In this document: piece by piece, positions 1-64,000 of the stretch
Layout: every line of letters starts with the position of its first letter
How positions within the stretch are numbered: position 1 is the stretch's first letter
Origin: Sphaerochaeta sp.
Lineage (GTDB): Bacteria > Spirochaetota > Spirochaetia > Sphaerochaetales > Sphaerochaetaceae
NCBI GenBank assembly: GCA_018399495.1
Contig: JAGYOG010000007.1
Location: 1 to 64,000, forward strand
Direction: 5' to 3'
DNA length: 64,000 nucleotides
Made by a program: the position numbers and the translations under genes
Notes under the pieces: model-generated
What the model was told of the DNA's origin: nothing
Databases searched by the model: none
Seen by the model: the letters and a program-made list of their open reading frames with translations, nothing else

Positions 1-396
1 TATCAGTTCCCTGGTACGGTTAAAGGCTTTGACATCCAGGTAGACCTCCTTAAACACACAGAGGGAGCCTTCAAGTTTGGAGGAGCCCTTGAATATGCGA
101 AAGTCGGAAACGACCACGAGATAAGCGTGTTGGGCAAGGTACAGTGGAACCTGCGAGATGACAAACCGCTCTCCTTCCCCCTCTCCGTCTCGCTTGGTCC
201 AACGGTTATCATACCATCAAGTGGAAGCAATGAGTTTGGAGTGACTGGAAAAATCCAAGGAGGCGTATCCTACGCATTGACTGAATGGATGCGCGTCTTC
301 TACGAGGCAGGAGTACAGGCACAATGGATTATCACTGCCAATGACTTCACCATACAGCTTGAACCAATGAGAATTGGATTTGGATTCAGTTTCTAG
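1..396 (+). CDS. Outer-membrane beta-barrel protein, C-terminal part (5' end outside window)
   Basis: The frame is open from the first base to a TAG at 394-396. The 131 visible residues show alternating polar/hydrophobic strands with aromatic residues, and the chain ends in GFGFSF. A terminal Phe closing the last strand is the usual signature of outer-membrane barrels recognised by the BAM machinery. The specific family cannot be named from this fragment. The stop overlaps the stop of the convergent gene on the other strand by three bases within CTAG. Confidence 0.7.
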   Translation, partial: YQFPGTVKGFDIQVDLLKHTEGAFKFGGALEYAKVGNDHEISVLGKVQWNLRDDKPLSFPLSVSLGPTVIIPSSGSNEFGVTGKIQGGVSYALTEWMRVFYEAGVQAQWIITANDFTIQLEPMRIGFGFSF

Positions 397-938
397 AGAT
401 CTTTGAAAGAGGGAGCCTTACTGGCTTCCTCTCCTACCCCAATATCCCCGGGAGGCCTACTCCAGCCTAAAGCTGCAGTGATGGCCTCCTTTTTTTTACG
501 GGCACGAGGAACTGCAAACTTTGCTTCATGTTGTCCCTTTGCTTTGAACGTAATCCCATTGCGTACGGAAAGGACCTTCCCAATAGAGAACCCCTCGAGA
601 TCTGCGATGGCAAGACGATACGCTTCTTTCACAGGATTGCTTCCATCCCTGCGATAGAGGATGATTTCATCTTCGGTGATAATCAACCTGCCCCTCAGCA
701 GATCCCCCTCCCCGAGGGGGGGAACCATGGCACAGAACAGTGAGTAATGAAAGGACACATCAGTAGCTCTACGTACCTCTTTCTCAGATACATAGTAAGT
801 AATTCTATAGAACAGCCACACCAACAAAAATAAAAGGGGAAACAGCGAATAATAGAGTCCCTTTCCAATATAGGAGGGATTGATAAAGACCAAGAAGAAG
901 GTCAATCCCAATAGGATCAGTTTGATTAAAGCTTGCAT
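393..938 (-). CDS. Small membrane protein with two N-terminal helices and a soluble domain
   Basis: The 181-residue product starting MQALIKL has two adjacent hydrophobic segments (about residues 5-20 and 25-45). A soluble domain with beta-rich character follows, including RLIITEDEIILYRR, and then a Lys/Arg cluster (RARKKKE). This resembles membrane-anchored PH-like proteins, but that is only a fold-level guess. The frame could be extended upstream to 986; I prefer 938 because the upstream residues are not hydrophobic in the usual way. No function is recognised. Confidence 0.55.
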   Translation of the reverse strand: MQALIKLILLGLTFFLVFINPSYIGKGLYYSLFPLLFLLVWLFYRITYYVSEKEVRRATDVSFHYSLFCAMVPPLGEGDLLRGRLIITEDEIILYRRDGSNPVKEAYRLAIADLEGFSIGKVLSVRNGITFKAKGQHEAKFAVPRARKKKEAITAALGWSRPPGDIGVGEEASKAPSFKDL

Positions 939-1023
939 ATCCCCCAATGTACCTGCTCGTATAAAAAAAGAAAAGCCATGAAGCAAAGGTTTACCATTTG
1001 CTTCTTCTTTGGTGGAGGCTACA

Positions 1024-3069
1024 ATGAACAGATTATATCAATGTTCACGCTGGCTTTGGATTCCCCTTCTTTGTTGCTACATATGTTTTACCTTGGGGGG
1101 ATGCAAAGAAGAGAGCGCAGGTCGCTCCTCCTTGCATGTAAGCATGGAGAAAAAGCCTGAAACACAGAAAACCTTGTTGCCAAATGACACTCCCCTGGAA
1201 GTGTCTCGCTACGTAGTGGAAGGTGAAGGGCCCCAGGATACCACCTTCAGTATCATGTCCAATACCAATACCGTTGATGTGGATGGCCTCTTGATCGGCA
1301 ATTGGGACATTACGGCTGTGGGACGAAACGATCAAGGTGTCGATCTCGTTACTGGTTCTGTTTCGATCAACCTCACAAAGGATCCCTTGGAGACTGTCAT
1401 TGAACTGGGTGCACTCAGTGGAAACGGAATGATGGATGTAATTCTCCAGTGGGATGCAAGCAAGATCAACAACCCCAACTTGGAGATATGGCTGACCAAT
1501 CCAGAGGGAACTACCACTTCTCTCACACCCACAACAAACAACATGGAAAACGGTTCGGTCATCTTCAACGGCTCCTATCCTGCAGGCTCCTACTTACTGA
1601 GAGCTAAGCTGTACAGCGGAGCAACAGCGGTTGCTGGATGTGCTGAAGTAATTAGGGTGGTAGGAAACAAAACCACTGAGGGATCTGTTGAATTAACATT
1701 GGACAAGTACGCAGATATTCCAGCGACCATTACCTTGGTAAACAACCTGGGGGTACCCGTTGAGTGCAGCATCCAAGGAGTCAGTGAAGTCATGCAGGCA
1801 CAAGTACCTGCAACAGCAACACTCTCTGTAGGAGACGCAACAGAATTGGAAGTGAGTTGGTACCTCGATGGGGAGGAAATCAGCAATACCCTCTCCTGTA
1901 CATTCAACCCCGAGAGCGGACAACATCGCTTGGATGTCATTGCAAAAGGAGCACTTCTGGCTAGTACTGGGTCGGCCAGCATCACTTTCAAAGCCGCCGT
2001 CGAGGGAACCACAGGAGTTCCCAAACTCGTCGGATTGGTAGAGGACACTACCAATGGCTTATATGTCGGAAAGAATGCACATGTCGCATTCTTGCCTGAT
2101 GGAAAGTTGGTGCTGGCCAGTAATCAACATCAGACCATTCAAGTCTGTAGGATTGTCCGTGATACCCTGGAAGTGGTTAACACCTATACCACATCTGATG
2201 GCTTCAATGCAGCTCAGGTGACTGATGTATTTGTCGATCCGCTTACAAAACTTGTTGCCATTGCTGATGCAAGTATACCGAGCTTATGCGTCTACTTGTA
2301 TGATTCAAAGACCGCAACGCTCAGCAAACAGTTTGAACGAAACAACACCTACTTCCAGAACAGCAGTTCAAGCAAAACCTTCACAAGCTTGCATCATTTG
2401 AGCAAGGAGGCAAGCACAGGGATACTTTACGCATTGATTCCTGATGCTTCCCATGTGGTGGAGACAAACCTGTATGCGCAGACTTCAGAAAGTGCTGACC
2501 CCAATGAGTATGTCTGGTGGTTCTCCAATCCGCCTGTCTTTGATGCCATGGCAATCTCAGAAGGATCACAGAGTGCCGCATTGGCAGACACCGGGACTGG
2601 ATTCCTCAAACTCTGCCGGAAGAACACCATGGACGATTTGTTTGCACAGGATGAACACTTTCAGAGCGCTGACACCCCCTATCTGGACAATATTGCTTCC
2701 ATGGCATTCCTTAACGATGATCAACTCATCTATGCAACCAATAACGATATTGGCAGGTTCGCCTATAACGGTACCTTGTGGGCCCAGAAGGAAATCTTCA
2801 CCTCAATGCAAAACGATATAGGAGAGATGGAGGCAATCTCACAGCTACTCACCAATGAAGATGACACAATGCTTTATGTATTGGCAAAAACCAGTAAGAA
2901 CATTGTCTCTTTCTCAGTTGATGGTTTTGGGAGACCTCTGTTCCTAGAAAGCAGTACCCTCGGAGATTTTGCTCCGGCGAGAATGGATCTTTCACCCAGT
3001 GAAGAACATCTTGCCATTGTTTCTGACACCAGTGATTCCCTAGTCTTGTGTGCCATTCCTCAAGTCTAG
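1024..3069 (+). CDS. Lipoprotein with Ig-like and beta-propeller-like regions
   Basis: The product is about 681 residues. The N-terminus (MNRLYQCSRW...) has a hydrophobic stretch ending in a lipobox LGGC, so the mature protein is probably a lipid-anchored envelope protein. The middle part has beta-rich stretches resembling Ig-like folds. The C-terminal half has repeated segments such as DGKLVLASNQ and NDDQLIYATNN, typical of WD40/YVTN-like propellers. ATG at 1024 is chosen because GGTGGAGG lies just upstream; a TTG at 1009 would extend the frame. No specific family is recognised. It is followed by two hairpins that separate it from the convergent hydrogenase operon. Confidence 0.75.
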   Translation: MNRLYQCSRWLWIPLLCCYICFTLGGCKEESAGRSSLHVSMEKKPETQKTLLPNDTPLEVSRYVVEGEGPQDTTFSIMSNTNTVDVDGLLIGNWDITAVGRNDQGVDLVTGSVSINLTKDPLETVIELGALSGNGMMDVILQWDASKINNPNLEIWLTNPEGTTTSLTPTTNNMENGSVIFNGSYPAGSYLLRAKLYSGATAVAGCAEVIRVVGNKTTEGSVELTLDKYADIPATITLVNNLGVPVECSIQGVSEVMQAQVPATATLSVGDATELEVSWYLDGEEISNTLSCTFNPESGQHRLDVIAKGALLASTGSASITFKAAVEGTTGVPKLVGLVEDTTNGLYVGKNAHVAFLPDGKLVLASNQHQTIQVCRIVRDTLEVVNTYTTSDGFNAAQVTDVFVDPLTKLVAIADASIPSLCVYLYDSKTATLSKQFERNNTYFQNSSSSKTFTSLHHLSKEASTGILYALIPDASHVVETNLYAQTSESADPNEYVWWFSNPPVFDAMAISEGSQSAALADTGTGFLKLCRKNTMDDLFAQDEHFQSADTPYLDNIASMAFLNDDQLIYATNNDIGRFAYNGTLWAQKEIFTSMQNDIGEMEAISQLLTNEDDTMLYVLAKTSKNIVSFSVDGFGRPLFLESSTLGDFAPARMDLSPSEEHLAIVSDTSDSLVLCAIPQV

Positions 3070-3087
3070 TAATTACAATGTTGAGGT

Positions 3088-3119
3088 AAACAAGACCCGG
3101 AATAATCCGGGTCTTGTTT
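3088..3119. terminator. Strong hairpin between convergent genes
   Basis: AAACAAGACCCGG and CCGGGTCTTGTTT form a 13-bp perfect stem with a 6-base loop, flanked by A- and T-rich ends. It can act as a bidirectional terminator for the lipoprotein gene and for the hydrogenase operon. Confidence 0.8.
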
Positions 3120-3129
3120 GCATAATAAT

Positions 3130-3152
3130 GCCCGGTTTGTCGGGAACCGGGC
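3130..3152. terminator. Second hairpin downstream of hydA
   Basis: GCCCGGTT (3130-3137) pairs with AACCGGGC (3145-3152) around a 7-base loop. It lies just downstream of the hydA stop on the minus strand and probably backs up the first terminator. Confidence 0.55.
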
Positions 3153-3173
3153 AAATTGGATACTGACCAACTA

Positions 3174-4922
3174 TCAAGCCTTGTAAACAGGTATCTTCTG
3201 ATAGGTTGTATGTAATAGGTGATGAGACTTCTTGCTGAGCGGCTTATCCAAGAACTCCTCGTACAGCTGCTTGATTGATTCGTTCTGGTGTGAACATCTG
3301 ACCTTGCTCTGCTTGTCATCAGCGTAGAGACCGGCAGCACGTTCTTTACGCAGGACGTCGGTTGCACCATAAGGCTGTCCGCCTCCAGCAATACAACCAC
3401 CGCGGCAAGCCATTACCTCGATGAACTCATACGGAGCCTGTTTGCCTTCAGCACGGGCAGCCCTGACCTCATCCAGCACTTCTGCAACATGGGAAAGACC
3501 ATGCACGACTGCTACACGAACCGGGGTTCCATCAAAGTCGACCGTACCCTTCTTGATCTCATCAAGACCACGTACCGCTTCAATTTCAACATTCTCCAAC
3601 TCTTTTCCAGTAACAACATGGTAGGCAGTACGAACCGCAGCTTCCATGACACCACCGGTAGCACCAAAGATGGTACCAGCACCAGAGTATTCACCAACCG
3701 GATTATCAGCTACCTCATCTTCAAGATGGAGGAAATCAATACCGGTTGCCTTAATCAAGCGGGCAAACTCACGGGTGGTAAGTACAAGATCTACATCCTG
3801 ATATCCACTAGAGCGCATACTCTCATCGCGGTATGCCTCATACTTCTTCGCAGTACACGGCATGATCGCAACGGTATACATCTTCGCTGGATCGATATTC
3901 TGTTTCTCAGCAGTATAGGTCTTTTCAATTGCTCCAACCATCTGCATCGGGCTCTTTGCACTGGAAACCATATCCAGAAGATCTGGATAGTACTTCTCCA
4001 CATAATCAACCCAAGCAGGACAGCAAGAAGTGAACTGAGGAAGAACTCCTCCCTTGGTCAAACGGTGCACCAATTCGCTTCCTTCTTCCATGATAGTAAG
4101 GTCGGCACCAAAATTGGTGTCATGCACAGCTGCAACGCCAAGTCTGCGAAGTGCAGCATAAATCTTACCAGTTGTGATTGTTCCTGCGGGAAGTCCAAAG
4201 GACTCAGAAAGTCCTACGCGGATTGAAGGAGCAATCTGAACAACCACCTGCTTCTCAGGATCAGCGACTGCTTCCTGGAAGGTAGCAGTCTCATCCTTCT
4301 CATAGATGGCTCCAACCGGGCAGTGTGCAGCACACTGACCACAACGAACACACGGGCTGTCCTCGAGTTGCAACATCGCAGCAGGAGCCATGCAAGTTCC
4401 ATCTCCACGCCCAATGAACTCAAGGGCAAAAACACCCTGTAAGTCCTGACAAACCTGAACACAACGTCCGCACTTGATACATTTTTCCGGGTCAAGCACG
4501 ATTGAAGCAGAAGAAGTATCCTTTGGCCTATCACTCAAGCGGACCTCAAAGGGTTGCTCACGAATTCCAAACTCTACTGCAAGCGCCTGCAATTCACACT
4601 CTCCATTACGGACACAGGTGAGACAGCTGGATGGGTGAGTGCTGAGGATCATCTCCAAGATGGTCTTACGTACCTTGAACAACTCCGGGTCGTGGGTGAT
4701 GATGCTCATATGCTCGGCAACCGGGGTTGCACAGGCTCTGAGGATCTTGGCACTACCCTCCTGTTTTACGATACACAGACCACATGAGCCAAACGGCTTG
4801 AGGTCTTCATGGTAGCAAAGAGTCGGAATTTTCACCCCGACCTTTCGGGCTGCAAGTAATATAGTGGTCCCCGCTTCAACCTCTACGGGAATGCCATTTA
4901 TCTTTAAATGTACGATACTCAA
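3174..4922 (-). CDS. hydA: [FeFe] hydrogenase catalytic subunit, NAD(P)-linked (HydA/HndD type)
   Basis: This 582-residue protein is the H2-evolving or H2-oxidising subunit of a multimeric cytoplasmic hydrogenase. Domains in order: a plant-type 2Fe-2S domain (Cys36, 47, 50, 64), a His-Cys3 4Fe-4S site (His96, Cys100, 103, 109) and a 2x4Fe-4S ferredoxin domain (Cys148-158 and 191-201). The H-cluster domain follows, with motifs TSCCPAW (about 298), MPCTAKK (about 355) and MACRGGC (about 504), and a small-subunit-like tail. All H-cluster ligands are present. It is the last gene of a five-gene operon with NuoE- and NuoF-like partners. This matches the electron-bifurcating HydABC or NADP-reducing HndABCD arrangement; which of the two cannot be told here. 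Maturases HydEFG are not in the window. Confidence 0.96.
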   Translation of the reverse strand: MSIVHLKINGIPVEVEAGTTILLAARKVGVKIPTLCYHEDLKPFGSCGLCIVKQEGSAKILRACATPVAEHMSIITHDPELFKVRKTILEMILSTHPSSCLTCVRNGECELQALAVEFGIREQPFEVRLSDRPKDTSSASIVLDPEKCIKCGRCVQVCQDLQGVFALEFIGRGDGTCMAPAAMLQLEDSPCVRCGQCAAHCPVGAIYEKDETATFQEAVADPEKQVVVQIAPSIRVGLSESFGLPAGTITTGKIYAALRRLGVAAVHDTNFGADLTIMEEGSELVHRLTKGGVLPQFTSCCPAWVDYVEKYYPDLLDMVSSAKSPMQMVGAIEKTYTAEKQNIDPAKMYTVAIMPCTAKKYEAYRDESMRSSGYQDVDLVLTTREFARLIKATGIDFLHLEDEVADNPVGEYSGAGTIFGATGGVMEAAVRTAYHVVTGKELENVEIEAVRGLDEIKKGTVDFDGTPVRVAVVHGLSHVAEVLDEVRAARAEGKQAPYEFIEVMACRGGCIAGGGQPYGATDVLRKERAAGLYADDKQSKVRCSHQNESIKQLYEEFLDKPLSKKSHHLLHTTYQKIPVYKA

Positions 4923-4943
4923 TTGATTCCTCCTAACCTGATC

Positions 4944-6731
4944 CTAGTGGATTTCAACAGCGCCGAACTTACAAGTTTCCATACATACACCACACTTGAT
5001 ACAGAGGGACTGGTCAATGATGTGAACTTGCTTTCTTTCGCCAGAGATTGCTGCGACTGGACACTTTCGTGCACAAGCCGTACAACCGATACATTTCTCG
5101 GGATTGATTGAGTACCTAACCAACTTCTTACAGGTACCACTGGGACAGGTCTTATCCACAATGTGGGCTATATACTCATCCTTGAAATGCTTGATCGTTG
5201 ATAAAACCGGATTGGGAGCGGTCTGTCCCAAAGCACACAAGGATCCTTTTCTCATTGCCTCCCCGATGGTCTCAAGTGTATCCAAGTCCTGTAATGTACC
5301 ATTTCCTGAGGTAATCTTCTCCAGGATATTGGTCAAAGACCGGCCCCCGATTCTACACGGTGCACATTTTCCACAAGATTCATCAACAGTAAAGTTCAAA
5401 TAGAACTTTGCTACGTCGACAATGCAGTCATCCTCATCCATGACGATCATACCACCGCTTCCCATCATGGAACCAATTCTGACCAAGGAACCGAAATCAA
5501 TCGGAGTATCCAGTTCAGCCTCGGTGATAACACCACCGGAAGGACCACCAGTCTGTACTGCCTTGAACTTCTTATTGTTGGCAATTCCTCCACCGATGTC
5601 GTAGACAATCTCACGAAGGGTGGTCCCCATCGGGACTTCTACCAAACCGGAGTTGCGAATCTTACCAGTAAGAGCAAAGACCTTGGTACCACTGCTGTCG
5701 TGAGTTCCAATCTTACTGAACCAATTGCCACCCTTGGTCATGATGACTGGGATATTCGCCCAAGTCTCAACGTTGTTGATGACAGTTGGTCTACCCCACA
5801 AACCCTTTACAGCAGGGAAAGGAGGACGTGGCTGCGGCATACCGCGTTTGCCTTCGATTGATTGCAGGAGTGCAGTCTCTTCTCCACAGACAAAGGCACC
5901 TGCTCCGAGGCGGATCTCAATATCAAAATCAAAACCACTGCCAAGGATATTCTCACCAAGAAGGCCGTATTCACGAGCCTGCTGCATGGCAATCTCAAGA
6001 CGGTGGATAGCCAAGGGATACTCTGCACGAATGTAGATGAATCCTTTGGTTGCACCAATCGTCTTTCCACATATGGTCATAGCTTCAAGCACGCTGTGCG
6101 GATCACCTTCAAGTGTTGAGCGGTCCATGTAGGCACCCGGGTCACCTTCATCAGCATTACAGACGACATACTTGACGTCATCCTCTACCTGGCGGGAGAA
6201 ATTCCACTTCATCCATGTAGGAAAACCAGCCCCTCCGCGACCACGGAGGCCTGCAGTCTTCAACTCTTCAATGATGTCCTCGCTGGTCATCTCAAAGAGA
6301 GCTTTCTCCAAGCCCTGATACCCTTCACGGGCGATATATTCGTCAATATTCTCCGGATCAATGAATCCACAGTTGCGTAGTACAATCCTGAACTGCTTCT
6401 GGTAAAATTTGATATCCTCTACCCTTGCATTCTTCCGGCTTGATTCTTTGTCATACAACAGTCGGGTAACTTCACGACCCTTGAGGATATGCTCACTGAT
6501 AAGTTCCTTGGCATCCTCGGGTTTGACTTTTACATAAAAGGAGTCTTCGGGAAGGATCTTTACAATCGGTCCCTGCTCACAAAAACCGAAACAACCGGTC
6601 TTTACAATCTGTACCTCGTCAGCAACTCCCTGAGCTTTGCACTCCTCTAAGAGGTTCTGGTAAATCTGGTCCGCATGGCTCGATTCACAAGCAGTTCCTC
6701 CACAGACCAAAATGTAGTTTCTGAACGCCAT
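4944..6731 (-). CDS. hydB: NuoF-like flavoprotein subunit of the [FeFe] hydrogenase (HydB/HndC type)
   Basis: The 595-residue protein carries FMN, binds NAD(P)H and passes electrons to HydA. It has an N-terminal thioredoxin-like 2Fe-2S domain (Cys10, 15, 47, 51) and the FMN/NADH-binding NuoF core with GRGGAGFPT at 164-172. An SLBB region and the N3-type 4Fe-4S site (Cys453, 456, 459, 499) follow. It ends in a C-terminal 2x4Fe-4S ferredoxin domain (Cys547-557 and 577-587). The extra N- and C-terminal cluster domains distinguish it from complex I NuoF. Its start codon overlaps the stop of the upstream 2Fe-2S gene by one base (TAATG), which implies translational coupling. Confidence 0.95.
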   Translation of the reverse strand: MAFRNYILVCGGTACESSHADQIYQNLLEECKAQGVADEVQIVKTGCFGFCEQGPIVKILPEDSFYVKVKPEDAKELISEHILKGREVTRLLYDKESSRKNARVEDIKFYQKQFRIVLRNCGFIDPENIDEYIAREGYQGLEKALFEMTSEDIIEELKTAGLRGRGGAGFPTWMKWNFSRQVEDDVKYVVCNADEGDPGAYMDRSTLEGDPHSVLEAMTICGKTIGATKGFIYIRAEYPLAIHRLEIAMQQAREYGLLGENILGSGFDFDIEIRLGAGAFVCGEETALLQSIEGKRGMPQPRPPFPAVKGLWGRPTVINNVETWANIPVIMTKGGNWFSKIGTHDSSGTKVFALTGKIRNSGLVEVPMGTTLREIVYDIGGGIANNKKFKAVQTGGPSGGVITEAELDTPIDFGSLVRIGSMMGSGGMIVMDEDDCIVDVAKFYLNFTVDESCGKCAPCRIGGRSLTNILEKITSGNGTLQDLDTLETIGEAMRKGSLCALGQTAPNPVLSTIKHFKDEYIAHIVDKTCPSGTCKKLVRYSINPEKCIGCTACARKCPVAAISGERKQVHIIDQSLCIKCGVCMETCKFGAVEIH

Positions 6732-7135
6732 TATTTACCCCCATCCTTCTTGATGATGTCAGCTGCGGGACGATCGAATAAATGGTCGGTCACCAGCTGC
6801 TTAGCGATGATATGCTGTTCAACTATCATGCGAGCCGTTTCCACGTCCACATTTCCATAGATAACATCGGGCATACCAGGAACAATGACCTCGATGGTCG
6901 GTTCTACATAGCATAATCCCATGCATCCGGTCTGGGTGACCGAGACATTATCAATTTTCTTTTCTTCAAGAACTTCCAGAAAAGTATCGAGTACCGGTTT
7001 GGCACCAGCGGCAATCCCACAGGTTCCCATGCCGACGATGATGCGGGCATCTTTGCCTTCAATATCGCGTTTCTGAATCTCATTCTGTTTCTTTTCACGG
7101 AGCTTTCTCAGCTCTTCAAGTGTCATTTTAGCCAT
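6731..7135 (-). CDS. Thioredoxin-like 2Fe-2S subunit (HndB-like)
   Basis: The 134-residue protein has a charged helical N-terminus followed by a thioredoxin-like ferredoxin domain with GMGTCGIAAGA and TGCMGLCYVEP. Three Cys are visible (39, 71, 75); a fourth ligand is not obvious. It resembles HndB of NADP-reducing hydrogenases and probably relays electrons within the complex. ATG at 7135 is chosen over GTG at 7141 because AGGAGA lies 7 bases upstream of the ATG. The gene is tightly packed between the HATPase and NuoF-like genes. Confidence 0.88.
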   Translation of the reverse strand: MAKMTLEELRKLREKKQNEIQKRDIEGKDARIIVGMGTCGIAAGAKPVLDTFLEVLEEKKIDNVSVTQTGCMGLCYVEPTIEVIVPGMPDVIYGNVDVETARMIVEQHIIAKQLVTDHLFDRPAADIIKKDGGK

Positions 7136-7137
7136 GT

Positions 7138-7758
7138 TCACATCTCCTGTTTTCTGGAAGGTGACGTATTTCTTCTGTGCACATCCAGATGGGTCTTTTC
7201 ACGGTACTGTTCCAGCTCTTCCTCCTGGGAGGCAAGGTACTGCCTAAGCAGACTCAATATTCCGCTGGTCTCAAATGGTCCAAGGACCGCTTCAAGCTCA
7301 CTCTTTCGAAGCATGTACGTCTCTCCACCCTTCTCCGTTTTCAAACTCCGCTCAATCACCAGCTCCTTACAAAGAGGATGGCTGAGCAGTACGAGGAAGG
7401 TGGAAACCACATTCCCCATCGGAGGGGTATCAATGTGATTCAGGTTGAAGGAGAAGGAAACCGTGGTTCCAATTCCTACTTCCGACTGGAGGGCAAAGGT
7501 TCCTTCGCAGGCTTCACATGCCTGATTAAGAAACGGTAGCCCTAGTCCAACCTTTCGCTTCTTGTGCTTTTCCCCATCCGAGTAGAACGGATCAAGCACA
7601 CGTCTCTGAATCTCTGCATTCATTCCTTTTCCGTTGTCTCGTATCTCACAGGAAAGTTTGGTTCCCGTCTCAGCAAAAGTCAGTTCCACCAGAGAACTGC
7701 CTGCCTCAAACGAGTTCTGTACGATATCCAACAAATAGTCATCGATGCAGATATGCAT
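7138..7758 (-). CDS. GHKL-type ATP-binding protein encoded in the hydrogenase operon
   Basis: The 206-residue protein has a histidine-kinase-like ATPase fold: an N box (DIVQNSFEAG, about 11-20), a G1 box DNGKGM and a G2 box GLGLPF. A C-terminal segment rich in Glu and Gln, probably coiled coil, follows. It has no phosphoacceptor His domain and no membrane segment. Such stand-alone HATPases are found inside [FeFe] hydrogenase operons of fermentative bacteria, but I know of no settled role. ATG at 7758 is chosen because AAAGGTG precedes it and the N box lies close to the start. It begins 19 bases after the NuoE-like gene and nearly touches the 2Fe-2S gene. Confidence 0.85.
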   Translation of the reverse strand: MHICIDDYLLDIVQNSFEAGSSLVELTFAETGTKLSCEIRDNGKGMNAEIQRRVLDPFYSDGEKHKKRKVGLGLPFLNQACEACEGTFALQSEVGIGTTVSFSFNLNHIDTPPMGNVVSTFLVLLSHPLCKELVIERSLKTEKGGETYMLRKSELEAVLGPFETSGILSLLRQYLASQEEELEQYREKTHLDVHRRNTSPSRKQEM

Positions 7759-7777
7759 AGAGAGACACCTTTCTCCC

Positions 7778-8251
7778 TTAGCTGAACTTCGCGATGATTC
7801 CGGCAACCTGGTCCTTGGTGACCTTTCCGAAAACCTCTCCACTAACGGTCATAACCGGGGCAAGCCCGCAACAACCAACACAACGAACCGCTTCCAAGGA
7901 GAAGTTTCCATCTTCTGTTACTTCACCTACCGCCAGATTCAGTTGCTTATCCAACTCGTCAATAATCGCCTGACCACCCTTTAGATAGCAGGCCGTACCC
8001 AAGCACACTTGAATGTTGTGCTTACCGGGCTTGGTCAGCTTGAAGAAGTGGTAGAATGTTACGACACCCCAGATGGTAGCCAAAGGCACATCAAGCAATT
8101 CTGCTACTTTATCTGCCGCTTCGCGGGAGATGTAGCCATGCTCTTGCTGTACCTTGTGGAGCACCATAATGAGATTACCCTGCTTGGTTTTCCATTCTTT
8201 GATAAATGCTACCAATTCGGGTGAGAACGTGACTTCATTAATGTCCGACAT
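7778..8251 (-). CDS. hydC: NuoE-like 2Fe-2S subunit of the hydrogenase (HydC/HndA type)
   Basis: The 157-residue protein has the NuoE/24-kDa fold: a helical N-terminal part, then a thioredoxin-like 2Fe-2S domain. The four ligands are visible as CLGTAC (Cys83, 88) and CVGCC (Cys124, 128). It is the first gene of the operon. ATG at 8251 has a GGAGGT sequence five bases upstream; the longer frame to 8269 lacks this. It would accept or donate electrons next to the FMN subunit. Confidence 0.94.
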   Translation of the reverse strand: MSDINEVTFSPELVAFIKEWKTKQGNLIMVLHKVQQEHGYISREAADKVAELLDVPLATIWGVVTFYHFFKLTKPGKHNIQVCLGTACYLKGGQAIIDELDKQLNLAVGEVTEDGNFSLEAVRCVGCCGLAPVMTVSGEVFGKVTKDQVAGIIAKFS

Positions 8252-8373
8252 GTAACCTCCAGTACCCAATTTGCGTTTTGAGGTATCCTAACACTTTTCC
8301 AAAGAGTTTGTACATATCTATCTTCCTATAAATTCTCTTTTGCAAGGAAGTAAAGGATTTAAATTGAAGTATA

Positions 8374-8402
8374 TTGACCTATTTTCAAAGTTAATGTACA
8401 TT
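8374..8402 (+). promoter_or_regulatory. Probable rex promoter
   Basis: TTGACC (8374-8379), a 17-base spacer and TACATT (8397-8402) lie upstream of rex. The -10 element sits inside the perfect 12-bp palindrome TAATGTACATTA at 8392-8403. Confidence 0.5.
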
Positions 8403-8418
8403 ATTTCACATTAATAGG
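8378..8418. promoter_or_regulatory. Dyad between rex and the hydrogenase operon, candidate operator
   Basis: A perfect palindrome TAATGTACATTA (8392-8403) is nested inside an outer CCTATT / AATAGG pair with almost the same centre. TTAATGT and ACATTAA also repeat in inverted form at 8391-8397 and 8408-8414. It overlaps the predicted rex -10. Autoregulation by Rex, or control of the divergent hydrogenase operon, is inference. The sequence is not the textbook Rex box with TTGTGAA half-sites, although TTTCACA occurs once. Confidence 0.4.
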
Positions 8419-8428
8419 AGATTTTGCT

Positions 8429-9064
8429 ATGAACAATGACCAGCTGATACGAATCACCCGATACTATCGCTCACTTAATCGTCTCAAGACTATAGGACTT
8501 GAGAAAGTGTTTGCACACAACCTTGCCGATGCTGCAGGCGTTTCAGCTGCTATTGTACGCAAAGACTTTTCTCAACTGGGCATCCATGGCCAAAAACGTG
8601 GTGGATATGAACTCCATGATCTGCTCAAAGGCTTGGGGGAGATTCTCGGAAAAGGGGATAGCCAAAACTGTATCATTATTGGATGTGGAAGAATTGGAAA
8701 GGCATTGATGCACTACAACGGCTTTGAGCCTGACGGCATAAGGATAGTGGCGGGATTCGATAGTGATCCTTTGGTTTATAGCGACGCATCACATCCTGTT
8801 CCAATCTACCCCATCAGTCGCATTGATGAGGTTGTTGAGGCACTTGAAGTTAGCGCAGGTATTATCACGGTACCAGAACAGGCTGCACAGGACAGTTATG
8901 AACGGTTGCTCGCAGCAGGGGTCATGGGTATCCTGAACTTCAGTCCTATCACCCTTAAGGCACAGAAGCAGGAGGATGGACGATCTGCAGTGGTACATAA
9001 CATCAACATTGCCCTGGAGTTGGAACAGATTTTTTACGAGTTAAAATTCCCCAAGAATAGTTGA
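8429..9064 (+). CDS. rex: Redox-sensing transcriptional repressor Rex
   Basis: The 211-residue protein has an N-terminal winged helix (about 1-80; RKDFSQLGIHGQKRGGY is the characteristic recognition region). A Rossmann domain with IIGCGRIGKAL (about 83-93) binds NADH/NAD+. Rex is a dimeric repressor released from DNA by NADH and commonly controls fermentation and hydrogenase genes. It is divergent from the hydrogenase operon with a 177-base gap, which makes local control of that operon likely. An AGGAG-type site (ATAGGAG) precedes the ATG. Confidence 0.96.
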   Translation: MNNDQLIRITRYYRSLNRLKTIGLEKVFAHNLADAAGVSAAIVRKDFSQLGIHGQKRGGYELHDLLKGLGEILGKGDSQNCIIIGCGRIGKALMHYNGFEPDGIRIVAGFDSDPLVYSDASHPVPIYPISRIDEVVEALEVSAGIITVPEQAAQDSYERLLAAGVMGILNFSPITLKAQKQEDGRSAVVHNINIALELEQIFYELKFPKNS

Positions 9065-9069
9065 GGCTT

Positions 9070-10107
9070 CTAACGACGAGTGAGGGTCATCAATACCGGA
9101 AGGTGGTCGCTGACCCCATTTTTTATCCCTAAATCCCAATTATTTGGAGTTCCATCACTCTTTACTAGTAAGGGAAGCACACAGATGGAGAATGCGGTAT
9201 ACTCCCAACCCAATCCATCAAAGAGATACCCATTACCTAGTATCTGGTCATAGCGGTACCACTGACCTGTCCAGCAACAACTACCGGGGGGTGAGAGGAA
9301 CTCATACTGTGGATCCAGATACGGAGTATACCAACGGGACGGTCCAACCTTGCCCTTTTCACCGGTTACAGCAAGGGATCCCTTCTGTATGAACTGGCTG
9401 CTCTCGGGATGGGAGATATCCACCAAGGCGGTCTGCCTGCCCCCCGCATCCCATACTGCATCAGGGTTCTCATTGAAGTCCCCACAGAGCAAGGTCAGCT
9501 TTCCCTCATGACTCTTTGCCGCCTGAGATGCTGCCCCAGACAGGGCAATTCGTCTCCCTTCGGTCTCCTCATCCCCTCCTATCCTGCTCTTTGCATGCAG
9601 AGCAAAGACTACCACCTCTCCCCTGCTGGTTTCGATGGTTGCTTCCAGGAGCGGTCTGCACCCCGGGGCGGCATGCACAACAGAATCGGAGACAGGATGT
9701 CTGCTTATTATGGCAACAGCTATTGGACTATCCTTTCCTTTACTGACGGCATACCATCGATACCCTTTCCGGGAGAGATGGTAGTACAAGAGATCACGTA
9801 CAACAGTAGGACCTTCTACTTCTTGCAGTACAATAATGTCAGGCAAAGCAAGAGAAGGGTCCAGGAGTACGTTTGAGAGCGTTTTGAGTCGAAGGCGATA
9901 GGAGCCTTCATCCCAACTTTCAGGGTCTTGGTACTCCGCATATTCAGAGCCCTCGAGTTTTGCATCAAAGAGATTTTGCACATTGTACGAGAGCACAGCA
10001 AACGTCTTCTCATCGGGTGCAATGGTTGCATCGCACCCGGAGAACAACAAAAAAACTATACTGAGCAATAAGACTATCATGCCTCTTAAGAGCGTAATGT
10101 TCCACAA
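9070..10107 (-). CDS. Endonuclease/exonuclease/phosphatase-family lipoprotein
   Basis: The product of about 345 residues has a hydrophobic N-terminus ending in a lipobox LFSGC, then a DNase I-like domain. Family motifs are visible: LSYNVQNLFD, VLQEVEG, LLCGDFNENPD and, near the end, SDHLPVL. It probably hydrolyses a phosphodiester or phosphomonoester at the cell envelope; the substrate is unknown. The TTG at 10107 keeps a positive residue ahead of the signal core; ATG at 10080 is an alternative with an SD-like AGAGG too close to it. It follows the MFS-HEAT gene by 5 bases and is probably cotranscribed. Confidence 0.82.
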   Translation of the reverse strand: MWNITLLRGMIVLLLSIVFLLFSGCDATIAPDEKTFAVLSYNVQNLFDAKLEGSEYAEYQDPESWDEGSYRLRLKTLSNVLLDPSLALPDIIVLQEVEGPTVVRDLLYYHLSRKGYRWYAVSKGKDSPIAVAIISRHPVSDSVVHAAPGCRPLLEATIETSRGEVVVFALHAKSRIGGDEETEGRRIALSGAASQAAKSHEGKLTLLCGDFNENPDAVWDAGGRQTALVDISHPESSQFIQKGSLAVTGEKGKVGPSRWYTPYLDPQYEFLSPPGSCCWTGQWYRYDQILGNGYLFDGLGWEYTAFSICVLPLLVKSDGTPNNWDLGIKNGVSDHLPVLMTLTRR

Positions 10108-10112
10108 TTGCT

Positions 10113-12341
10113 TCAGTTCTGTGCGTTTTTTCCCAATGAATAACTGAAATAGAGCATAGCCACTGCATCCTGGATATCGAAGGCTTCGATATTCATCTCC
10201 TTTGCTTTCAACAAACCTTGCTTGAGATTCTCAAAACAAGGATCAAAGGAGACATCACTACTCTCCAAGATATCCATGCAGAAAGACCTGAGCGGCTCCC
10301 AATCCTTCTTCTCAAAGCAGGAGAGGACAGTCTTGTAGGCTTGGTCTATCTGATTCAAATCCCTTGCCTCTGAGAGGAATGGGGAGAGAAAATCCTTGGG
10401 ATACCCCAGATTCATCTGCTCGTACAGATGGGAAAGACGGGGAGAACCAAACTTCAGGAAGGTAGCGATAACCGCGTAACGGGTCTGCCGGAAGGTGGCA
10501 CTACGCCCTTGCTCTATGGAGATGAAGAACTCCTGGTAGAAACTCCCTTCCTTGTCCATAAATCGCTTGGCGATGAGATAGTCAATGATCTCATCAATGT
10601 GCTTCGCTGAATGGCTCAGCTCATTGACCAAGGGAAGGTACTCAATGCCCTCAGTGATATGAGCGAGGGATTTACTTGCCATTGAACGTACCGATGACCA
10701 CCTACCGTGAAGCATGAGGCTCACCAAGGCATTCTTCGCTTTCTCTTCCTTCTTGTACGCACCGAGGGAGGCAATGGCATCGAGCTGGACGTAGGAGTCA
10801 TCATCCTGTGCAACAACGATCAAATCATCGAGCAATGCTTTTCTCGGACGATCACCGAGAGCCCTTACGGCATCCCGTTTATCAGGAGAGAAAGGACTTC
10901 TAAGAATCAAGCGAAGCTCGCTGGTGGCAAGATTGTTCAGGTTCCCTCCAAGAGAGAGCATCAGGAATCTGCGTTTGGCAGGGTCACGGGTCCTCTCGAG
11001 CTTCTCAATCATGGAGACTGCCCTCAGTCCATGCATACTGAAAATCACCTGTGCTGCCTGCTGTGAGCTGTACGCACCAAACTCCTGCAACCGTGAAGCA
11101 ACCAAGATTTCTACGGCTGTAAGCAAAATTGCAAAGAGGAACACCAGGGTGTACCCGTTTCCTGCCGAAATCCCATCGACAACGAACAACTCCCTGGCAA
11201 CGTGGCCGAGGTCGCCAAGCAACCCACTGATCATGCCGACAAAGAATGCGACAATGGCAACGAAGAAATTGACCATTGAGTTGAATGCAACCGTCTCATC
11301 ATCAGGCATCACCTGAGTAATCAAACGATAGACAAGCATACTGATCAAGGCTATGAAAAAGTTAGTGAAGAAACCAAGGACAAAAAACCAGACGGGGTTC
11401 GCCTCAGGGGTAATCAAGGCCCAGGCCATGAAAAAGAAGAGGGAGAAAATCGTAGAGAAGAGCACCAACGGCCGGCTTCCCAAGCGGTCAGAGAACTGCT
11501 TGCTGATGAAGCTTGCTGCCATGACCGAGAGTCCCAGGACTACCGAGTAGACAACAACCAAGGAATTGGAGAGACCAAGCTCAATACGGAGGAACGGAGT
11601 AGTAAGGGCAAAGACAACCGCTACAGCAGTGGAAAGCCATCTCAGGTAGAGCCTTCTGCTGAAGGCTGCCTGCTTCATTGCTTCCTTGAGAAGAACCAAT
11701 ACCCCTCTACCCTTTTTGTAATCTACAGTACTGCGGCTGGGTATAAGTGCCATTTCCCGACTTGCCATAAAGTTCACCAACACGCCAAGAATCTGCATAC
11801 TCACCAGGCCAATTAGCCCGCTGAAACGCTGTATGCCCAGCACCAATGCTGAGATACATCGTACCACCAGAGAAGAACTCTGATACGCTGCATTCACATT
11901 AGCAACGACTTTGCCACGGTTGGCAATGCTGCTGATACTCTTGAGCGTGGAGTCGATGAGGGCTATGCCGATCATCCTGAATACATTGAACAGGGTGTAG
12001 ACAGAGAGTAGAAGCAGTATTGCCCAATCCCCGCTGAGGAAGAAGAGTCCAAGGTACCCGAGAGAGACGAACCCACGGAGAATCCAGACGAGGGACTGTA
12101 CCTTCACCTGATTTCTTCCCTTGAAAATCTGAGGAACGAAAGGTAGCACAATTCCAGCAATATAGCTTGCAGATGCAATGTATCCCAAGGCGATGTTGCT
12201 GGCACCAAAATAAATAGCAAGCAAATAGACAATTGTATCGCCGAGGAGGCTGTAGGCTACGCCATTGTACAACTCCTGACGATACATGTGTTTTCTTCCC
12301 AGTGTTTTTTCTTTTTCACTGAGGAATCGAGTCTTGGGCAT
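10113..12341 (-). CDS. MFS transporter fused to a C-terminal HEAT-repeat-like domain
   Basis: The 742-residue protein has about 12 hydrophobic segments over residues 1-440, in an MFS arrangement. About 300 soluble residues with repeated helical pairs follow, for example LRLILRSPFSPDKRDAVRAL and SYVQLDAIASLGAYKKEE, which resemble HEAT/PBS repeats. The substrate is unknown. The cytoplasmic repeat domain may bind a partner or sense a ligand. The gene starts 6 bases after the clpP stop without a clear ribosome site of its own, so translation may be coupled to clpP. Confidence 0.8.
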   Translation of the reverse strand: MPKTRFLSEKEKTLGRKHMYRQELYNGVAYSLLGDTIVYLLAIYFGASNIALGYIASASYIAGIVLPFVPQIFKGRNQVKVQSLVWILRGFVSLGYLGLFFLSGDWAILLLLSVYTLFNVFRMIGIALIDSTLKSISSIANRGKVVANVNAAYQSSSLVVRCISALVLGIQRFSGLIGLVSMQILGVLVNFMASREMALIPSRSTVDYKKGRGVLVLLKEAMKQAAFSRRLYLRWLSTAVAVVFALTTPFLRIELGLSNSLVVVYSVVLGLSVMAASFISKQFSDRLGSRPLVLFSTIFSLFFFMAWALITPEANPVWFFVLGFFTNFFIALISMLVYRLITQVMPDDETVAFNSMVNFFVAIVAFFVGMISGLLGDLGHVARELFVVDGISAGNGYTLVFLFAILLTAVEILVASRLQEFGAYSSQQAAQVIFSMHGLRAVSMIEKLERTRDPAKRRFLMLSLGGNLNNLATSELRLILRSPFSPDKRDAVRALGDRPRKALLDDLIVVAQDDDSYVQLDAIASLGAYKKEEKAKNALVSLMLHGRWSSVRSMASKSLAHITEGIEYLPLVNELSHSAKHIDEIIDYLIAKRFMDKEGSFYQEFFISIEQGRSATFRQTRYAVIATFLKFGSPRLSHLYEQMNLGYPKDFLSPFLSEARDLNQIDQAYKTVLSCFEKKDWEPLRSFCMDILESSDVSFDPCFENLKQGLLKAKEMNIEAFDIQDAVAMLYFSYSLGKNAQN

Positions 12342-12347
12342 GAGTAG

Positions 12348-12923
12348 TTACAATTCACTCCGTTGGGTGATAATTTTGCTGACTAGGCCATAGTTAAGTG
12401 CTTCATCTGCACTGAGCCAATGATCCCGTTCGGTATCGCTGCGCACTTCCTCAAGGCTCTTACCTGTCTCTTGTGCAATGAGTTTGTCAAGTTTCTCACG
12501 CAATTTCTCCAGATGCTGGGCGTGAATCTCTATATCAGTGGCAACCCCTCTCATCCCGCTCATCGGTTGATGAATCAGATAGGTGGAGTTGGGCAGTGCG
12601 ATACGTTGCTCCTTGGGAACAGCCAAGAGGACCAAGGCAGCAGCACTTGCCACCAAGCCCATTCCTATCATGGTAACGGGAGCATTGATGAAACGTGCCA
12701 TGTCAAAGATGGCATAGCCGGCATCGACATCCCCACCAGGGCTGTTGATGAAAATCTTGATCTGTTCATCGCTCTCACCCTCAAGGATGAGCATCTGCTT
12801 GACAACGGACTCCGCGCTCTCCTTGTTGATCTCTCCGGAGAGAAGGATGGAACGGGTTTTTAGGAGTTTTTCCTGTATCTGTGGATCCTGCGTTGCAGGC
12901 TTTTTTTCTTCTTCTTGTGGCAT
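12348..12923 (-). CDS. clpP: ATP-dependent Clp protease proteolytic subunit
   Basis: The 191-residue protein has the ClpP fold with SPGGDVDAGYAIFDMA and a catalytic triad placed at Ser93 (VASAAA), His118 (YLIHQP) and Asp167 (ERDHWL). The residues around the serine differ from the usual ASMGA, so this is a divergent ClpP, perhaps a second paralogue. ATG at 12923 is chosen for the GAGGGG just upstream; the longer frame to 12977 begins inside the predicted leader. A good promoter lies at 12967-12995. Confidence 0.92.
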   Translation of the reverse strand: MPQEEEKKPATQDPQIQEKLLKTRSILLSGEINKESAESVVKQMLILEGESDEQIKIFINSPGGDVDAGYAIFDMARFINAPVTMIGMGLVASAAALVLLAVPKEQRIALPNSTYLIHQPMSGMRGVATDIEIHAQHLEKLREKLDKLIAQETGKSLEEVRSDTERDHWLSADEALNYGLVSKIITQRSEL

Positions 12924-12966
12924 GTGCCCCTCACTCAAACTGGTTTTGATGCAGAACATCAAGGCA

Positions 12967-12995
12967 AGTATACACACATAGTCTCATTCTTGCAA
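12967..12995 (-). promoter_or_regulatory. Probable clpP promoter
   Basis: On the minus strand TTGCAA (12990-12995), a 17-base spacer and TATACT (12967-12972) form a near-consensus sigma-70 promoter. It gives a leader of roughly 35-40 bases before clpP. No heat-shock CIRCE element is seen. Confidence 0.65.
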
Positions 12996-13074
12996 AGGCA
13001 TAGCAGGCAAGAAAGAGGGGATGTAGGCAGAAAGGATATGAAACAGTATACTGAGGGCATTAGGAGAACAGTGT

Positions 13075-13956
13075 ATGAAATGTGCTACGGTTGCCATTAT
13101 CGGCCGACCATCAGCTGGAAAGAGCACCTTGCTCAATACGATTTGTGAGATGAAGGTCTCCATTACCGCCAGTACCCCACAGACCACCAGGAACGCAATC
13201 AGGGGTATCTTTACCGATGAGAGAGGCCAGTTGATCTTCACCGATACACCTGGTTTCCACCTGAGTGAAAAAACGTTGAACAAACGACTGCAGGATACTG
13301 CCTTGAGGACCCTTGAAGAGAACGATGCAGTTCTCTACCTCATTGATGCAAAACGCAGTGCAGGAGAAGAGGAGAAAGCCCTTGCCTCCCATATTGCCAA
13401 GTTGAAGACCCCGGTCATCTGTGTCATCAACAAGACCGATATTCTCAAGGAACAGGAACTAACAGAAGCCCAAGCATTCCTTAATGAGATGTTGCCAGGA
13501 AAAACAGTACTGGGAGCTTCAGCCAAGCTTGATGAAGGAGTCGATGAAATTCTCATCGAGCTGTTCAAGCATGCACCAGAGGGCGAGCTACTCTACCCTG
13601 CTGACGCATACACTGACCAGAACCTTGAATTCCGTATCAGTGAGATCATCCGTGAGAAGGCTATCAATTTGGTGAACGAGGAGATTCCTCATGCCATCTA
13701 TGTCGAAATTGCCGACATTGAATACAGTGAGGAAAACAACACGGTTTGGGTGCGGGCATTCATCGTGGTGGAACGCGATACGCAGAAGGGCATTGTTGTG
13801 GGTAAGCGAGGAGTGGGTATTGCTAAAATCCGCAAGGGTGCCGAGCCTGAGATCCGCGATATCTTCCCCGGCAAGAAACTCCGCCTCGACCTCAGGGTCA
13901 AAGCCCAGGACAAGTGGAGAAACAACTCCATCATCCTAGACAGGATCCTCCGCTAG
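13075..13956 (+). CDS. era: GTPase Era
   Basis: The 293-residue protein has G1 GRPSAGKST (10-18), G3 DTPG (57-60) and G4 NKTD (119-122). A C-terminal KH domain with GIVVGKRGVGIAKI follows. Era binds the 3' end of 16S rRNA and assists 30S maturation. AGGAG lies 8 bases before the ATG. Its stop overlaps the stop of the convergent reductase gene within CTAG. Confidence 0.96.
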   Translation: MKCATVAIIGRPSAGKSTLLNTICEMKVSITASTPQTTRNAIRGIFTDERGQLIFTDTPGFHLSEKTLNKRLQDTALRTLEENDAVLYLIDAKRSAGEEEKALASHIAKLKTPVICVINKTDILKEQELTEAQAFLNEMLPGKTVLGASAKLDEGVDEILIELFKHAPEGELLYPADAYTDQNLEFRISEIIREKAINLVNEEIPHAIYVEIADIEYSEENNTVWVRAFIVVERDTQKGIVVGKRGVGIAKIRKGAEPEIRDIFPGKKLRLDLRVKAQDKWRNNSIILDRILR

Positions 13957-14573
13957 CGAATAAAATTGGTGGCTATGCGTTTCTCTGGAACAGGCTTCTT
14001 CACGGTGTCCTTTCCTGCTTCGATGCAGGAGAGCAACCAAGCGAGGTTTGCCCCCAGATAACGCATGACCTGCAGTCCTTCCAAGTCCTGCTCCACTTCC
14101 TGGACATTATTCCCATGAACGCTGTTCCAGTACGTGGAGGAGACCACCGGCATCTGGCTGATGGTGAAATACTTGTTCAACTGGTCGAAGGTAGCGCTTG
14201 CGCCACCCCTTCTGCAAGAGACCACAGCGGCCCCCGGCTTGAGTGCCATCTGCTTGGAGGCAACTCGGAACATTCTATCAAGGAACGCGCTGCCAGCCCC
14301 AGCGGCAGAGGCATAGTGTACCGCTGAGCCCAACACAAGGGCGTCAGCCTCGGCAGCTTTCTTTGCAACCTCATTGACCGAATCATCGGTAAATACGCAT
14401 GAACCATGCTTAAAACAGTACCCACAATCGGTACATCCATGTAGGCTACCCTTGCCGATCCAGAGAATCTCACTGTCAATATTCCACTGACTCAGTACAG
14501 ATGCCACCTCTTGTAGTGCACGGTTGGTGCAGCCATTCTCATGTGGGCTGGTGTTGATCATCAAAACATTCAT
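13953..14573 (-). CDS. NADPH-dependent FMN reductase / flavodoxin-fold protein
   Basis: The 206-residue protein begins MNVLMINTSPHENGCTNRAL, the FMN phosphate-binding start of the family. It carries CTDCGYC (about 47-53), the Cys-rich variant seen in iron-sulfur flavoprotein-like reductases. LGSAVHYASAAG follows in the middle. It probably transfers electrons from NAD(P)H through FMN; the substrate is unknown. AAAGGAG lies 6 bases upstream of the start. Confidence 0.85.
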   Translation of the reverse strand: MNVLMINTSPHENGCTNRALQEVASVLSQWNIDSEILWIGKGSLHGCTDCGYCFKHGSCVFTDDSVNEVAKKAAEADALVLGSAVHYASAAGAGSAFLDRMFRVASKQMALKPGAAVVSCRRGGASATFDQLNKYFTISQMPVVSSTYWNSVHGNNVQEVEQDLEGLQVMRYLGANLAWLLSCIEAGKDTVKKPVPEKRIATNFIR

Positions 14574-14608
14574 CTAAAACTCCTTTTTCCCTGGTCTTAT
14601 AACAACAA

Positions 14609-14631
14609 CAGGGAGCCAATCAAGCTCCCTG
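14609..14631 (-). terminator. Rho-independent terminator after lysK
   Basis: CAGGGAGC (14609-14616) pairs with GCTCCCTG (14624-14631) around a 7-base loop. On the minus strand the stem is followed by TTGTTGTT, so it fits termination of lysK transcription before the reductase gene. Confidence 0.7.
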
Positions 14632-14653
14632 CCAAACATACATCCAACTTAGC

Positions 14654-16228
14654 TTAGTACCGTCCGAGAATGGAAAGTACTTTCTCCTTGCCGCAGGTCT
14701 GCAGGAAAGGTCCAAGTTTCGGTCCCTTTTCCTTCCCGATCATGATGCGGTAGATCAGCTTGAAGAATGCTCCTGTATCCAGGTCATTGTCTTTTGCTGA
14801 GTCATAGAGGCGAGTGGTGTACTCTTTATTTTCAATCTGGTCCATGACCTTCACAACCTCCCTCAGGGCATGCACAGCAGCAAGCTCCTGATCGGTGAGT
14901 TCAACCAAGGGATCGTTCTCATTGGACAGGCGGTACTTGAAGTCCTCTGGAGCAAAGGTGGTGATCCAGTTCCAGGCACACTTGCAGCGCTCCCTAAGTC
15001 TGTCCCTTTGGCTGTCGGTCATATCGTCCAAGGTTGAGATTGCCCTTTCGATGTCCCCTTCATGGAGCTGCAAGAGGTTACAGAGGTGGCGGAAGGGAAT
15101 CTGGTAGCTGGGCTCGGAGGGCATCCCCTTCACCTGGCTGAGTTCGTAGATCCGCTTCTCTTTTCCCTTGCGTTTCTCATTCACTTTCTGCAGACCGAAG
15201 TAGATTCGCTCACAGGTATCGTAGTCCTCATAGATCTTCAGAACATCGAGGTCGAAGGAGATGGCAAACTCTGTATTCGGCCGGGTTCCGGCGAACATGT
15301 AGCGGGTTACCTCAGGAGTATAGACTTCCAGGACATCATAGAGTGAGACAACTTCGCCGCTGGATGAGGATATCTTTCCACCACGTCCCTTGATACTGAT
15401 AAAGTCGTACTGGAAGGAAACAGGAGCTTCCCCATCAAATACCTGAACCATCTTGCGGGAGGTATCGAAGGAACCGCCTTCACTGTGGTGGTCTTTCCCT
15501 GCAGGCTCGAAATCTACCTGCTCATGTGCCCAACGCATGGGCCAGTCAAGGCGCCACGGTAGTTTTGCACAGCTGGTAGTTCTCAGGTCGACGGTTTCCG
15601 TCTGACCAGTCTCATCATCCCGGTAGGTGATGTTCCACTCTCCGTCCCAATCGAGTACAGTCGTGGTATCCTTGTCGGTGAAGTTGGAGAAGACCGAAAC
15701 AGGCCACCAATCTTTTTCCAATGGTTCAGTCCTGAACTCATCAAGGATGGTGCGGATCTCATCTCGCTTCTCCAAGGCAAGACGCATACCTTCAGCATAT
15801 TTGCCATCCCGGTACCGTTTCGCCTGGTAGATATACTCAGGTTCCACTCCAACAGCGGGAAGAATGCGCTCTACATCCTTTTCGTTGCCACGTGCATAGT
15901 TCTCAGCACGTCCAAGGGTATCGGGAACGAGGGTAATGGGTTTACGGAGGTAGGTTGCGAGCATTTCAGGCTCGGGCATGTTCTTGGGAACCTTCCTAAA
16001 CACATCGTAGTCGTCCCAACTGTAGATGAAACGGACGTTTTTCCCTTTCTCCCGCAGTGCTCTTACCACCAGTGCAACCGAGATGATCTCCCGGAAGTTT
16101 CCTATATGGACTGTGCCAGAAGGGGTAATGCCGGAAGCACAGGTATAGTGCTCCTTCTCCCCTTTCTCACGAATAATCTTGTCGGCGTATATATCCGCCC
16201 AATGTGTAGATACGTTCTTTTCGCTCAT
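14654..16228 (-). CDS. lysK: Lysyl-tRNA synthetase, class I
   Basis: The 524-residue enzyme charges tRNA-Lys. The class I signature HIGN is at 41-44 (TPSGTVHIGNFRE) and the KMSKS-equivalent KISSS at about 285-289. Class I LysRS is typical of archaea, alphaproteobacteria and spirochaetes, and this supports the taxonomic placement. There is no Shine-Dalgarno sequence. A promoter with its -10 eight bases from the ATG suggests a leaderless mRNA. Confidence 0.96.
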   Translation of the reverse strand: MSEKNVSTHWADIYADKIIREKGEKEHYTCASGITPSGTVHIGNFREIISVALVVRALREKGKNVRFIYSWDDYDVFRKVPKNMPEPEMLATYLRKPITLVPDTLGRAENYARGNEKDVERILPAVGVEPEYIYQAKRYRDGKYAEGMRLALEKRDEIRTILDEFRTEPLEKDWWPVSVFSNFTDKDTTTVLDWDGEWNITYRDDETGQTETVDLRTTSCAKLPWRLDWPMRWAHEQVDFEPAGKDHHSEGGSFDTSRKMVQVFDGEAPVSFQYDFISIKGRGGKISSSSGEVVSLYDVLEVYTPEVTRYMFAGTRPNTEFAISFDLDVLKIYEDYDTCERIYFGLQKVNEKRKGKEKRIYELSQVKGMPSEPSYQIPFRHLCNLLQLHEGDIERAISTLDDMTDSQRDRLRERCKCAWNWITTFAPEDFKYRLSNENDPLVELTDQELAAVHALREVVKVMDQIENKEYTTRLYDSAKDNDLDTGAFFKLIYRIMIGKEKGPKLGPFLQTCGKEKVLSILGRY

Positions 16229-16236
16229 AACCGTCG

Positions 16237-16265
16237 ATTATAGTGAAACACTGCCATGAGTTCAA
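16237..16265 (-). promoter_or_regulatory. lysK promoter, probably leaderless
   Basis: On the minus strand TTGAAC (16260-16265), a 17-base spacer and TATAAT (16237-16242) stand eight bases before the lysK ATG at 16228. Transcription would start about two bases ahead of the start codon. Confidence 0.65.
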
Positions 16266-16272
16266 CTGCTGG

Positions 16273-16302
16273 TTGCCAAAACAAAGAGCGAGAGCGTATA
16301 CT
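16273..16302 (+). promoter_or_regulatory. rlpA promoter, probably leaderless
   Basis: TTGCCA (16273-16278), an 18-base spacer and TATACT (16297-16302) stand seven bases before the ATG at 16310. No ribosome-binding site is present between. Confidence 0.6.
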
Positions 16303-16309
16303 CTTGAGT

Positions 16310-16975
16310 ATGAAACGATTGATGGCTTTGCTAGTAGTGGTGCTTCTTTGCTCAAGCTTCCTCTTTGCTGAAGAGGAAGAGAAGTTGCAACCCGGTACGG
16401 TAATAGAGAGAGGGATAGCATCCTGGTACACCAGTGACAAAAGTGAGAGTCTTACTGCCAATGGTGAAACATTCGACCCTACCAGTCTTTCAGCTGCCCA
16501 CAAGAGCCTGAAGTTCGGGACCATCGTCCGGGTGACAAACAAGGACAATGGTAGGAGTGTCGATGTCAGGATCAATGACCGGGGGCCGTATGTCGATGGA
16601 AGAATCATCGACCTGACCCCATCCTCGGCTGAACAGATCGATATGCTCGACGCTGGTATTGCCAATGTTGAGTTGACCCTTATCTTCGAGCCTGAGATTC
16701 CCGAGTCAAAGTACAAGAGGGCTGGTGATACCGGTTGGTTCCAGATCCAGGTCGGAGCATACTCTTCTCTGCTCACTGCCTATGCACAGTATGACCGAAT
16801 ACTCAATGCAGGGCTGAAGCCCTATGCTGAGCAACTCCCCGAGAGCAAGGCAGTACGACTGACTGTCAGGTGGATCCCTGCCTATCAGTTACAGAGGACG
16901 ATGCAGGCACTCTCAGCATTGGGCTTCTCTGAGAGTAATGTGTTGAAGAAGAGTGAGGATAATCCGTACCGATAA
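16310..16975 (+). CDS. rlpA: RlpA-like septal ring lytic transglycosylase with SPOR domain
   Basis: The 221-residue protein has a signal peptide (MKRLMALLVVVLLCSS...), then a double-psi beta-barrel domain. Family motifs are IASWYTSDKSES, NGETFDP, AAHKSLKFGT and VRINDRGPYV. A C-terminal SPOR-like domain (FQIQVGAYSSLLTAYAQYDR) follows. RlpA binds and, in some species, cleaves denuded septal glycan. ATG at 16310 is chosen over the longer frame from 16256 because it gives a proper signal peptide and fits the promoter. Confidence 0.9.
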   Translation: MKRLMALLVVVLLCSSFLFAEEEEKLQPGTVIERGIASWYTSDKSESLTANGETFDPTSLSAAHKSLKFGTIVRVTNKDNGRSVDVRINDRGPYVDGRIIDLTPSSAEQIDMLDAGIANVELTLIFEPEIPESKYKRAGDTGWFQIQVGAYSSLLTAYAQYDRILNAGLKPYAEQLPESKAVRLTVRWIPAYQLQRTMQALSALGFSESNVLKKSEDNPYR

Positions 16976-16999
16976 TACAGAAAAACATAACACCCTAAG

Positions 17000-17026
17000 A
17001 ACGGCGCCCTGAAAGAGGACGCCGTT
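17000..17026. terminator. Hairpin between rlpA and the decayed oxidoreductase gene
   Basis: AACGGCG (17000-17006) pairs with CGCCGTT (17020-17026), followed by TATTGTCTTT on the plus strand. It terminates rlpA and could once have served the convergent gene. Confidence 0.7.
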
Positions 17027-17034
17027 TATTGTCT

Positions 17035-18504
17035 TTAGGATAGTTTTGAGGTAAAGGGCTTACCATGCTCTTTGCAAAGTCGCTTGGCTATATCCAGCCC
17101 ATCCTTCGCGGCGGTAGGAAGACCACCACCGGGGGTTGTCCACTGCCCGATCATCGCGAAGTTCTTCAATCCTGGAAGTGTTTGGGTAGGCTCTTGGAGA
17201 GTGTTGCCTTCGTGGGAGCAAATCCTTCAAAGCTTCCCTGCCAGTTTCCCGTATAGCGAATGACCGAGTGAGGTGTTGAGACGTCAACCATTTCAACCTT
17301 GTCTTCCAACGGCCCGATAATCTGCCCAAGTCAGGCCAAGCACTTCCTAACTTTGGTGAGCTTGCTCTTCTCCTCATACTGCTTCCAGTTTTCCGTAGCG
17401 AGCTGCTACCATTTATCGCCTTCCCAGGTGTTGAACATGACAGTGACGAGGGTCTTCCCTTCGGGGCAAGGGTTGGGTCATAGTGATAGACGTTTAGGCT
17501 GAATCGATTATGACTGCTGCCATCAGACATTGTAATCGGTTCCTTAAAATGGGGAACTGTTATGTGGCAGGCTGGAGTAATCACCTTTGAGTCCCAAGGC
17601 GACCATAATGCTGGAGGAAAAGTGGATAGGTTTCATAGGCTTTTTGGTAAGGTTTTGGAAGTACTTCCCTTCCAAACTGCCAAGGCGTGGCGTAATCCAT
17701 CAGCTGCGCTGATCACATAATCAGCTTCTACCTGTTCTCCTCCGCAGCGTCACGCCTTTGGCAACGCCATTTTCGACTAGTATGCTCTCTACCATGCTGT
17801 TATATCTGAAGGTCACTCAGTCGCTTTGCTTCTCGCTCGATGTTCTTGGCGAGGTTCGGGAACCTCCAACTGGATAGCCGGCGCATTGGTACGGTTGCTG
17901 AGAAGTCCCAGCGTGAGCGCAATCAGGGACCAATCCTCAGGAATCTCAGTGAAGAGAGCTCTTACAGGAATCTGGCTCTTGAATCGCTTTGAGTACTCCT
18001 TCATTGGTTTGAGGTGCTTGAACAGGGTGGTGGGCGATTGAGCCATAGGTTTTACTGACTATGGGGTTGGTTTCTCATCAGAGAATCTATTCCCAATTTT
18101 TTTCAGACTGGCTATAAATGCATGTACTTCCTTCCGGTCCTCATCACCATGGCAAGCAGTTCCTTTTCAAGGCTTCAAGGTCACTGTAGAGTGTTATGGA
18201 ATCACCTTTGGAGAGTCCCATCGTGGAAAACTGGTCAAAGTTAACGATTGGCACCGTAGAGCCATCGTCGTTGGTGAAAGCCCCAAGGTCTTTCCAGAGT
18301 TGATTGAACTCAGAACCTTCTTTGGTACCCATGAGCCAATGCACACAGTAGTCGATGGTGTACTGACCTCGTTTCAAGAGGTACAGAGACCACCTGGCAG
18401 GGCATGACGCTCCAGCACGGTTACGTTATAGCCACTACGAGCGAGAAGGAGGCTGCAGAGAGTCCTGCTATACCTGCCCCGATAATTACTACATGCTTTG
18501 CACT
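17035..18504 (-). pseudogene. Decayed CrtI/phytoene-desaturase-like FAD oxidoreductase
   Basis: Pieces of one protein lie in different minus-strand frames. The N-terminal FAD motif KHVVIIGAGIAGLSAA is followed after a frameshift by LLARSGYNVTVLERHALPGG. Further on are YTIDYCVHWLMG and FTEIPEDWSLIALTLGL. The C-terminal TPGGGLPTAAKDGLDIAKRL ends at a TAA at 17035-17037. This is the order expected of NAD(P)/FAD-dependent phytoene-desaturase-family oxidoreductases of about 490 residues. Many frameshifts and stops separate the parts. Where a start codon is expected, after GGGAG, the sequence reads CATATCAAG without an ATG. The gene is dead unless the assembly is faulty. Confidence 0.8.
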
Positions 18505-18615
18505 CTTGATATGCTCCCTTTCCGAATTTGATTACTTTATTGTTGCACATCGAATACAAATAGGATAGAGAAACTCGATATTCCTCTGGCTAGAACCGGA
18601 TATGTGCTATCCAAC

Positions 18616-19688
18616 TCACCTACCATAGTTTTCCCTGGTTGCATAGAGGTTGGTTCCTTTCATGAGGTATGCCATTTGGTAGCCGATGTCCATGTAGAAA
18701 AGAGTGAATAGGTAACAGATACGGTGCTGGCAAGAAGGCCGAAGACAGAGAGCAGAGGTATTAGCCAACTGTCAAAGCCATAGCCAATATCAAAGAAGAG
18801 GATAAGACGGGGATAGAGCCTTGGGCAAGGGTTCTGGCCCGTTGAAGCAGAGGAGAATCGGTTTGCCAGTGCTCCATCCAAGGGGTACTAGCCACTACCG
18901 TATCCTCTGACCAAACTTCCAAGAGAGGTTTCCTGCAGTACCGACACGGGAACATGACTTCCCCTAGTGTATAGGTAAACTGAAGGTTGTCACGAGAGGA
19001 TGATGGAATAGAGGTTATGTTTTTGTCATCTAGTTCTTCCCATACAGCAAAGTGCCCTGCCCCTTCAGCAGTAAATGCTAAATAGGAGGCGTTAGTATTC
19101 AGAAGTTTCGGTCCTAAAAAGAGGAGCTTATAAAAGCCAAGCCATCAAAAAGTTCTTCTTCGTGGTTGTAATAATAGCTGAGCAATACGCTCGTACCAAT
19201 TCCTGAAAGCTGACCGTAGAGAGGGGGCATTTCCACCATAGGAGGCAAACCAAGGGTTAATGCCCAGGACTGTTCCGCTGTCTAAAACATCTCCTTCAAT
19301 CATGGAGTCGAAGGCTTGTTCATAGGAACCACGGTAGCCTAAAAGATGTTTTGCTTAGAACAAGGCTTTGCTTGATCCCCAATGGTCCCAATCGAACTGT
19401 AGGAGGTCAAAGATAAGAGGAAGGAAGAAAGAAGTACTCCGCTGACAGGATGCTGCCAGCACCCGTTCATGAAAGCCTGCTTTGGCTAAGAGGACAAGGT
19501 CAGTTTCCCAACCAGAAGATTAGTCCAAGTCCCCAGTTACTCCTGAGCGGATACCGGTGGGTACCAGGAAGAGCCTATTCTTGGATGCCCTTCCCAACTG
19601 TCGTAGGTAAAACTCCAGGAAGCAAAGGCATTGAAGAAGACAGTACAAGTATGATCAAGCACAATACAACTCTATACTTCCTACTCAT
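18616..19688 (-). pseudogene. Decayed envelope protein gene, family unknown
   Basis: A good start is preserved (GGAGAAGGAGAGACAATG) and gives the signal peptide MSRKYRVVLCLIILVLSSS. Continuation needs frameshifts: ASWSFTYDSWEGHPRIGSSW, FDSMIEGDVLDSGTVLGINP, GIGTSVLLSYYYNHEEE and a hydrophobic SWLIPLLSVFGLLAS. It ends YLMKGTNLYATRENYGR at a TGA (18616-18618). The aromatic, alternating pattern suggests an exported or outer-membrane protein of about 350 residues. Its neighbour is also dead, so the two may have decayed together. Confidence 0.6.
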
Positions 19689-19841
19689 TGTCTCTCCTTC
19701 TCCCAAGTACTGATAATGGTACCATGGGTACTACCCTTTTCAAGAAAAAGCATTGCTTTCAGCATATTTAAGAAGACTAATCTACCAACGAAAAGATTCT
19801 TTACATTCTTCGAAAATCCTTTAGATTACATACAGCTTTTC

Positions 19842-19915
19842 GGGCCTATAGCTCAGTTGGTTAGAGCATCGGACTCATAATCCGTGGGTCGTAGGTTCAA
19901 GTCCTACTGGGCCAA
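19842..19915 (+). tRNA. tRNA with CAT anticodon (tRNA-Met, or tRNA-Ile2)
   Basis: The cloverleaf is clear: acceptor GGGCCTA, D arm GCTC...GAGC, anticodon loop CTCATAA with CAT, and T arm GTAGG-TTCAAGT-CCTAC. The encoded 3' strand is TGGGCC followed by A, so position 1 (G) faces A at 72 instead of C. Position 27-43 is T-T. CCA is not encoded. The anticodon stem lacks the three G-C pairs of initiator tRNA, so it is an elongator Met or a lysidine-modified Ile tRNA. Confidence 0.9.
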
Positions 19916-19917
19916 GA

Positions 19918-19945
19918 CAAAACCTCCTTGAAAAAGGAGGTTTTG
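19918..19945 (+). terminator. Terminator after the tRNA gene
   Basis: CAAAACCTCCTT (19918-19929) and AAGGAGGTTTTG (19934-19945) form a perfect 12-bp stem with a GAAA loop, two bases past the tRNA. Confidence 0.85.
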
Positions 19946-20013
19946 TGATGGGGAAGGCGATCTGGGTGTGATCCCTATGGTTGAGTCGTAAATCTGATTT
20001 TGTGTTCATGGAT

Positions 20014-20089
20014 TGTGACAGTTTACCTGAACTTAAGATCGCGTTATTCGCAGTTCAGAGCTAATGCCGGTTTCTGAGAAAATGTGACA
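20014..20089. repeat. Repeat-rich segment, possible end of a lost insertion sequence
   Basis: TGTGACA occurs as a direct repeat at 20014-20020 and 20083-20089. Between them CTGAACT (20027-20033) and AGTTCAG (20052-20058) are inverted, and GCG/CGC is nested inside. It begins where similarity to the helicase remnant stops. Multiple short repeats are typical of IS21-type ends, but no transposase remains. Confidence 0.3.
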
Positions 20090-20103
20090 ATTCTTCCTGG
20101 TAC

Positions 20104-20474
20104 TGAGGTACCTGAGGGGCTGACGAGTGAGCATTTCTCCATAGACAGCAGTTATCTGGTGAGGAAGTGGTTCCTATCGAGGAAGTATTTACGAGATAGG
20201 GGTCAAGAGATGTGCCAGATGGATGCGATACGCTTCGGAAGGGCTTGAACATACTCCATCCCCATTGAAAGCCCACTTTCTCCCTGGTTCAACTATCTCG
20301 AGAGAATCTTCTTGCTCCCGATAGGTATTTGCTGTCGAGGTTGCCTTCATGATCTTTATAGGTGACATCAAGGCAGTTGATCCCCACCATTTGGTCTGTA
20401 CCCTATTCCTACATCACGATGGGGAATCAAGTTCCTTACCATGCTTCCGGGTTTATGTCTTCGAGATGAGTCAT
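20104..20474 (-). pseudogene. 5' stub of a SNF2-family helicase gene (COG0553-like)
   Basis: An ATG at 20474 with GGAG five bases upstream begins MTHLEDINPEA. Passing through frameshifts the pieces read LIPHRDVGI, MVGINCLDVTYKDHEGN, LEIVEPGRKWAFNGDG, SEAYRIHLAHLL and [21 protein letters not shown]. In intact proteins of this type the next motif is the Walker A segment LADDPGAGKT, which is missing here. The order and wording match the N-terminus of large SNF2/HepA-like helicases that often sit in defence or modification islands; this is from memory, not a search. Only about 125 of roughly 1000 codons remain. Confidence 0.65.
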
Positions 20475-20859
20475 CACTACTCCAATTAGTAAAATTGTTC
20501 TTACAATCCTCAATCAAAAGCGTAACATAGCCGCCTTTGTCAGAAAAGCTGGTATTCTGTATTTCCAATCACCCTTCATAATACCCTCAAATTGGCATCA
20601 TAGGGGAATTTAAATGTGGCTAAAAGCTTATGTAACCTAGGACCTACGCATTAAACCCATCTCATACGACATTCCCAGCATACGCTTTCAGGGTTATCGA
20701 GGCCGTCAGAGGCTTGTATGAAACCAATTTATGAGGTGTTTTGGAGATTTACGGGTGCATAAGGATAACCCAGGACATACCAGGAGATCCACTGTCCTGG
20801 TGGATCCCCATCTGTCCATGGCCTTGGCGCACTTTCGGTTAAGTAGTCTTTCTCGGTAT

Positions 20860-22182
20860 AATCTCCACAGATTTCGCGAAGGTGAGAGTGGGTCCATCAG
20901 CGTCAGCGCTTGGGACATGGCATCGTTGAAGTTCCAGCCGAAGATTTTCCTCAGCCTTTTCTTGCTGATCTTCTGTGTTCCCCCTATGAGGTCGCTCATC
21001 TTCTTGTACAGTGAGAGACATGCCTTGTTTACAATATGCTCTGGTTGAGGCTGCATTCCTGTCACTCAGGGCCATGTCATCCTCGCGAAAGGTCGTATCA
21101 AGGTTCCAGTGCGGTTGCTCATTAAAATATTTTTCGCATAAAATCATCCAATGGGAACGTATGCAATGAGCTGCATCTGAGATGTCCTTCAGGCTGGTAA
21201 GATAGTAACGGGCCTCGTTCACCTCTTTTCCGGTAACGTTGTGGATCATCGTCTTGACCATGCATACCACAGAGAAGACCTTCTTCCACTCCGAAAACAG
21301 CCCTTTCTTCTCGCTTGAGGTCAGTGGGTAGAGATAAAAGGATCTCTGCTCGAGCTGGTTGTGGCTGATCTCACTCGTCATATGGTAGCAACCATCAATA
21401 CTCTTGAGCTTCTCCTTATTCTCTTCCGTAAATAGTGTCTTGGCAAATTCAGTGGCTTTCCCCTGGTTACCCTTCAGGCCCCCTATATAGTCACCTTTTG
21501 ACTCGGCAATGATGCTGATGGTCTTGGTTTGCATATGCATGGCATCGAAGGTGACCACAGTGTCCTTGAGGTTCATCCTTGCGAGAATCTTCTGGGCATG
21601 AGGGATTTCATTTGTCTTGGATTCTATCGCCTCGGAGAAGAGACAGGTTTCCGTATCCTGCTCATATATATTGAGAATCTGCAGGTCTTTGATCTCTTGC
21701 TCTGTGTCTGCCTTGCGCCCTGTGCCCCTGAGTTGCTTGCCATCCACCGACACTATCCTTTTGGGAGGGGTCGGTAGTTTCAGCGCCTTCCTGATTGCTG
21801 TATCCGAATTGTGCAATACGCTTACCAGCAATGCATTGAGCTCCTCGGCCCTGATGATGGAGAGGACTCTCCTGAATGTATCGTGGCTGGGGATGGTCTC
21901 CTTGCCGAACAGGCGCCTGTAGAGCTTGGCGTTGCTCATCCAGAAATCCTGTGTGGACAGGCAGCTCTCAGATCCGGCCAGCGTGGCGAGAAACAGCATG
22001 AGGATGACCTCACCAAGCGGGTAGATAGTCCGTCCCTGGACCCTGCAGTCGGGTACATCTCCAAACAGTTTCAGTATCTTCTTTAGTATCCGGATCCTCG
22101 TCTCATTGCCTGCATCCTTTACCTTGATGGTGCTGGAAGACTGGAAATCCTCGATTTGCATCTTCAGTGTCTCAAACTTCAT
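20860..22182 (-). pseudogene. ISAs1-family transposase, frameshifted near its C-terminus
   Basis: The start MKFETLKMQIEDFQSS has GGAGG upstream. Visible family motifs are IVSVDGKQLRGTGRK, VVTFDAMHMQTKT (Asp residues of the DDE triad), CIRSHW and HWNLDTTFREDDMALSDRNAA. At about 21040-21060 the frame shifts, and the true C-terminus continues in another frame as NKACLSLYKKMSDLIGG and KISKKRLRKIFGWNF. The uninterrupted frame runs to 20839 with an unrelated tail. The protein is probably non-functional unless frameshifting is programmed. The end at 20860 is approximate. Confidence 0.8.
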
Positions 22183-22807
22183 GATGGGAGCCTCCAAGTT
22201 CAAACGGTATCGAATGCTTCGTGCCAAGATGCTTCAGCCGCTCGGATATATCCGAAAGATGCCACCCCCCGTTCACATGCACGGCATACAGGTTTGAAGA
22301 AAGTGCAAGCATCTCACCAAAATCAGGCCCAAGGCGGTCTCTCAGCTTCGACTCGACCTGTCGTCTCATGATTGGGAGGTATTGCTCCTCTCCCTTCGTC
22401 AAGGTCCTGTTCAAATCTATTTCAGGAAACAGTATGGAAAACCAGCTGCCTTCATGTCCAAGCTGGTTTTCTTTGCCCTCTATGCCAAGGGCTGCCTTCA
22501 TCAGCAGGAGATCTGCATCGAGGCCGAGCCTCTTGGGATGCTTGGTCAGCACTCTGCATGAGGTTTCGACGATATGGCAGAACCCATAGCGGAGGACCCT
22601 GATTGCAGGCTTGACTGGCGGTCTCGATGGCACAAGCCCTTCCTGTTCGGTGACAATCCCCAGGTATTCGTCACAACGGAATACCGGGTAGCTCTTTCCT
22701 GGCACCCGCTCTGAATGGCCCCGATACAGGGCGTACCCATGCTTGGTCTTTTTCGTATAGATTCCCTTGGTCTTGTACTTGAGAACCCAATCAGGCAATG
22801 GGGGCAT
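22172..22807 (-). CDS. Unrecognised first ORF of the ISAs1-like element
   Basis: The 211-residue product starts MPPLPDWVLKYKTKG, with AGGAG upstream in the region shared with the MITE. It contains GYALYRGHSERVPGKSYPVF and CDEYLGIVTEQEGLVP, reminiscent of N-terminal parts of some DDE transposases, and is otherwise unfamiliar. Its stop overlaps the transposase start by 11 bases, which suggests coupled translation. It lies inside the terminal repeats, so it is cargo or an accessory transposition protein. Ordinary ISAs1 elements have only the transposase gene. Confidence 0.6.
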   Translation of the reverse strand: MPPLPDWVLKYKTKGIYTKKTKHGYALYRGHSERVPGKSYPVFRCDEYLGIVTEQEGLVPSRPPVKPAIRVLRYGFCHIVETSCRVLTKHPKRLGLDADLLLMKAALGIEGKENQLGHEGSWFSILFPEIDLNRTLTKGEEQYLPIMRRQVESKLRDRLGPDFGEMLALSSNLYAVHVNGGWHLSDISERLKHLGTKHSIPFELGGSHHEV

Positions 22808-23096
22808 GGTGTGAATCTCCTGTATTAAGTGCAGTTTAATACTCTGTAAAAAGAAAAGCAAGAGAAAAAGTGAATCCACCCTCAAAAATGAGGTTCCCCT
22901 CAACTTTTTCATCTTGCTTGTATGCTTGCATCACAACAAGTTGTCATTCATTTCCAACTATTTGGTGCGTAACTCCTACATCTCCAGATGCGCTGAGATA
23001 TTTTTTATTCCTCAACGGAGCGAGGGTATTTTTTGTAATATAATCAATTGCTTGTGTCTTTTTAAGACACTTGATTCTCGAGCGAGTGCAGGAAAA

Positions 23097-23179
23097 GCAA
23101 GGTGAGATACCCCGTCCCTTGGGGCGGAAAAGGAGGCAACGCCTCCTGAGTTTATGACTTGCCCTGAGGTATTGATACC
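23097..23179 (+). promoter_or_regulatory. Structured leader upstream of the diguanylate cyclase gene
   Basis: GCAAG (23097-23101) pairs with CTTGC (23158-23162) to enclose two hairpins: CCGTCC/GGGCGG (23112-23127) and GGAGGC/GCCTCC (23132-23146). GGTATT at 23168 can pair with either of two identical GATACC copies (23106-23111 and 23174-23179), which are mutually exclusive choices. This looks like a switch or a small structured RNA. It does not match the c-di-GMP riboswitch consensus or another class I know. The rest of the 22979-23282 gap holds a hairpin at 23054-23070 and nothing else I recognise. Confidence 0.35.
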
Positions 23180-23282
23180 TTTCATTGACTTTTCCTTATA
23201 GTAGTACTGGACAAACTTGGAGTTGACACCTGGGCCACAACACGGCAATCTAAGCACATACTGTATGAAAAGTAGGCTACGG

Positions 23283-24188
23283 ATGGAAAAGAGTTTAATC
23301 TACCAAGAAGTCTTGAAGTATGTAAAGGAAGGGGTGTATTTCGTAGACACCAATCGTAAGATTACCTTCTGGAACAACACTGCAGAAAAGATTACCGGGT
23401 TCACGGCTGCGGAAGTGCTCAATAAATATTGTTACGATAACATTCTCAACCATGTTGATGATGAAGGGACTCATTTGTGTCAGCAAGGATGTCCCCTGCA
23501 CAGGACCATGGAGGATGGTCATAACCGTGAGGCGTCGGTGTACCTGCATCATAAGCAAGGATACCGTGTTCACGTGATGGTCAGAACCTATCCACTGTAC
23601 GATGAAGATAGACTCATCGGTGCCATAGAACTATTTTCTGACGAGAAGCCACCGATGCAGTTGATGGAAGAGATAGAAGACTTGAAGGTCCTTGCCATGA
23701 CTGACCAACTTACTGAAATTGCAAACCGACGCTATACGGAATCTTTTCTTTCAGGCAAGCTCTTGGAGCTGGAAGAGTTCAAGACTCCCTTTGGAGTGGC
23801 TATGATTGATATTGACCATTTCAAGGCGGTGAACGACACCTACGGACACGACGCGGGAGACTTGACAATCCAGATGACCGCAAAAAACCTAGTGAATGCA
23901 GTACGATCCAGCGACTTGGTCGGCCGTTGGGGAGGGGAGGAATTCCTTGTGGTGTTCTCGGCAGTGGGGATTAATCAGTTGCAACAGATTACCGAGAGGA
24001 TGCGGATGCTTGTTGAAACATCCTCGGTGCAACGCGAGGGCTCGGATATCCGGGTAACCATCTCTATCGGGTCTGTGTTTGTTGAGAAACCCTTATCCAA
24101 GGACCGCATCATCCAGATGGCGGATCAGCTGATGTACCAGAGTAAGTTGGAAGGACGGAATCGTATTACTTCAGCTACGCTTGATTGA
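23283..24188 (+). CDS. Diguanylate cyclase with PAS sensor domain
   Basis: The product of about 301 residues has a PAS domain (YVKEGVYFVDTNRKITFWNN) and a GGDEF domain. The latter shows MIDIDHFKAVNDTYGHDAGD and an intact active-site loop GRWGGEEF, so it should make c-di-GMP. Cys residues in HLCQQGCPLH within the PAS region may bind a metal or a cofactor. It has no membrane segment. ATG at 23283 follows AGTAGG; ATG at 23265 in the same frame is also possible. A structured leader lies upstream. Confidence 0.88.
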   Translation: MEKSLIYQEVLKYVKEGVYFVDTNRKITFWNNTAEKITGFTAAEVLNKYCYDNILNHVDDEGTHLCQQGCPLHRTMEDGHNREASVYLHHKQGYRVHVMVRTYPLYDEDRLIGAIELFSDEKPPMQLMEEIEDLKVLAMTDQLTEIANRRYTESFLSGKLLELEEFKTPFGVAMIDIDHFKAVNDTYGHDAGDLTIQMTAKNLVNAVRSSDLVGRWGGEEFLVVFSAVGINQLQQITERMRMLVETSSVQREGSDIRVTISIGSVFVEKPLSKDRIIQMADQLMYQSKLEGRNRITSATLD

Positions 24189-24339
24189 ATTCAGATACCT
24201 TACTGCTTAAGGATACTGCAGAGTATTTTATTCCTTGGTTTCCTTACGTTGTTTTGCTATGACGGGTATTTTTTCCAATGCGTGTAAAGCGATGCAAAGG
24301 TTCCAAATATTTTCCAATTTCCATGTTGTTTCTTGGTCG

Positions 24340-26352
24340 TCAGATAAGCAAAAAGTCGGCTCGTTTTTCCTCTTTGGAGACGCTTTTTATCTTGATGGTA
24401 ACCGCGTCCCCCATGCGATAGACTTTTCCCGTCTTTCGCCCGGTGAGTGTGAATTCCTCTTTGTCAAAATCGTAGTGGTCTCCTTTGAGCTCAGAGACAT
24501 GTACCAACCCCTCAATGACGTAGTGGGACAGCTCTATAAACATCCCAAAGCTCGCCATACCGGAGATGATTCCCTCATACGTCTCTCCCACCTTCGAGGA
24601 GAGGAATTCCATCGATTTGATCTTGATAAATTCACGTTCAGCTTGGGTTGCCCTGATTTCCCGCTCTGAGCAGTGCGTACAGATGGGTTGGAGTTTTGTA
24701 GACAATGTAGCAATCTCAGTTTTTGCTATTCCCTTCTTGTCTTTTTCCTTGCTCGCATAGTATTTCAACAAACGATGTACCACTAAATCTGGGTACCTTC
24801 GAATTGGAGAGGTGAAATGGGTGTAGGCATCAAAAGCCAAGCCAAAGTGCCCCTCGTTCTTTGTGCTGTAGTACGCCTTTGTCATAGACCTAAGGGCAAC
24901 TTTCTCAACGAAATACTTGTAGTCAAAGTTTTCAATAATATCGAGAATTTTCCTGTAATCATCCGATGCAAGGTCTTTGTCCAATTGGTATTTTAGCCCC
25001 AATCGCTCAAGCAGGTTGAGAAAGCTTTGTATTGATTGCTTATCGGGCTTTTCATGGACCCGATAAACAAAGGGCTTCTGGTTCTTACTGGTAGATTGCT
25101 TTGCAATGTGGTTAGCAACAATACGGTTAGCAACAAGCATGAACTCCTCGATCAACCTATTTGATTCGATTCTCTCTCGTGGCCTGATTGCATAGGGAAC
25201 CCCCTCTTCATCAAGAGATATTGCCGCCTCAGAGATATCGAAATCGATTGAGCCCATCTCTTCCCTTGCCCTACGAAGAATTAGGGAGAGCATTTGCATA
25301 AGATGAATGGTTTTTGCATGAGCATGCTTTTTCCCTTCAATGATTGCTTCAACCTCTTCATAGGTAAAGCGGGCAGCACTCCTGATGATGGTTTCCCTGA
25401 TTCTATACTTCTGTACAATACCGCGTGAATCGATTTCCATAATTACAGAGAAAGCAAGGCGATCAGTGTGTGGTTTGAGGCTGCAAAGATCATTGGAGAG
25501 CCGCTCGGGTAGCATGGGAATTACATTATTCACAAAATAGACAGATGTCCCACGTTCATATGCCTCCGTGTCAATTGCAGACCCCTCACGCACATAGAAA
25601 GAGACATCTGCGATATGCACTCCCAGTTCCAAACGACCATTTTCCAATTGTGTGAGGGAGATTGCATCGTCAAAATCTTTTGCAGATTCCGGGTCAATGG
25701 TAAAACAGGGGACTGAGCGGAAGTCTTCACGTTTTTTCAGTTCATTTTGCAGATCAAACTCGGGAAGCCCATTCAGTGCTTTATTCACTTGTGCTGGGAA
25801 TGGAATAGTCAGATCGTTGTTTCGGGCAACCATAAGGAGATCCATCTCCTTGTTTTCAGGCTTCCCAAGGATATCGATAATGTTTCCTGTAACAGTATGA
25901 TCATCTTCATTCCAACTTGTTCTCATTACCACAACGAACTCACCATTCTTTGGCGGCCTCCCAATCTTTGGGGAGGACAAGGAATCCTTGGGAATGATGA
26001 TTGGATTGTTGTATCGTTCGTCACTGGGGATGACCGAGCCTCCTTCCTTGCTGCTCTTAAAGACTCCAATGATTTCTTTTTTCTGCAAGGTGAGGATTTT
26101 GACGATTCTCCCTTCAGGGTTTTTCTTGGGAACTTTTCTTACTATTTCAACAGAAACATAGTCTCCGTCCATGGCATTCAACATATGTTCCAACGGAATG
26201 AAGATGTCAGTTCCTTTCTTGACTAATACGAAACCGAATCCCTTTGCATGCACCGAGAGGTGTCCCTCTATCATTTTCCCTTGTGGTTTTTGTGTTCTAC
26301 TGGATTTCTTGGTTGGTTTAACGCTGTTCTTTGTGTCTGTCTTTTTAGGCAC
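24340..26352 (-). CDS. rnr: Ribonuclease R
   Basis: The product of about 670 residues is an RNase II/R-family 3'-5' exoribonuclease. It has a Lys-rich N-terminus, cold-shock-like domains and the RNB catalytic domain with CFTIDPESAKDFDDAISL (metal-binding Asp cluster). A C-terminal S1 domain (YEGIISGMASFGMFIEL) follows. It degrades structured RNA and takes part in rRNA and tmRNA-related quality control. GTG at 26352 is chosen because AAGGAG lies eight bases upstream; the frame extends to 26427. Confidence 0.93.
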   Translation of the reverse strand: MPKKTDTKNSVKPTKKSSRTQKPQGKMIEGHLSVHAKGFGFVLVKKGTDIFIPLEHMLNAMDGDYVSVEIVRKVPKKNPEGRIVKILTLQKKEIIGVFKSSKEGGSVIPSDERYNNPIIIPKDSLSSPKIGRPPKNGEFVVVMRTSWNEDDHTVTGNIIDILGKPENKEMDLLMVARNNDLTIPFPAQVNKALNGLPEFDLQNELKKREDFRSVPCFTIDPESAKDFDDAISLTQLENGRLELGVHIADVSFYVREGSAIDTEAYERGTSVYFVNNVIPMLPERLSNDLCSLKPHTDRLAFSVIMEIDSRGIVQKYRIRETIIRSAARFTYEEVEAIIEGKKHAHAKTIHLMQMLSLILRRAREEMGSIDFDISEAAISLDEEGVPYAIRPRERIESNRLIEEFMLVANRIVANHIAKQSTSKNQKPFVYRVHEKPDKQSIQSFLNLLERLGLKYQLDKDLASDDYRKILDIIENFDYKYFVEKVALRSMTKAYYSTKNEGHFGLAFDAYTHFTSPIRRYPDLVVHRLLKYYASKEKDKKGIAKTEIATLSTKLQPICTHCSEREIRATQAEREFIKIKSMEFLSSKVGETYEGIISGMASFGMFIELSHYVIEGLVHVSELKGDHYDFDKEEFTLTGRKTGKVYRMGDAVTIKIKSVSKEEKRADFLLI

Positions 26353-26714
26353 GGTATCTGCTCCTTGGCTCTGATATGAAGTGCATAGAGCTTGTTTCCA
26401 TCGAATATTGTTTTTAGGCCGATCCATTCTCTTCTCAATACTATATGCATTGTAGCACGCAAAATCTGCTGTATCATACCCTTCTCTCTGGTGACACAGG
26501 TTTTTTAATGCTACTGGCGTACCATAGGGGATTCGCGAAAAGGAAATAAATTCTTACTCATGTGATAACGAGGAAAATACTACAAGCAGTATTCGTTATT
26601 GCACTTTTTGTGGTATTGCTTGCAAATTAGATTCATCGTCATGTGAATCGAAGAAGATTTTTCCATTACCCGTCACTCCACTGACAGTGGATGCTACTTA
26701 TGGTAGGGTGGGGC
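26353..26714. other. Intergenic region with two inverted repeats
   Basis: This 362-base gap lies between the divergent rnr and methyltransferase genes. It holds a stem-loop made of ATAACG/CGTTAT and AATACT/AGTATT (26565-26599, bulge of five bases) and a near-palindrome TCCACTG-A-CAGTGGA (26677-26691). No gene is seen. Confidence 0.4.
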
Positions 26715-27356
26715 ATGCACAAAACCCAAGATTGTCCCCTTTGCGGTTACCCAGCAATTCCATTGAAACAAGCCAGATCGTCGTCCTATGCCCATTGTCC
26801 GAACTGTAAGGGCATTTCCATAGATCGGGATCTGTTGCTCGAACCTAAGGTTGAATGGGAACACTATTTGAAGCACAACAATAATGTTGACGATCCCCGC
26901 TATCAGAATTTTGTACAGCCTTTGGTGGATCTCATTGCTCTGAAACAACAACCCTCCCATGAAGGACTGGATTTTGGAGCTGGAACTGGTCCGGTTATAT
27001 CACACATGCTTGGTGAACGTGGTTTCAAGATGCATCTTTACGATCCATTCTTTCACCCTGATGTTTCTGTTTTGGAAGCTCAGTATCATTTTATCGTTGC
27101 CTGCGAGGTTATCGAGCACTTTCATAATCCTAAGACATCATTTCGCCAACTCTTGGGATTGTTGGAACCAAGCGGTACCTTATACTGCAGGACTACCTTG
27201 ATTCCCGACCATATTGAGTTCGACCGATGGCATTACAAGAACGATGCCACCCATGTGTTTTTCTACCATGAGGACACTGTGGCATGGATAGCCGAGAACA
27301 TCCTAGCCTGTGATTATACGATTGTCGACCACAACCTGATGTACTTCTCGAAGTGA
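26715..27356 (+). CDS. SAM-dependent methyltransferase with N-terminal zinc ribbon
   Basis: The 213-residue protein begins MHKTQDCPLCGYPAIP and has a second Cys pair in CPNCKG, so a zinc ribbon is likely. A class I methyltransferase core follows, with DFGAGTGPV (motif I) and ACEVIEHFHNPK. The target is unknown. ATG at 26715 follows GGTGGGG; the frame is open from 26691. Confidence 0.85.
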   Translation: MHKTQDCPLCGYPAIPLKQARSSSYAHCPNCKGISIDRDLLLEPKVEWEHYLKHNNNVDDPRYQNFVQPLVDLIALKQQPSHEGLDFGAGTGPVISHMLGERGFKMHLYDPFFHPDVSVLEAQYHFIVACEVIEHFHNPKTSFRQLLGLLEPSGTLYCRTTLIPDHIEFDRWHYKNDATHVFFYHEDTVAWIAENILACDYTIVDHNLMYFSK

Positions 27357-27778
27357 TCAGTATAGCAAACGATTCTTTGAACACGGCATGTATATGAGTG
27401 CCGTAGGAACAATTCTTGATTCTTGATAAGGCGTGACAGCAAGCGTTTGTTGACCGCCTTTGCTCCGATCACATTCATCTGCGTCAACCTGTCCAGGCTG
27501 ATGCTCGATGTGGTGACCTTCGTTTCATTCTTAATGAAATCGAGCAAGGATTCCATGGCTGCTATCCTGTCGAAGACTAGTTATTCCATTTTATCCAATT
27601 TATGTTGTGGTATACCGCATCATCCTATTTTCTTCACCAATGTATGGTGGGTGCTGTATTTTTTGGAATTGATACAGGTGACTGCATTGTATTGAAAAGG
27701 CTACAGTATTTTCAGATTTCTCTCTTTCTTTTTTGTCTATTTGCCGGTACTATGCTAGCTAGATGAGGAGCAAGACCT
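27357..27778. other. Intergenic region, possible small minus-strand ORF
   Basis: The gap of 422 bases between the methyltransferase and trxA has no clear gene. A minus-strand ORF of 80 codons (27556 to 27314, starting MESLLDFIKNETKV) has AGGA nine bases upstream and a plausible composition, but it overlaps the methyltransferase end by 43 bases and resembles nothing I know. The part before trxA is T-rich. Confidence 0.3.
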
Positions 27779-28099
27779 ATGAGTGAAATTATCGTAACTG
27801 ACGACAACTTCAAAGAGGAAATACTCCAGGCTGACAAGCTGGTGTTGGTGGATTTCTGGGCCCCTTGGTGTGGTCCCTGTAAAATGATTGGACCTGCGGT
27901 ATCACAGCTCGCACAGAAGTATGCTGATACTCTGAAAGTAGCGAAAGTGAACGTGGACGAGGCAGGAAGCCTTGCAAACATGTTCAATGTAAATTCTATT
28001 CCTACCTTGATGCTTTTCAAGGGTGGAGAGGTGGTAGACCAGAGGATGGGTGCAGCCTCCCTTTCCGTAATTGAAGGATTTGTCAAACAACATCTGTAG
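27779..28099 (+). CDS. trxA: Thioredoxin
   Basis: The 106-residue protein has the active site WAPWCGPCK (Cys31, Cys34) and the usual thioredoxin length and end (SIPTLMLFKGGEVV with the cis-Pro). It reduces protein disulfides. GAGGAG lies eight bases before the ATG. Confidence 0.97.
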   Translation: MSEIIVTDDNFKEEILQADKLVLVDFWAPWCGPCKMIGPAVSQLAQKYADTLKVAKVNVDEAGSLANMFNVNSIPTLMLFKGGEVVDQRMGAASLSVIEGFVKQHL

Positions 28100-28101
28100 G
28101 A

Positions 28102-28124
28102 GATGGGGAGGCAACTCCCCCATC
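28102..28124. terminator. Hairpin between trxA and the convergent lipoprotein gene
   Basis: GATGGGGAG and CTCCCCCATC form a stem with a GCAA loop and one bulged C. It overlaps the end of the minus-strand gene by two bases. Confidence 0.5.
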
Positions 28125-29073
28125 AATCCAGGTAGTGCTCCTCTGAGTTCCTTTTCCCAAATGATGCGTTCCTTGTAGCGCATATATACCAATCATCCAA
28201 GCTATTCGTATCTCTTTGCTGTTCCCGGCACATGCTTCTTGTGGCAGTGCTGTCGGTACTGTTGATGGATGAATTGGCCTCCTTGCTGTTCCAATGTCCT
28301 GCCTCTGCAATGATATTTGCTTGTCCTTGAAGCGTTTTTGAGCCAAAACCCTCATGAGTTTGTGTGGTATGGTTCCCCCATAGTACAGCATCTAGGAGTG
28401 TATCTTCCCATTGGGGACTTGCCGCTAGCGTCAAGCATCCGTTGTTTGCACTCAGCCCGGCTTGGTTTTTTGAGCGATATGTATCTGGTGCTATTTCACC
28501 TTTGGAGAAGGCAACCACAATGTAGTTCCCTCGCTCTACCCACAGTTCAGGAAAGATGATTCGGTCGGTGTACTCCTGTTCTGTCCCTGCAAATAAGGTG
28601 ATTCCCCCTAGATTACCCCGTTTTGTCACAAATAATTCTACACGGTCAGGGTTGTTCTTACTTCCCTTAGTGGAGATTTCGTTAATCAAGAGGGATGGTG
28701 GATTGGTGTTCTTTGCCCAGAGCAACAGGGAAAAACTGACGCTGTTGCCTCGCAGATCCTCGGCTCTTCCTTCCAGAGGGAGCGCTTCGCCCAGACTCAT
28801 AGCATCCTTGAAGGTAATGATCAGGGAAGTCTGTTTCACCTGCTTTCTCGCAATTCCATTCCCTCTTGTTTGAAGGAGAACCTCATGTTCATTAATGGGC
28901 TCATCAAAGACGAGAAGTGCAGAGTAACGATCGAGGGTACTGATTTTCAGTAGAGTAGGTGGAGTGCTGTCTACTGAGCCGAGTAAATTGACAGGAGCAG
29001 GACCTTGATGGTCGCACCCACAACCAATACTAAGCTGAATGGTCAAGAGCATGACAAGTGCAATATATTTCAT
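28123..29073 (-). CDS. Lipoprotein with lamin-tail-like domain
   Basis: The product of about 316 residues starts MKYIALVMLLTIQLSIGC, a signal with lipobox LSIGC. Residues from about 165 on read SLLINEISTKGSKNNPDRVE, then GNYIVVAFSKG, as in lamin-tail (LTD) domains. The region before that resembles an Ig-like fold. It is probably a surface or periplasmic protein of unknown role. The ATG at 29073 gives the shortest proper signal peptide; the frame opens at a TTG at 29109. Confidence 0.75.
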   Translation of the reverse strand: MKYIALVMLLTIQLSIGCGCDHQGPAPVNLLGSVDSTPPTLLKISTLDRYSALLVFDEPINEHEVLLQTRGNGIARKQVKQTSLIITFKDAMSLGEALPLEGRAEDLRGNSVSFSLLLWAKNTNPPSLLINEISTKGSKNNPDRVELFVTKRGNLGGITLFAGTEQEYTDRIIFPELWVERGNYIVVAFSKGEIAPDTYRSKNQAGLSANNGCLTLAASPQWEDTLLDAVLWGNHTTQTHEGFGSKTLQGQANIIAEAGHWNSKEANSSINSTDSTATRSMCREQQRDTNSLDDWYICATRNASFGKRNSEEHYLD

Positions 29074-29109
29074 ATCTTCCAAGTCATGAATGATGTATCT
29101 TTGCTTCAA

Positions 29110-29138
29110 TTGACAGGCATGGGGATAGCCAATAGACT
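29110..29138 (+). promoter_or_regulatory. Probable argH promoter
   Basis: TTGACA (29110-29115), a 17-base spacer and TAGACT (29133-29138) give transcription from about 29145, with GGGAGG ahead of the argH ATG. Confidence 0.6.
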
Positions 29139-29165
29139 TTCCTCATTCAGGGAGGCTGAACACAC

Positions 29166-30539
29166 ATGTCCAAGCTTTGGCAGAAAGATTATTCACTTGA
29201 TTCCTTGATGGAGGAATTCACCGTCAGCAACGATTACATCCTGGACCAGGAACTGGTTATCGCCGATTGTCTAGGTTCCATCGCTCATGCACGAGGATTA
29301 CATCGTATTGGAATCCTAAATGCAGATGAACTTGCATCCTTACAAGAGGGGTTGAGACGAATTATTACCCTTAAAAAAGAAGACGCATTTTCCATTACCA
29401 AGGAGAATGAAGATTGTCACACGGCAATCGAGGGGTTCTTGACCGATGAATATGGGGAAGTGGGGAAGAAGATCCATACCGGACGAAGTAGAAATGACCA
29501 GGTTCAGACTGCTCTGAGGATCTGGATGAGGGAATTCACCCTCAAGCTTTCCAGGGCCACCGGAGAACTCTGTGAAACACTGCTCTCATTTGCTGAGAAG
29601 CATGCAGAGGTTCCCATGCCGGGACGTACCCATATGCAGATTGCCATGCCATCTTCGATTGGCCTCTGGGCAGCAAGCTACGCGGAGGAGCTCTATGATG
29701 AAGCACAGCATCTAATGCATCTTTCCTGGATGTTCGACCAGAGCCCTCTCGGCTCTGCAGCTAGTTACGGGGTGCCGCTACCGTTGGATAGACAATTCAC
29801 CGCCGAGCAGATGGGCTTCACCCGAGTTCAGAACAATGTTTTATACGCAAACAACAGCAGAGGAAAGTTTGAGGCGATGCTTCTCGATGGTTGTGATTAC
29901 ATCGCTCTTACCTTAAGCAAGCTTGCCCAGGATTTGATCTTGTTCACCCTCCCAGAGTTTGGGTATTTCTCACTGCCGAAGGAGCTGTGTACGGGTTCAT
30001 CCATTATGCCACAGAAGAAGAATCCTGATGGGCTTGAACTCGCAAGAAGTCGCTCCTCAGTGGTCTCGAGTAGTGCAACGCGGGTAAAATCCATCATCAG
30101 GAGTCTTCCCTCTGGATATAACCGGGACTTCCAGGATACCAAGGAACCGCTGTTGACTGGAACAAAAGCAACCTGGCAGTTGGTGCAGATCTTCGGTAGG
30201 ATGATTGAAGGATTACAGGTAAACGAGAATGCCCTGATTGCAGGGTGCACACCGGAGCTCTATGCTACTGATGTGGTCCTCCAAGGGGTACTCGATGGGA
30301 AGAATTTCCGCGATACCTACAAGGATGTCGGGTTGCACTTGGGGCAGGTCAGTAAGGCTGATCCAGTCCAGACCATCATGAACCGGAGCAGCATTGGGAC
30401 CACGGGAAATCTTGGCTTGGATGAAGACCAGCTTTTTGTTTCACTGATGAAAAGTGGGTGTGACGATGTTCTTGCCAGTTATGCAGAAGCGTATCAGGAG
30501 CTCAGCGGCCTAGAGGGAGTAGAGACTGTCCTGTACTAG
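29166..30539 (+). CDS. argH: Argininosuccinate lyase
   Basis: The 457-residue protein cleaves argininosuccinate to arginine and fumarate. The family signature GSSIMPQKKNPDGLELAR (with the catalytic serine loop) and the HTGRSRNDQVQT region are intact, and the length is normal. No argG lies beside it, so the remainder of the pathway is elsewhere. Confidence 0.96.
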   Translation: MSKLWQKDYSLDSLMEEFTVSNDYILDQELVIADCLGSIAHARGLHRIGILNADELASLQEGLRRIITLKKEDAFSITKENEDCHTAIEGFLTDEYGEVGKKIHTGRSRNDQVQTALRIWMREFTLKLSRATGELCETLLSFAEKHAEVPMPGRTHMQIAMPSSIGLWAASYAEELYDEAQHLMHLSWMFDQSPLGSAASYGVPLPLDRQFTAEQMGFTRVQNNVLYANNSRGKFEAMLLDGCDYIALTLSKLAQDLILFTLPEFGYFSLPKELCTGSSIMPQKKNPDGLELARSRSSVVSSSATRVKSIIRSLPSGYNRDFQDTKEPLLTGTKATWQLVQIFGRMIEGLQVNENALIAGCTPELYATDVVLQGVLDGKNFRDTYKDVGLHLGQVSKADPVQTIMNRSSIGTTGNLGLDEDQLFVSLMKSGCDDVLASYAEAYQELSGLEGVETVLY

Positions 30540-30563
30540 AATAACAAATGAGATAGAGATATT

Positions 30564-30589
30564 AAAAAAGGACCAGCAGGTCCTTTTTT
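30564..30589. terminator. Bidirectional terminator between argH and the Na/Pi symporter gene
   Basis: AAAAAAGGACC (30564-30574) and GGTCCTTTTTT (30579-30589) form a perfect 11-bp stem with an AGCA loop and T-runs on both strands. Confidence 0.9.
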
Positions 30590-30607
30590 CATGGCATTGA
30601 GTGGTTC

Positions 30608-32347
30608 TTACAGGCTTGAAACACTCTTGTCACTACGTTTTTGCAGCATGGGAGTGTGCTTAACCGCCTGGTGGTAGGCTTCTGCAATATTGGTGCAGTA
30701 GTCTCCGATGTGCTCTAGGTGTCTAATCTTCTCTAGGATCAAGAGCTCCACGCGTACATCAGCCTTTCCTCCGCTAAGCCGTTCCTGGACAGTTAGGCTC
30801 AAACGGTTACGGAAGTTGTTGATCTGTTCCTCATACTCATTTGCCATCTGCATTTCAGCTTTGGTAAGGGTTTTATCCATACGGTCCCGGATATAGTCAA
30901 GGAAGTCCTGAACGAGCTGCTGATACGCCTTGAGCTCCTTGTCAGTTTCTTTGTCGAAGACCCACCCCTGGGCAAATCGTTTTTGGCTGAGCATAGTCAG
31001 GTTGAAACAGCTGTCAGTTACCGATTCAAGTTCATCCATTACCCTGATAAGACAGTTGAGGGAAGAGGCATTGGTGGGGGTTTGGGAGTCCTGCAGGAGG
31101 TGTACACAGAAATCAGAAAGTTGTTCCTGCATCTGGTCTGCATACTCCTCATCCTTCTTCATTATCTGGATATCGCTCTCTATATTCGTGTTTGGGTTGT
31201 TGAACATACCACGATAGCGGGTAAGCATATTACAAGCAAGATTAGCCATCTTCTTGATCTCATCACGGATTGTAAGCATATAGATTTCAGGACTGTCGAT
31301 GAAGATACCACCGATGTATTTGAAGTGGTAGGTTCCTTCATCATATTCAGCCTTCGCAGGCACCAATCGTTTGATAAACTTGGCGTACGGGGTAACAAAG
31401 GGAAAGAATATAACGGTGTTGATGATATTGAACACTGTATGGAACATAGCGAGGAAGAGTGGGAGTTGACTGCTGAGAGCTGTCCCTGAGAGAGCGTAGA
31501 TATTTCCCGGGGTAATCCAATTAACGAATATTAGGAGGGGGTGGAACAGGGCCAAGGAGATTAAACTTCCAAAAACGTTGAAAATGATGTGTGCCCACGC
31601 AGCACGTTTGGCAGTGGTACTTGTTCCTATGGAGGCGAGGTATGCTGTGATGGTTGTTCCAATATTGGAGCCCAGAATCATAGCAGCGGCAGCGGTAACA
31701 CCAAGCCATCCATTATATGCCATGATAAGGGTCATTGCCATGGCAGCAGAAGAAGACTGGACCACAATGGTAATAAGAGTTCCTAGAAGTATACAGAGAA
31801 GATTAATCCAGAGTGTATCGTTGTTGATTGCAGAAAGGAATGCCAAGGCATCCACATTTTCGGTAATGTCGGGGATTGAGTGGCTCATGAAATTCAATCC
31901 GAGGAAGAGAATTCCAAATCCTAGCAACACGTCTGCGATATCACGTTGTTGTGCTTTTTTGCTGAACATCAATGGACCGGCAAAAGCAATGGAAATGAGC
32001 GCTAGAGCAGTGATATCAAGCTTGAATCCTAAGAGTGCCACCAACCAACCGGTAAAAGTGGTACCGATATTGGCACCGAGGATGACCCCAATGGCTTGGG
32101 TGAGTCCCATCAACCCTGCATTAACAAAGCTTACTACCATGACCGTGGTTGCTGAGGAACTTTGGATTATGATGGTTATAAGAATACCGGTGAATATGGA
32201 AACCAACCGGTTCTTTGTCATGAGATTAAGAACTGCCTTCATCTTGTCACCGGCAGTTTTTTGGAGGCCTTCACTAAGGAGTTTGATCCCAAATAGGAAA
32301 AGGCCCAAACTGCCAACAATCTGGAAAAAGATCATAATGGTTTTCAT
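30608..32347 (-). CDS. Na/Pi cotransporter family protein with PhoU-like domain
   Basis: The 579-residue protein has two inverted Na/Pi-symporter repeats, each marked by a QSSSA motif (IIQSSSATTVMVVSF and VVQSSSAAMAM), with about eight or nine membrane segments. A cytoplasmic PhoU-like helical domain covers the last 200 or so residues. It probably imports phosphate with sodium. ATG at 32347 (MKTIMIFFQIVGSLGLFLFG) is the usual family start; the longer frame to 32509 would run over the prs promoter and start. Confidence 0.9.
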   Translation of the reverse strand: MKTIMIFFQIVGSLGLFLFGIKLLSEGLQKTAGDKMKAVLNLMTKNRLVSIFTGILITIIIQSSSATTVMVVSFVNAGLMGLTQAIGVILGANIGTTFTGWLVALLGFKLDITALALISIAFAGPLMFSKKAQQRDIADVLLGFGILFLGLNFMSHSIPDITENVDALAFLSAINNDTLWINLLCILLGTLITIVVQSSSAAMAMTLIMAYNGWLGVTAAAAMILGSNIGTTITAYLASIGTSTTAKRAAWAHIIFNVFGSLISLALFHPLLIFVNWITPGNIYALSGTALSSQLPLFLAMFHTVFNIINTVIFFPFVTPYAKFIKRLVPAKAEYDEGTYHFKYIGGIFIDSPEIYMLTIRDEIKKMANLACNMLTRYRGMFNNPNTNIESDIQIMKKDEEYADQMQEQLSDFCVHLLQDSQTPTNASSLNCLIRVMDELESVTDSCFNLTMLSQKRFAQGWVFDKETDKELKAYQQLVQDFLDYIRDRMDKTLTKAEMQMANEYEEQINNFRNRLSLTVQERLSGGKADVRVELLILEKIRHLEHIGDYCTNIAEAYHQAVKHTPMLQKRSDKSVSSL

Positions 32348-32451
32348 ATCAATGATACCGTACCAATTTTTTGTCTCGTTGGTAAAGTAGAACCCGTTCG
32401 ATTGAAGGAAAATTGTATCAGTAAGCTTGGTGCCCAGAATTTCATAACGGA

Positions 32452-32480
32452 TTGAACTTTCAGCGGTGTTGTTGTATGGT
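32452..32480 (+). promoter_or_regulatory. prs promoter, probably leaderless
   Basis: TTGAAC (32452-32457), a 17-base spacer and TATGGT (32475-32480) end six bases before the ATG at 32487. There is no ribosome-binding site. Confidence 0.55.
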
Positions 32481-32486
32481 TCAGCC

Positions 32487-33791
32487 ATGAGCATCATCAA
32501 ACCCCACAAACTTGGGATTATCTCAGGCCCAGGTTCGGAATATTTTACGGGAAAGGTGGTAAAACACCTCCGTCGCCTTTATTTGGAACGGTATGAAAAA
32601 CTGTCCGGTGCGTTGGCAAAACGGCATGGTATGCGTGAGGATGAGATTCTCAAGACTGTCACGTTGATGGATGACTTAAACAACAAGCGAATACCCAGAA
32701 ACAAATGCCCGACGACGTTCCAATGTCCTGATTTCACCATCAAGGTGAAATATACAAAGTTTGCAAATGGGGAAGAGAAGGCCGAGATTCTTGATGCAGT
32801 TAGGGGTTTGAGAATCTTTATTGTATATGATGTCTCCAACTTGGAACCCGTAAAGGTTGCTGGTTCTGATGAGCCAGTCAAACTTTCAATCAATGACCAT
32901 CTGATGTTTCTATTTACGACTATAAACGCACTCCAACTTGCAGGAGCAGAGAGTGTTACTTTGGTACTTCCTACCTATCCATATTCACGACAACACAAGA
33001 AAGGTGCTCGTGAGGCACTCACCGCAGCAATGTTCGGCCATATGTGTGAAATGCTGGAAGTCGAGCGGATTATTACGCTGGATATCCATAGTCGAGAGAT
33101 TGAGAACAGTTTCTCAAAGCTCCATCTTGAGAATCTGCACGCTTCCTACCAGGTCCTGATTGCACTTCGCAAGATCATTGATTTCAGTGACCCAGACCTT
33201 GTGGTGGTTGCTCCCGATACTGGGGCGATCAGTAGGAACAAATTCTATGCCCAAGCGTTGCACCGCCCATTGGCAATGCTATATAAGGAACGCGATTATT
33301 CTATCGTAAGTCGTGATGCAAAACACTCAAACATCAAGAGCATAAACCTTCTTGGTGATGTGAAAGGCAAGACTGTTTTGATCGCTGATGATATGCTTGC
33401 TACCGGTGGAACATTGATAATCGCTATGCGTGAATTGATGAATCTTGGTGCGAAGAAGGTCATCTGTATGGTAAGCCTTCCATTCTTCAATTCAGGAGCT
33501 GTTGAGAACTTTGATATGGCCTACAAAGAAGGGATTTTCTATAGAATCATAGGCACCAATTCAGTCTTCCATGGAAGAGACTTGCTCGATAAAGAGTGGT
33601 ATGTGCAAGCTGACATTACTGAGTTATTCGCTCGCGTCATCAGTCGTTTGCATCATGGCCGATCCATCAGTCCATTGCTTGACAACCGTAAATTTATCCA
33701 GATTCTTATCGATAACACACAAGCTCAAGCTCAAAGTCAGGCACAAGAGCCAAAACCAGGAGCTAGCGCTACCGGCCCGGACAGCAAGTAA
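32487..33791 (+). CDS. prs: Ribose-phosphate pyrophosphokinase (PRPP synthetase), long form
   Basis: The protein has 434 residues against about 315 for typical Prs. It makes PRPP from ribose-5-phosphate and ATP. The PRPP-binding motif VLIADDMLATGGTL and the catalytic flexible-loop region PDTGAISRNKFYAQAL are present. The extra length lies in the N-terminal 90 residues (with RNKCPTTFQC) and in a Gln/Pro-rich tail (NTQAQAQSQAQEPKPG). Start 32487 is preferred over GTG 32466 because the promoter -10 overlaps the upstream option. Confidence 0.9.
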   Translation: MSIIKPHKLGIISGPGSEYFTGKVVKHLRRLYLERYEKLSGALAKRHGMREDEILKTVTLMDDLNNKRIPRNKCPTTFQCPDFTIKVKYTKFANGEEKAEILDAVRGLRIFIVYDVSNLEPVKVAGSDEPVKLSINDHLMFLFTTINALQLAGAESVTLVLPTYPYSRQHKKGAREALTAAMFGHMCEMLEVERIITLDIHSREIENSFSKLHLENLHASYQVLIALRKIIDFSDPDLVVVAPDTGAISRNKFYAQALHRPLAMLYKERDYSIVSRDAKHSNIKSINLLGDVKGKTVLIADDMLATGGTLIIAMRELMNLGAKKVICMVSLPFFNSGAVENFDMAYKEGIFYRIIGTNSVFHGRDLLDKEWYVQADITELFARVISRLHHGRSISPLLDNRKFIQILIDNTQAQAQSQAQEPKPGASATGPDSK

Positions 33792-33806
33792 TTATTGCCG
33801 TCCGGG
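33776..33806 (+). terminator. Long hairpin overlapping the end of prs
   Basis: CCCGGAC-A-GCAA pairs with TTGC-C-GTCCGGG around a 7-base loop that contains the stop codon region. There is no T-tract after it, so it may be a processing or stability element. Confidence 0.5.
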
Positions 33807-33884
33807 TTACTCCCACCTCCCACCATCGGATAAGTTCATCAGAAGGTGAGTTGTACCTACATTTTACCATTTGGAGTAAATAAT

Positions 33885-35078
33885 ATGCACATGTCACATA
33901 GAATCTCTGCTTTTCAATGTTCTCCTATTCGCCGACTCTCTCCGTATGCTCGGGATGCAGTTAAACGGGGAATTAACGTGTATCATCTGAATATTGGACA
34001 GCCCGACATCAAGACACCTCCACAGGTTATCGAAGCAGTTCGTAACTACGACCAAAGTATCATCGCCTATGGTAATAGCGAAGGTATGCAGGAGCTTCGT
34101 GAAGCGCTACCCAACTATTACGCAAAGTATGGTCTAAAGGTAGATGCTGAGGATATTCTTATCACCACAGGAGGAAGTGAAGCACTTCAATTTGCATTCA
34201 TGACGCTTTGTGATCCTTATGATGAGATAATCATTCCTGAGCCGTATTACACCAATGTTTCATCCTTTGCTCATTCAGCGATGGTTGATTTAGTTCCGGT
34301 TACCAGCAATATGGAGGAAGAATTTTCTCTTCCTGATATCAGTGAATTTGAGAAGCGGATTTCTCGTAAAACTGGTGCAATCATGCTGTGCAGCCCTAAT
34401 AATCCCACCGGGCACGTTTATACGAAGGATGAGTTGCTACAGCTTTTGAATCTCTGCAAGAAACACGATATCTTCTTGATTGTAGATGAGGTATATCGTG
34501 AGTTCTGCTATGACGGGAAGGAGTTTACCAGTGTGCTCTCTTTCGAGGAGTTCAGTGATCGGGTCATTTGTGTTGATAGTTTTTCAAAACGATACAGTAT
34601 GTGTGGTGCTCGAATAGGAGCCTTGGTCAGCAAAAATAAGGAAGTCTTAGGGAATGCGCTCAAGCTTTCACAAGCACGTTTATGTCCTCCTGATATTGAA
34701 CAAGTAGCAGCCCTTGCTGCATTGGATACCGATGATTCATATCTCTGTGAAGTTACAGTTGAATATGAGAAGAGACGGGATTTCATCGTTGATGCATTGC
34801 AGAAGATTGATGGGGTAAAGGTAAGCAACCCAAAGGGTGCCTTCTATTTGGTGATAGAGCTCCCTGTGGATGATGCAGAGATGTTTGCTACATTCATGCT
34901 TCGTGATTTTGATTTAAATGGGGAGACGGTGATGCTCGCCCCCTGTGAGGATTTCTATGTGACCAAAGGTTTGGGTCACCGACAGGTAAGGATTGCTTAT
35001 GTGCTCAATACTGATGATCTGGCAAAGGCAGCTACCTGCATTGAAGCAGGCTTGGCTGCATATCGTGCGCAGATGTAA
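33885..35078 (+). CDS. Pyridoxal-phosphate aminotransferase, class I/II
   Basis: The protein of about 397 residues starts MHMSHRISAFQCSPIRRL. It shows the class I fold with GQPDIKTPP, SPNNPTG and the PLP lysine in SFSKRYSMCGARIG. It is close to aspartate aminotransferase-like enzymes; the exact amino acid is not determined. GGAG lies eight bases before the ATG; the frame is open from 33846. Confidence 0.92.
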   Translation: MHMSHRISAFQCSPIRRLSPYARDAVKRGINVYHLNIGQPDIKTPPQVIEAVRNYDQSIIAYGNSEGMQELREALPNYYAKYGLKVDAEDILITTGGSEALQFAFMTLCDPYDEIIIPEPYYTNVSSFAHSAMVDLVPVTSNMEEEFSLPDISEFEKRISRKTGAIMLCSPNNPTGHVYTKDELLQLLNLCKKHDIFLIVDEVYREFCYDGKEFTSVLSFEEFSDRVICVDSFSKRYSMCGARIGALVSKNKEVLGNALKLSQARLCPPDIEQVAALAALDTDDSYLCEVTVEYEKRRDFIVDALQKIDGVKVSNPKGAFYLVIELPVDDAEMFATFMLRDFDLNGETVMLAPCEDFYVTKGLGHRQVRIAYVLNTDDLAKAATCIEAGLAAYRAQM

Positions 35079-35079
35079 T

Positions 35080-35499
35080 CTACTCTCCAATGATCTTGAT
35101 TAGGACATGCTTGTCACGCATACCATCAAAATCATAGTAAAAGATTTCTTCCCAGGTGCCAAAGTCGAGCTTTCCTCCTGTAATTGCTATGACCGCCTCT
35201 CGCCCCATAATGGTCCGCTTGAGGTGGCCATCTGCGTTATGCTCCTTTTCTGTGTTGTGTTTGTACTGTTCATAGGGCAGTTCGGGGGCCAATTTTTCTA
35301 GCCAAATCTCGAAATCTTCATGCAATCCCGTTTCCACGGCATTGATGAACACGCTACTGGTGATGTTCATGGCATTGACCAAAACCAGTCCTTCTCGAAT
35401 TCCGCTCTCATCAATTGCTTCTTGTACAGCTTCAGTGATGTTGATGAGTCCTCGCCGTTTGTTGAGGTGAAACCAGAGTTCCTTTCGATAGGTCATCAT
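35080..35499 (-). CDS. YjbQ-family protein (UPF0047)
   Basis: The 139-residue protein has the family signature [38 protein letters not shown] and a [11 protein letters not shown] region. Some members show weak thiamine-phosphate synthase activity; the physiological role is unclear. AGGAGG precedes the ATG pair at 35499/35496. It converges on the aminotransferase with a one-base gap. Confidence 0.92.
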
Positions 35500-35537
35500 A
35501 GGCGCCTCCTATTGCAACTTAAGTATACCACCATTAG

Positions 35538-35566
35538 TTGCAGAGCTGAAGCTTTGAGGATACACT
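35538..35566 (+). promoter_or_regulatory. Promoter of the EamA transporter gene, near-leaderless
   Basis: TTGCAG (35538-35543), a 17-base spacer and TACACT (35561-35566) end ten bases before the ATG at 35577; no Shine-Dalgarno is seen. Transcription would begin about three bases ahead of the ATG. Confidence 0.5.
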
Positions 35567-35576
35567 GCCAGCAATT

Positions 35577-36479
35577 ATGGATGAATATGTTGTTGTGTTG
35601 CCAAAAGCCCGGGTACTAGGTCATTTTGCTGTGATCAGTACCATGACCTTTTGGGCGGTTACCTTTGTATCGACCAAGTTGCTTTTGGTTGCTTTTACTC
35701 CTGCCCAGGTTCTGATGATTCGTTCTCTTCTTGGTCTGTTTCTGCTCTTCTTGATAAATCCCAGAAGAGTTGAGTATGTCTCAGTCAAGGACCGGGCACT
35801 GGTGGCAGCAGCTGGAACAATGGGCATATTCCTGTATTACTATCTAGAGAATACCGCTCTGGTCTATACCAGTGCGAGCAATGTCGGGGTGATAGTAGCG
35901 ACAGCTCCGTTCTTTACCCTCTTGGCAACTCATTTTTTCTTGAAAGAAGATACTTTGAAGAAAAACTACTTTCTTGGTTTTATCATCTCCATGGCAGGGA
36001 TCATCCTGCTAACCGTTGGGGATGGGACTGGGCTGGATATTAATCCTTTTGGAGACTTTCTTGCTCTATTGGCAATTATGATGTGGGGTCTCTATACGGT
36101 ACTGACACGCTTGGTTGCACGTAGAGGGTACTCGAACCTTCTTGTAACAAGGGATATGTTCTTCTTTGCGCTCATTATCCAAGTGGTGGTATTGCTTATA
36201 GAGGGCAAGCCGTTTGACTTTCAGGCAGCCATATCTGCTCCCTATCTCTTTCATTTGCTGTTTCTGGGCTTTATTGCTTCTGCCTTCTGTTTTGTCTCTT
36301 GGAATTATGGCTTGCGTACCATTGGAGTAGTCAAGAGTTCGTTTTATCTCTATTTGAGCCCAATCATCACCATTGTGTTTGCTTCCTTGGTGCTTGGGGA
36401 GATTTTCACAGTCCTAGACGCCATTGGTACTGCCTTTACATTGGCAGGACTCTTGATCAGTGAATATCGAAGACGATAA
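35577..36479 (+). CDS. EamA-family (DMT) transporter
   Basis: The 300-residue protein has ten predicted membrane helices in two EamA repeats (FWAVTFVSTKLLL... and GLYTVLTRLVARRG...). It is probably a metabolite exporter; the substrate is unknown. Confidence 0.9.
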   Translation: MDEYVVVLPKARVLGHFAVISTMTFWAVTFVSTKLLLVAFTPAQVLMIRSLLGLFLLFLINPRRVEYVSVKDRALVAAAGTMGIFLYYYLENTALVYTSASNVGVIVATAPFFTLLATHFFLKEDTLKKNYFLGFIISMAGIILLTVGDGTGLDINPFGDFLALLAIMMWGLYTVLTRLVARRGYSNLLVTRDMFFFALIIQVVVLLIEGKPFDFQAAISAPYLFHLLFLGFIASAFCFVSWNYGLRTIGVVKSSFYLYLSPIITIVFASLVLGEIFTVLDAIGTAFTLAGLLISEYRRR

Positions 36480-36532
36480 ACACTTGCAAAACTACTATAC
36501 TGATGTTACCTTCTTCTTAGAGGAAACAGGGT

Positions 36533-37705
36533 ATGGATACACAAAGCAAGTTAGATATCTTGAGCCGTGATGCCCAATATGATTTAAGCTGTGCCTGTGG
36601 GACTAAAAATCCTGATGAACACCGGAAAAGGAATAGCAAAGGTAGTGGTTGGCTCTATCCCACAACAACCGCAAGTGGAGGACCGGGGATTATTCTCAAG
36701 ACCTTGTTGGGTAATCGTTGTACCAATGACTGTAAGTATTGTCCACTCAGAACAGGTCAAGATTTTCGTCCTGTGGCTCTGTCTCCTTCAGAGATGGCGT
36801 CCTTCTTCTATGATTTTCAGGCAAAAAGACCTCTGATTGGGTTGTTTCTCTCCAGTGCTGTCATGGGAGATGCCGGGCAGACCATGGAAATGCTGGTTTC
36901 TACTGCCAAAATCTTGAGAGAGCGTTATTTCTACAAGGGCTATATCCATTTGAAAATTATTCCAGGATCTTCCAAAGAGAGTATTGATGAGGCACTCAAG
37001 TATGCCAGTGCACTTTCCTTGAATATTGAAACACCAGGGGAACAGCATTTTACCAAGCTCACTGAGGCGAAGAACTATGCTCATGATATTTTGGAGCCTC
37101 TCAAGTATATTGCAAGCCAAACAGCAAAAGGTAGCCAATACCAACGAGTACATACTTCCAGTCAGTTCATAGTCGGAGCAAGCAATGAGTTGGATAAGGA
37201 AATCCTCTTCTATACAAGCAGGATGTACAAGGAGTTGCATGTGGGGCGACTCTATTTCAGTGCCTATCAACGAGGATTGGGAGATCCAACACTTCCGGGA
37301 GAGCAGGGAGCTGTCCCGCTTCAAGAACAACTGGAGCTTTTCGAGGAACTCCCAATGACTCCTCATCAGGATCAATGGCTACTGACACGGGAACACCGTC
37401 TCTACCAAGCCGACTGGCTTTTACGCACATATGGATTCAATTTTGAAGAATTATCCTTCGAAGAGGAGGGGAACCTCAGTCTGTATGAAGATCCAAAACT
37501 TGCTTGGGCAAAAGCAAATATCGATTTCTATCCGCTCTCGATCAAGCGTTCCCCAAAGGAAGCCTTGCTTAGGGTTCCTGGTCTTGGCCCAACGTATGTG
37601 AATTGGATCATCGATAAACGTCGTAATACGCCTATCTCCTGTCTTGAGGATCTACATCTTCCGTTCTCAACTTTGGAAAAAGCTCGCCCATTCATCACCA
37701 TGTAA
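36533..37705 (+). CDS. Radical SAM protein with helix-hairpin-helix (DNA repair/modification type)
   Basis: The 390-residue protein begins with a conserved LDILSRDAQYDLSCACG block, then the radical SAM motif CTNDCKYC (CxxxCxxC). It ends in a helix-hairpin-helix LLRVPGLGPTYVNWII. This matches the putative DNA-modification/repair radical SAM family that is commonly paired with a uracil-DNA-glycosylase-like protein. The partner is not next to it here. AGAGGAAACAGGG precedes the ATG. Confidence 0.88.
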   Translation: MDTQSKLDILSRDAQYDLSCACGTKNPDEHRKRNSKGSGWLYPTTTASGGPGIILKTLLGNRCTNDCKYCPLRTGQDFRPVALSPSEMASFFYDFQAKRPLIGLFLSSAVMGDAGQTMEMLVSTAKILRERYFYKGYIHLKIIPGSSKESIDEALKYASALSLNIETPGEQHFTKLTEAKNYAHDILEPLKYIASQTAKGSQYQRVHTSSQFIVGASNELDKEILFYTSRMYKELHVGRLYFSAYQRGLGDPTLPGEQGAVPLQEQLELFEELPMTPHQDQWLLTREHRLYQADWLLRTYGFNFEELSFEEEGNLSLYEDPKLAWAKANIDFYPLSIKRSPKEALLRVPGLGPTYVNWIIDKRRNTPISCLEDLHLPFSTLEKARPFITM

Positions 37706-37714
37706 AGAAAGGCC

Positions 37715-37743
37715 TTGTTGTCAGTTGTACAAATCCCTACAAT
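37715..37743 (+). promoter_or_regulatory. MFS gene promoter, probably leaderless
   Basis: TTGTTG (37715-37720), a 17-base spacer and TACAAT (37738-37743) end six bases before the ATG at 37750. Confidence 0.55.
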
Positions 37744-37749
37744 GCATCC

Positions 37750-38910
37750 ATGGTCAGTCTCTATGCATCATTCTTTTTTGTATATGCCATCATGGCTGTG
37801 GTCAATCCTTACCTGCAGGTGATGATAAGAAACCTTGGATACTCCCATGATCTTGTGGGGTTTCTCCTTGCCGTCTTTGAGACTGCTGGAATTGTGGGGC
37901 CCTTATTGGTTGCCAGTCGTGTTGACAAGTTCGAATCAAGCAAAAATACAATACTCTTCTGTGCCGTTTTGTCCGCCTTGGGTATAGTGTTGTTGATGGT
38001 TTCCACTTCCATCTGGATGACGATGTTTGCGTTGATACTACTGGCCTTTTTTTTCCGGTCTCTGGTTCCTATCATCGATAGCTATGCGAATAACCGATTA
38101 AATGGAGATTCACAGAAATATACATTACTGAGAAGTGGTGGAACGATTGGGTTTGTGCTTTTCTCATTGTTGCTGGCTGTGACCCACAGGCCTGATCTTA
38201 CCAGCAATAGCAATATTGGTTTTCATGCCTTAGGGGCATTTTTTCTTTTTGCACTTCCTGTATTGGCTTGGAAGAAGGAGCCCAAACGGCCAAAGATACC
38301 CCGTACTGTTTCAACCCAGGAAGAGGGCAGGTGGTACGACCTTGCTTTTTTGGTCGGCTTGGTGATCATAGGTTTGAATCGGATCAGCATGTCTTCCATT
38401 GCCAGTTTCTTCTCTTTGTATTTAGTGGAAGAGTTGGGGGTAAATGCAATCAGCTTGATGAACGCAATTGCAGCGGGCAGTGAGTTTGGTGCTCTGATTC
38501 TTGCAGGCTATCTCTTGCAGAGAAAGAAGGTGCTTCCTGTTCAGTTGCTGATGATCAGCAGTGGTGCTATGGTAGTTCGTTTACTCATCTATGCACTGGT
38601 CCCGACCTTTGGTGGTGCATTGGTAGCTCAGTTCCTTCATAGTCTTTGCTATGGCTTCTTTCATCCGGCTGCAATCTTTCTGGTTGCTCGTAGGGTGCGG
38701 CGTTCTCACAGGACGCTCGGTATGTCGATGTATGTTTCGCTTGGAATAGGATTACCTACGGTACTAGGTTCTAGTCTAGGTGGTCTCATTCTGGAGCAGT
38801 TTGGATATCGTGTGCTGTTCATGGGATATTCCCTGTTTGCACTAGCATCGGTTATGGTAGGTCTTGCCAATTATAAACTCATGACTTCAAAGACACTTGA
38901 AACTATATGA
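37750..38910 (+). CDS. MFS transporter
   Basis: The 386-residue protein has 12 hydrophobic segments and MFS-type loops. It resembles the small PPP/sugar-like branch of the superfamily. The substrate is unknown. It has no SD sequence and is read from the promoter that abuts its start. Confidence 0.85.
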   Translation: MVSLYASFFFVYAIMAVVNPYLQVMIRNLGYSHDLVGFLLAVFETAGIVGPLLVASRVDKFESSKNTILFCAVLSALGIVLLMVSTSIWMTMFALILLAFFFRSLVPIIDSYANNRLNGDSQKYTLLRSGGTIGFVLFSLLLAVTHRPDLTSNSNIGFHALGAFFLFALPVLAWKKEPKRPKIPRTVSTQEEGRWYDLAFLVGLVIIGLNRISMSSIASFFSLYLVEELGVNAISLMNAIAAGSEFGALILAGYLLQRKKVLPVQLLMISSGAMVVRLLIYALVPTFGGALVAQFLHSLCYGFFHPAAIFLVARRVRRSHRTLGMSMYVSLGIGLPTVLGSSLGGLILEQFGYRVLFMGYSLFALASVMVGLANYKLMTSKTLETI

Positions 38911-38939
38911 TTTGGTTGTACAAACGCAGGGAGCGAAGT

Positions 38940-38968
38940 TTGAATGAGTGAGAAAGGTGTGATATGCT
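38940..38968 (+). promoter_or_regulatory. Promoter of the repeat-protein gene
   Basis: TTGAAT (38940-38945), a 17-base spacer and TATGCT (38963-38968) precede a ribosome site GAGGAGAGG. Confidence 0.55.
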
Positions 38969-38989
38969 CTACTATGAGGAGAGGCAACA

Positions 38990-40834
38990 GTGAAAACCAG
39001 TGAGGGTTGGGATTTACTTTCCATTGGGGAGATTTCGACTGAGAAAGTGCAGAGGAATCTCAGGGAAATCTCCGTGTTTCTTTCCAATGATATCCGAAAT
39101 ATCAAGGATATTGTTTTTCAATACCACCCGTTGGAGGTGGTGAAATTTGCATTCTGGGAGCAACATAGAATCTTGCGAAAAAAGAATTCTGACTTCTTCG
39201 CACAGCAAGTTGCTTCCCGCTTGGTCTCCTATCTTTCAAGCCTGCTGCCGTACTGGCCTAACCCTTATGCACAAGATGGTGAGATTAAGCCAAAAGATTG
39301 GAAGCGAGTGAACCAACTCTTTGATGATCTCTGCAAGAAGAGCATTCGCTATGTTGACAATTACACCTTGCTGTTACGTGGCCAAAATATGTTTGCTTCT
39401 GATGATGAGATGCTAGTTTTTCAGGAAGAAGCAAGTGATTTCTGTCTTCCCCCCATACCTGACCAAGAATTATTGCAACAGAAATTGATTGCTTTGCAAT
39501 ATCAGTTGCAACCTTTCAATGTTCTGATTAATCAAGTATTTCCTGCAAAGCTGGATGGGCTACTTTCTGTTTTTTTGCAATTGTCTAAGCGGGCCTTTGA
39601 GGGGATTGCTTCCCTGCTCGAGGACAACGCAACATTTAAGCAGGCGAGTATGTTGCAGCTTGAGGTGCTCAAGAGCCGTGGAGAACCTGTTGATGACCTG
39701 GAATCGGTCATGAATAGGATTATCAAGGAACAGGGCTGGGAGTCTTGGGTAGAAAGCATTGTTGATCGCCGTGATAAGTTTCTTCTTTTTGACGTGCTTG
39801 GTGATACAAATCTCAATGAGCGTGATGCATATTTGCTCTCTCTTGCCTTATCCTCAAAAGACTATGAGGAGTTGAGCCATTTACTGAGTGACGGTTTGGA
39901 TAGTGATGAGTTCCCATTTATCCGTGAGAATGCATCTTACTACTGTTTTGTTGGTCATTCCTTGCTTGATAGAGCCTACGGGTATATCAAGAGAGCTGTC
40001 TGCGCGCAAGATGAAGAACTTGAGAGGCAGTGGAACACCATCGAGTCCGAAAAGCGGAGTCTGGTGCCGGTGACCTTTTTCACTGCAATGTTGGGCACGC
40101 TGAATTATACTTCTAATGTAGAATTTCAGAATGGATATCTTGATGCTCTCTATGAAAATGACGAGAAACAGGTTGTGGTTCAGGTTCCTTCCAGCCATGG
40201 AGGGGAGGTTGATAAAAACCCATTTCATGATTCTGAGAAATATGTCCACAATGTACAGAAAACCATCATGGCGAGTAATCTTGCCCAAGCTCATTCTGCT
40301 ATTTCAGTGATCATAGATACCAAGCATTCTACACTCTATCCTTTAGAAGTTCAGACGGGTGTGTTGAGACTTTCGTTTCTACAGCTTGCAAACCTTGCAT
40401 CCAGTTGGGAAGGGGTTTCAGAACTCAAGGAGTTGTTGGGGCTTTCTCCTTTTGCAGGAGTACATCATCATGACAGTACTGAGGAAGAGAGTGATATTCC
40501 CTCAGAAGATGATATTCCCTCAGAAGATGATATTCCCTCAGAAGATGATATTCCCTCAGAAGATGATATTCCCTCAGAAGATGATATTCCCTCAGAAGAT
40601 GATATTCCTCAGAAGATGATATTCCACTCAGAAGATGATATTCCCTCAGAAGATGATATTCCCTCAGAAGATGATATTCCCTCAGAAGATGATATTCCCT
40701 CAGAAGATGATATTCCCTCAGAAGATGATATTCCCTCAGAAGATGATATTCCCTCAGAAGATGATATTCCCTCAGAAGATGATATTCCCTCAGAAGATGA
40801 TATTCCCTCAGAAGATATTCCCTCGAGAAGATGA
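38990..40834 (+). CDS. Acidic EDDIPS-repeat protein, 5' part of a broken gene
   Basis: From a GTG with GAGGAGAGG upstream, the frame gives 614 residues. The first ~500 are a globular, mostly helical domain of unknown family, including DNYTLLLRGQNMFASDDE and DVLGDTNLNERDAYLLSL. After STEEESD begins a run of six-residue units EDDIPS. A one-base insertion in the repeat (near 40825) ends this frame at 40834 in SRR. The original protein must have continued through the array to about 42602, some 1200 residues. No signal peptide is seen, so the protein is probably cytoplasmic. Confidence 0.75.
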   Translation: MKTSEGWDLLSIGEISTEKVQRNLREISVFLSNDIRNIKDIVFQYHPLEVVKFAFWEQHRILRKKNSDFFAQQVASRLVSYLSSLLPYWPNPYAQDGEIKPKDWKRVNQLFDDLCKKSIRYVDNYTLLLRGQNMFASDDEMLVFQEEASDFCLPPIPDQELLQQKLIALQYQLQPFNVLINQVFPAKLDGLLSVFLQLSKRAFEGIASLLEDNATFKQASMLQLEVLKSRGEPVDDLESVMNRIIKEQGWESWVESIVDRRDKFLLFDVLGDTNLNERDAYLLSLALSSKDYEELSHLLSDGLDSDEFPFIRENASYYCFVGHSLLDRAYGYIKRAVCAQDEELERQWNTIESEKRSLVPVTFFTAMLGTLNYTSNVEFQNGYLDALYENDEKQVVVQVPSSHGGEVDKNPFHDSEKYVHNVQKTIMASNLAQAHSAISVIIDTKHSTLYPLEVQTGVLRLSFLQLANLASSWEGVSELKELLGLSPFAGVHHHDSTEEESDIPSEDDIPSEDDIPSEDDIPSEDDIPSEDDIPSEDDIPQKMIFHSEDDIPSEDDIPSEDDIPSEDDIPSEDDIPSEDDIPSEDDIPSEDDIPSEDDIPSEDDIPSEDIPSRR

Positions 40835-41237
40835 TATTCCCTCAGAAAGATGATATTCCCTCAGAAGATGATATTCCCTCAGAAGATGATATTCCCTCAG
40901 AAGATGATATTCCCTCAGAAGATGATATTCCTCAGAAGATGATATTCCTCAGAAGATGATATTCCCTCAGAAGATGATATTCCCTCAGAAGATGATATTC
41001 CCTCAGAAGATGATATTCCCTCAGGAAGATGATATTCCCTCAGAAGATGATATTCCCTCAGAAGATGATATTCCCTCAGAAGATGATATTCCCTCAGAAG
41101 ATGATATTCCCTCCAGAGATGATATTCCCTCAGAAGATGATATTCCCTCAGAAGATGATATTCCCTCAGAAGATGATATTCCCTCAGAAGATGATATTCC
41201 CTCAGAAGATGATATTCCCTCAGAAGATGATATTCCC
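40505..41237 (+). repeat. Tandem array of an 18-bp unit (EDDIPS), about 40 copies
   Basis: The unit GAAGATGATATTCCCTCA recurs almost without change. Irregular units carry one-base losses (ATTCCTCAG, at about 40608, 40930 and 40948), one-base gains (ATTCCACTC, CTCGAGAAG, CAGAAAGAT, CAGGAAGAT), a loss of GAT and a substitution CCTCCAGAG. The sum leaves the downstream frame +1 from the start. Copy-number change alone would keep frame, since 18 is a multiple of three. Confidence 0.95.
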
Positions 41238-41711
41238 TTTACAGGTGCATCGTACTTCACTACAGGTAATGAATCTGAAGAAGATGAGAGTGAATCTGAT
41301 GAGTATGAAACTGCAGGGGAAATTGTATCTGGAAGTGAGCGGCCAAGTCTTTTTGATCTTGATGAAGAATATATTCGACATTTTCTGGAGATACTGACCA
41401 AGACAATGAGAATGATGAGTATGAAACGGAAGCCTATTGTATTATTGATGATGCGACATACTCAATGATGTGAACTATGAAGAAGATGATTTTCTAGTTA
41501 CAGCTGACGCTGACATGGAAGATGAAAACTGCAGAAGACGAGATGTTTCATGCAAACTATACGAGTGATGAAGATGATGAGCATGATTTTGAGAGATGCT
41601 TGCTTGGAGGAAGATGATGATGAGGATACCGTTCCTTCCAACCCTTTTTCCTTTTTTGGCCATCTCTCAAATATCGTAAAAGGTGTAGATGACGGGTTAG
41701 TTCCCTCTCAG
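41238..41711 (+). pseudogene. Bridge segment of the repeat-protein gene, frameshifted
   Basis: The acidic sequence continues in successive frames: GASYFTTGNESEEDESESDE and SGSERPSLFDLDEEYI, then NENDEYETEAYCIIDDATY, NYEEDDFLVTADADMEDEN, EMFHANYTSDEDDEHDFE and CLEEDDDEDTVPSN. At least three further indels are needed to join them. The same low-complexity acidic style across frames shows these were one coding region. Confidence 0.7.
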
Positions 41712-42602
41712 GAAGAGGTTCCTGCTGAGGAAGAGGTTCCTGCTGAGGAAGAGGTTCCTGCTGAGGAAGAGGTTCCTGCTGAGGAAGAGGTTCCTGCTGA
41801 GGAAGAGGTTCCTATTGAGGAAGAGGTTCCTATTGAGGAAGAGGTTCCTATTGAGGAAGAGGTTCCTATTGAGGAAGAGGTTCCTATTGAGGAAGAGGTT
41901 CCTATTGAGGAAGAGAAACCCTTTCACCCAGATAATCGGCTTGCTCTCCCTCCTGAATATAGAAAACAAGAAAAGGATGAGTCTAAATCATCAGAAGGTG
42001 AAGAAGAGGAAATTGCGGATGAATCTACAGGTATCCCTCGTTTCCTACTTGCAGATACCATAGCCAAGACAGGAGAAAAACCTCAACCACAGAAAAAAAC
42101 TGAGCAGAAGCTGGAACTTACAGGCTTGCAGCAAGAAAAGGGCACAAGCCCAATGGATGGTAATCTGCCGTCTACACTCCGAGAGATCTTGGAAAGATTG
42201 AACCCTGACTGGGAGAATGAGAAGCCTTTTATGTCATTCTGCATGCAGGCTGAGGCGCAACTATTGATGGGCACTGCTGGTTTGATTGAACAAGCAAGGC
42301 AAGCTCAGCTGAATGATAAGAAAGATAAGATGTTCACCATCCCAGGATTTGATATTACTGTAGTCTTGATGGCTAAAAAAGGTGATGTGCTACGCGTTTG
42401 GGACCGAAAGAAGAATATTGGAGCTATCATGTATACCCAGAAGAAGACCACATGGAATGTTTTGTATCTCGAATACAACTCAAGTGGGAAACTCCTAGAA
42501 GCAGAAGAACAAGTCATTCGCTATGAAGATTTTTCTCAAGCAGACTGGAAATTCGTAGTTAATTTGGGTAATAGGATACTTGAGAAGAAGCAATTGAGAT
42601 GA
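41550..42602 (+). CDS. 3' part of the repeat-protein gene
   Basis: This open frame encodes 350 residues, of which the first 16 or so are probably out of frame. It has the second repeat array, a Glu/Lys-rich linker and a C-terminal domain of about 130 residues (REILERLNPDWENEKPFMSF to the end). That domain contains FDITVVLMAKKGDVLRVWDR, a beta-rich pattern I do not recognise. Its stop overlaps the ATG of the next gene (ATGA), so the two were an operon. Confidence 0.65.
   Translation: MQTIRVMKMMSMILRDACLEEDDDEDTVPSNPFSFFGHLSNIVKGVDDGLVPSQEEVPAEEEVPAEEEVPAEEEVPAEEEVPAEEEVPIEEEVPIEEEVPIEEEVPIEEEVPIEEEVPIEEEKPFHPDNRLALPPEYRKQEKDESKSSEGEEEEIADESTGIPRFLLADTIAKTGEKPQPQKKTEQKLELTGLQQEKGTSPMDGNLPSTLREILERLNPDWENEKPFMSFCMQAEAQLLMGTAGLIEQARQAQLNDKKDKMFTIPGFDITVVLMAKKGDVLRVWDRKKNIGAIMYTQKKTTWNVLYLEYNSSGKLLEAEEQVIRYEDFSQADWKFVVNLGNRILEKKQLR
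41712..41909 (+). repeat. Second 18-bp tandem array (EEVPAE x5, EEVPIE x6)
   Basis: Eleven units of GAAGAGGTTCCTGCTGAG, the last six with ATT for GCT, run without indels. The unit length equals that of the first array, and both are acidic with a proline, suggesting one selective theme. Confidence 0.95.
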
Positions 42603-43397
42603 ATCAAGAAAAACACATAGCACACCACCTTGATGTTGCCCTAAGAGTAGCCAAATCAGCTGGATTGCTGGTACTTAAAGCTGGAACAGCAAAACATATT
42701 TCAGTAAGAAATAAGCAAAAGAATGATTTTGTTACTGAGACTGATCAAGTAGCTGAACACCACATCATTGGGATACTCAAAGAACATTTTCCTGATGATG
42801 CGATTTTTGGGGAAGAGAGCGGGAAAACTGGAACCCTTGAAATAGGTCGTTGGGTTATCAATCCCATAGATGGTACAACCAATTTCTTTCGTTCCATTCC
42901 TGATTATACCATCAGTATTGCTTGGGAAATTGGAACCTGTCAAACCTTTGATCGGAGTAGTATATAACCCAAGGCAACAAGAGCTTTTTTGGGCAAGCAA
43001 AGGTAACGGAGCTTTTCTGAATGGTAGACAGATCAGAGTAAGTGATATTCTTGATGTTTCTAAAGCCTTGTTGGTTTGTGTGCCTCCCCATCGTCGTCAT
43101 GATCTTGCTGATGAATTCTTTATAATATCCAAACGAATTTTTTTTGCCACCAGCGACTTTCGATCTCTCGGTTCTTGTGCTTTGGAACTCTCCTATATCG
43201 CAGCAGGGAGACTCGATGGATATTTTGAACGCTGTCTAAGCTACTATGATCTTGCAGCAGGAATGCTCATCGTTCAAGAAGCGGGTGGCAAGGTGGATGG
43301 AGCTGATTCAATGCAACCTTTTACTGATGAGCGGTGCGATCTTGTAGCCTCAAATGGCTTGATACAAGATTGGATTTTGCATATTGTGCATACATGA
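42599..43397 (+). pseudogene. Inositol-monophosphatase-family gene with a frameshift
   Basis: The first part to about residue 110 carries the metal-binding motifs GEESG and NPIDGTTNFFRSIPDYTIS. Near 42930 the frame changes, and the second part continues EPVKPLIGVVYNPRQQELF to LSYYDLAAGMLIVQEAGGKV. Together they make a normal-length family member (about 265 residues). The break may be a real mutation or a base-calling error. The gene overlaps its upstream neighbour by ATGA and the next gene likewise. Confidence 0.85.
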
Positions 43398-44038
43398 ACT
43401 TCAAACTTGCTATTTTTGATCTTGATGGGACACTTATGAACACCTCTCCTGGGATATTCGCATCGGCTAATGCAACGGTAGAAAAATTGGGGTTGCCTCC
43501 AGAACATGATGTGACCCAGCTGAGTAAATTTATTGGACCTCCTATTACACAGTGCTTTGTAAAAGTGTACAACCTTGAACCTTCACTGATTGATGAAGCG
43601 ATTTCTCTCTATCGTATAGAATATAATACCCACGGACGTTTTAACGCCCAACCATACTCAGGTATTCCCCAACTTTTATCTGCCTTGAAAAAGAAAGGAT
43701 ATCTTCTTGCTGTAGGAACCTTGAAATATGAACTATTGGCAAAACAAATGATAGACCACTTCAATCTTGATGGGTATTTTGACTCCATTAGGGGATCAGA
43801 TCTAGATTCAACCCTCTCAAAAGCAGATATTGTCAATAAAGTACTCGAGGATCTTGCCATAGAGGCAAAGGATGCTGTGCTCATTGGGGACACCTTCCAC
43901 GACCAGAAAGGTGCGAAAGAGGCAAATGTACCCTTTATAGCAGTGGACTGGGGGTTCGGATTTCCCAAGGGGCATCCAAAGGATGAGACAATCTTAGCAG
44001 TAGTGCGAAGCCCTGAAGAGCTCCTCTCATTACTATAA
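43394..44038 (+). CDS. HAD-family phosphatase, phosphoglycolate-phosphatase-like
   Basis: The 214-residue protein starts MNFKLAIFDLDGTLMN, carrying the DxDGT nucleophile motif. A later LIGDTFHDQKGAKEAN is the metal-binding motif, and the cap domain is C1-type. The substrate is unknown. The ATG overlaps the stop of the phosphatase gene before it. Confidence 0.9.
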   Translation: MNFKLAIFDLDGTLMNTSPGIFASANATVEKLGLPPEHDVTQLSKFIGPPITQCFVKVYNLEPSLIDEAISLYRIEYNTHGRFNAQPYSGIPQLLSALKKKGYLLAVGTLKYELLAKQMIDHFNLDGYFDSIRGSDLDSTLSKADIVNKVLEDLAIEAKDAVLIGDTFHDQKGAKEANVPFIAVDWGFGFPKGHPKDETILAVVRSPEELLSLL

Positions 44039-44168
44039 GGAAAAGGTTTTTTCCCCTTACACAATGCATTCTTTCTCATTTTATGATACGCTGTATTGGT
44101 CAGTAGTTTTATCTGCAAAGAGACGAATGAAAAATATATCTTTTATAGAAATGAGGAGAATATACAGT

Positions 44169-44564
44169 ATGATGTTACAATTGAAAAAATCACAGGTATC
44201 TACAGCCAATGCCCCTGCAGCCATCGGCCCATACAGTCAGGCTGTTATTGCTGGCCCTTTCGTTTTTACCAGTGGACAGCTCCCTGTTGATCCAAAAACC
44301 AATGAATTGGTAGGTGGGGATGCAGCAAATCAGGCAAAGCAGATCTTTGAAAACTTAAAGGCAGTGCTAGCAGAAGCTCAAACCGATCTTTCCAAGGTTG
44401 TCAAGGCAACTGTGTTCTTGAAGAATATGGATGACTTTGGTGCAGTCAATGAAGTATATGCCTCCTATTTTGGAGAAGGAATTCTTCCCGCTCGTTCAGC
44501 AGTCCAGGTAGCAAAACTACCCAAGGATGTTTCTGTAGAAATTGAAATGATTGCCTTGGCATAA
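44169..44564 (+). CDS. ridA: RidA-family enamine/imine deaminase
   Basis: The product of about 131 residues hydrolyses reactive 2-aminoacrylate-type intermediates. Motifs: APAAIGPYSQAV, GPFVFTSGQLPVDP and the catalytic-region ARSAVQVAKLPK. GAGGAG lies 10 bases upstream of the ATG pair at 44169; the frame is open from 44064. Confidence 0.94.
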   Translation: MMLQLKKSQVSTANAPAAIGPYSQAVIAGPFVFTSGQLPVDPKTNELVGGDAANQAKQIFENLKAVLAEAQTDLSKVVKATVFLKNMDDFGAVNEVYASYFGEGILPARSAVQVAKLPKDVSVEIEMIALA

Positions 44565-44578
44565 CTAAAGGGAAAACC

Positions 44579-45697
44579 ATGAAACGCACACCACTGTATG
44601 AGCGTTATAAGACGTATCCAAGGGTCAAATTGATTGACTTTGGGGGTTGGGAGTTACCCGTGCAATTTGAGACGGGAATTCTTGGTGAGCATGCTGCTGT
44701 ACGAAATCGTGCGGGTCTATTTGACGTTTCTCACATGGGTGAATGCAATGTCAGTGGGGAGACAGCTGCTTCCTATCTTGATTATCTTTGCACAAATACT
44801 ATCAGCGATATGCAGGTAGGTCAGTGTCGCTATACACTGATGTGCTATCCTGATGGAACGGTGGTGGATGACTTGCTCATCTATCGTCGCTCAGATATTT
44901 CTTTCATGATTGTTATGAATGCTTCAAATATTGAGAAAGACCTCCAATGGATAAAGGAAGGCAACCCCGAATCAGGGGAGTGCCCAATGGTGCAGGATAT
45001 TTCTGATGTTACAGTCCAATTAGCATTGCAAGGTCCCCTTGCTTCACAGATTCTCGCTCCTTTGGTACCTGACTGTGATAGCTTACAAACCTTTCACTTC
45101 CGAAGCCAATGTGAAGTGGGGGAGGTAATGGCACTCATCAGCCGAACAGGTTACACAGGAGAAGATGGATATGAACTGTACTGTGCTGCAGAGGATGGCC
45201 CACTTCTTTGGGACACTCTTTTGGAAGCAGGTGAATCCTTTGGCCTTATCTGTTGTGGACTAGGAAGTCGCGATACCTTGCGTATGGAGGCAAAGCTGCC
45301 GTTGTATGGTCATGAGATCAGCGACAGCATTACACCACTAGAAGCGAATCTTACCAGTTTTGTGAAACTCGAAAAGACAGATTTTTGTGGGAAAGAAGCT
45401 TTGGTCAAACAGAAAGAAGCAGGTGTGCCCAGAAGCCTGAGAGGTATTGAAATGGTGGAAAAAGCGGTTCCTCGTAGTGGATACCGTGTTTTTCTGGAAG
45501 ATGAGGATATCGGATATGTTACCAGTGGGACGAAGAGTCCTACCTTGGGAATCTTTTGTGCCTATATCCTGGTCAAACGAGAAACTGGACTTAAGTTCGG
45601 TGATACCGTGGAGATTGAAATACACGGACAACGTAAAAAGGCCAAGCTGGTGAAAACGCCTTTTTACAAGCATGGAGTGAAAAACAGCCAACTATAA
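44579..45697 (+). CDS. gcvT: Glycine cleavage system aminomethyltransferase (T protein)
   Basis: The 372-residue protein has the GcvT fold with QFETGILGEHAAVRNRAG, LFDVSHMGE and RTGYTGEDGYELYC. It transfers the methylene group from the H protein to tetrahydrofolate. No gcvH or gcvP is adjacent, so it may serve a dispersed system or a related folate reaction. It shares its stop with the ATG of the next gene (TAATG). Confidence 0.93.
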   Translation: MKRTPLYERYKTYPRVKLIDFGGWELPVQFETGILGEHAAVRNRAGLFDVSHMGECNVSGETAASYLDYLCTNTISDMQVGQCRYTLMCYPDGTVVDDLLIYRRSDISFMIVMNASNIEKDLQWIKEGNPESGECPMVQDISDVTVQLALQGPLASQILAPLVPDCDSLQTFHFRSQCEVGEVMALISRTGYTGEDGYELYCAAEDGPLLWDTLLEAGESFGLICCGLGSRDTLRMEAKLPLYGHEISDSITPLEANLTSFVKLEKTDFCGKEALVKQKEAGVPRSLRGIEMVEKAVPRSGYRVFLEDEDIGYVTSGTKSPTLGIFCAYILVKRETGLKFGDTVEIEIHGQRKKAKLVKTPFYKHGVKNSQL

Positions 45698-47001
45698 TGA
45701 AACGCATCCAAAATTATGCACCTGAAGGTTTCATCGCACTTGATAACTCCGCATTAATCTATCCACCCACTGAGGCTGTTTTCAATGCGAATACGTTCCG
45801 TGTCTCCATGGATTTCTCTTTCACCATCAAAAAAGTGATTCTGGAGCAGGCCTTGCATGACCTCTTGTACCGTTGTTCCTATGCCAAAATTCGTTTACAC
45901 ACCGGGTTTTTCTGGTACTACCTTTCTCCCAATGATGCTGAGCCTGTGGTGCACGAGGAGGGGAGTTATCCCAGTGGTAGGTTTGCCTTCAAGGAGAATA
46001 ATGGATATCTCTTCAAGGTGCTCTACAGTGAGCATCGTATAGCCTTGGAGTGTTTTCATGCACTTACTGATGGTTCAGGTGCAATGTCTTACCTTAAGCT
46101 GTTGGTCGAGCGGTATTGCCATCATGCGGGATTGCTACAGGCGAAATTTTCTAGTGGCTTGGATTACAAAGTACGTCCTACAAAGCAGGAGTTCAGTGAT
46201 CCGTTTCAACATCTCTATGACAAACGTGTGCCTTCATATCCTACAATCAGCAAGGCGTATCATCGCAAGGGAGATGGACCATTTGATGATCTTGTAAAAG
46301 TAATCAGTGCAACCATCCCGACTGATCAGATCAAGAAAAAAGCAAAGCAGCGATCACTTACCATAGGAGAGTATCTCTCAACAATATATCTCTATACTCT
46401 GCAACTGTTACAACAGAAAGAGATTCCTAATCAGAAGCAGCGTAAACCTATACGGCTTTCTGTTCCAATGAACCTAAGAAGAATATTCGGCTACGATACG
46501 ATGCGGAACTTTACCCTGTTTGCTGTAGTCGGTATCGAGCCAGCTCTGGGGTTCTATGAGTTTGATGAGATTGCCACGGAAGTCCATCTGCAGATGGTCC
46601 AAGCGCAGTCAAAGAAACGATTATTGAGTCAGATCAAGCGTAATGTATCTGGGGAGAGAACCCCTGCAATTCGGTTCGCTCCCATAGCCTTTAAAAACCC
46701 CCTGTTCAAGTTACTTTCCGATTTCCTTGGAGATGACCAATACAGCGGAGTAATTTCAAATCTTGGGTATGTCGCCTTTCCCCCTCAGTTGGAGGATAAG
46801 GTTGTGAGATGTGATTTTCATCTGAGCCCCGGGTTGTTGAACAAGATAAGCTTGGCGGTCATTGGCTGTCTTGATAAGATTGTGGTGAATTTCAACAGTT
46901 TCTATACAACAGACACCGAATTGGAGCGGCTTTTTTGTACTTTCTTGGTGGAAGATGGCATCCAAGTCGAAATTGCGACCAACAGGGAAGATAAGAGGTA
47001 A
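45697..47001 (+). CDS. Condensation/acyltransferase-like protein
   Basis: The 434-residue protein carries an HxxxDG-type motif in FHALTDGSGAMSYLKLLVER, as in alcohol acetyltransferases and condensation domains. The second half has RLSVPMNLRRIFG and FTLFAVVGIEP, typical of this fold. It probably joins an acyl group to an alcohol or an amine; the donor is unknown. It overlaps gcvT by one base and is followed by the zinc-ribbon membrane protein. Confidence 0.8.
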   Translation: MKRIQNYAPEGFIALDNSALIYPPTEAVFNANTFRVSMDFSFTIKKVILEQALHDLLYRCSYAKIRLHTGFFWYYLSPNDAEPVVHEEGSYPSGRFAFKENNGYLFKVLYSEHRIALECFHALTDGSGAMSYLKLLVERYCHHAGLLQAKFSSGLDYKVRPTKQEFSDPFQHLYDKRVPSYPTISKAYHRKGDGPFDDLVKVISATIPTDQIKKKAKQRSLTIGEYLSTIYLYTLQLLQQKEIPNQKQRKPIRLSVPMNLRRIFGYDTMRNFTLFAVVGIEPALGFYEFDEIATEVHLQMVQAQSKKRLLSQIKRNVSGERTPAIRFAPIAFKNPLFKLLSDFLGDDQYSGVISNLGYVAFPPQLEDKVVRCDFHLSPGLLNKISLAVIGCLDKIVVNFNSFYTTDTELERLFCTFLVEDGIQVEIATNREDKR

Positions 47002-47009
47002 AAGTAGCC

Positions 47010-47897
47010 ATGGCATATTGCGTACGATGTGGAGTTAAATTGCCTAGTGGGGCTAAGACCTGCCCATTATGTGGGACAGAGGTCCAGCTTCCACCTGGAA
47101 TGGAAGAAACACCTAGTGAACTACTCTTTGCTAAGAGGTTACCCCCAGAGGGAACTCGGGGAATTACCAAAGCAAGGAAAGGTCTAGTTGAATTAATTAT
47201 AGCTCTATTTGTAGTCAGTGAAATTACGGTTGGGGTCTCTCTCATTTTTTCTGGGGCTTTGGCTTATATGTTTATACCCTTGTTCTGTATCGCCATGGCT
47301 ACCGTAAGCTTGGTTTCCATTGTTCTAGCCAAGCCCCGCTATGTGAATAACGCTAGTTGGCAAAGCCTAATTGTTGCGCTGTTGTTGCTTGGTCTTGATG
47401 GGGCTGACTTTACTTGGAGTTGGTCTCTCATTGCTACTGGTGGAATTATCATGTTCTGGATGTACTGGGTGTTCCCATGGATCAAATGGACACAGAAGCA
47501 TGTGAAGAGTGGTATTGCTCTTGGCATAGTATCCACATTGTGCTATCTGGGGCTAATAAACTTGGTGGTCTCTGGTGCTCTTACCTGGTTCATGCCTGTA
47601 GCCATTCCCACACTACTTGCGTTGTTGGTGGGTACCTTGTTGTTCCTTTTCTGGTTTGCCAACCGGAAGGGAAACAGAATTCCCATTGCAGATATCGTAC
47701 TGGGGACAATGGTGGTATTTTTCAGTGCCAGTGCAGTTTTTGATGGTTCACTCACATACTATAAGACGGAGATATTTTCTCTTCGATGGGCAAGCAGTCT
47801 TTTGGTAGCAGCTATTGTTATCCTATTGTTCATGGTTGCTGTCTCGTTCTCTCTTCGTCTTAGGAGATATTTTACCAGTCATAACAGACATGACTAA
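47010..47897 (+). CDS. Zinc-ribbon membrane protein (DUF6320-like)
   Basis: The 295-residue protein starts MAYCVRCGVKLPSGAKTCPLCG, a four-Cys zinc ribbon, and continues with about eight membrane segments. Proteins with this layout often neighbour the acyltransferase-type gene found just upstream; the link is a family-level memory. Its stop overlaps that of the convergent ybaK gene. Confidence 0.7.
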   Translation: MAYCVRCGVKLPSGAKTCPLCGTEVQLPPGMEETPSELLFAKRLPPEGTRGITKARKGLVELIIALFVVSEITVGVSLIFSGALAYMFIPLFCIAMATVSLVSIVLAKPRYVNNASWQSLIVALLLLGLDGADFTWSWSLIATGGIIMFWMYWVFPWIKWTQKHVKSGIALGIVSTLCYLGLINLVVSGALTWFMPVAIPTLLALLVGTLLFLFWFANRKGNRIPIADIVLGTMVVFFSASAVFDGSLTYYKTEIFSLRWASSLLVAAIVILLFMVAVSFSLRLRRYFTSHNRHD

Positions 47898-48361
47898 GTA
47901 AAGTCTGCAAACTGCCCTTGTGTGGCCGATACGAGGTCCCCTGGCTTAATTTTCAGCTGCAACCCACGAGCCCCTGCGCTAACATGAATGTATGGTTCCA
48001 GTTGGGCAACTTCTTCGATGAAGATAGGGAATTGTTTTTTCATCCCCAAGGGGCTGCACCCCCCTCGAATATACCCCGTAACTGACTGTAGCCGGTCGAG
48101 CTTCAGCAGCTCGATATCCTTGCTCTCTGTTAAGGCTTTCACCTTCTTAAGACTGACAGAAAAATCCGCGGGAAGACAGAATATGAAGATTTGTTTCTCA
48201 CTATTTTCCACCACGATGGTTTTAAATACCTGGGAAGGTTCCAAACCAGCAACCTCACTTGCATGAACTGCATCGAGATGCTCTTCATCCCACGAGTATG
48301 TTACCACCTCATAGGGAATGTCTTGGGCTTCCAGAATTCTCATCGCATTGGTCTTTTTCAT
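47894..48361 (-). CDS. ybaK: Cys-tRNA(Pro)/Cys-tRNA(Cys) deacylase YbaK
   Basis: The 155-residue protein is a member of the YbaK/EbsC trans-editing family, with HASEVAGLEPSQVFKTI, VTGYIRGGCSPLG and SAGARGLQLKIKPGDL. It hydrolyses Cys from mischarged tRNA-Pro. A promoter-like TTGCAC-17-TAGGAT (48368-48396) stands six bases before the ATG, with AGGA also present, so it could be leaderless or weakly led. Confidence 0.93.
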   Translation of the reverse strand: MKKTNAMRILEAQDIPYEVVTYSWDEEHLDAVHASEVAGLEPSQVFKTIVVENSEKQIFIFCLPADFSVSLKKVKALTESKDIELLKLDRLQSVTGYIRGGCSPLGMKKQFPIFIEEVAQLEPYIHVSAGARGLQLKIKPGDLVSATQGQFADFT

Positions 48362-48406
48362 ACGAATATCCTAATACGTTGCAACGAGGTGTGCAAGCAA
48401 GGAAAA

Positions 48407-48424
48407 GGGGACCCGAAGGTCCCC
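48407..48424 (-). terminator. Terminator of the ABC transporter operon
   Basis: GGGGACC (48407-48413) pairs with GGTCCCC (48418-48424) around a tetraloop. On the minus strand the stem is followed by TTTTCC, a good Rho-independent end. Confidence 0.8.
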
Positions 48425-48450
48425 TCTTGTAGGTGGTTTTACCTGAGTGG

Positions 48451-49422
48451 TTATTTGTCATCAATGGCAAACGATGTTCCCAAGGCAGAAGGAGAAGCAA
48501 ATGAGCCTCTTTTCTTCTGGTTGATAATCGTCATAGCAGCCAATGCAACGAGTGTAATCAAATAAGGCGAGAATCCAAGGAACTGGCTGGGGATGACCAT
48601 CTTCAATCCAGCAGCCTGTAGGCTGAACTGCAAACTGGTAATACCACCAAAGACCAGTGTCCCAATTACTACACGTCCTGGATTCCAGGTTGAGAAGATA
48701 ACCAATGCGATGACAATCCAGCCTTTGCCGCTTGTCATGCCTTCATTCCAACTTGGGGTGAAACTCAGAGAGAGGCAAGCACCACCAAGTCCTGCAAGCA
48801 TACCACCAATTACGGTGTATACATAGCGGATCCTGGTAACCGAGATGCCCATTGAAGCAGCAGTTCTTGGATTTTCTCCTACAGCGCGGACCACCATGCC
48901 ATGCTTGGTCTTGTACATGAAGAACCAGGCAAAGGGGATAAGGATGTAGAGAGCATAGGTAAGCAAGCTTACATCAAATAGTGCCCCAATGATTGGGATA
49001 TCACTCAAGAATGGAATGGCAATGTTGCTGAACTTGTCAGGGATGTTCATGCCGGTGAGATTGTATCCGTTGGAAGCAGGTCCAAGTCGTTCCCCGAGGA
49101 AGTTGGCAAGTCCAGTACCGAACATGGTGATGGCAAGCCCTGCAGGAACTTGGTTTGCCCGCATCGTAATGCAGAGGAATGCATGGATGAGACTGAAAAA
49201 TCCCCCAACCAGCATAGCCATCATCAGCGCCAGATACAGATTCCCGGTATTGAATGCCGTGGAGAATCCTGCGAGAGCACCCATGAGCATAATACCTTCC
49301 ATTCCAAGGTTCAGTATTCCTGTTTTCTGGGTATATACTTCTCCCACTGTTGCATAGGCAAGGGAGGTACCCATGGCTAGTGTTGCCGCTAGTAGTTTCG
49401 TGATGAAATCAAGCATGTTCAT
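48451..49422 (-). CDS. ABC transporter permease (nucleoside/BMP type)
   Basis: The 323-residue protein has about nine membrane helices and the permease motif ENPRTAASMGISVTRIRY. It belongs to the inner-membrane branched-chain/ribose-type permeases in the nucleoside (NupQ/YufQ-like) branch. Start overlaps the upstream gene by four bases. It pairs with the other permease to form the channel. Confidence 0.9.
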   Translation of the reverse strand: MNMLDFITKLLAATLAMGTSLAYATVGEVYTQKTGILNLGMEGIMLMGALAGFSTAFNTGNLYLALMMAMLVGGFFSLIHAFLCITMRANQVPAGLAITMFGTGLANFLGERLGPASNGYNLTGMNIPDKFSNIAIPFLSDIPIIGALFDVSLLTYALYILIPFAWFFMYKTKHGMVVRAVGENPRTAASMGISVTRIRYVYTVIGGMLAGLGGACLSLSFTPSWNEGMTSGKGWIVIALVIFSTWNPGRVVIGTLVFGGITSLQFSLQAAGLKMVIPSQFLGFSPYLITLVALAAMTIINQKKRGSFASPSALGTSFAIDDK

Positions 49423-50486
49423 GCGGTAACCTCCTTACGGTTTTTTATGACTAGCAAACGGTACTCGATAAAAATATTACCAGCCAACAACGGGATAAGT
49501 ATCAAGCCTTGCAGCACTGCTCCCATTGCATTGGGCAGCTTCATGGTCATCTGTAATGCATCGCTACCAGTTTCAATGGCTGCCATGATGACTGAAACAA
49601 TAATGGATATGATTGGATTAAGACCGCTCATCCAAGCAATAATGATACCGGTGAAGCCGTATCCAGAATCCACTCCCTTGGTCAGCTGGTGCGTTACCGC
49701 TGCTGCATCAATTACACCTGCCAAACCAGCAATTGCACCACTGAGCAGCATGGCAAGAATAATATTCTTCTTGATCGAAACACCCTGACACTCTGCAGCC
49801 CTTTTGTTCTTTCCAATCATATTCAACTCGAAGCCCCAACGTGTCTTGTACAAGACAAACCAGAGGATCCCCACAAGGATTAGGGCAAAGAAGATGCCTC
49901 CATGTACTCGGCCCCAGATTCTAGGGAGCCAAGCTTCCTTGGGATAGAGTACGGTACCCATATTTCCCCGCGGAGCTTTCCATGCATTGAAATACAGATA
50001 TTCAGCAAAGCCGATAATGATGTAGTTCATCATCAAGGTGGTAAGTGTTTCATCCACACTCCACTGGGCTTTCAATACACCGGGTATACCTCCCCACATT
50101 GCTCCGAATAGGATTCCAACAACCATGCCGACAGGGAGCAGGAGGGTGGTCGGGAGGAATGTCCAGAACTGCATGACCCATGTAATACCGATGACTCCTC
50201 CGACGTACTGACCCTCAGCTCCAATGTTCCAGAACTTCAAACGGAAAGCAATTCCTACAGCGAGTCCGCAGAGGAGCAAGGGAATGGATTTAACCAATGT
50301 GTATTGTAACTTTGTTTGGCTGCCAAAAGCACCCTTGAGCATGGCTGCATAGGCTTGAAACGGGTTGGCATCAGAGATCAGTAACACGATGGCTCCCAGA
50401 ATAAAGGATACCAGCAGGCTGACTACAGGGACGAGTACCGCCATTCTAGTGGATCGGTAGTCGCGCTTTTCCAAGCGGAATTTCAT
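49419..50486 (-). CDS. ABC transporter permease (nucleoside/BMP type)
   Basis: The 355-residue protein has about ten membrane segments and the motif GFELNMIGKNKRAAECQGVS. It is the NupP/YufP-like partner. It overlaps both neighbours by four bases, so the three transporter genes are translationally coupled. Confidence 0.9.
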   Translation of the reverse strand: MKFRLEKRDYRSTRMAVLVPVVSLLVSFILGAIVLLISDANPFQAYAAMLKGAFGSQTKLQYTLVKSIPLLLCGLAVGIAFRLKFWNIGAEGQYVGGVIGITWVMQFWTFLPTTLLLPVGMVVGILFGAMWGGIPGVLKAQWSVDETLTTLMMNYIIIGFAEYLYFNAWKAPRGNMGTVLYPKEAWLPRIWGRVHGGIFFALILVGILWFVLYKTRWGFELNMIGKNKRAAECQGVSIKKNIILAMLLSGAIAGLAGVIDAAAVTHQLTKGVDSGYGFTGIIIAWMSGLNPIISIIVSVIMAAIETGSDALQMTMKLPNAMGAVLQGLILIPLLAGNIFIEYRLLVIKNRKEVTA

Positions 50487-52024
50487 ATATCTCTCCTTTC
50501 GACACCTGCCATCAACATGCCAAGTTCCTCTGTTTTTGCATCCTTTGCATCAACAATATCCATAATTCTCCCTTCAAACATGACTGCTATCTTGTCTGCC
50601 ACCATCAACAGCTCTTCCAGTTCCTCACTGACCAGCACGACGGCACACCCCTTATCTCTCTGTTTAATGATGTTTTGGCGGACCGCTTCAGTTGCCCCTA
50701 CATCAAGTCCCCTGGAAGGGTAGACTGCGACAAGGATTCCACCACAGGAGTCAATCTCACGGGCTAGAATTGTTTTCTGGATGTTTCCTCCGCTAAGAAA
50801 TTTGACCGAAGTGTCCTGGTTCGGGGTTTTAATGGTAAACAGATCAATGAGCCGGTCTGCAAACTTTCTGACCAAGCCACGCTTTATGATATTGTGAGCA
50901 GAGAGCTCACTGGTGCGGTATTTTTTCATGGAGAGGTTGTCGCCAACACTCATATCTCCGACCACCCCCATCCTTCCGCGGTCGGCCGGAATGTGGCTTA
51001 CCCCAGCTTTAATGACCTGCAACGGGGTCTTGTTTGTCATATCCTTCCCGTTGAGGGAAATGGTCCCGCCGTTGACCTTCAATAGACCTGTGAGAGCTTC
51101 ACTCAGCTGTTGTTGCCCATTGCCTGCCACACCAGCAACGCCGAAGATCTCACCTTCACGGACGGTAAATGAAATATTATCAAGAACCGGCTTGCCTCCT
51201 CCAACAGGGAGCGCCAGCAAGTCTTTTACCTCAATCTTGGTAGCCCCTGGGTTATAAGAACCTCTCTCAAGGGAGAAGAGGATATCACGGCCTACCATCA
51301 TATTTGCCAGATCTTGTACTCGTTCAATAGTCTTCGTGGGGCAGACTGAGACGCTCTTGCCCCGCCTCAGAACTTGGACGGTATGGCTGAACTCCATTAC
51401 CTCATCCATCTTGTGAGTAATGAATATGGCGCTCTTGCCTTCGGCGAGCATCTTTTTCAGAATTTCATTCAAATCTCTTGCTTCCCCAGGAGTCAACACT
51501 GCTGTAGGTTCATCAAGAATGAGAATGTCGGCACCGCGGTAGAGCAACTTCAATATTTCTACACGTTGTTGTTCTCCGACCGAAAGGTCCTGAATTATTT
51601 TATCCGGATAGACTTGCAAGCCATATCGCTTGCTCAGTTCCGTAATCTTTTCGCGTATCTCTGCCATGGGTGGTACAAAAGGAAGGCCCTTCATGCCCAA
51701 GACAATGTTTTCTGCTACACTCATGTTCCCTACCAGCATGAATTCCTGGTGGATCATACCTATTCCAAGGGCCATTGAGTCCTGAGGGGAGTTGATGTCT
51801 ACCAGCTCTCCCTTCACAAATATTTCCCCGCTGTCTGCTTGGTATAATCCAACCAACATATTCATCAGGGTACTTTTGCCGGCTCCATTCTCACCAAGCA
51901 AGGCGAGAACTTCTCCCCGGTGCAAGGCTAGGTCAACCTGGTCGTTTGCCAGTACTCCAGGGAAGTGTTTGGTTATATTGACCATTCGCACGACGGGTGT
52001 TTCGTCGGTGGTTAATTCACTCAT
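50483..52024 (-). CDS. ABC transporter ATP-binding protein with two ATPase domains
   Basis: The 513-residue protein is a tandem ATPase. The first half has GENGAGKST and LILDEPTAVLTPGEA. The second half has GVAGNGQQQLSEAL, where the Walker A lysine motif is degenerate as usual in this class, and VKFLSGGNIQKT. It powers uptake of nucleosides or related ligands. ATG at 52024 (MSELTTDETP) follows GTGGAAAGAAC. Confidence 0.93.
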   Translation of the reverse strand: MSELTTDETPVVRMVNITKHFPGVLANDQVDLALHRGEVLALLGENGAGKSTLMNMLVGLYQADSGEIFVKGELVDINSPQDSMALGIGMIHQEFMLVGNMSVAENIVLGMKGLPFVPPMAEIREKITELSKRYGLQVYPDKIIQDLSVGEQQRVEILKLLYRGADILILDEPTAVLTPGEARDLNEILKKMLAEGKSAIFITHKMDEVMEFSHTVQVLRRGKSVSVCPTKTIERVQDLANMMVGRDILFSLERGSYNPGATKIEVKDLLALPVGGGKPVLDNISFTVREGEIFGVAGVAGNGQQQLSEALTGLLKVNGGTISLNGKDMTNKTPLQVIKAGVSHIPADRGRMGVVGDMSVGDNLSMKKYRTSELSAHNIIKRGLVRKFADRLIDLFTIKTPNQDTSVKFLSGGNIQKTILAREIDSCGGILVAVYPSRGLDVGATEAVRQNIIKQRDKGCAVVLVSEELEELLMVADKIAVMFEGRIMDIVDAKDAKTEELGMLMAGVERRDI

Positions 52025-52083
52025 GTTCTTTCCACTTACATTTGCCTCAGAAATGAGGCAAGAAAAGTCTTGAATCAAGTAGA

Positions 52084-52101
52084 GGCGGGCAGTAGCCCGC
52101 C
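52084..52101 (-). terminator. Intercistronic hairpin after the binding-protein gene
   Basis: GGCGGGC (52084-52090) pairs with GCCCGCC (52095-52101) around AGTA. It has no T-tract. It lies between the binding-protein gene and the ATPase gene, where such hairpins usually protect upstream mRNA or reduce downstream expression. Confidence 0.6.
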
Positions 52102-52126
52102 CCTATCCAATAGGAAATAACGAATA

Positions 52127-53218
52127 TTAGACGCTTCCAACAACACCTTCGACAAACCAGTCCATGGTGAGCATTGCTTCGTCATTCATCTTCTCGCCAG
52201 TATTCTGGCGAAGTGAGCCGGTATTGTCTTTCAGTTCGCCCCAGAATACATCCCACTCGCCGTCGTGGATCTTATCCTGAACAGACATGACCTCATCGGC
52301 TACAGCCTCGGGTACCAATGGAGAAAGGGGAGAAAGGTGAATCATCTCGTCCTCAAGGCCACCCCAGTAGCTCTGGCTTTCCCATGTGCCATCAAGAGCA
52401 CTCTGGACAGCAGGAATCATGTAGTTGCCCCAGTTCCACATCGGGGAGACCAGCACGTGGTCATCACCAACGATCTTGCGGAAGTCAGCATTGTAACCGA
52501 TTGCGTACTTGCCGCGTTCGATGGCTGCCTTTGCAGGTTCAGTGGTATCCTGGTGTTGCGCAATGACATCACATCCCTGGTCGAGCAAAGCTACAGAGCC
52601 CTGGCGCTCGAGGGAAGGGTCAAACCAAGTATTGGTCCAGACGACAGTGACGGTTGCGTCAGGATTGACAGCACGTGCACCAAGGGTGAATGCGTTGATT
52701 CCACGTACAACCTCAGGGGTGTTGTATGCGCCAACAAAACCAATTTTTCCAGAAGAAGACATTTCAGCAGCAATTATACCGGAGAGGTAGCGCATCTGAT
52801 ACATTCTTCCGAAGTAGTTGGACATGTTGTCAGCGGAGAGATAACCAGAGCAGTGCTCGAAGTAGACATCAGGGTATCTCTCAGCAACATTAAGCATGTA
52901 CTGCTGGTAGTTGTAGGAGTTAGCGAAAATAATTTTGCAGCCTTCGTCAATAAGGTTCTCCATGACACGTTCGCTACTCTCATTTTCAGGAATTCCTTCC
53001 ATGCGAATGACCTCGACCTTGTCCCCAAAATGCTCTTCCATGGCGATGGTGCCTTGGTCATGCATATAAGAATACCCCATATCTCCAGGGGGGCTGATGT
53101 AGATGACACCTACCTTGAGTGGTGCATCTGCACTGACGGTGGCCTCTTTTGCTCCCTGTGCAAATACAAAGGAAGTAGCCAACAGCATGATTAACAGTAA
53201 GACAATGCTTTTTTTCAT
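52127..53218 (-). CDS. BMP-family ABC substrate-binding protein (PnrA-like)
   Basis: The 363-residue protein has a signal MKKSIVLLLIMLLATSFVFA and the PnrA/BMP fold: LKVGVIYISPPGDMGYSY, GCKIIFANSYNYQQY, GKIGFVGAYNTPEVVRGINA and GCDVIAQHQDTTEP. The family binds purine nucleosides in spirochaetes. The signal ends in AQG without a Cys at +1, so it appears secreted and not lipid-anchored. GGAGAG lies upstream of the ATG at 53218. Confidence 0.92.
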   Translation of the reverse strand: MKKSIVLLLIMLLATSFVFAQGAKEATVSADAPLKVGVIYISPPGDMGYSYMHDQGTIAMEEHFGDKVEVIRMEGIPENESSERVMENLIDEGCKIIFANSYNYQQYMLNVAERYPDVYFEHCSGYLSADNMSNYFGRMYQMRYLSGIIAAEMSSSGKIGFVGAYNTPEVVRGINAFTLGARAVNPDATVTVVWTNTWFDPSLERQGSVALLDQGCDVIAQHQDTTEPAKAAIERGKYAIGYNADFRKIVGDDHVLVSPMWNWGNYMIPAVQSALDGTWESQSYWGGLEDEMIHLSPLSPLVPEAVADEVMSVQDKIHDGEWDVFWGELKDNTGSLRQNTGEKMNDEAMLTMDWFVEGVVGSV

Positions 53219-53591
53219 GTTTCTCTCCTTACAAAAGATTGCGTGATGTCGTTGATAGTACTCGAAGAACCTCAACTGTTTCAAATTATACGGGACGTTT
53301 TTCCTGCTGTCAAAACAATATTGAGAAACCTTTAGCAATGGGAAACGCAGTTTGCTTAGTATATTTATAGGTAAATTTAAAAATGAACTAGGAAAAATTC
53401 ACTTTACCGAAATATGTATTTTTTTATGAATTTGTGCAGAAAGTAGGGCGACTGTGGGGGTATTTGTTGCAAAGGTAAAAAAATGTTGCATATTATAGTA
53501 TAAGGTGTAGTAAAATTGGTAATATAAGTAACTGGCTAACCCTTTCATGCAACAAAAATACAGTTGAATATAATCAAAATAGATGTGTAAG
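53219..53591. other. AT-rich gap upstream of the binding-protein gene
   Basis: The 373-base gap has the operon promoter at its near end and then 250 bases of AT-rich sequence up to the IS element. No ORF, riboswitch or repeat is recognised in the rest. Confidence 0.6.
53285..53313 (-). promoter_or_regulatory. Consensus promoter of the nucleoside ABC operon
   Basis: On the minus strand TTGACA (53308-53313), exactly 17 bases and TATAAT (53285-53290) match the sigma-70 consensus in full. It gives a leader of about 60 bases before the binding-protein ATG. Confidence 0.85.
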
Positions 53592-55440
53592 CCTACGATA
53601 AACCCAAAAGTAGAACCATATCCTACTCAACCCTCTTAGTACCGTTGATTCTTGCATTTCAGAGCACTTTTTCCCACTTTTAGTTGCATTCTGAAGCCCT
53701 TTGGTGTATCCTGTATATGGTTATACTTATAACTATATACAGGTAGCTGAGAGGTAGGGACTCATGGCATTCATAAAAGCGCAGAAACTGGTGAGAAATG
53801 AGGATGGGAGTGTCAGGTCAGGCAGCGCCGCGATCATGACTACTGAATACGACTCCTCATACAAAGGGCGGTCCCGTCATAGAACCAGAGAGAAGCTTGG
53901 AAAAGTTATATCTCTAGATGCCACAGGGAAAAGTGGAGTGTTCCTGTCTCCGACCAGAGGGCTTGTAGCCTATGATTCGGTATCCGATACCTTTGAAATC
54001 ATTGGAAAGGAAGATTCAAGGATCAAGGGCAGTGACCTCTTTGCGGAGCCCGAAATTCATACTGTTTTCGGTGATGTCTACCTCTTTCTCCAGTTTTGTC
54101 AAAAATCAGGCCTGCTCAGGGTTCTGCGGAAGGCTTTTTCACAAGACAAGGAGTACGAGAGGGTTCTTTCGCATCTGCTTCACTCGGTCCTGAAGGACGG
54201 GTCCAAGGTCTCTTGCGACGATTTCATTGGCAAATCCTTCGCTTCCTATCTTTTTGATGAGATTCCCTCCGGTTCCCTTGGGAGCGATACCGTATACTTC
54301 TCTATGATGGGCGAAGACACAAGCAGGGTTGCCTTCTTCAAGGCGTTTGTCTCCCATATGAGAACAACCGATTCTGAGTTTGGCACCAGTTGCTACGTTG
54401 ATTCGACACCCTTGCCCAATACCATCCGGGACAACCCGTTCAACGCCCTGTGCAGCCATGGGATAGAATCTACCTCCATCCAGACAAGGCTGGTACTCGT
54501 ATTGGATGATAAGACGGGTTTCCCCGTATGGTATTCAATTATACCCGGCAACGTCCTGGACCTGAGCACCCTCCAATCGACAATGGAGGATGTAGCCGAA
54601 ACTCTTGATATCTGCATCAGCAATTTCGTGCTTGATGCAGGGTATGCAAGCAAGGCCCTGATCGAGGCATTCCATTGTGGTAACGAGAAGGGAAAAACCA
54701 TGACCGTGCGCATGCCTGCAAAGAACGGCTATCCACACAAAACTCTTTACCATCAGACAAAGAAGTTGATGGGTAATGCCAAGTATGAGTTCATCCGACA
54801 TGGCCACACCTATTTCGGCAAGCATTTCGAGACCGACATCTTCGGGCTCAAGATGCATGCCTATGTATATGTGGACAAGGACAATGCTCTGGAAGGGAGC
54901 AGGAACTACCGCCTGAAACATGAGGATGAATACCAAGCTATGACAGACAAGGAGAAGAACTGGACTTCTGTACGATTCGGCTTCTTTGTCCTTCTTTCCA
55001 CCGAGCTGAAAGAACCTGACGCTAAGCTGGATGACTATTTTGGCAGGACCCAGATCGAGACAGTGTTCAAGACCAGCAAGGAGTACTTGAACCTGCTGCC
55101 GCTATCCAAATGGTCGGATCTTACCGTCAGGGGAAAGATTCTCTCTGATATCATATCGACCATCGCCTTGTTGCAAATGAGGAAAAAACTCTCAAAACCT
55201 GGCATTTCAACATGCAAGCTGATAGGGAAGACCCAGTCGCTCATGTGCACAAAGAAGAAGGATGGGACGATGATTATTGAAGTCCCGAACAAGCAGGTCA
55301 GGGATTTCTATCAGGAGCTGAAGGTGAAAGTGCCATCTTCACTAAACCTGAAGGAGTTCAAGGCTGATACCCTAAAACTGAAAGCTAACGTGTCAAAAAA
55401 ATGAACTGATTTATGGTTCTACTTTTGTGTTTATCGTAGG
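53592..55440 (+). mobile_element. Complete IS1634-like insertion sequence, 1849 bp
   Basis: Terminal inverted repeats of 26 bp, starting CCTACGATAAAC, lie at 53592-53617 and 55415-55440 with one mismatch. A 5-bp direct repeat GTAAG flanks the element at 53587-53591 and 55441-55445. It has one intact transposase gene and shows no decay, so it is a recent insertion and may be active. Confidence 0.92.
53764..55404 (+). CDS. IS1634-like DDE transposase
   Basis: The 546-residue protein has the DDE residues in SCYVDSTPLPN, NFVLDAGYAS and FGRTQIETVFKTS. An N-terminal region of the IS1634/IS4-type (RHRTREKLGKVISLD) precedes them. It is full length. The ribosome site is GAGGTAGGG ahead of the ATG. 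Confidence 0.9.
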   Translation: MAFIKAQKLVRNEDGSVRSGSAAIMTTEYDSSYKGRSRHRTREKLGKVISLDATGKSGVFLSPTRGLVAYDSVSDTFEIIGKEDSRIKGSDLFAEPEIHTVFGDVYLFLQFCQKSGLLRVLRKAFSQDKEYERVLSHLLHSVLKDGSKVSCDDFIGKSFASYLFDEIPSGSLGSDTVYFSMMGEDTSRVAFFKAFVSHMRTTDSEFGTSCYVDSTPLPNTIRDNPFNALCSHGIESTSIQTRLVLVLDDKTGFPVWYSIIPGNVLDLSTLQSTMEDVAETLDICISNFVLDAGYASKALIEAFHCGNEKGKTMTVRMPAKNGYPHKTLYHQTKKLMGNAKYEFIRHGHTYFGKHFETDIFGLKMHAYVYVDKDNALEGSRNYRLKHEDEYQAMTDKEKNWTSVRFGFFVLLSTELKEPDAKLDDYFGRTQIETVFKTSKEYLNLLPLSKWSDLTVRGKILSDIISTIALLQMRKKLSKPGISTCKLIGKTQSLMCTKKKDGTMIIEVPNKQVRDFYQELKVKVPSSLNLKEFKADTLKLKANVSKK

Positions 55441-55453
55441 GTAAGACTCTAGT

Positions 55454-55669
55454 TAGGAGTTACGCATAAAATGGTTGAAAGCGAGTGACAATTGGTTGCA
55501 CTACAAGCATAAGAGCAAGACGAGAAAGTCGAGAGAAACCTCATTTTGAGGCAGAATTCGCTTTTTCTCTTGCTTTTCTTTTGCCGTATATTAATCTTTA
55601 CTTAATACATTCGATGCCATGCATATGCCCGTAGGCATCTGTCAAGAAGAGTTTAGTGCGTATGTCCTA
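55454..55669. mobile_element. 216-bp MITE derived from the ISAs1-like element
   Basis: The left end TAGGAGTTACGCATAAA and the right end (read inward on the minus strand) TAGGACATACGCACTAAA match the ends of the 20638-22978 element. The left ~165 bp align with that element's left leader, and the last 19 bp match its right end at 17 of 19 positions. Flanks AGACTCTAGT (55444-55453) and AGTCTCTAGT (55670-55679) form a 10-bp target duplication with one mismatch. There is no ORF. Confidence 0.8.
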
Positions 55670-55783
55670 AGTCTCTAGTGAACCATGCGAATTGAGACTT
55701 GTATCACACTAATGCAAGTGATAGGATGAAGCGACTAGCTTTTCCAGATTTTAGATTGTGTATTAGTAATGAAGGATTATTGC

Positions 55784-57373
55784 ATGAACAAAACACGAGC
55801 ACACGTTGTCTTTGTACTCATTCTCTTGGTGTGTTGTATATTTACCTTGGGTGCAGAGGAAACCGGTTTGGTTATCCGCAGCCCCTTGTTTGGCCCACAA
55901 ATAAAAGCATCCCCCAGTGTGGAGAATCTGGAAGTCCAGTCCTTTTCAGCACAGCTTGGTCTTCTCTCACAGTCCCCAGTATATGATGAGGAGCAACGTC
56001 TGCTTAGTGCTGTGAGCAATGGCTCCTATCCTGTTACTCCGGGAGATACCTTCCGCTTGGTCTATTTGGATGGAATGAAAAGTGTGACAGTCGATTTACA
56101 AGTCGACGAATTGAGTAGTGTTGCCATTCCTGGCCTTGGAGCCATCGATGGAAAAGGCAAGACCTTTGCGCAGATACGGAAAGCCATCTATGATATGGTA
56201 AGAACCTACTACAGTTATTCCAATCCACAGCTAGTTTTCATACGCACGGGGTCCTTCATGGTTTCAGTGGTAGGAGAGGTGGTGGGAACCAGAGTGGTCC
56301 CCGCTTGGGGTCTTACTCGTCTCTCTGAAGTGCTCCAGAATGCTACTCCCTATGCTTCAACGAGGAATGTCCGTATCCGTCACGCTGATGGTAGTGAAGA
56401 AGTGTTCGATCTGTATAAGGCGATGCGTGAAGGAATCTTGGAGCAAGATCCACTGCTGAGAAGTGGTGATGTCATTACTCTTGACCGCTGTGAAACGCTG
56501 GTCATGTTGAGTGGCCGGGTGTATGAGGAAGGTACCTACCAACTCCTGCAGTCAGATCGTCTGGAAGATCTCCTGGCTACCTATGGAGGGGGGGTGCTCT
56601 CTTCTGCTGATGTACAAAACATTAGGATTCAACGGTACAACCCTGATAGTGGTGCTTGGTATGTGCAATATGTCAATTTACTCGAGCAACCAGATTATAC
56701 ATTATCCCATCTTGATCAAGTCATTGTTGATGCACAGCAACCCAGCCAGCAGACGGTAACTGTTGAAGGAGCCGTATCCTCCAGTGAGGTCTATGATTCT
56801 CTTTCATCAACTGCGTTGGTTGGGTATCCATCCGGAAGGATTTTCTACCAGTACTATCCAGGGGAAAGCATGAAGCAAATGCTTGCATCCCTCTCTTCGC
56901 GTTTCCTTACTGTAAGTGATTTGGAAGGAGCTTACCTACTTCGGTCCGGAAAGCGAATTCCTCTCAATATTCAGAGGATACTCTATGGGGAGGATGAGAA
57001 TCAGTCGATGCAACTGGAAAGCGGCGATACACTCTTGATCCCCTTCACCCAGCGATTGGTTACAGTCAGTGGTGGGGTGGTTCGACCTGGAGTGTTTGCA
57101 TATGTCCCGGACAAGACAGTGAATTACTATCTTTCTTTGGCCGGAGGTTTGAGTGACGATGCTGCCTACCCGACAGATTTGAAAGTGCAAGGTCCTGATG
57201 GTAAGACATTGGGATTGGGAGACCCCATTTCCCCAGAGACCACCATCGCGGTGGCTAAAGAGACGTTGGCCAGGGACATTGCTCCTACGGTCGCTATCAT
57301 AGGCTTAGTGAGTTCCATCCTTGGAATCATTGCCACGGTTGTGAACATCATCTTGGATTCCAAGAGCCTGTAG
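55784..57373 (+). CDS. Polysaccharide export protein with SLBB domains
   Basis: The 529-residue protein has a signal MNKTRAHVVFVLILLVCCIF. It begins with a Wza-type poly-export domain (VTPGDTFRLVYLDG) followed by repeated SLBB segments such as VSVVGEVVGTRVVPAWGLTR, VMLSGRVYEEGTY and VTVSGGVVRPGVFAYVP. A C-terminal hydrophobic helix (VAIIGLVSSILGIIATVV) may anchor it. It should form or feed an outer-membrane conduit for capsule or exopolysaccharide. GAAGGA lies seven bases ahead of ATG 55784. Confidence 0.88.
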   Translation: MNKTRAHVVFVLILLVCCIFTLGAEETGLVIRSPLFGPQIKASPSVENLEVQSFSAQLGLLSQSPVYDEEQRLLSAVSNGSYPVTPGDTFRLVYLDGMKSVTVDLQVDELSSVAIPGLGAIDGKGKTFAQIRKAIYDMVRTYYSYSNPQLVFIRTGSFMVSVVGEVVGTRVVPAWGLTRLSEVLQNATPYASTRNVRIRHADGSEEVFDLYKAMREGILEQDPLLRSGDVITLDRCETLVMLSGRVYEEGTYQLLQSDRLEDLLATYGGGVLSSADVQNIRIQRYNPDSGAWYVQYVNLLEQPDYTLSHLDQVIVDAQQPSQQTVTVEGAVSSSEVYDSLSSTALVGYPSGRIFYQYYPGESMKQMLASLSSRFLTVSDLEGAYLLRSGKRIPLNIQRILYGEDENQSMQLESGDTLLIPFTQRLVTVSGGVVRPGVFAYVPDKTVNYYLSLAGGLSDDAAYPTDLKVQGPDGKTLGLGDPISPETTIAVAKETLARDIAPTVAIIGLVSSILGIIATVVNIILDSKSL

Positions 57374-57382
57374 GAGAAGCAG

Positions 57383-59941
57383 ATGAGTCAGCAGGAAGAA
57401 TATACACAGTCAATAAGTCCCTTTGATGCTGGAGAAGAGGGCATTTCCATTGCAGAGTTGCTCCACATATTTCACAAGCGCCTGCGTTGGTTTTTTGTAG
57501 GCTTCATCCTGGTTGTGGGGCTTGCCTTCGGCTATTTGCAAATTGCCATTCCCCAATTTGAGTCAGAAGTTTCGGTTTTGGTTGATCCTATCCAGACATC
57601 GTCCTCTTTCGAATCCTTGATGGATATATCAGCTTCGAGTACGAAGATTGCTACAGAAGTTGAGTTGATCACCAGCCGTAGCAACATTGACTATGCGCTC
57701 AGTACTTTGGATTTGTCACAATATACGAATGCAGATGGATTTGATTACCGAGACAAACTCGTGTTGGGCAATCTGAAAGAGCGGATTGTAGTTTCAACGG
57801 TGAAGGATACCAACATCGTAAGAATCAAGGTCACCGATGAAAATCCTGCCTTCGCTCGTGATTTTGCCAATTCTTTGGCCTCTAGCTACGATAAGCTACT
57901 CACCGGTATTGCAAAGAACTCGAAAACTGCGCAGCGTGAGTTTATCGAGTCACAGATTCCCATCAACGACCGTGCTCTCTCTGCTGCAGGGGACGCCTTG
58001 GGTGATTTTAGGGAGAACAGTGATATTATTCAGTTGACCGACAAGAGCTCGTTGTTGGTCGAGCAGATTTCCTATTATACCTTACGATTGGAACCCTTGA
58101 AACTGCAAATGCAGGAAGCAATGGTATTCTTGGATTCATACAACGAAGGTCTTTCCCAGGCTGGTGTTGAAGGAGTTCTATCCCTCGACGATCTTCGCAA
58201 GGATCCTGTGATTGCAGAAAAATTGAATGATCTTGCAGCTTGGAAAACAGAATTGACCATGTATGAGTCGCTGAGCAATCCCTCAACTGCACAGGCTCAG
58301 GTCTCCATGCCCATGGATTCTTCTTCCCGTACCTATGTGATCAGCAGTGCCATGAACCAATTGAACAAGGACCTGCTTGACCGCGTTTCCCTGCTTACCC
58401 GATCATACGGGAATGAGAACAATACCCAAGCCATTGTACAAGCACTTACCACTGAGGTAGGTATCCAGGTCTTGGAGGAGCGGGGAGAAGTCTTTATTTC
58501 CGAACTTTCCCAATTGCCTGTCCTTGAGCGGCGCCTCTCAGAGTTGCAGCGGGATGTACAAATCTATGAAGCCATCGGTTTGAAGCTTCGGGAGATGTTG
58601 GAGGAAGTCAAACTGATCGAGGCTTCGGTTAGCGGCAATGTGACCGTTGTCGATGAGGCAATCCTTCCACGCAATCCTGTCAGCCCGAACAGGCTACTGA
58701 TTTTGGCTGTTGCAGTGTTGTTGGGTGCAGCCTTTGGTCTTTTACTTACCTTAGCCATTGAGGCATTGGATGTTTCCATCCAGACAGAGCAACAAATCCA
58801 GAAGATTGTAGGCAAGGATGTGCCTATCTTGGGGTGGATCCCTATGATGAAGGTCTCAAATCTAGACTTATATCCTACCCTAATTGTACATAACGATCCG
58901 CTCTCCTTCGAATCAGAACGGTTCAAGCTGGTTGCGAATATGCTGTATAACCGTAGTGAAAACCATGTTTTTTCCATCACATCCTGTTCCATGGCAGAGG
59001 GGAAGAGTACTATTATCGGGAATATTGCCATTGCCTTGGCCCAGATGGGTAGCAAGGTGTTGGTAGTTGATGGCGATCTCCGTTTACCCAGTATGGAACG
59101 ATATTTCCGTCTGAAACACCGAGAAGTGGGATTGGTTGATTATGTCACCAAGAAGGCAACACTTGAGGAGTGTATTCTTAAGCCAATTGATAAGGTTCCC
59201 GAACTGCACTTGTTGCCTCCTGGCAATGCTCCTTTGGTGCATGCCGGCATCTTCTCAAATCCGCGGTATACTCAACTGATACACTATTTGGAGAGTGTGT
59301 ATGACTTTGTCATCATTGACGCACCTCCTTTGGACTCAGCAAGTGAACTGCTTTCCATCAGCAAGCACGTTGATGGATTGATTATCACTGTTCGTGCCGG
59401 CATTACCAGCAAGGGCTCTCTCTTCGATTTGATCAGTAGCTTGAAAACGGCAAATGTGCCCATCAGTGGTGTTGTGTTCAATGGAGTGGTTCCTGGCTCG
59501 GTCGGAACCGGGTACCGTTACGGCTACGGTTATGGGTATGGCAAGGGATATGGATATGGTTCCTATGCTTCTCGTTATAGTGCCACAGATAGCTCAGGGA
59601 CATTGAAGAAACGTAGAAAACACCATGTACGTAAACGTTCCAATGGTTGGTATCGCAAAATGTACAAGCGTGATCTGAAGAATCGTGGTAAGATTTCACC
59701 AGAGCAGTTTGATGCTGTGCTTGCCTTTGGTCCAGATGCTCTTTACCCAACAATTGCAGATTGGGTTGATGCAGAGCGTGAAAATGTGCATTCTCAACTT
59801 AAAGAGACCAAGAAAGTGAAAAAAACTGAAGGTAAACAAGAAGAACCTCAGCAACCTTCATCTCCGGTACAGGATGACTTTTTACATCTTTCTGATATAG
59901 AGAATGATGCTGATGCAGTTGGTAAGAAAATAGAGGAGTAA
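57383..59941 (+). CDS. Wzc-like tyrosine autokinase (BY-kinase) with long basic C-terminus
   Basis: The 852-residue protein has an N-terminal Wzz-type domain with membrane helices at about 35-55 and 437-460. The cytoplasmic kinase has Walker A SMAEGKST (about 536-543), A' VLVVDGDLRLP and Walker B VIIDAPPL. A tyrosine cluster (YRYGYGYGYGKGYGYGSY) at about 709-730 is the autophosphorylation site. Uncommonly, about 115 more residues follow: a basic part (KKRRKHHVRKRSNGWYRKMY) and an acidic tail. It controls chain length and export with the SLBB protein nine bases upstream. No glycosyltransferases lie near. Confidence 0.9.
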   Translation: MSQQEEYTQSISPFDAGEEGISIAELLHIFHKRLRWFFVGFILVVGLAFGYLQIAIPQFESEVSVLVDPIQTSSSFESLMDISASSTKIATEVELITSRSNIDYALSTLDLSQYTNADGFDYRDKLVLGNLKERIVVSTVKDTNIVRIKVTDENPAFARDFANSLASSYDKLLTGIAKNSKTAQREFIESQIPINDRALSAAGDALGDFRENSDIIQLTDKSSLLVEQISYYTLRLEPLKLQMQEAMVFLDSYNEGLSQAGVEGVLSLDDLRKDPVIAEKLNDLAAWKTELTMYESLSNPSTAQAQVSMPMDSSSRTYVISSAMNQLNKDLLDRVSLLTRSYGNENNTQAIVQALTTEVGIQVLEERGEVFISELSQLPVLERRLSELQRDVQIYEAIGLKLREMLEEVKLIEASVSGNVTVVDEAILPRNPVSPNRLLILAVAVLLGAAFGLLLTLAIEALDVSIQTEQQIQKIVGKDVPILGWIPMMKVSNLDLYPTLIVHNDPLSFESERFKLVANMLYNRSENHVFSITSCSMAEGKSTIIGNIAIALAQMGSKVLVVDGDLRLPSMERYFRLKHREVGLVDYVTKKATLEECILKPIDKVPELHLLPPGNAPLVHAGIFSNPRYTQLIHYLESVYDFVIIDAPPLDSASELLSISKHVDGLIITVRAGITSKGSLFDLISSLKTANVPISGVVFNGVVPGSVGTGYRYGYGYGYGKGYGYGSYASRYSATDSSGTLKKRRKHHVRKRSNGWYRKMYKRDLKNRGKISPEQFDAVLAFGPDALYPTIADWVDAERENVHSQLKETKKVKKTEGKQEEPQQPSSPVQDDFLHLSDIENDADAVGKKIEE

Positions 59942-60001
59942 CCCTAGACAGAGCGTCTACTCTCTGCTAAGGTTTCCCAGAAGTAAAGAAGGAGGAATCC
60001 C

Positions 60002-60088
60002 ATGTGCAAGAAACGAAACAGTGTTGCGTGTAACGCTCTGGAATGGGAATCCCCTCAATATGATAGTGTAGTGAAGAGTCGGTCGTAG
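60002..60088 (+). CDS. Leader peptide of the pyrBI operon (28 residues)
   Basis: AAGGAGG stands a few bases ahead of an ATG at 60002 that opens a 28-codon frame beginning MCKKRNSVACNALEW. Its TAG (60086-60088) falls in the loop of the following terminator hairpin, so a ribosome reaching the end would disrupt the stem. This is the geometry of pyrL in enteric pyrBI attenuation. There is no long U-rich pause tract, so the sensing step could differ. Confidence 0.65.
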   Translation: MCKKRNSVACNALEWESPQYDSVVKSRS

Positions 60089-60104
60089 GGCCGGCTTTTT
60101 TTTT
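60077..60104 (+). terminator. Attenuator upstream of pyrBI
   Basis: AGTCGGTC (60077-60084) pairs with GGCCGGCT (60089-60096) around GTAG, and TTTTTTTTT follows (60096-60104). A ribosome site AAGGAG for pyrBI comes directly after. It is a strong Rho-independent terminator inside the leader. Confidence 0.85.
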
Positions 60105-60116
60105 GAAGGAGCCAAG

Positions 60117-61718
60117 ATGGAAAAACAGAACGTATTTGCAGGACGGTCGTTGTGTGTTATTGAGGATTTTTCCAAGGAAGAACGTATGTATCTTTTCGAT
60201 CAGGTACGTACCCTCAAGCAGGCAATGGAGCGTAGGGATGGAGCCAAGCTTACACCTTTTAGGATTGATGACAGGGATTTCGGAATTTATGAAGTGTTCT
60301 TGGAAAACAGCACCAGAACCAAGGAGTCCTTCAAGAATGCAGCAAACTTCCACCATGCAAAAGTGTCTGAGCTGAACAGCGACAGTTCTTCCTTCAACAA
60401 GGGGGAAAGTTATGCTGATACTTTCAACACACTTAGTGGATATGAGAATACCATCTTCATCATACGAAGCAAGGTTGAAGGGGTAACCAGGCATCTGGAG
60501 GAAGCCTGTGCTGCCTACGCAGAACGTAATAAATTATATCGCAAACCAGTGTTTATCAACGCAGGGGATGGGAAGCATGAGCATCCTACCCAGGAGTTGC
60601 TTGATGAGTTCACCTTTCTTGAAGACAACCAATGGAGCAACGAGGAATTGCATCTTGCCTTGGTAGGAGATCTCTTCCACGGCCGCACAGTACACTCAAA
60701 GGCTGATGGCCTGAAGATCTTTAAGCAGGTCAAGGTGGATTTGGTTGCCCCTGTTGAGCTGGCAATGCCGGAAGTCTACGTGAGCCGGATGGAGGAAAAT
60801 GGTTATCAAGTTCGCATCTTCTCTTCCATTGATGAGTACCTAGCACAACCTGATGTTGCCTCCAAGTGGTATTTTACCCGTCCACAGCTGGAGCGAATGG
60901 GGGACAGAATCCTACAGCGTCAGGAAGAGCTGCGTCGCTCCATTACCTTTAGAGAGGAGTTCATGAGCTTAATTAAGGAAGGGACGACCTTCTACCACCC
61001 TCTTCCACGACATAAGCTGACCCCAACCATCCCGATCTTTCTTGATGACACCACGCTCAATGGATGGGAACGGCAATCAATCAACGGCATGTATGTACGG
61101 ATTGTGCTGCTGTCATTGCTTGCAGGAAAAATCGGAAGTGATTTCATCCCAGTTTATAGAAAGGTAGTACCAGAAAGCGAAGATTACATTACAGAGGTTG
61201 ATCTGCAGACCCGAGTGGTGAAAGAGAAGAAAGTAAGCGAAGGAGTTCAGCCGATTCATAATGGGCTGGTCATTGACCACATTCTCAAGGGAGATAGCCC
61301 CAGCGAGATCAGGAAACATATGCGATTAATCAGCAGTGTGCTGGGTTTGGACGCGTACAAAGGTGGGGAGTGGGTAAGTACAAGTGGTCAGGAAGACGTT
61401 TACAAAGGAATCATCTTCCGCCCAGGTGAATACAGTCTTGACCGGAAGCAACTCAAGCGATTGAGTGCAATGGCCCCCGGTTGTACCCTGAACCTAATCA
61501 AGAATGGTAGGGTAATCAACAAATTCCGATTGCATCTTCCTCCCCGTATTTACAACTTTGAGAATCTTGCTTGCACAAATGAATCTTGTATCTCTCATCC
61601 TGACCAGGGAGAAGGGGTTCCTGCCATGTTCTATCGGACCAAGGACAATACCTTTGTCTGTGCCTACTGCAACAAGATACACACCTTCAAGGAAATCTGG
61701 AAGCGTGGAAGCAAATAA
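60117..61718 (+). CDS. pyrB: Aspartate carbamoyltransferase, catalytic and regulatory chains fused
   Basis: The 533-residue protein joins PyrB and PyrI. The catalytic part has ENSTRTKESF (65-69 STRTK), DGKHEHPTQELLDEF and FYHPLPRH. After about 335, the regulatory part begins (GVQPIHNGLVIDHILKG). It ends in a zinc site with CTNESC and CAYC. It makes carbamoyl aspartate in pyrimidine synthesis. The fusion is known from Thermotoga and some spirochaetes. AAGGAG is 6 bases before the ATG. Confidence 0.95.
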   Translation: MEKQNVFAGRSLCVIEDFSKEERMYLFDQVRTLKQAMERRDGAKLTPFRIDDRDFGIYEVFLENSTRTKESFKNAANFHHAKVSELNSDSSSFNKGESYADTFNTLSGYENTIFIIRSKVEGVTRHLEEACAAYAERNKLYRKPVFINAGDGKHEHPTQELLDEFTFLEDNQWSNEELHLALVGDLFHGRTVHSKADGLKIFKQVKVDLVAPVELAMPEVYVSRMEENGYQVRIFSSIDEYLAQPDVASKWYFTRPQLERMGDRILQRQEELRRSITFREEFMSLIKEGTTFYHPLPRHKLTPTIPIFLDDTTLNGWERQSINGMYVRIVLLSLLAGKIGSDFIPVYRKVVPESEDYITEVDLQTRVVKEKKVSEGVQPIHNGLVIDHILKGDSPSEIRKHMRLISSVLGLDAYKGGEWVSTSGQEDVYKGIIFRPGEYSLDRKQLKRLSAMAPGCTLNLIKNGRVINKFRLHLPPRIYNFENLACTNESCISHPDQGEGVPAMFYRTKDNTFVCAYCNKIHTFKEIWKRGSK

Positions 61719-61735
61719 GATACACTGGAGAGACC

Positions 61736-62434
61736 ATGAAACATATTGAAGCAATTACAAACCATTATGGGCCGATTCTGGCAAAGAAAGCCTTGGAACT
61801 TGGGGCGATCCGGCTCCAGGTACAGAATCCATTCACTTGGGCTAGCGGCTATCGTATGCCTATTTACAATGACAACAGGAGACTGCTTGCCGAAAGTGGT
61901 GCAAGAAAGTTGGTCAGTGAAGCCTTTGCTGCCATACTGGAGAGTCTTGGTTATGATCCAGACAACATCGCAGGAACCGCTACCGCCGGTATTCCCCATG
62001 CTACCACCCTGGCAGACAGACTTGGAAAGCCAATGAGTTACGTTCGGAGTTCCGGCAAGGACCACGGGCTTGGTCAACAGATCGAGGGTCTTGGACAAGG
62101 CGGTACCTATGAGGGAGCGAAGGTGCTTCTCATCGAGGATCTGATTTCTACTGGGGGTTCTTCCATCAAGGCGGTACAGGCAATTGCAAAAGCTGAAGGG
62201 GTTTGTCCCTACACCTTGGCAATCTTCACCTATGGATTTGTTGCAGCGCAGGAGGCTTTTGCCTCTTTGGACCCTGCTTGTGATTTTTTTACGATTCTTG
62301 ATTATAATGTGATGGTTGAAAGTGCCCAGGAAACAGGGTATGTAAACAGTGAGGAAGCTCGATTGCTCACATTATGGAGGGAAGACCCCTTTGGCTGGGG
62401 TGAGAAACTGGGATTCCCTAAAGTAGACCGGTAA
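61736..62434 (+). CDS. pyrE: Orotate phosphoribosyltransferase
   Basis: The 232-residue protein has the PRPP-binding motif VLLIEDLISTGGSS and the family region NDNRRLLAESGARKLV. It makes OMP from orotate and PRPP. It starts 18 bases after pyrBI and belongs to the same operon. Confidence 0.95.
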   Translation: MKHIEAITNHYGPILAKKALELGAIRLQVQNPFTWASGYRMPIYNDNRRLLAESGARKLVSEAFAAILESLGYDPDNIAGTATAGIPHATTLADRLGKPMSYVRSSGKDHGLGQQIEGLGQGGTYEGAKVLLIEDLISTGGSSIKAVQAIAKAEGVCPYTLAIFTYGFVAAQEAFASLDPACDFFTILDYNVMVESAQETGYVNSEEARLLTLWREDPFGWGEKLGFPKVDR

Positions 62435-62447
62435 GGAGAAGGTACGC

Positions 62448-63326
62448 GTGAGTTATAAAACGTTGTTGATGGAGAGTGCAAAAAAAACAGGAAACGTTGC
62501 TTGTATGGGATTGGACCCAATTGTTGAATCCCTTCCCGTATCCAGCGGAAACCCTCGTAATGACCTGAATAGTTTTTTTCAGCAGTTGTTTCGGAGAATG
62601 AGTCTTGCTGGTCTGGTGCCCTCAGCATTCAAGCCTAATCTTGGCTACTACCAGAGTCTTGACCATCCACGTGATGAGGATTTCTCCGGGAGTTCTGCCC
62701 TTGCAGATATTTTGGATATGCTGGAGAGTTTTTTCCCAGGTATCCCTGTAATTCTGGACAGCAAGCGCGGTGATATTGCCCGTAGCAGTATGAACTACGC
62801 CAAGGAAGCCTTTGAAGTTTGGCAGACCGATGCAGTAACCGTGGCACCCTACATGGGGAGTGATTCGGTTAATCCTTTTATTCAGTTTTCAGAGAAAGGA
62901 GTATATCTACTCAACCGTACCAGCAATTCTGGTGGGAAGGATCTGCAAAATCTTTTGGTTGTGAAGGAAAGCGAAAAAGACCTTCCACTCTACCTTGAAG
63001 TGGCCCGTCAAATTGCCGCGTACAACCAGAAGTCGGGGAACGTTGGAGCAGTGGTAGGAGCTACCAACCCACAAGAGTTGGAGGATATTGCTGCTTTTTA
63101 TCATGAACAGGTGGTCCCCTTGCTCATCCCTGGTGTTGGAAGCCAAGGAGGATCTGCGAAAGAAGTGATGACAATCCTGAGAAGAGCAGGGTTCCCTGTG
63201 GAGCTTGCAAGAATAAACAGTAGCAGCGCATTGACCCATCCATGGAAGAATAAAGCGGTTCCAGAGGATTGGCTTGATCTTTGTATTACCAATCTTCGTT
63301 CCCTGATCGAGGAGACTTCCCTATGA
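62448..63326 (+). CDS. pyrF: Orotidine 5'-phosphate decarboxylase
   Basis: The 292-residue protein is of the longer type 2 class, with the active-site DSKRGDIARSS motif. It begins at a GTG preceded by AAGGAGAAGG. It converts OMP to UMP and overlaps the next gene by ATGA. Confidence 0.93.
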   Translation: MSYKTLLMESAKKTGNVACMGLDPIVESLPVSSGNPRNDLNSFFQQLFRRMSLAGLVPSAFKPNLGYYQSLDHPRDEDFSGSSALADILDMLESFFPGIPVILDSKRGDIARSSMNYAKEAFEVWQTDAVTVAPYMGSDSVNPFIQFSEKGVYLLNRTSNSGGKDLQNLLVVKESEKDLPLYLEVARQIAAYNQKSGNVGAVVGATNPQELEDIAAFYHEQVVPLLIPGVGSQGGSAKEVMTILRRAGFPVELARINSSSALTHPWKNKAVPEDWLDLCITNLRSLIEETSL

Positions 63327-64000
63327 AGGATGTGATGGAACTACTAGCAAAACGACACCTTGATCCGGAGGCTCCTGTCCTCTTGGGGACGGTTAGTGGA
63401 GTTGCCTCCACGAAACCCAGGCTGATCACCTACTTTGACAGCAAGGTAGAGGGAATCAGCATTATTACCACCAAGAGTTTTCAGGTGGAAGTCAATCCAG
63501 GAAACCGTGAGCCGGTGATTTGTGAGACATCAGTAGGGAATTTTGGAAACTCTGTTGGATTGCGCAATCCTGGGATGGAGCAGGGGTTGTATGAGTTGAG
63601 AAAACTCAGGAAAGAGCACTCTTTCTCCAGCTATATCAATGTATCGCTGTCTGCTAACAGCGTTGAAGATTTTATCACCTTGGTAAAAGCCTTTGATGAG
63701 GTGGCAGACATGGTGGAGTTGAACTTCTCCTGTCCTCATGCATCGGCCGGCTATGGTGCGTCAATCGGCTGCGACCAGAACATTGCCGCAGAATATGTAC
63801 GGATGATCAAGGAAGCTTGCAAGGAGTGCAAAGCACCCTTGTTTGTAAAACTTACTCCAAATGTCGATGACATTGGTTTGATCGCAAAAGCTGTGGTGGA
63901 TAGTGGTGCCGATGGCTTGGTTGCAATCAATACTGTTGGCCCAATTGTCCACATCGATCCTGTATCAGGGAAACCAATCCTGCAGAACAAGCTTGGGGGA
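63323..64000 (+). CDS. pyrD: Dihydroorotate dehydrogenase, N-terminal part (continues past window)
   Basis: The 226 visible residues from ATG 63323 are a class 1 dihydroorotate dehydrogenase with VELNFSCPHA, PLFVKLTPNV and GLVAINTVGP. The FMN-binding lysine and catalytic Cys regions are included. It oxidises dihydroorotate. The frame is still open at 64000. The order pyrBI-E-F-D makes this the fourth gene of the operon. Confidence 0.92.
   Translation, partial: MKDVMELLAKRHLDPEAPVLLGTVSGVASTKPRLITYFDSKVEGISIITTKSFQVEVNPGNREPVICETSVGNFGNSVGLRNPGMEQGLYELRKLRKEHSFSSYINVSLSANSVEDFITLVKAFDEVADMVELNFSCPHASAGYGASIGCDQNIAAEYVRMIKEACKECKAPLFVKLTPNVDDIGLIAKAVVDSGADGLVAINTVGPIVHIDPVSGKPILQNKLGG

Follow-up and report, generated by a model that had tools for sequence, protein, structure and literature searches.

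A two-gene subgroup of ISAs1-type elements with a gene for a core-less relative of IS1634-type transposases

Introduction

ISAs1 elements contain a single open reading frame (ORF) in about 1.2-1.5 kb, usually generate target duplications of 8-10 bp and are treated as a one-gene family. Among other transposable elements, InsA of IS1, OrfA of IS3 and Inh of Tn5 are parts of the element's own transposase, produced via frameshifting or from an internal start, and the truncated products Tn5 Inh and IS1 InsA act as brakes or repressors. In eukaryotes, PIF/Harbinger transposons combine a transposase with a separately encoded, Myb-like DNA-binding helper protein.

We focus here on an ISAs1-type element that carries two genes, located in a 64,000-nucleotide stretch of DNA (the window) from Sphaerochaeta sp. 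(assembly GCA_018399495.1, contig JAGYOG010000007.1, positions 1 to 64,000). No description of a two-gene ISAs1 subgroup was found in the literature searched, which takes in the ISAs1 passages of PMC11092175 and PMC3281130, with ISfinder and many subscription papers lying outside it.

The element in the window and its intact relatives

The element lies on the minus strand at 20638-22978 and is 2341 bp long. Its features, together with those of a small derivative elsewhere in the window, are as follows.

20638-22978, minus strand: decayed two-gene ISAs1-type element, 93.0% identical (ungapped columns, whole length) to an intact 2316-bp copy in genome G544
22961-22978, minus strand: terminal inverted repeat on the ORF side, TAGGAGTTACGCACCAAA, the same in all four G544 copies
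20638-20655, minus strand: terminal inverted repeat on the 3' side of the transposase, TAGGACCTACGCATTAAA read inward
22808-22978, minus strand: leader, from the left end to the ORF, with a homologous stretch in the MITE-like derivative
22822-22842, minus strand: palindrome GTATTAA-N7-TTAATAC, directly upstream of the SD of the ORF, candidate operator
22172-22807, minus strand: 211-aa ORF, core-less relative of IS1634-type transposases, proposed scaffold or DNA-binding subunit
20839-22182, minus strand: degenerate ISAs1 transposase frame, 447 aa from the ATG at 22182
21112-21141, minus strand: 30-bp sequence replacing 12 bp at the HWxIEN codons, resembling the end of a trio-recombinase element
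55454-55669, minus strand: MITE-like 216-bp derivative with leader and ends in common with the element, and a 10-bp duplication with one mismatch

The two ends, TAGGAGTTACGCACCAAA and TAGGACCTACGCATTAAA, match at 14 of 18 positions. Counted from the ATG that has an SD, the ORF encodes 211 aa; with the earliest ATG in the open frame as its start, it would encode 246 aa. An earlier note on this DNA had placed the ORF inside the inverted repeats and overlapping the transposase start, and had reported that the leader is kept in a MITE. Both statements are borne out, the sequence and ORFs being as described: the ORF runs from 22807 to 22172, the transposase ATG at 22182 overlaps its end by 11 nt, and the leader and the MITE (flanked by ACTAGAGACT/ACTAGAGTCT) share 79% identity over 158 bp. 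Used as a query against the source assembly, the MITE matched only itself and the leader of the element, and is thus single-copy there; no other full copy of the whole element is present in the 92 contigs of that assembly.

The window transposase contains PF13808 (DDE_Tnp_1_assoc) followed by PF01609 (DDE_Tnp_1) and scores 204.3 bits with the ISAs1 model NF033564 (cut-off 70 bits), compared with 230.4 in G544, 247.8 in L006 and 208.5 in L007. Residues D147, D213 and E348, conserved in the transposase alignment (A8), are read here as the DDE triad.

Intact copies are available from G544, a genome of the same genus, which contains four near-identical copies of 2316 bp, every one of them with the ORF. 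Both the ORF and a full transposase lie within the inverted repeats, and the copies are flanked by exact 10-bp target duplications in three cases (CGTGAATTGC, CTACATCCCC and AATTGAGTTG) and by a 9-bp duplication, ATCGATGGA, in the fourth. A more distant element, L047, is 2252 bp long, with a perfect 16-bp repeat, CAGGACAAACGCATGA, and a 10-bp duplication, CCAATGCACA. Within the reach of the scan, no convincing combination of repeat and duplication was found for eight other pairs (L048, L053, L055, L044, L060, L056, L052 and L059) or for L030; several of these run to a contig end. Inverted repeats together with duplications are thus found in the G544 copies and L047, and repeats only in the window copy. 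Measured likewise, three ordinary ISAs1 elements are 1.16-1.33 kb long and the two-gene elements 2.25-2.34 kb. Since they carry two ORFs in 2.25-2.34 kb in place of a single ORF in about 1.2-1.5 kb, we place them as a variant ISAs1 subgroup and not as ordinary members.

Homology and conservation of the ORF protein

A profile of the ORF protein scores up to 102 bits on single chains of the IS1634 type, aligning over residues 2-157; profile-profile comparison of this N-terminal part gives an E-value of 2.7e-23. Residues at about 165-202 are placed on the last ~40 residues of several IS1634-type chains; for this tail, profile-profile comparison gives an E-value of 3.8e-5 (template columns 429-509 of 524), or 2.1e-7 when the tails alone are compared. 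Single sequences yield weak matches for the C-terminal tail, of 8 bits or less. In a further search of this kind 14 of 29 chains gave a match, seven of them at most 25 residues from the chain end and seven elsewhere, against 15 of 230 matches near the chain end in a shuffle control, the chains being mutually related. Because individual sequences match only weakly in the tail, this part is taken as the weaker half of the homology.

Among 17 members of the ORF family, no DDE match from Pfam or NCBIfam was obtained, and the helical domain passes straight to the tail. The AlphaFold model of the ORF protein (pLDDT 91.2) has an order of helices and strands that fits an IS1634-type chain minus its DDE part; the model of the single chain is poor (pLDDT 54.7) and was used for this order only, as a hint. 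The profile alignments show homology of the N-terminal beta and helical domains, and on weaker evidence of a C-terminal hairpin-helix, to the flanks of the DDE core. Judged by this domain content, the 211-aa protein is not an IS1634 transposase, since the N-terminal part and the tail are present and the DDE core is not; the description that fits best is a core-less relative of IS1634-type transposases, well shown for the N-terminal half and less so for the tail.

The earlier note had called the ORF unrecognised. This stands insofar as none of the 17 members has a Pfam or NCBIfam family at useful E-values, but the relation to IS1634-type transposases without the DDE core was missed. PDB sequences and PHROGs gave nothing significant, two scans of viral contigs gave no relatives, and tblastn of two of the ORFs against plasmids gave no match. 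Fold searches of the PDB and BFVD returned nothing at E <=0.001, the best Foldseek hit having an E-value of 0.11 (PDB); in a second fold comparison with the PDB the best Z was 3.0, and arm-type integrase domains appeared at Z 2.0, which is too weak to rely on. With neither a PDB fold match nor a Pfam or NCBIfam family, the label 'DNA-binding' is taken from homology.

The ratio dN/dS against homologues is 0.09-0.29 in the eight of ten comparisons with computable dS, some of which have saturated dS. Judging from these ratios, the ORF is under purifying selection and is no chance frame.

A fused form, as the earlier note had proposed, does exist. In L069 the first ~70 residues of the ORF (40.7 bits) and an ISAs1 transposase (368.7 bits) form one chain, within ISAs1-type ends (15/18) and a 10-bp target duplication, GCATTTGGCT. 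It is the only clear fused element seen, and it ties the first domain of the ORF to transposition. In a Bacillales MAG (L061:3935-4858), one frame begins like the ORF, continues through a masked run and ends like ISAs1, and is possibly a second fused element.

Co-occurrence of the ORF and the transposase

A search with the single ORF sequence gave matches in three of 392 genomes of the phylum, and a profile search of 394 genomes of the class gave 18 matches in 12 genomes. Thirteen of the 18 are followed by an ISAs1 transposase (of which only the first bases are visible in G584); the other five are two ORFs at a contig end (G561 and G405), one 33-residue fragment and two N-termini of single-chain IS1634-type proteins (G313 and G413). 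Scanning a contig collection with the ORF gave 28 loci, of which 15 are pairs, some with a broken transposase; the remaining 13 comprise five single-chain IS1634-type loci, one single-chain ISAs1-type locus (L069), L061 and six that are cut or broken. The check that the earlier note had suggested, of the ORF protein beside ISAs1 transposases elsewhere, shows the pair recurring in Spirochaetota, Bacteroidota and Bacillota; the reach into the latter two, like the dead state of the window copy (see below), was missed in the earlier reading of the element. Single chains occur in Thermoplasmatota, WOR-3 and Methanoperedenaceae records. Six loci of the collection (L044, L047, L048, L049, L050 and L062) are apparently the same contigs as G371, G359, G417, G429, G585 and G561, so the phylum, class and contig-collection scans are not independent.

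Most pairs were collected through the ORF, which biases co-occurrence; a transposase-led profile search covers one class (394 genomes). This search gave 11 subgroup places above 350 bits. For ten of them the contig extends upstream of the transposase, and the ORF is there in every case, truncated by the contig start in G426:C118; the eleventh, in G586, begins at a contig end. Upstream of ordinary ISAs1 transposases (about 195-255 bits), the ORF was found at none of the 21 places examined, where the upstream DNA amounts to 381 nt in one and at least 840 nt in the rest. A second, distant transposase group with lower scores (G359:C226 and G426:C5) is accompanied by a diverged form of the ORF. The transposase tree has 29 rows, frames of less than 280 residues, L061 and L045 having been left out; all 18 pair rows fall on one side of a branch with weak support (78/34), and 16 of them are set apart by a branch that is 1.05 long and has 100/100 support.

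Where the DNA downstream can be read, full-length ORFs that stand alone precede an ISAs1 transposase or its remains, and every subgroup copy with readable upstream DNA has the ORF. A chromosomal ORF without the transposase, or copies without the ORF, had been named in the earlier note as findings that would speak against its reading, and neither was encountered in these searches; an ordinary chromosomal gene was rejected as an identity for the ORF, none having been seen. As the constant second gene of an ISAs1 subgroup (ten of ten against 0 of 21), the ORF suits the accessory transposition factor suggested in that note, a role that its product would probably fill.

Gene junction and leader palindrome

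The ATG of the transposase falls close to the ORF stop in most pairs, anywhere from ~13 nt ahead of it to a few nt past it, and is commonly accompanied by an SD. Exceptions are L051 and L060, which have gaps, and L050, which has no clear ATG at the ORF stop. A programmed frameshift joining the ORF and the transposase was rejected, because the frame of one relative to the other differs from element to element, and because the transposase has a start codon of its own.

Of 18 pair leaders, a set that includes close relatives, 12 have the sequence GTATTA-N3..12-TAATAC upstream of the ORF; it is absent from all 13 ordinary ISAs1 and all 29 single-chain IS1634-type leaders. The mean best palindrome arm match is 8.28 in pair leaders (shuffle maximum 7.17), 7.46 in ordinary ISAs1 (6.92) and 7.69 in the single-chain IS1634-type (7.03). 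The leader palindrome may be an operator, or alternatively an RNA hairpin or a promoter feature; a scan of the G544 leader for consensus promoters and terminators gave none. Several of the single-chain IS1634-type genes (L135-L163) also have strong palindromes directly before the start codon, with differing sequences (8 of 29 at p<=0.05).

Decay of the window copy and tyrosine-recombinase elements

Compared with an intact G544 copy, the window transposase carries a net 18-nt insertion that replaces the codons of the catalytic-Glu motif HWMIENSL, and indels of -1, +2 and +2 that shift about 46 codons out of frame, after which the correct frame resumes. The ORF is intact despite this damage. From these lesions, the window copy is dead, unable to move by itself. 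Comparison by eye of its flanks, TCTGGAGATG and GGTTACATAA, revealed no target-site duplication. The adjoining segment from a tRNA-like gene to the end of the element (19950-20637) contains short frames only and may be another decayed mobile element, which could account for the missing duplication.

The 30-bp insert at 21112-21141 looks like a terminal remnant of a trio-recombinase element, one that has three tyrosine recombinase genes. In G426:C118 (L102, about 1282-5378), an ISAs1 transposase is interrupted at the same motif, that of the catalytic Glu, by a ~4-kb element that has long inverted ends and carries a gene for a tyrosine recombinase, and on a contig of the source assembly itself (G000:C65, L043) three tyrosine recombinase genes adjoin an ISAs1 fragment. 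Recombinase elements at one ISAs1 motif in two genomes, along with the apparent 30-bp remnant, suggest that RIT-like elements insert site-specifically into ISAs1 transposase genes at the catalytic-Glu motif. RIT elements likewise have three recombinase genes, and one is known inside a transposase gene (PMC3414803). Elsewhere in the genome of the window (G000:C1, L037:2899-3132), 33 residues from the N-terminus of an ORF relative run on into unrelated sequence, a remnant of another element of the two-gene group.

A proposed two-protein transposase and its alternatives

Constant linkage, gene overlap, homology to transposase flanks, a fused form and purifying selection are all observed for the pair. 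We lean, by a modest degree, towards a two-protein transposase in which a core-less DNA-binding or scaffold subunit would be the obligatory partner of an ISAs1 catalytic subunit. The core-less protein would be made first, with the ISAs1 DDE transposase beginning at about the ORF stop, usually from its own SD. It would bind DNA at the element ends and/or at the palindrome of its own leader, would help the catalytic subunit to recognise or pair the ends, and may also control the operon via the palindrome. We infer this DNA binding, the contact with the ISAs1 enzyme and the positive role of the ORF protein from sequence comparison. More tentatively, and with rather less than even confidence, such a heteromeric transposase could have arisen by part-swapping between families, with an IS1634-type scaffold, its DDE core excised, working in trans with an ISAs1 subunit in several phyla.

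Being transposase-like but core-less, and having its gene in front of that of the enzyme, the ORF protein might instead act in trans as a brake on transposition or as its repressor, competing for the ends or assembling into inactive complexes, and conservation of the ORF could also be that of an inhibitor or regulator. We consider a brake unlikely: the protein's recognisable kin are IS1634-type proteins and not the transposase that it is encoded with, L069 joins its domain to the enzyme, and a pure brake would be expected to be lost often, yet all ten readable subgroup copies keep the ORF. This strict retention favours a needed partner, as brake-free copies should spread, although this is an argument and not a test. 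Quite unlikely, in our estimation, is a protein that is mainly an autoregulatory transcription factor, acting on GTATTA...TAATAC to set operon expression from outside the strand-transfer complex. The palindrome core, found in 12 of the 18 pair leaders and in 0 of 13 ordinary ISAs1 leaders, and the mean arm match of 8.28 against a shuffle maximum of 7.17 agree with such a factor, but palindromic leaders are over-represented in ordinary ISAs1 and single-chain IS1634-type genes too, and could therefore be a feature of RNA or promoters in general; nor would such a factor account for the L069 fusion.

That the ORF has no family or fold assignment would fit a passenger gene, with a role in host or element fitness unrelated to transposition. 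We regard this as improbable, since the ORF accompanies ten of ten subgroup transposases and none of the 21 ordinary ones, and since the homology to transposase flanks, the existence of a fusion, the overlap in translation and the strict pairing across divergent elements all argue against it. The window copy is itself decayed, as might be expected had a remnant of a second, decayed transposon been caught in one ISAs1 element, but this is refuted by the four near-identical G544 copies with target duplications, the dN/dS of 0.09-0.29 and the intact homologues in several phyla, and we give it practically no weight.

If the two-protein transposase is real, the two-gene subgroup and its engine-less transposase partner would, across several phyla, show multi-protein transposition machines arising from simpler ones by domain loss and partner exchange. 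With this description annotators gain a name for an ORF missed by Pfam and NCBIfam, and the copies in G544, apparently a young set, are suited to testing.

Comparison with known systems

The subgroup resembles ISAs1 in transposase family (NF033564 over the cut-off), in DDE_Tnp_1_assoc and DDE_Tnp_1 domains, in CAGGR/TAGGA-type ends and in duplications of 9-10 bp. It differs in having a second gene upstream of the transposase, in its length of 2.25-2.34 kb against 1.16-1.33 kb in three ordinary elements, and in its transposases, which form a divergent group in the tree. IS1634, on the other hand, shares with the ORF homologous N-terminal beta and helical domains and, more weakly, the C-terminal tail, whereas IS1634-type proteins are single chains with a DDE core and the ORF is without one. 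The two IS1634-type elements with readable ends, L064 and L039, have ends unlike these, and their candidate duplications are short (TTTAAT and TTAA). IS1 InsA, IS3 OrfA and Tn5 Inh are, like the ORF product, element-encoded, non-catalytic proteins derived from transposases; unlike them, the ORF is a separate gene related to another family. Finally, PIF/Harbinger provides a comparison of working principle, a transposase with a separate helper, for which no homology is claimed; the system is eukaryotic and its helper Myb-like.

Follow-up and report, generated by a model that had tools for sequence, protein, structure and literature searches.

Elements of the ISAs1 family create target duplications of 8–10 bp and typically, though not by strict definition, carry one transposase gene within about 1.2–1.6 kb. 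Type I bacterial MITEs share their ends with an insertion sequence (IS) (for the type I/II usage, see PMC3542288); MITEPye1 of Paracoccus yeei, a type I MITE with IS1182-type ends, occurs in 1–3 copies per chromosome (PMC11578231). Within the window, by which we mean the whole stretch of 64,000 nucleotides analysed, the 216-bp sequence at 55454–55669 (+ strand) resembles type I MITEs such as MITEPye1 in being small, intergenic (it lies between two genes) and free of a transposase gene, and in having IS ends in the form of terminal inverted repeats common with an autonomous element, a flanking duplication matching at 9 of 10 bases, and a foldable RNA. It differs from them in keeping a 156-bp leader and a scrap of transposase gene, and in being single-copy, so that the short form may or may not have moved: one copy is present in its own assembly (92 contigs, 88.6% complete), and the only other candidate is a degenerate 319-bp relic in a congener. 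Its likeness to the ISAs1 family lies in a related full-length element, whose transposase scores 204 bits against the ISAs1 model NF033564 (cut-off 70), and in target duplications of 9–10 bp; it departs from that family in that the full-length relatives are 2.3 kb long and have an additional gene, ORF1, upstream of the transposase, and in that the 216-bp element itself is without transposase. We read it, with a probability of roughly 0.93, as a single-copy, non-autonomous internal-deletion derivative of a two-gene ISAs1-family element, inserted by DDE transposition from a source other than the full-length copy at 20638–22978. The features on which this reading builds, namely both ends, the leader homology, a transposase relic, the 9/10 duplication and an uninterrupted site in relatives, were seen directly.

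The element starts with TAGGAGTTACGCA and finishes with TGCGTATGTCCTA. Sequence inspection and a pattern search placed its left terminal inverted repeat, TAGGAGTTACGCATAAAA, at 55454–55471 (+), and the right repeat, TAGGACATACGCACTAAA as read on the minus strand, occupies 55652–55669 and is identical to the left at 14 of 18 positions. A preliminary description had given the element these same boundaries and had matched both termini to the element at 20638–22978, which proved exact. An own-genome search aligned element positions 1–156 with 22978–22821 on the minus strand (E 4e-31; 79% of bases identical), and the two elements lie in opposite orientations. Local alignment of 55454–55669 with 20638–22978, the check that the preliminary description had proposed against chance similarity beyond the first 20 bp, gave a leader score of 147 compared with ≤ 29 for 500 shuffles, the similarity running far past those 20 bp. 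With alignments so far above shuffles and an own-genome E-value of 4e-31, chance resemblance to IS ends is a negligible explanation. The leader common to the full-length elements (55454–55609, +, 77–79% identical) is thus real, but is 156 bp long and not the roughly 165 bp at first claimed; similarly, the right-end match, first put at 19 bp, is genuine and spans 25–26 bp, with 84% identity to the window copy and 88% to an intact relative. Overall the right end was assigned to 55640–55669 (+), of which the last 26 bp match intact elements and the last 30 bp match the congener's 319-bp relic (83%).

The coding part, which had been described as gone, has left a trace. Positions 55610–55628 (+) are an exact 19-bp match to the transposase gene of the window copy (score 38, ≤ 28 for 500 shuffles) and hold the codons for FDAMHM, a motif that presumably contains the second catalytic Asp of the transposase; the relic lies in order between both ends. 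Measured against a full-length element, the piece extends to 22 bp, element positions 154–175 matching 1427–1448 with one mismatch (E 9e-6). Three pieces are collinear on one full-length element, 1–158, 1427–1448 and 2291–2316 (the last corresponding to 2317–2341 in the window copy), and about 11 bp between the transposase relic and the right end (55629–55639) were left without assignment. An in-order transposase scrap of 19–22 bp shows that the short element arose by internal deletion, as the preliminary description had held for this ISAs1-type family. Since the pieces keep the order and strand that they have in the full-length element, no fewer than two such deletions must have occurred. A search of Rfam at the short element returned just a sub-threshold chance match nearby.

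Flank comparison identified AGACTCTAGT (55444–55453) and AGTCTCTAGT (55670–55679) as the left and right target duplications, identical at 9 of 10 bases; of 8429 positions sampled in the window, just 1 had flanks matching this well at the same spacing, which upholds the near-perfect 10-bp duplication previously noted. A congener and sister species (G114) has four complete copies of the full-length element, each 2316 bp, about 92% identical to the window IS, with long open frames and the same ends as the short element. All four are bounded by perfect duplications, CTACATCCCC, CGTGAATTGC and AATTGAGTTG of 10 bp each and ATCGATGGA of 9 bp. These copies fix both the ends and the duplication length of the family; the 10-bp length at the short element fits, as had been supposed for an ISAs1 element, and the 9/10 decamer becomes credible as a target duplication. 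A further match in G114 (L043) was set aside as a fragment with the right end only.

The orthologous gene junction, between genes for a PnrA-like binding protein and a polysaccharide-export function, contains neither the short element nor its IS1634-like neighbour in 7 relatives. In these the two flanks, once joined, can be aligned across the site with small gaps only, the intergenic sequence being so poorly conserved among relatives that the empty site is not readable base for base; a conserved block just 5′ of the export gene is intact and lies downstream of both insertions. The neighbour is a separate IS1634-like element (53592–55440, +; transposase 53764–55404; ends CCTACGATAAAC) that stops 13 bp from the short element. 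It has a possible 5-bp duplication, GTAAG (53587–53591 and 55441–55445), which overlaps the left duplication copy of the short element; this claim is tentative, since a second copy of the IS1634-like element, in G102, has no such 5-bp duplication. Related copies of the same element are present in several congeners.

The window's full-length copy (20638–22978, minus strand), recognized by profile search and alignments, is the only full-length relative in its own assembly and belongs to the same family, but it is decayed. Its ISAs1-family transposase gene (20839–22227, minus strand) carries several frameshifting indels, and an insertion stands in place of IENSLHW, which we take to be the catalytic-Glu region; neither defect is found in the four G114 copies, and in a draft assembly an assembly error is a possible source of these indels. 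No target duplication was found at the flanks of this copy. A distant two-gene relative also has an ISAs1-type transposase (NF033564, 248 bits). In addition, contig SABC01000125.1 (L027:73–1543), labelled as a Bacteroidia MAG, carries a 94% identical IS 3′ part, reflecting either transfer or mis-binning.

At 2316 bp with ORF1 plus transposase, the full-length relatives do not have the usual single-gene organization. ORF1 (22172–22807, minus strand) encodes a 211-aa companion protein, starting at an ATG after AGGAG; it is directly upstream of the ISAs1-type transposase in the relatives whose contig continues, and throughout the class it has been retained by two-gene relatives. Pfam and NCBIfam gave no match. 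IS1634-family transposases from two family members resemble a 7-sequence ORF1 profile over their first ~135 residues (hhalign 96.9%, E 1.5e-10, and 84.7%, E 6.6e-6). In IS1634-family proteins this N-terminal region is joined to the catalytic domain, whereas here it is encoded by a separate gene beside an ISAs1-type catalytic protein, and the two products may represent a split transposase whose front domain is separately encoded. The neighbouring IS1634-like transposase was considered as a homologue of ORF1 and rejected, no homology being found. A PDB fold search with an ORF1 model (pLDDT 86) gave no significant match, and a search for ORF1 in plasmids found none. No description of two-gene ISAs1 elements was found among the papers searched, nor did these include an ISAs1-derived MITE of this kind.

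The leader of the short element contains a long hairpin (55511–55577, +; fold z −4.35), terminator-like in its T-rich 3′ side and tail. Of 7 family members, 5 retain this hairpin; four full-length relatives have z-scores between −2.7 and −4.9, and neither the 319-bp relic (z −0.26) nor one distant relative has a significant fold. Within the short element the hairpin could halt transcripts arriving from the IS1634-like transposase, and one may ask whether the element was retained as a terminator that shields the downstream export gene from such read-through. The strong plus-strand hairpin with its T-rich tail and its loss in the degenerate relic speak for retention of this kind; we nevertheless consider it unlikely, because the same hairpin, looking like a terminator there too, precedes ORF1 in full-length elements and is thus inherited, because a simple consensus terminator scan called no terminator at 55511–55577, and because covariation is thin, with one compensated pair.

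Further copies with different flanks had been suggested as a check on mobility, and were sought in 139 family genomes with the whole element as DNA query, combined with an end-pattern search over genus and family. None with paired ends was found, no other closely spaced inward-facing end pair occurring in the 138 other family genomes. The degenerate relic in congener G107 (L022:3309–3627) has the same leader and a recognizable right end, shows no clear target duplication, and is an independent shrunken copy; it also has weak matches to the transposase and to IS 3′ sequence. Single end-pattern matches in G100, G101 and G104 were discarded since they ran into unrelated sequence beyond the end, as were two in viral contigs that had neither a second end nor any matching protein.

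These results bear on how the short element came to be where it is. The preliminary description took 20638–22978 as the parent, which would have mobilized the derivative in the present lineage. In an assembly that is 88.6% complete, that copy is the sole full-length relative, and it has both ends in common with the short element, but direct parentage is very improbable: its leader is about 80% identical to that of the short element versus 98% to those of the G114 elements, which belong to another species, its transposase is frameshifted and without the presumed catalytic-Glu motif, and it is without a target duplication. The short element would most likely have come instead from another, unsampled sub-lineage. 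Nor is it borne out, with a single copy in the assembly and no paired ends in the 138 other family genomes, that the short form was mobilized in this lineage. A full-length ISAs1-type element may equally have inserted and then shrunk in place to 216 bp, the short form never having moved, which is a sub-case of the derivation preferred here. Shrinkage in place agrees with that single-copy distribution, with the similar build of the congener's degenerate relic, which has no clear duplication, and with the decay under way in the window's full-length copy. Against it, both ends and the duplication are almost intact while about 2.1 kb was lost in at least two steps, and random decay often takes the ends too. 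We give even odds to the other order of events, deletion before insertion followed by movement of the short form in trans, and in-place deletion fits about equally well.

Under the internal-deletion origin that we favour, deletions would have removed ORF1 and nearly the whole transposase gene, leaving the left end with its leader, the transposase scrap and the right end. An ISAs1-type transposase would recognize the TAGGASNTACGCA ends; judging from the family, it would cleave and join them, and staggered joining would duplicate 9–10 bp of target in the intergenic region. The source would be a sub-lineage diverged by about 20% in the leader from the 20638–22978 copy. Weighing on the other side are the single mismatch in the duplication, the overlap of its left copy with the possible GTAAG duplication of the IS1634-like neighbour, the imprecisely read empty site and the failure of the searches to turn up another copy of the short form.

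As a shrunken IS, the short element is of an ordinary kind. It is useful for defining where elements of this IS branch begin and end, and the leader, hairpin and right end that it has in common with the full-length copies suggest sequences possibly required in cis. More noteworthy is the presence of two genes in its relatives, in that the partner protein resembles the front portion of transposases from another family. It is conceivable, although we rate this somewhat below an even chance, that the full-length relatives form a distinct two-gene ISAs1 branch in which the catalytic protein, of ISAs1 type, has a separate IS1634-type N-terminal protein as its working partner, and in which the pair is under the control of the hairpin leader or insulated by it; such a two-protein transposase would then have the 216-bp element as a minimal substrate.
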